Source: Oscillospiraceae bacterium (GTDB lineage Bacteria > Bacillota > Clostridia > Oscillospirales > Acutalibacteraceae). From it: a DNA stretch of 12,071 nucleotides. Within the stretch, counting starts at the first letter, position 1. Each line of letters starts with the position of its first letter. This document shows positions 1-12,071 of the stretch, one piece after another. A model generated the notes under the pieces. The model saw only the letters and a program-made list of their open reading frames with translations. It was not told where the DNA came from and made no database searches. Where the stretch lies: contig CADBOL010000197.1 in assembly GCA_902796295.1 (NCBI GenBank), forward strand, positions 1 through 12,071, in the 5' to 3' direction. A program made the position numbers and the translations under genes.

Positions 1-1346
1 AGAATCGAAAAATCGGCGAAATTGCCCGAGGGGCCGACAAGCGCAAATCCGGGGCCGACATTGTTTATACAGGTGAATACCGAGGTTGTGGTGGTCGTCA
101 GATCAAATCCGTCAAGAGCGACTATTATAATTGATATCGCGATCACAAGCATAAGCATTGAGAAATAGCCGGTGATACCGTTTACAACGCTTTCCTCAAG
201 AGTCCTGCCGTTCAGCTTTATAGACTCAACGCGGCGGGGATTTGCCGCCTTTCTCACGGAGCGGAAGCTGTTCTTTACCAGCACGGCAAGTCTCTGTATT
301 TTAAGACCGCCGCCGGTAGAGCCCGTACACGCGCCGATAAATGTGAGAATGAAGAGCACCGCCTTAGTGATACCCGGCCACATTTCATAATCTACGGATG
401 TGAAGCCCGTTGTCGAAATGATTGAAGTGACCTGGAAGAATGAATAGCGCAGCGATTCGGAAAACGGATGCCTTGTGACGGTAAGATCGAGAGCGATAAT
501 GAATGTGGCCGCGAATATTACTCCGAGATACCATCTGAGCTCCTCATCCTTGAGCGCCGATTTCCACTGCTTGATAAGCAGGAGATAGTAAAGATTGAAA
601 TTGACTCCGAAAAGCATCATAAAAATAGATATGATTACTTCCGCCGAGGGGTTGTTATATCCTCCGATGCTGCTGTTGAGCACCGCAAATCCGCCCGTTC
701 CCGCCGTGCCGAATGCGCTGACTATACTGTCAAAAAGCGGGAATCCGACAACTCTGAGCAGGAATATAAGCAGGAGAGTGAGCCCGATATATATTCCGTA
801 GAGAATTCTTGCCGTGACCGTAACCTTGGAAACGAGTTTACCAACGACAGGGCCCGGCACTTCCGCTTTCATTATGTGGATTGAAGAGCCTTCGGATTTA
901 GGCATAACCGCGAGCACGAAAACCAGTATGCCCATACCGCCGATGAAGTGAGTGAAGCTTCGCCAGAAGAGCATGCATTTAGGCAGTGATTCAATATCCG
1001 TGAGGATGGTGGAGCCTGTTGTGGTGAAACCGGAAACCGTTTCAAAGAAGGCATCCATATAATTCGGTATGCTGCCGCTGATGAAAAACGGCAGGGCTCC
1101 GAATGCGGACATAAGAAGCCACGCGAGAGCGACTATTATATATCCCTCTTTTGAGTAAAGGTTGTTTTTTGACGGTTTTCTTCTGTACAGAATAAGTCCG
1201 GCTGCCGCAAGGATTCCTATTGTTTCGAGAAAGTAAACGGTTTCTTTTTCGCGATATATAAGCCCGATTAAAACGGGAAGCAGTAAAAGGACCGCTTCAA
1301 TAAGCAGAATGGTTCCGAGATAATGGGCTACTTTTTTATAATTCAA
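1..1346 (-). CDS. trkH: TrkH-family potassium uptake channel subunit, 3' end cut by window edge
   Basis: Membrane subunit of a Trk potassium uptake system, expected to form the K+ path and to be gated by the TrkA protein encoded just upstream. Translating the complement gives 448 residues, still open at base 1; the family is usually about 480-490 aa, so some 30-45 residues are missing. The four pore-loop signatures of the SKT (TrkH/KtrB) superfamily are readable: SGFTTTGST near residue 105-113, GTGGF near 216-220, STTGFTS near 311-317 and NNVGPGF close to the left edge. The intramembrane gating loop TGSTGGGLK follows the third filter. The N-terminus (NYKKVAHYLGTILLIEA) matches the usual TrkH start, but the start codon is TTG (1344-1346). 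GGGGTGAT (1352-1359, complement) is the ribosome-binding site and overlaps the trkA stop. It lies 6 nt after trkA and is the last visible gene of the six-gene unit. Confidence 0.93.
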   Translation of the reverse strand, partial: MNYKKVAHYLGTILLIEAVLLLLPVLIGLIYREKETVYFLETIGILAAAGLILYRRKPSKNNLYSKEGYIIVALAWLLMSAFGALPFFISGSIPNYMDAFFETVSGFTTTGSTILTDIESLPKCMLFWRSFTHFIGGMGILVFVLAVMPKSEGSSIHIMKAEVPGPVVGKLVSKVTVTARILYGIYIGLTLLLIFLLRVVGFPLFDSIVSAFGTAGTGGFAVLNSSIGGYNNPSAEVIISIFMMLFGVNFNLYYLLLIKQWKSALKDEELRWYLGVIFAATFIIALDLTVTRHPFSESLRYSFFQVTSIISTTGFTSVDYEMWPGITKAVLFILTFIGACTGSTGGGLKIQRLAVLVKNSFRSVRKAANPRRVESIKLNGRTLEESVVNGITGYFSMLMLVIAISIIIVALDGFDLTTTTTSVFTCINNVGPGFALVGPSGNFADFSI

Positions 1347-1352
1347 CGGATA

Positions 1353-2714
1353 TCACCCCGCTTTGAATATGTCGGTCAGTTTTTTGAGACTCTTTCCCGC
1401 ATTTATAACTATGACATTGTCACCGCTTCTGATGCAGTCATCACCGCCGGGGAACAGTATCTTGCCGTTTCTGATAATGCAGCCGACGAGCAGATTGGGC
1501 CTGAGATCAAGGTCTCTGAAGGCGACATCGTTATAATTCCAGCTGTCCGGAACAACGAATTCCGCCGCCTCGATTTTACCGCCGACGAGCTTGTAAAGCG
1601 TCTGTATCTGAGAGCTGTCCGCAGAGTTTTCGAGAGCCCTGACATATCTTGTCACGAGATCTCCCGCAACTATCTGGGGAGAGACGAGTGTTTCAACCCC
1701 TATCTCGCTGAGAATGGAGTATGAATGTCTGTCAATCTTGGCTATGACTTTTTCAACCTTGCGGCTTTCGGCATAGAGGGATACGATAATATTTTCCTCG
1801 TCAATTCCGGTGAGCGCGACGAGGGCGTCCTGGTTTTCAATGCCCTGCTCCTCGAGCAGATACTGGTCGGTGCCGTCACCGTGAATGACGTTTATATCGG
1901 TAAGCTCATCCGAGAGCGCGTTGCATTTTTTGATATCGGAATCTATCAGAGTGATATTTCGGCCTGTGTCGCTCAGAAGCTCGCTGAGATAAAAGCCGAT
2001 TCTGCCGCCGCCGATTATCATGACATTTTTAATTCTGTGCTTATAAACATTCGTCTGCTTGAGGAATGAGGAAATCTCACTCCTTGAGCCGGTAATATTT
2101 ATTGAATCCTCGCATCTGAGCTCAAAATTACCGTCGGGAATGATGACCTCGCCGTTTCTCTGCACGGCGCAGATAATGACTTTTGCCCTTATCTTACGGC
2201 GTATATCCGCAATTTTCATATTGCACAGAGGGTTATCCGCGTGCAGGATTATCCTCGCTATCTCAACCTTGCCCCTTGCGAAGGAGTCAAGATTTGCGAC
2301 AGAGGGGAATCTGATGATTCTTGAGATTTCATTGGCAGTTTCATACTCGGGGTTTACGGTCATATTAATTCCGATTTTTTCGCGGAGAAACTGACCCTGC
2401 GCCGCATAGACGGGGTTTCTGACTCTGGCTATTGTGTTTTCGGTGCCGAGCTCTTTTGCAAACATACAGCAGAGAATATTGAGCTCATCCGATGCGGTTG
2501 TCGCTATGAGCAGTTTAGCTTTGTCGGCTCCGGCCTCTTTAAGTATGTCAACCGTTGAGCCGTTTCCGCAGATGCCCATTACGTCATACTGCTCGACCAT
2601 AGCCGTTACACGGTCCGCCTTTGTGTCAACAACAACGATATCGTGGCTGTCATTGCACAGACGTTCGGTCAGAGTTGAGCCGAATTTTCCCTGCCCTACG
2701 ATGATTATATACAT
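1353..2714 (-). CDS. trkA: TrkA, double-RCK potassium uptake regulator
   Basis: Cytoplasmic nucleotide-binding gating subunit that partners the TrkH encoded 6 nt downstream. At 453 aa it has the classical TrkA length and duplicated layout. The first Rossmann RCK_N domain has GQGKFG (7-12) and the acidic D30 at the end of the second strand. The first RCK_C domain covers about 140-220. The second Rossmann domain has GGGRIG (235-240) and LIDSD near 256-260. The second RCK_C runs from about 370 to the end. In this family the Rossmann sites bind NAD(H) or ATP/ADP and the RCK_C domains can bind ligands such as c-di-AMP; that is family knowledge and is not visible here. The start ATG follows the MFS stop by 6 nt. 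The ribosome-binding site is weak (AAAGG about 12 nt upstream, inside the previous gene), which suggests coupled translation. Confidence 0.95.
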   Translation of the reverse strand: MYIIIVGQGKFGSTLTERLCNDSHDIVVVDTKADRVTAMVEQYDVMGICGNGSTVDILKEAGADKAKLLIATTASDELNILCCMFAKELGTENTIARVRNPVYAAQGQFLREKIGINMTVNPEYETANEISRIIRFPSVANLDSFARGKVEIARIILHADNPLCNMKIADIRRKIRAKVIICAVQRNGEVIIPDGNFELRCEDSINITGSRSEISSFLKQTNVYKHRIKNVMIIGGGRIGFYLSELLSDTGRNITLIDSDIKKCNALSDELTDINVIHGDGTDQYLLEEQGIENQDALVALTGIDEENIIVSLYAESRKVEKVIAKIDRHSYSILSEIGVETLVSPQIVAGDLVTRYVRALENSADSSQIQTLYKLVGGKIEAAEFVVPDSWNYNDVAFRDLDLRPNLLVGCIIRNGKILFPGGDDCIRSGDNVIVINAGKSLKKLTDIFKAG

Positions 2715-2720
2715 AGAGAA

Positions 2721-4091
2721 TCAGGCCCTTTCTTCAGTTGCTTCGGCTGTTTCCGGCGAGACTGCCGTTTCTGTCTTTTTCCACTCTTTGAGCAGGAAGA
2801 CAAGGGGAATGATAATAAGAACTGCAACCGCGGCGGCTCCGAGGAAGATGTGAGCCGGGGGAACAAGAACCGACTCGCCGTAGTCATTGATATAAGGAGT
2901 ATTTGAAAATCTTTCGGTGATGAATGAACCTATCGCGGGGCCGATAATCATCGGGACCATGACGGTAAATATCATCCTCACTCCCTGGAATGCGCCGACC
3001 TTGTCTTCGGGCGTGAAATCACGCACCGCCGCCGAGATGAGGATTGACATAAGCCCCATGCCGGCAAGGGCGACTATTGCGCATACTGCAAACACAATAA
3101 GCCCTTTTGCAAAGAATACGGCGACAAGTCCCGCTGCAAACAGGAATACCGAAGGCACCGAAAACGGGGCGCGTCCGTATTTATCCATGAGCGAGCCCAT
3201 GACTATTGCTCCCGCTATGACTCCGCCTACAACCAGTACGGCGACGATTGCCACGGGGGGAGTGATATTGAGATTGCCGAAATCAAGACCTATCTGATGC
3301 TGAACATATATGAAAAGATAGGGCATGAATATCTGCACGGCGACATTGAGAATGCAGAAGCAGGCAAGCGAAAGATAGAGTCCTCTGTGACTCGAGATAA
3401 CGGAGGGTCTGAAACCGTAGATGAGATCGGCCCAGAAATTTGTGTTTTTCTTTTCTCCGCTGAGAGAATCCTTCACCGTGAAAAGGCCTATGATACCGCA
3501 GACAGTCACCAGGATGCCGAGGCCTATGAAGCAGGCGGGGTATCCGAATGAGCTTGCGAGAATACCGAAAGCAACCGTTACTATTACAAGAGCAAGCACG
3601 GGGAATGTCGCGAGCATACCTTCGGTTTTGGCGCGGTTTGAGTTGTCTGTGATATCGGTTATCCAGGCGTTGAAAGCGGCGTCATTACTTGTTGAGCCCA
3701 TGAACGTCATAAGACAGTCCATGATTATGACAACGGAGACTGTGGCCGCAAGCGCCGACGCGGGCGCGATGCCGAGAATTCTGCCGATATTCTCTCTTGA
3801 TATAAAGGCAAAAGCCATAACCGTGAAGCCCCAGGCAATGTAGCCGGCGCAGATGAAAACCTTCCTCTTATTGACCTTATCGCTGAGAGTTCCCATGAGG
3901 AGAGTGGCCGCCACCGCGACAACAGAGCTCGCCGCGACCATGTGGGAGATATCGGAGGATGAGCCGCCGATAACATTGAATAAAAACGTATTGAAATAGT
4001 TGTTTTCAACTGCCCACGCAACCTGGCCCATAAAGCCGAAGAGTATGATGTTGAAAACAGCGGCCTTGCCGAGTTTTGTTGATTTAGCCAT
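2721..4091 (-). CDS. MFS transporter, substrate unknown
   Basis: Integral membrane permease of the major facilitator superfamily, 456 aa, with about 12 hydrophobic segments. Motif A-like loops occur in both halves: MGTLSDKVNKRK between helices 2 and 3, and MGSLMDKYGRAPF at the matching place in the second half, as expected for the internal repeat. A hydrophilic linker (VKDSLSGEKKNTNF) lies between the halves and a charged Glu/Thr-rich tail ends the protein. I start it at ATG 4091, not at an in-frame TTG at 4127. GGAGAG (4098-4103, complement) sits 6 nt before this ATG, and the ATG overlaps the upstream phosphoesterase stop in the 8-nt string ATGGCTAA, a typical coupling arrangement. The substrate cannot be told from sequence. 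The opening FGFMGQVAWAVENNYFNTF is of a type seen in sugar or organic-solute MFS carriers. The coupling suggests that its substrate or product is linked to the phosphoesterase. Confidence 0.9.
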   Translation of the reverse strand: MAKSTKLGKAAVFNIILFGFMGQVAWAVENNYFNTFLFNVIGGSSSDISHMVAASSVVAVAATLLMGTLSDKVNKRKVFICAGYIAWGFTVMAFAFISRENIGRILGIAPASALAATVSVVIIMDCLMTFMGSTSNDAAFNAWITDITDNSNRAKTEGMLATFPVLALVIVTVAFGILASSFGYPACFIGLGILVTVCGIIGLFTVKDSLSGEKKNTNFWADLIYGFRPSVISSHRGLYLSLACFCILNVAVQIFMPYLFIYVQHQIGLDFGNLNITPPVAIVAVLVVGGVIAGAIVMGSLMDKYGRAPFSVPSVFLFAAGLVAVFFAKGLIVFAVCAIVALAGMGLMSILISAAVRDFTPEDKVGAFQGVRMIFTVMVPMIIGPAIGSFITERFSNTPYINDYGESVLVPPAHIFLGAAAVAVLIIIPLVFLLKEWKKTETAVSPETAEATEERA

Positions 4092-5217
4092 TTCTTTCTC
4101 TCCGTTCTCTGAAGATTTCTTTGACAAAATATGTTAACAGCCCTGCCGACGCAATCGCGCAGGCGCAGTAATTGAGCGAGTGGACCGCCATAACCTGCCT
4201 GTCCGTAAACCGTTTCATGACGGGACCGAGGCATTCACAGTTGATGCCGAAGTCTTTGAAATATCTGAGCTCCTGACGGAATGAGCCGGGATCGTTTTCG
4301 CTGATTTCAATGAATCTTACGCAGCTGTGACAGCCGTCGGTGTAAGCTCTGAATCCGGCCGTCTTATGCTGCGCGAGAAAGATGCCGTCGACAAATCCCG
4401 AGAAATCATTAAGATGGTCGTGGCCGAAGAATGCCGCCCTGACTCCGCCCGTCCTCTTCCAGGATTCAAACTGACCGTTGTTTATATCGGGTGAGCAGGG
4501 GCCTTCGCCGAGGTAGCCCTGAGTTCCTTCCGCCTTGACAAATCTTGTGCCGCTTTGCTTTCCGAAGCCGTCAACACTCCACGGAATCTCATATAGTTTT
4601 GCGGGCCTGAGAAGTTCATACTCCTCCGGGACGGGTATGTGCTGAAAAATATATGAGGGCATCGGCTTTCCGCCGTTTATTTCTCTGAGCTTTTCGCTTT
4701 CTTTTTCAAACCACTCAATCTGGTCTGTATGAACATAGTCATATTTTGAAGCGCTTTCATCTGCGCAGAGATTGTTTGAGTCGAGAAACCAGAGCGCGGC
4801 GAGTGGCTTTTTGCCGTCATGTGAATAAAGAATCTCTTTGTAATCCGCCTTGCCGGGCACGCCCTCGCATCTCATCATAACTCCGCTGAGCTCCGAGTAT
4901 GCCTTTATGACCTCATCATCGCATCCTGGGTCGTGCTCATGATTTCCCATAATGGCGGCGACGGGGATTCCCTTTGAGGTCATCGGTCTGCAGAGAAGCT
5001 CAATATACTCCGAAAACGCCGCCGGATCATCTCTGCATACCTCTGTGTCAAAAATATCGCCGAGCAGCACGCATAAATCCGGTTTATACCTCTCAAGCGA
5101 GGCATTCATCAGCTTTTGCATATCTTTGAATCTCAGCGATTCTCTGCAATCGGGTTTTTCATGCAGATCGCCGAAGAGTAAAATGCCGAATTTACCGTCT
5201 TTATTGAATTTCAGCAT
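4084..5217 (-). CDS. Calcineurin-type metallophosphoesterase (PAP/DCR2-like) with C-terminal membrane segment
   Basis: Binuclear-metal phosphoesterase of 377 aa. All the usual ligand motifs are present and in order: GDLH (D17, H19), GDIFD (D54), GNHEHD (N92, H93), QHIP (H193) and GHDHLND (H266, H268). The spacing, the QHIPVPEEY block and GHDHLNDF resemble the purple-acid-phosphatase-like or DCR2-like branch, so a phosphomonoesterase or phosphodiesterase activity is expected; the substrate is unknown. There is no N-terminal signal peptide. A hydrophobic stretch near residues 346-366 followed by a basic tail (FRERRERNG) suggests a C-terminal membrane anchor, which would leave the catalytic domain in the cytoplasm; the topology is inferred. 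GGAGG (5225-5229, complement) lies 7 nt before the ATG. The gene starts 18 nt after ktrA and overlaps the MFS gene by 8 nt. Confidence 0.92.
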   Translation of the reverse strand: MLKFNKDGKFGILLFGDLHEKPDCRESLRFKDMQKLMNASLERYKPDLCVLLGDIFDTEVCRDDPAAFSEYIELLCRPMTSKGIPVAAIMGNHEHDPGCDDEVIKAYSELSGVMMRCEGVPGKADYKEILYSHDGKKPLAALWFLDSNNLCADESASKYDYVHTDQIEWFEKESEKLREINGGKPMPSYIFQHIPVPEEYELLRPAKLYEIPWSVDGFGKQSGTRFVKAEGTQGYLGEGPCSPDINNGQFESWKRTGGVRAAFFGHDHLNDFSGFVDGIFLAQHKTAGFRAYTDGCHSCVRFIEISENDPGSFRQELRYFKDFGINCECLGPVMKRFTDRQVMAVHSLNYCACAIASAGLLTYFVKEIFRERRERNG

Positions 5218-5235
5218 ACAGCTGCCTCCGGCGTC

Positions 5236-5886
5236 TTACTGGATTTTGAAGCATTTCTTCAGATCATGCGATTCGCCGAAAACAAGCATGCTGTTGCCTG
5301 AATCAAGACGGGTATCGGGAGTGACGGCAAAGAGCAGTTTCCCGTTTTGTCTCACGGCGATAATGTTGATGCCGTATTTTCTGCGAATATCTATACCGCC
5401 GACGGTTTTTCCTATCCAGTCGGATGGGATATCCACCTCGTAGATGGCATGATCATCGTCAAGCTGGAAGTAATCGAGAATATGATCGGATGTGAATCGC
5501 ACGGCTGTCCATTTCGCAACCTGTTTTTCGGGGTTTACCACGCGGTCCGCCCCGTTTCTGAGCAGGAATTTCGCCTGAACTTCCCTGTCTGCTCTCGCGA
5601 CCACGAGTTTCGCTCCGAGGTCCTTGAGATTGCAGGCGGTTTCAAGCGATGACTGGAAATTATTGCCTATGGCAACGATGCATACATCATAGCTCGGCAC
5701 GTCGAGCTCTTTGAGAAAAGCGACGCTGGTGCTGTCTCCTATCTGAGCATCCGTAACAATCGGAAGAGCGTCATTGACTTTTTTCTCCTCAATGTCAACG
5801 CCCATGATTTCATGGCCGAGTTTGTTGAGCTCTTCGGCAACCTGTGAGCCGAAAACGCCGAGTCCTATAAGTAAAACGGATTTCAT
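5236..5886 (-). CDS. ktrA: KtrA/TrkA-type single-RCK potassium channel regulator
   Basis: Cytoplasmic gating ring subunit for the KtrB channel encoded immediately upstream. It has 216 aa, the normal KtrA/KtrC length. The Rossmann RCK_N domain carries GLGVFG (8-13), with D31 of GVDIEEK at the end of the second strand. An RCK_C domain occupies about residues 140-216 and includes the IGKTVGGIDIRRKYGINIIAVR block typical of the family. KtrA octamers bind ATP/ADP in the Rossmann site and c-di-AMP in RCK_C in well-studied Firmicutes; this is family knowledge. An excellent ribosome-binding site, GGAGGT (5891-5896, complement), precedes the ATG. The 40-nt gap to ktrB has no visible promoter or terminator, so the two are most likely on one transcript. 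Confidence 0.95.
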   Translation of the reverse strand: MKSVLLIGLGVFGSQVAEELNKLGHEIMGVDIEEKKVNDALPIVTDAQIGDSTSVAFLKELDVPSYDVCIVAIGNNFQSSLETACNLKDLGAKLVVARADREVQAKFLLRNGADRVVNPEKQVAKWTAVRFTSDHILDYFQLDDDHAIYEVDIPSDWIGKTVGGIDIRRKYGINIIAVRQNGKLLFAVTPDTRLDSGNSMLVFGESHDLKKCFKIQ

Positions 5887-5926
5887 AATTACCTCCGGTG
5901 TCAGATTCTGAGTATTGAATAAACGG

Positions 5927-7264
5927 TTATCCTACCGTGATTTTTTCGACGGGGGCCTGCGATACGGGCGGTTTCTTTCTGGAAACGGTTGCAAAAATAA
6001 TCGTGAGCCCGCCTACTCTGCCCGTGAACATAAGAATCATGAGTATGATTCTTGACGCTGTTTTCAGCCCGGGAGTGATCCCGAGAGTCAGGCCTACCGT
6101 TGCCAGCGCCGATGCGGATTCAAAAAGGCAGGTGTCAACCGGAAGCCTCTCAATCGAGCTTATGAGCAGGGCGCCGGTAAAAGTGAGAATCAGATAAAAA
6201 AACAGGATGCCGGTCGCGTTTCTGACGATCGAGTCGTCAATCCTTCTTCCGAAAAGCTGGGCGCTTTTTCTGTTTCTTATTATCGACCAGGCGTTGCCCG
6301 CGAGGACACCGAGCGTGGTCGTTTTCATACCGCCGGCAGTCGAGCCGGATGAGCCGCCTATCATCATCAGAATGATTATAATCATCCTGCCGGGGCCCGT
6401 CATCAGCGAGAAATCTGCTGTGTTGAAGCCGGCCGTTCTCGGCGTTACCGCCTGGAATAAGGATTTGAGTATTCTTTCCTTTAAAGGCAGATTTCCGAAA
6501 TCAAATAAAAAGAAGATCAGAGCGGGTACTATTATCAGAACTGCCGAAACCGTGAGCACGGTTTTGCTCTGCATACGGTATCTTTTAAAACGGAACTTGT
6601 GATTTACAAAATCATCCCAGGTCAGGAATCCGATTCCGCCGACCAGAATCAGAAGAGAAACCGTTATGACGAGAAGCGGATTTTCAGCAAATGAGGTGAG
6701 TGAAGAGAACTCTCCGGATTCATTTCCCATAATATCAAATCCGGCGTTGCAGAAGGCGGATACAGAGTGGAAGAAGGCCATCCATATGCCTCTTGCCCTG
6801 AACCGGGAGATGAAGACGGGCATCATAAGCAGAGCGCCCGTGCCTTCAATTATCAGAGAGGCTTTGATGATGAATACGGTCATCTTTACTATTCCGCCCG
6901 TGGTTGAAACGGACATTGCATTCTGCATTGTGCTGCGCTCGAGAAGCGAAATCTTCCTGCCCGCTATCATGGCAAATGATGCCGCCACGGTGACAACTCC
7001 GAGGCCTCCGGTCTGAATCAGCAGGAGTATGATTGCCTGGCCGAAATATGACCAGTGTGTTGCGGTGTCACGGACAACGAGCCCCGTGACGCAGACCGCC
7101 GATGTCGCCGTAAACAGCGCGTCTCCGAAAGGCGTAACCTCTCCGCTCTTTGAGGATACGGGGAGCATGAGTATAAGAGCGCCGATAAATATCACTCCGG
7201 CAAAGCCGGCTATTATTATCTGAAATGTGTTTACTTTGCGTTTTAGATTTCTGAGTTTATTCAT
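5927..7264 (-). CDS. ktrB: KtrB-type potassium uptake channel subunit
   Basis: Membrane K+ translocating subunit of a Ktr system, 445 aa, the usual KtrB length. It has four M1-P-M2 repeats. The selectivity-filter glycines are visible in VCVTGLVV (G61), FCNAGFD (G175), RTAGFNT (G279) and ATVGLTLG (G391). The glycine/serine-rich gating loop GGSSGSTAGGMK (303-314) interrupts the third repeat's second helix, as in KtrB of Bacillus and Vibrio. Ktr systems of this class are often Na+-stimulated (family knowledge). The start ATG at 7264 is preceded by GGAG (7272-7275, complement) at 7 nt. It is the first gene after an extended -10 promoter (7299-7326) and heads the six-gene unit. Its pairing with the single-RCK ktrA separates it from the TrkAH pair at the far end of the same unit. 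Confidence 0.95.
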   Translation of the reverse strand: MNKLRNLKRKVNTFQIIIAGFAGVIFIGALILMLPVSSKSGEVTPFGDALFTATSAVCVTGLVVRDTATHWSYFGQAIILLLIQTGGLGVVTVAASFAMIAGRKISLLERSTMQNAMSVSTTGGIVKMTVFIIKASLIIEGTGALLMMPVFISRFRARGIWMAFFHSVSAFCNAGFDIMGNESGEFSSLTSFAENPLLVITVSLLILVGGIGFLTWDDFVNHKFRFKRYRMQSKTVLTVSAVLIIVPALIFFLFDFGNLPLKERILKSLFQAVTPRTAGFNTADFSLMTGPGRMIIIILMMIGGSSGSTAGGMKTTTLGVLAGNAWSIIRNRKSAQLFGRRIDDSIVRNATGILFFYLILTFTGALLISSIERLPVDTCLFESASALATVGLTLGITPGLKTASRIILMILMFTGRVGGLTIIFATVSRKKPPVSQAPVEKITVG

Positions 7265-7298
7265 AAAAGGACTCCGTGTGAAAAAAATTCCTTATTAT

Positions 7299-7326
7299 AT
7301 TATATCACTATATTATTTTATTTCAA
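7299..7326 (-). promoter_or_regulatory. Sigma-70-type promoter for the ktrB-trkH unit
   Basis: On the minus strand TTGAAA (complement 7321-7326) is followed by 16 nt and a perfect TATAAT (complement 7299-7304). The TATAAT is preceded by TGA, an extended -10 element. Transcription should start near 7292, giving a leader of only about 28 nt before ktrB. No riboswitch could fit in it. Confidence 0.75.
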
Positions 7327-7348
7327 GATATATTTAAAGAGCAAAATC

Positions 7349-7377
7349 TTGTTAAATCCCGTTTTGTGTGATAAAAT
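7349..7377 (+). promoter_or_regulatory. Sigma-70-type promoter for the pseudouridine synthase gene
   Basis: TTGTTA (7349-7354), a 17-nt spacer and TAAAAT (7372-7377) lie 45 nt upstream of the ATG at 7422. The promoter is divergent from, and only 22 nt away from, the -35 of the ktrB promoter. A regulator bound between them could affect both units. Confidence 0.65.
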
Positions 7378-7421
7378 AACACCCGGAAATATTTTAAAAG
7401 CCGAAAAAGCGCGGAGGAAAG

Positions 7422-8306
7422 ATGCCGAGAGTCATTGAGTATAAGATAACCGGAGAATATGACGGGATGAAAATCTACACCTTTATGAAATATAAAAAGG
7501 GATTTTCGGACCGTCTTATCCGCACGCTCAAAAGGACGGAAAACGGGATTTTGCTTAACGGCGGACATGCAAGGACAATTGAGATTCTCAGAGAGGGGGA
7601 TACTCTCAGCGTAACGATGCCCGAAAGCGAAACGGGTATTGAGCCGATAGAGTATTCGCTCAATATCATATACGAGGATGAAGATATACTGGTTATAAAC
7701 AAGCCGCCGGGGCTCGCCATGCATCCGACTCATAATCATCAGGGAGACACACTCGCAAACGCCGTAGCCTACCATCTTGAAAAAGAGGGGAAATCCTGTA
7801 CCTTCAGGGCCGCAGGGCGGCTTGATAAGGGTACCTCCGGCATAGTTACCGTTGCTCTGAATCCGCTCTCGGCCGCAAAGCTCAACGGGAAGGTCAAAAA
7901 GGAATACTTTGCGGTTGTGAAGGGGCATCCCGATGAGAGCGGCACGGTCGATGTGCCGATTTACCGCCCCGACCCGATGAAAACTCTCAGGGCGTGCTCA
8001 TATGAAAAAGGGGTTGAGCCCGCCGTCACTCACTGGAACGTGATAGAATACGGCGACGGCTGCGCGCTTATCCGCCTCAGTCTCGAGACGGGCAGAACAC
8101 ATCAGATAAGGGTACACATGGCGCATATCGGGCATCCTCTCGCCGGAGACACCTATTACGGCGATTTCAGGCCGGAATTCGGCCATCAGCTGCTCCACTG
8201 CGGCAGGGCTGAGCTTATACATCCCGTGACGGGTGAAAAGATGATATTTGAGGCGGAAATACCCGACGAGTTTAAAAAGTGTATGAATATCACAAATTAT
8301 GAATAA
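7422..8306 (+). CDS. RluA-family large-ribosomal-subunit pseudouridine synthase
   Basis: Cytoplasmic enzyme expected to convert specific uridines in 23S rRNA (or tRNA) to pseudouridine. It has 294 aa, typical for the RluA/RluD group. A divergent S4-like RNA-binding segment lies at about residues 15-65. The catalytic domain opens with VINKPPGLAMHPT (91-103) and carries the signature GRLDKGTSG (132-140) with the catalytic Asp135. The later motif ETGRTHQIRVHMAHIGHPLAGD is the conserved RluA active-site strand. The signature usually has Arg/Lys-Asp or Asn where this protein has Lys-Gly, which is within family variation. GGAGG (7413-7417) lies 4 nt before the ATG. Which uridine it modifies cannot be decided from sequence, so no gene symbol is given. 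The gene appears monocistronic: it has its own promoter and the next unit has another. No terminator hairpin is visible after it. Confidence 0.93.
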   Translation: MPRVIEYKITGEYDGMKIYTFMKYKKGFSDRLIRTLKRTENGILLNGGHARTIEILREGDTLSVTMPESETGIEPIEYSLNIIYEDEDILVINKPPGLAMHPTHNHQGDTLANAVAYHLEKEGKSCTFRAAGRLDKGTSGIVTVALNPLSAAKLNGKVKKEYFAVVKGHPDESGTVDVPIYRPDPMKTLRACSYEKGVEPAVTHWNVIEYGDGCALIRLSLETGRTHQIRVHMAHIGHPLAGDTYYGDFRPEFGHQLLHCGRAELIHPVTGEKMIFEAEIPDEFKKCMNITNYE

Positions 8307-8321
8307 ATATTCACTTTTAGC

Positions 8322-8350
8322 TTGATTATTATTCTGTTTTGATGTAAAAT
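8322..8350 (+). promoter_or_regulatory. Sigma-70-type promoter for the amino-acid ABC unit
   Basis: TTGATT (8322-8327), a 17-nt spacer and TAAAAT (8345-8350) lie 37 nt before the permease ATG. GGGAG (8377-8381) serves as its ribosome-binding site. The 81-nt gap holds no operator-like inverted repeat that I can see. Confidence 0.65.
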
Positions 8351-8387
8351 ACAAATCTATTGATTTTATTATTCACGGGAGAAACCC

Positions 8388-9074
8388 ATGGAATGGTTTG
8401 AAAGTTTTAAACAGATATTTGAAAAGTGCTTCATAAGAGAAGACAGATATATGCTTTTTGTGAAGGGCTTTGAGGTAACAATCCGGGTATCGGTAATAGC
8501 GCTGATTCTCGGCGTAATAATAGGTTTTATAATTGCGCTTTGCAATCTCTCAAAGCATAAAGCGCTCAGGGCTGTCGGAAAGGTTTATACCGATGTTATC
8601 AGAGGCACTCCCTCGGTCACTCAGCTGATGCTGATTTATTTTGTTGTTTTTGCTTCTGTCCACTGGCCTAAGTGGATTATAGCCGGAATCGCTTTCGGAA
8701 TTAACTCGGGCGGATATGTCGCCGAAATATTCAGAGCCGGTATTCTTTCGATTGACAGAGGTCAGACGGAAGCCGGCCGCTCACTCGGCCTCAATTCATA
8801 TCAGACAATGACAAAAATAATTCTGCCTCAGGCTTTGAAAAATATCTTCCCGACGCTCTGCAACGAATTTATAGTTTTGATTAAAGAGACGGCTATTGTC
8901 GGATATGTCGGGCTTATGGATATCCAGAAAGCGGGCGACTTCATAAAAAGCGCCACTTATACTCCTTTTGCGCCTTTGATTGCAACGGCAATTATCTATT
9001 ATGTGCTTATAAAACTGCTGACAATTGCTTTGGGCAGAATCGAAAAGGCAATGCGCAAATCCGATATTCGCTGA
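8388..9074 (+). CDS. Polar amino-acid ABC transporter permease (HisM/GlnP family)
   Basis: Membrane-spanning permease of a polar amino-acid importer, 228 aa. It has the HisM-type layout of about five helices. RGTP (72-75) lies at the end of the first cytoplasmic region. The EAA loop that contacts the ATPase starts at EAGRSLGLNSYQT (128-140) and runs on to ILPQALK. ETAIVGYVGL in the fourth helix region is also typical. Only one permease gene is present, so a homodimer is expected. It is the first gene of the unit; its TGA overlaps the GAGGTGA that serves as ribosome-binding site for the ATPase gene 11 nt downstream. The actual amino acid carried cannot be told; glutamine, arginine, cystine or others are all possible for this subfamily. 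Confidence 0.94.
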   Translation: MEWFESFKQIFEKCFIREDRYMLFVKGFEVTIRVSVIALILGVIIGFIIALCNLSKHKALRAVGKVYTDVIRGTPSVTQLMLIYFVVFASVHWPKWIIAGIAFGINSGGYVAEIFRAGILSIDRGQTEAGRSLGLNSYQTMTKIILPQALKNIFPTLCNEFIVLIKETAIVGYVGLMDIQKAGDFIKSATYTPFAPLIATAIIYYVLIKLLTIALGRIEKAMRKSDIR

Positions 9075-9085
9075 GGTGACGGGTT

Positions 9086-9808
9086 ATGATTGAAGTAAAA
9101 AATCTCAGGAAGCATTTCGGAGACAACGAAGTGCTCCGCGGAATCAGCGAGCATATATCAAAAGGTGAGGTCGTTGCGGTAATAGGCCCGTCCGGGTCAG
9201 GTAAATCAACTTTTTTGCGCTGCCTGAATCAGCTTGAAGAAACCACCGAGGGTGAAATATATGTTGACGGTGAGCTGATAAACAGCAAAAAAGCGGATAT
9301 AAACGCCATAAGGCAAAAAATGGGTATGGTTTTCCAGCATTTCAACCTTTTTCCTCATCTTACCGTTAAAGAAAACATAACTCTCGCTCCGCTGACTCTC
9401 AAAAAAATGAATAAAGACGAAGCAGACAAAAAGGCAAATGAGCTTCTTGAAAGAGTCGGACTGGCGGATAAAGCCGAAGTTTATCCCTCTTCGCTATCCG
9501 GCGGTCAGAAGCAGAGAGTCGCCATTGCCAGAGCTCTTGCGATGAATCCCGAGATAATGCTCTTTGACGAGCCGACAAGCGCGCTTGACCCCGAAATGGT
9601 CGGTGAAGTGCTTGATGTTATAAAATCCCTCGCGGAGAGCGGAATGACAATGGTAATAGTGACTCATGAAATGGGATTTGCCCGCGAAGCTGCAGACAGA
9701 GTTCTGTTTATGGACCGCGGCGTAATTCTCGAGCAGGGAACCCCGCAGGAGGTTTTCGGCAATCCTCAGGATGAACGGACCAGGCTGTTTCTCAGCAAGG
9801 TTCTTTAA
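9086..9808 (+). CDS. Polar amino-acid ABC transporter ATPase (GlnQ/HisP family)
   Basis: Cytoplasmic ATP-hydrolysing subunit of the importer, 240 aa, full family length. Visible in order are Walker [10 protein letters not shown] (34-42), the Q-loop VFQH (Q84), the ABC signature [15 protein letters not shown] (137-151), Walker B IMLFDEP (157-163), the D-loop SALD (165-168) and the switch histidine in VTHE (H194). All catalytic residues are intact. The sequence [13 protein letters not shown] is characteristic of the polar amino-acid branch. The gene sits between permease and binding-protein genes in the same orientation, with gaps of 11 and 22 nt. Confidence 0.96.
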
Positions 9809-9830
9809 TAAATATAAGGAGTAAAAAAAT

Positions 9831-10610
9831 ATGAAAAAAACTATCAGAATACTCGCACTTGTATTTGCGGCGGCAATCACAATCGGCTTGTTTTCCGCTT
9901 GCGGCAGCAACGATTCCGGCAATCAGCTTGTATTCGGCACAAACGCCGAGTTTCCCCCGTTTGAGTCTGTAGCGGCTGACGGTGTGATTTCATCTGTTGA
10001 CGGCACTCAGAAATTTGACGGTATTGACATGGTTATCGCAAACAAAATCGGCGAAAAATACGGCAAAACCGCAGTCATCAACAACATGGAGTTTGATTCA
10101 CTCCTCGTTGCGCTTAAAAACGGTCAGATAGACGCCTGCATAGCCGGTATGACAATTACCGAAGAGAGAAAAGAATCCGTTGATTTTTCAATCCCCTATT
10201 ACACGGCAACACAGGTCATGATTGTAAAAGAAGATGCGGATATCAAAAAGGCATCGGATCTGGAAGGTAAAAAGATTTCCGTTGTACAGGGCTACACCGG
10301 TGAAACTGTTGTCAAAGAGCTCGGCTTTGAGTACGAGACATTCAAGAAGGGTACGGAATGCATTCTTGAGCTTGTAAACGGAAAATGCGATGCTGTTGTA
10401 ATCGACTCGGCAACCGCGGAAAAATATGTTGCCGACAACGAGGGCCTTATCATTGTCAAGGACGCGGAAGCTTTTGAATCCGAGGAATACGGTATAGCGG
10501 TTGCAAAAGGCAACACCGAGCTTCTTGAGCAGATTAACGCCGCAATTCAGGAAATGCTTGATGACGGCACAATTTCCTCCCTGGCAGTTCAGTATACCGA
10601 AGAAGCATAA
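9831..10610 (+). CDS. Amino-acid ABC transporter substrate-binding lipoprotein
   Basis: Extracellular, membrane-anchored solute-binding protein (SBP family 3), 259 aa, which delivers an amino acid to the importer encoded upstream. The N-terminus has a basic start (MKKTIR), a hydrophobic core and a lipobox ending in Cys24 (LFSAC), then a Ser/Asn/Gly linker, as in Gram-positive lipoproteins. Phe at -3 of the lipobox is slightly unusual but common enough. Family blocks are GTNAEFPPFES (36-46), GIDMVIANKIGEKYG, the MTITEERKESVDFS block, and SVVQGYTGE. AAGGAG (9816-9821) lies 9 nt before the ATG. The ligand is not predictable by eye. With only one permease, one ATPase and one binding protein, the importer is complete and minimal. 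Confidence 0.95.
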   Translation: MKKTIRILALVFAAAITIGLFSACGSNDSGNQLVFGTNAEFPPFESVAADGVISSVDGTQKFDGIDMVIANKIGEKYGKTAVINNMEFDSLLVALKNGQIDACIAGMTITEERKESVDFSIPYYTATQVMIVKEDADIKKASDLEGKKISVVQGYTGETVVKELGFEYETFKKGTECILELVNGKCDAVVIDSATAEKYVADNEGLIIVKDAEAFESEEYGIAVAKGNTELLEQINAAIQEMLDDGTISSLAVQYTEEA

Positions 10611-10624
10611 ATTATTATTTGTAC

Positions 10625-10646
10625 GGGGGAGCAGATTTGCTTCCCC
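10625..10646 (+). terminator. Intergenic hairpin after the binding-protein gene (weak terminator or processing/stabilising stem)
   Basis: GGGGGAGCA (10625-10633) pairs with TGCTTCCCC (10638-10646): 9 pairs including one G-U, around a GATT tetraloop. It is followed by ATTAATTTA, not a proper T run. Termination may therefore be partial, letting some transcripts continue into the phosphoesterase gene 27 nt on. A stem protecting the 3' end of the importer mRNA is the alternative. Confidence 0.55.
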
Positions 10647-10673
10647 ATTAATTTACCGTTAGGAGAGATGGTT

Positions 10674-11666
10674 ATGTTATCTGCTCTTGTTACCGTTATC
10701 AGGTCCGTCATGGTCGCGATTATGACCGTGGTGACTCTTATCGCTCCCTTCACACAGCAGAAGGAAGCAAAGATTTCGCATAAAAAAGAAGGATGCAGGG
10801 CATCCTTCGCGGCAGTTTCCGATACTCATCTTAAAAATAATTTCATCCGTCTCGGAATGTTTGAATTCGGTCTTCAGGATATGGCTGAGGCTCAGGACAG
10901 ACTCGACGCCGTCATATTCAACGGAGATATCACCGACAGCGGCGATACCGAAAACTGGCAGGCGTTCTCCGACACGCTCAAAAAATATGACATTTCCGGC
11001 AATAATATCATGGTGCTCGGCAATCACGACACCTGGGGCGGAGACCGTACTCCGGCATATACAAAGGAAACATTTATAAAATTCAGCAAAGAGGCCACCG
11101 GCAGAGAGATTGACAATGTTTATTTCACAGCGGAAATCAACGGATATCCGGTTATAGCGCTCGGCTCAGAGGGTGACAGCACCGATGCCACGATTTCTCA
11201 GGAACAGATTGACTGGTTTGCCTCGGAGATGGAAAAAGCATCCGGGAAAGGGATGCCGGTTTTCGTGCTTTGCCATCAGCCGTTTAACGGCACTCACAAT
11301 CTGCCTTATAACTGGGAGCTTGATAAGGATGACCCGCCGGATAAGGGCGGTATAGGCGACGCTTCGGACGCAATACTGGCGATAGTTGAGAAGTATAAAA
11401 ATGTCATATTCATCAGCGGGCATATCCACGCCGGTCTCAGCACTGAAGATGACGGCACAAGCTACTCGAGCGTTGAAAACCACGGCAGTTGGTATTCGGT
11501 CAACCTGCCCTGTTATGAATATCCCGATGTACGCCGCGGCGGCAATATCACAAACGGCACAGGTTATGTCTTTGAAATATATGAAAATGAAGTGATTCTC
11601 AGAGCGAGGAATTTCGCCACCGGTACCTGGCTTGAGAAGTATGATGTAACGATAGAAATCAAATAA
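10674..11666 (+). CDS. Exported or membrane-anchored calcineurin-type metallophosphoesterase
   Basis: Predicted extracytoplasmic binuclear-metal phosphoesterase, 330 aa. A hydrophobic N-terminus (about residues 2-26, with one Arg) looks like a signal anchor or signal peptide; there is no lipobox. The catalytic set is complete: SDTH (D50, H52), NGDITD (D85), GNHD (N117, H118), CHQP (H201) and GHIH (H250, H252). I prefer the ATG at 10674 over that at 10668, because AGGAG (10661-10665) is 8 nt from the former and almost touches the latter. It has the shorter, YkuE/Icc-like core and lacks the PAP-like inserts of the phosphoesterase at 4084-5217, so the two are not recent duplicates. There is no clear promoter of its own; it may be read through the hairpin from the amino-acid importer unit. 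Substrate unknown. Confidence 0.9.
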   Translation: MLSALVTVIRSVMVAIMTVVTLIAPFTQQKEAKISHKKEGCRASFAAVSDTHLKNNFIRLGMFEFGLQDMAEAQDRLDAVIFNGDITDSGDTENWQAFSDTLKKYDISGNNIMVLGNHDTWGGDRTPAYTKETFIKFSKEATGREIDNVYFTAEINGYPVIALGSEGDSTDATISQEQIDWFASEMEKASGKGMPVFVLCHQPFNGTHNLPYNWELDKDDPPDKGGIGDASDAILAIVEKYKNVIFISGHIHAGLSTEDDGTSYSSVENHGSWYSVNLPCYEYPDVRRGGNITNGTGYVFEIYENEVILRARNFATGTWLEKYDVTIEIK

Positions 11667-11680
11667 AAGTTAAATGAAAA

Positions 11681-11704
11681 GCGCCTTCCGTCGGAAGGTT
11701 ACGC
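11681..11704 (+). other. Small hairpin downstream of the phosphoesterase gene
   Basis: CCTTCC (11684-11689) pairs with GGAAGG (11693-11698) around GTC; GCG and CGC can extend it across a TTA bulge. No T run follows. It may act with the stronger hairpin 6 nt downstream as a double 3'-end structure. Confidence 0.4.
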
Positions 11705-11709
11705 ATAAC

Positions 11710-11742
11710 TCGGCGTGATTCAGGTCACGCCGATATTTCTTT
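11710..11742 (+). terminator. Rho-independent terminator of the importer/phosphoesterase unit
   Basis: A perfect 9-bp stem, TCGGCGTGA (11710-11718) with TCACGCCGA (11725-11733), encloses the loop TTCAGG. The T-rich TATTTCTTTG follows. It lies 44 nt after the stop codon and is the best 3'-end signal for the unit. Confidence 0.75.
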
Positions 11743-11840
11743 GTCTATATCGGTTTTGATTTATTTGAAAGCTTTATAAACCGTCTATAGGAATAAAGCC
11801 TGCAAAATCCTATTTGATGTGTATTTTACGGATTTGATTA
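11743..11840. other. AT-rich intergenic stretch without gene
   Basis: No coding frame with a ribosome-binding site is visible on either strand. The only structure is a weak inverted repeat, ATAGGA (11787-11792) and TCCTAT (11808-11813), separated by 15 nt. The stretch is visibly richer in A and T than the genes to its left. Confidence 0.5.
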
Positions 11841-11869
11841 TTGAAAATCACGCAAGCCTGTGCTATACT
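11841..11869 (+). promoter_or_regulatory. Strong extended -10 promoter in front of the structured leader
   Basis: TTGAAA (11841-11846), a 17-nt spacer and TATACT (11864-11869), with TGC directly before the -10. This is the closest to consensus of the plus-strand promoters here. The expected start, 7 nt after the -10, is G11876, exactly the first base of the 13-bp closing stem of the RNA described next. Confidence 0.8.
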
Positions 11870-11996
11870 GTATATGCGACATAAATCAGATACATTGCTT
11901 AACACAAGAGGTGTGCTTTTTTGCTTTCGGCAAAAATGCATGCTCATATAAGCATATCCGCTTGTGTTATGTTTAATGATTTGTGTCGCAGCAAAT

Positions 11997-12025
11997 GGAG
12001 CTATGCGTTTTTCGTGCGCGGCTCC
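11997..12025 (+). promoter_or_regulatory. Candidate antiterminator hairpin
   Basis: GGAGCTATGCG (11997-12007) can pair with TGCGCGGCTCC (12015-12025) around the loop TTTTTCG: 11 positions with three G-U pairs and one A-C mismatch. Its right arm takes in nearly all of the left arm of the terminator stem, so the two folds exclude each other. Confidence 0.4.
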
Positions 12026-12040
12026 GGCTGCGCACTTTTT
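12014..12040 (+). terminator. GC-rich intrinsic terminator (attenuator) at the end of the leader
   Basis: GTGCGCGGC (12014-12022) pairs with GCTGCGCAC (12027-12035): 9 pairs, one of them G-U, with loop TCCG. TTTTTATT follows immediately. It stands only about 20 nt before a possible ribosome-binding site, the place expected of an attenuator and not of an ordinary gene-end terminator. Confidence 0.75.
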
Positions 12041-12060
12041 ATTACTAATCTTATTACTAT

Positions 12061-12064
12061 AGGA
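12061..12064 (+). promoter_or_regulatory. Possible ribosome-binding site of a gene starting just past the window
   Basis: AGGA lies 7 nt from the right edge, so a start codon at about 12072-12075 would be correctly spaced. No start codon is visible inside the window, so this is a placement argument only. Confidence 0.4.
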
Positions 12065-12071
12065 ATCTTTA

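Follow-up and report, generated by a model that had tools for sequence, protein, structure and literature searches.

The right-hand end of this stretch raises the question of what an extended −10 promoter, a set of nested stems and an intrinsic terminator are doing in such close succession, with a Shine-Dalgarno-like sequence 7 nt from the edge. The window, by which we mean the whole stretch of DNA that was analyzed, is the entire contig C197 (12071 bases) of a 79%-complete assembly of 2.04 Mb. We propose, with a probability of about three in four and on comparative evidence, that the feature is one copy of a set of promoter-bearing transcription attenuators of Clostridia, in which a pseudoknot would gate a terminator/antiterminator switch in response to one shared signal. 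The promoter, the nested stems, the 9-bp terminator with its five T's and the AGGA near the edge, all of which the original prediction had read from the letters, are present (Table 1); the closing stem (P1) likewise exists and adjoins the promoter, with a length of 14 bp in the fold instead of the 13 bp first given. P1 begins 5 nt past the −10 element, and transcription is therefore expected to start at its first or second base (11875/11876). A12071 could be the first base of the ATG of the right-hand gene, the start codon then lying beyond the contig. The 231-nt leader folds at −81.6 kcal/mol, 6.6 standard deviations below 200 dinucleotide shuffles, and the 166-nt core folds with a z score of −5.92. 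The 27-nt stretch 12041-12067 has no second occurrence in the assembly at up to 3 mismatches, and no overlapping contig was found there.

Table 1. Features of the leader at the right-hand end of the window
Feature	Position	Strand	Basis or remark
−35 element, TTGAAA	11841-11846	+	Sequence
Spacer between −35 and −10, window promoter	17 nt	+	Sequence
Extended −10: TG 11861-11862; TGC plus TATACT 11861-11869; TATACT 11864-11869	11861-11869	+	Sequence
Whole promoter	11841-11869	+	Sequence; layout common to most of 210 copies
P1, 5′ strand	11875-11888	+	Fold, covariation, held-out copies
P1, 3′ strand	11977-11990	+	Fold, covariation, held-out copies
P2 stem	11909-11963	+	Conserved part 11909-11916 with 11952-11963; outer extension varies among copies
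P3, small U/A-rich apical hairpin	11918-11936	+	Window fold
Pseudoknot strand a	11930-11946	+	Covariation with 11997-12013
Pseudoknot strand b, also 5′ strand of the alternative antiterminator hairpin	11997-12013	+	Covariation, pairing
Antiterminator partner strand, pairs with 11997-12007	12015-12025	+	Complementarity; overlaps terminator 5′ strand
Intrinsic terminator	12014-12040	+	9-bp stem 12014-12022/12027-12035, then T12036-12040
Shine-Dalgarno-like AGGA of the gene beyond the edge	12061-12064	+	Sequence; ends 7 nt from contig edge

Other genes of the window were named by eye. On the minus strand (3-7264), a transporter and a phosphoesterase lie between two potassium-uptake-like pairs, one resembling TrkH/TrkA and the other KtrB/KtrA; on the plus strand (7422-10610), a pseudouridine-synthase-like gene is followed by an amino acid ABC transporter set (permease, ATPase, and binding protein).

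Stretches similar to the leader were found by a DNA search in 56 of 291 genomes of the same class, the own genome included. Thirty-one full-length copies were recovered, and 25 were aligned, with three divergent copies left out of this alignment, from which a covariance model (R1) was built. R1 matched 30 of 60 near relatives (49 candidates scored per genome) and 99 of 391 genomes of the class, the own genome being counted in both; in a draw of 398 genomes across the phylum, about 383 of them in other classes as judged from the order of the best 21 of the 398 rows, it matched the own genome and none of the 397 others. The class and phylum counts are lower bounds, because 7 candidates were scored per genome. 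Ten genomes picked as copy-rich gave 7, 20, 17, 27, 11, 16, 8, 27, 10, and 24 matches (150 candidates scored). A 33-position pattern hit at least 119 stretches in named species genomes, and the 80 pattern matches listed are all from uncultured or metagenome-assembled records whose names are of Clostridia type and many of which come from ruminant guts; the class carrying the element is, we infer, Clostridia. Two records from human feces labeled Bacteriophage sp. (MT837627.1, positions 2228-2360, and MT835845.1, positions 2114-2230) contain element matches of 75 to 77% that span 53 to 60% of the query. Running the leader against Rfam 15, as the original prediction had advised, returned no family (T-box, 6S, or riboswitch class) for the window at the gathering threshold, and with E values up to 5 in six sources the sole match overlapping an element was Hrs12 in copy L023, at 25.3 bits against a gathering score of 70.

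Covariation was ranked over 11325 column pairs in 211 nonredundant copies (effective number, 48.6), 186 of which had not been used in drawing the structure and formed the held-out set; the covariation and pairing tests ignore kinship among copies. In the first 25 copies, the structure drawn by hand was paired in 93.6% of 861 cells and contained 62 double-changed cells, compared to 14.6 in shuffles, and RNAalifold recovered P1, P2, and the terminator unaided, P3 being absent from its consensus. Pairs of P1 ranked 1, 3, 9, 11, 14, 17, and 54 (the others 148, 817, and 8302), and the stem was 97.8% paired in held-out copies. Those of the terminator ranked 2, 5, 7, 8, 10, 19, and 23, with two near-invariant pairs beyond 4200, and 98.9% of 1880 cells were paired (98.8% in held-out copies). 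P2 gave ranks of 12, 63, 99, and 264, with four pairs beyond 1600, and was 87.7% paired in held-out copies versus 73.5% for the best slid version. P3 varies little among copies, so that covariation probes it weakly; the pseudoknot makes use of the 3′ strand of this hairpin as well. Among the 23 top covarying column pairs, five fall outside the drawn structure. Binding energies computed with a copy's own rather than swapped partner strands gave z scores of −31.7 for P1, −32.4 for the terminator, −19.2 for the pseudoknot, and −8.6 for the antiterminator, compared to −3.0 to +2.3 for ten nonpairing control combinations. Wobble pairs are kept in P1 and the terminator, which argues for a structure of RNA rather than DNA. 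Taken together, these comparisons show conserved RNA helices at P1, P2, and the terminator, and the second guess of the original prediction, a riboregulator yet to be catalogued, fits this strong covariation together with the lack of an Rfam match.

The helix formed by strands a and b crosses P1 and is therefore a pseudoknot; it ends at 12013, exactly where the terminator stem starts. Eight of its 16 pairs ranked 4, 16, 18, 22, 30, 31, 41, and 52 of 11325 in covariation, and the other eight, several of them nearly invariant, ranked from 271 to 6961; pairs 11930-12013 and 11946-11997 were added after the 211-copy covariation result. Over the 211 copies, 95.1% of 3356 cells were paired and 164 were double changed, while slid versions reached at most 60.7% and 55 cells; in the held-out copies, the values were 94.9% (versus at most 60.4% slid) and 153 double-changed cells. 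Among 500 shuffles of the first 25 copies, none reached the number of double-changed cells, 2 the covariation score, 2 the percentage paired, 10 the number of pairs with a double change, and 45 the number of further pair types. The antiterminator was paired in 93.5% of 2286 cells, compared to at most 59.6% when slid (93.5% versus 59.8% in held-out copies). Its covariation is weak: the best ranks were 32 and 98, there were 72 double-changed cells against up to 59 in slid versions, and when the first 25 copies were shuffled 500 times, its percentage paired was reached 86 times and its covariation score 65 times. It is conserved as complementarity and could be a by-product of the constraints on the terminator and the pseudoknot. 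Inspected by eye, the window copy has standard pairs at 15 of 16 pseudoknot positions and at 10 of 11 antiterminator positions. Mean energies were −16.3 kcal/mol for the pseudoknot, −13.0 kcal/mol for the antiterminator hairpin, and −16.0 kcal/mol for the terminator hairpin; rival helices within about 3 kcal/mol of each other have the kind of balance that a switch needs.

In the mechanism that we propose, transcription would start at P1, P2 and P3 would fold, and strand b would then emerge from the RNA polymerase. Capture of strand b by the P2 loop, as the pseudoknot, would block the antiterminator, the terminator would fold, and transcription would stop near 12040. A signal, either a small ligand or a protein, acting on the P1/P2/P3 domain would hold the loop strand in P3 or keep it otherwise occupied; the antiterminator could then form, and the downstream gene would be read. 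That transcription terminates here, that the RNA switches and in which direction, and that a ligand exists are inferences. Termination by default is the direction that we somewhat favor, with almost the same likelihood for the reverse, in which the signal would stabilize the pseudoknot and switch the gene off. Since the sensor is kept in copies that precede unrelated genes, these copies probably answer one common signal.

The surroundings of the helices are conserved as well. Promoter layout was scored as the raw best match in a short stretch in the 210 copies with upstream sequence, including the window. The −10 element matched at 5 or more of 6 positions in 188 of these and was preceded by TGn in 194; the distance from −10 to P1 was exactly 5 nt in 179, the spacer was 17 nt in 175, and the −35 element matched at 4 or more of 6 positions in 162. 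On the other side, 224 of 229 distinct copies had enough downstream sequence (the window excluded), and in 147 of the 224 a Shine-Dalgarno sequence and start codon followed within 60 nt past the terminator, compared to 175 of 2165 control points (8%). The start codon lay at a median distance of +20 and, in 113 of the 147, at +17 to +24. Promoter, leader of ∼165 nt, and terminator recur as one unit across the copies compared, and in these 147 copies a conserved structured leader is situated directly upstream of a gene, as is typical of riboswitches. This open reading frame behind most other copies also supports the expectation that the right-hand gene of the window is under premature termination. 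No gene began within 60 nt in the other 77 copies; 39 of them had a Shine-Dalgarno sequence and an open reading frame of at least 60 amino acids at 60 to 300 nt.

These 77 copies, each with its own promoter and terminator, suggest a different reading, in which the terminated transcript of ∼165 nt is the trans-acting product of a small-RNA gene and the proximity of genes is secondary; a few of the orphan copies also have an inverted tail behind the terminator. We consider this unlikely, because an independent small-RNA gene would not need the narrow distance to Shine-Dalgarno sequence and start codon seen in the 147 gene-linked copies, and the antiterminator complementarity would serve nothing.

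The inverted tail repeats, in inverted and degenerate form, the P1 3′ strand together with the linker and the pseudoknot strand; it lies no more than about 50 nt behind the terminator in some gene-less copies. It is clear in L101, weaker in L015 and L130, and visible by eye below a z score of 4 in L126 and L139. Above a z score of 4, it was found in 7 of 77 orphan copies versus 1 of 147 gene-linked copies, and read-through RNA of such copies could form one long hairpin around the terminator. The P1 5′ strand recurs at a distance of up to 170 nt in 21 of 77 orphan copies (some of these being tandem elements), in 9 of 147 gene-linked copies, and in 7.7% of shuffles.

A dispersed mobile repeat (REP or MITE like) that carries a promoter by chance would account for the 7 to 27 copies per genome in the ten copy-rich genomes. 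It would also account for tandem copies, for the 15 of 100 copies whose nearest neighbor is in the same genome (shuffle mean, 2.3), and for the neighborhoods of the orthologous upstream gene, of which nine out of ten were informative and had no element immediately behind it. Such a family should be homogeneous within a genome, but the likeness of copies before different genes was 0.670 within genomes (49 pairs) and 0.664 between genomes (3364 pairs). The retention of RNA-type wobble pairs, the narrow spacing to start codons, and the lack of any match to the strict 33-position pattern in the viral contig collection also argue against a mobile repeat, which we regard as very unlikely. Of the tandem copies, 20 neighboring pairs share a strand and lie no more than 400 nt apart, the spacing being 47 to 154 nt in 18 pairs; tandems of two or three elements on one strand are seen at L007, L063, L109, L116, L139, L164, L184, L211, L216, and others.

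Attenuation coupled to translation of a leader peptide, the arrangement of antibiotic-inducible resistance genes, can practically be dismissed: a start-like codon stands at 12003-12005 in 183 of 211 copies and opens a frame of 19 codons in the window, but lengths through the terminator fall in all three phases (83, 77, and 51 of 211), so that the frame is not kept, the GGAG lies merely 2 nt before this codon, the bases at 12003 are accounted for by pseudoknot pairing, and the genes behind 147 copies show no ribosomal-protection motif. The tet(W)-like gene that was the first guess of the original prediction, the window's own downstream gene lying off the contig, has likewise found no support. 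The leader matched none of the 72,556 plasmid and 20,395 Escherichia coli records searched, and the elongation-factor-type motif was absent from the first 80 residues of the 147 genes behind other copies. In the 79%-complete assembly, no ribosomal-protection protein exceeded the curated cutoff of 775 bits, the highest score being 407.5 bits, and all 14 control genomes also matched this profile below the cutoff, with none above it. A role of LoaP-dependent antitermination was rejected: none of 20 genomes (10 element rich and 10 element free) exceeded the cutoff of the profile that we take to be that of LoaP, the name under which the search returned it, and 19 of them matched below the cutoff, as did 13 of 14 control genomes.

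The right-hand gene of the window cannot be deduced from synteny: of ten neighborhoods around the upstream metallophosphoesterase gene elsewhere in the genus, the nine informative ones give no element at the equivalent site. They contain one element, which is 2 kb away and before another gene, and in the closest relative (85% identity), the uninformative one, the stretch stops 187 nt past the gene, with no clear similarity to the promoter region. Among 136 genes behind other copies, the commonest Pfam family was LRR_5 (BspA type), with 32 genes, followed at a distance by AMP-binding (5), Cu_amine_oxidN1 (5), and SLH (3), the best 25 of 58 families being listed. A crude signal-peptide rule, applied with no control, called 84 of the 147 downstream products secreted. 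A secreted or leucine-rich-repeat protein would be the likeliest guess for the window, going by class frequency. In the own genome, LRR_5 (BspA type) was matched on 14 contigs; the window could not be connected to any of these. Small cysteine-rich proteins with a start resembling IDxTGIxLxPGNxGKDCxGN stand behind the element in several genomes (L021, L023, L025, L026, L061, L100, L105, L116, and L122).

The attenuator proposed here has relatives among known systems. preQ1 and fluoride riboswitches terminate transcription and have a pseudoknot that competes with the antiterminator; the element appears to share with them a structured 5′ leader, a pseudoknot, and mutually exclusive antiterminator and terminator before start codons. 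It differs from both in having no Rfam match, in the conservation of promoter and expression platform along with the sensor, and in the genes behind it, which are mostly unrelated, are in many cases for secreted products, and show no evident common metabolic pathway. The c-di-GMP riboswitches of Clostridia control surface genes and, like the element, occur several times per genome in front of a variety of surface or adhesion genes; however, the architecture is different and there is no similarity at Rfam thresholds.

Computational surveys of human microbiomes have yielded candidate structured RNAs that immediately precede genes of gut bacteria (PMC8040213), and the present element resembles them in this respect; the passages compared describe no such motif before surface-protein genes, although many motifs of that study are unnamed. 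Riboswitch expression platforms are described as very diverse in sequence (PMC13273304), and the joint conservation of promoter, sensor, and terminator is unusual in this light. Searches of the open-license PMC literature (tables and supplements outside the scope) turned up no matching RNA, and the consensus 12-mer, whether written as DNA or as RNA, occurred only in four papers with unrelated titles. A leader that terminates or reads through is of a known kind; a portable unit of promoter, sensor, and platform before unrelated genes, many of them for surface proteins, is new as far as our tests extend.

A bolder extension, which we hold to be improbable, is that the cassettes, up to two dozen per genome, form a genome-wide portable RNA operating unit by which one signal sets surface-protein display, and that the short terminated RNAs could couple copies in trans. 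Pseudoknot strands from different copies still pair (mean, −13.8 kcal/mol, versus −16.3 kcal/mol with their own partners), which makes such cross talk conceivable.

Of the class genomes sampled, one in four (99 of 391) carries this uncatalogued RNA, which appears to gate many proteins that are displayed at the surface or secreted. Should it be a riboswitch, then rumen and gut Clostridia would use its ligand as a signal to alter their cell surface; if it is gated by a protein, then it would point to a new antitermination system.
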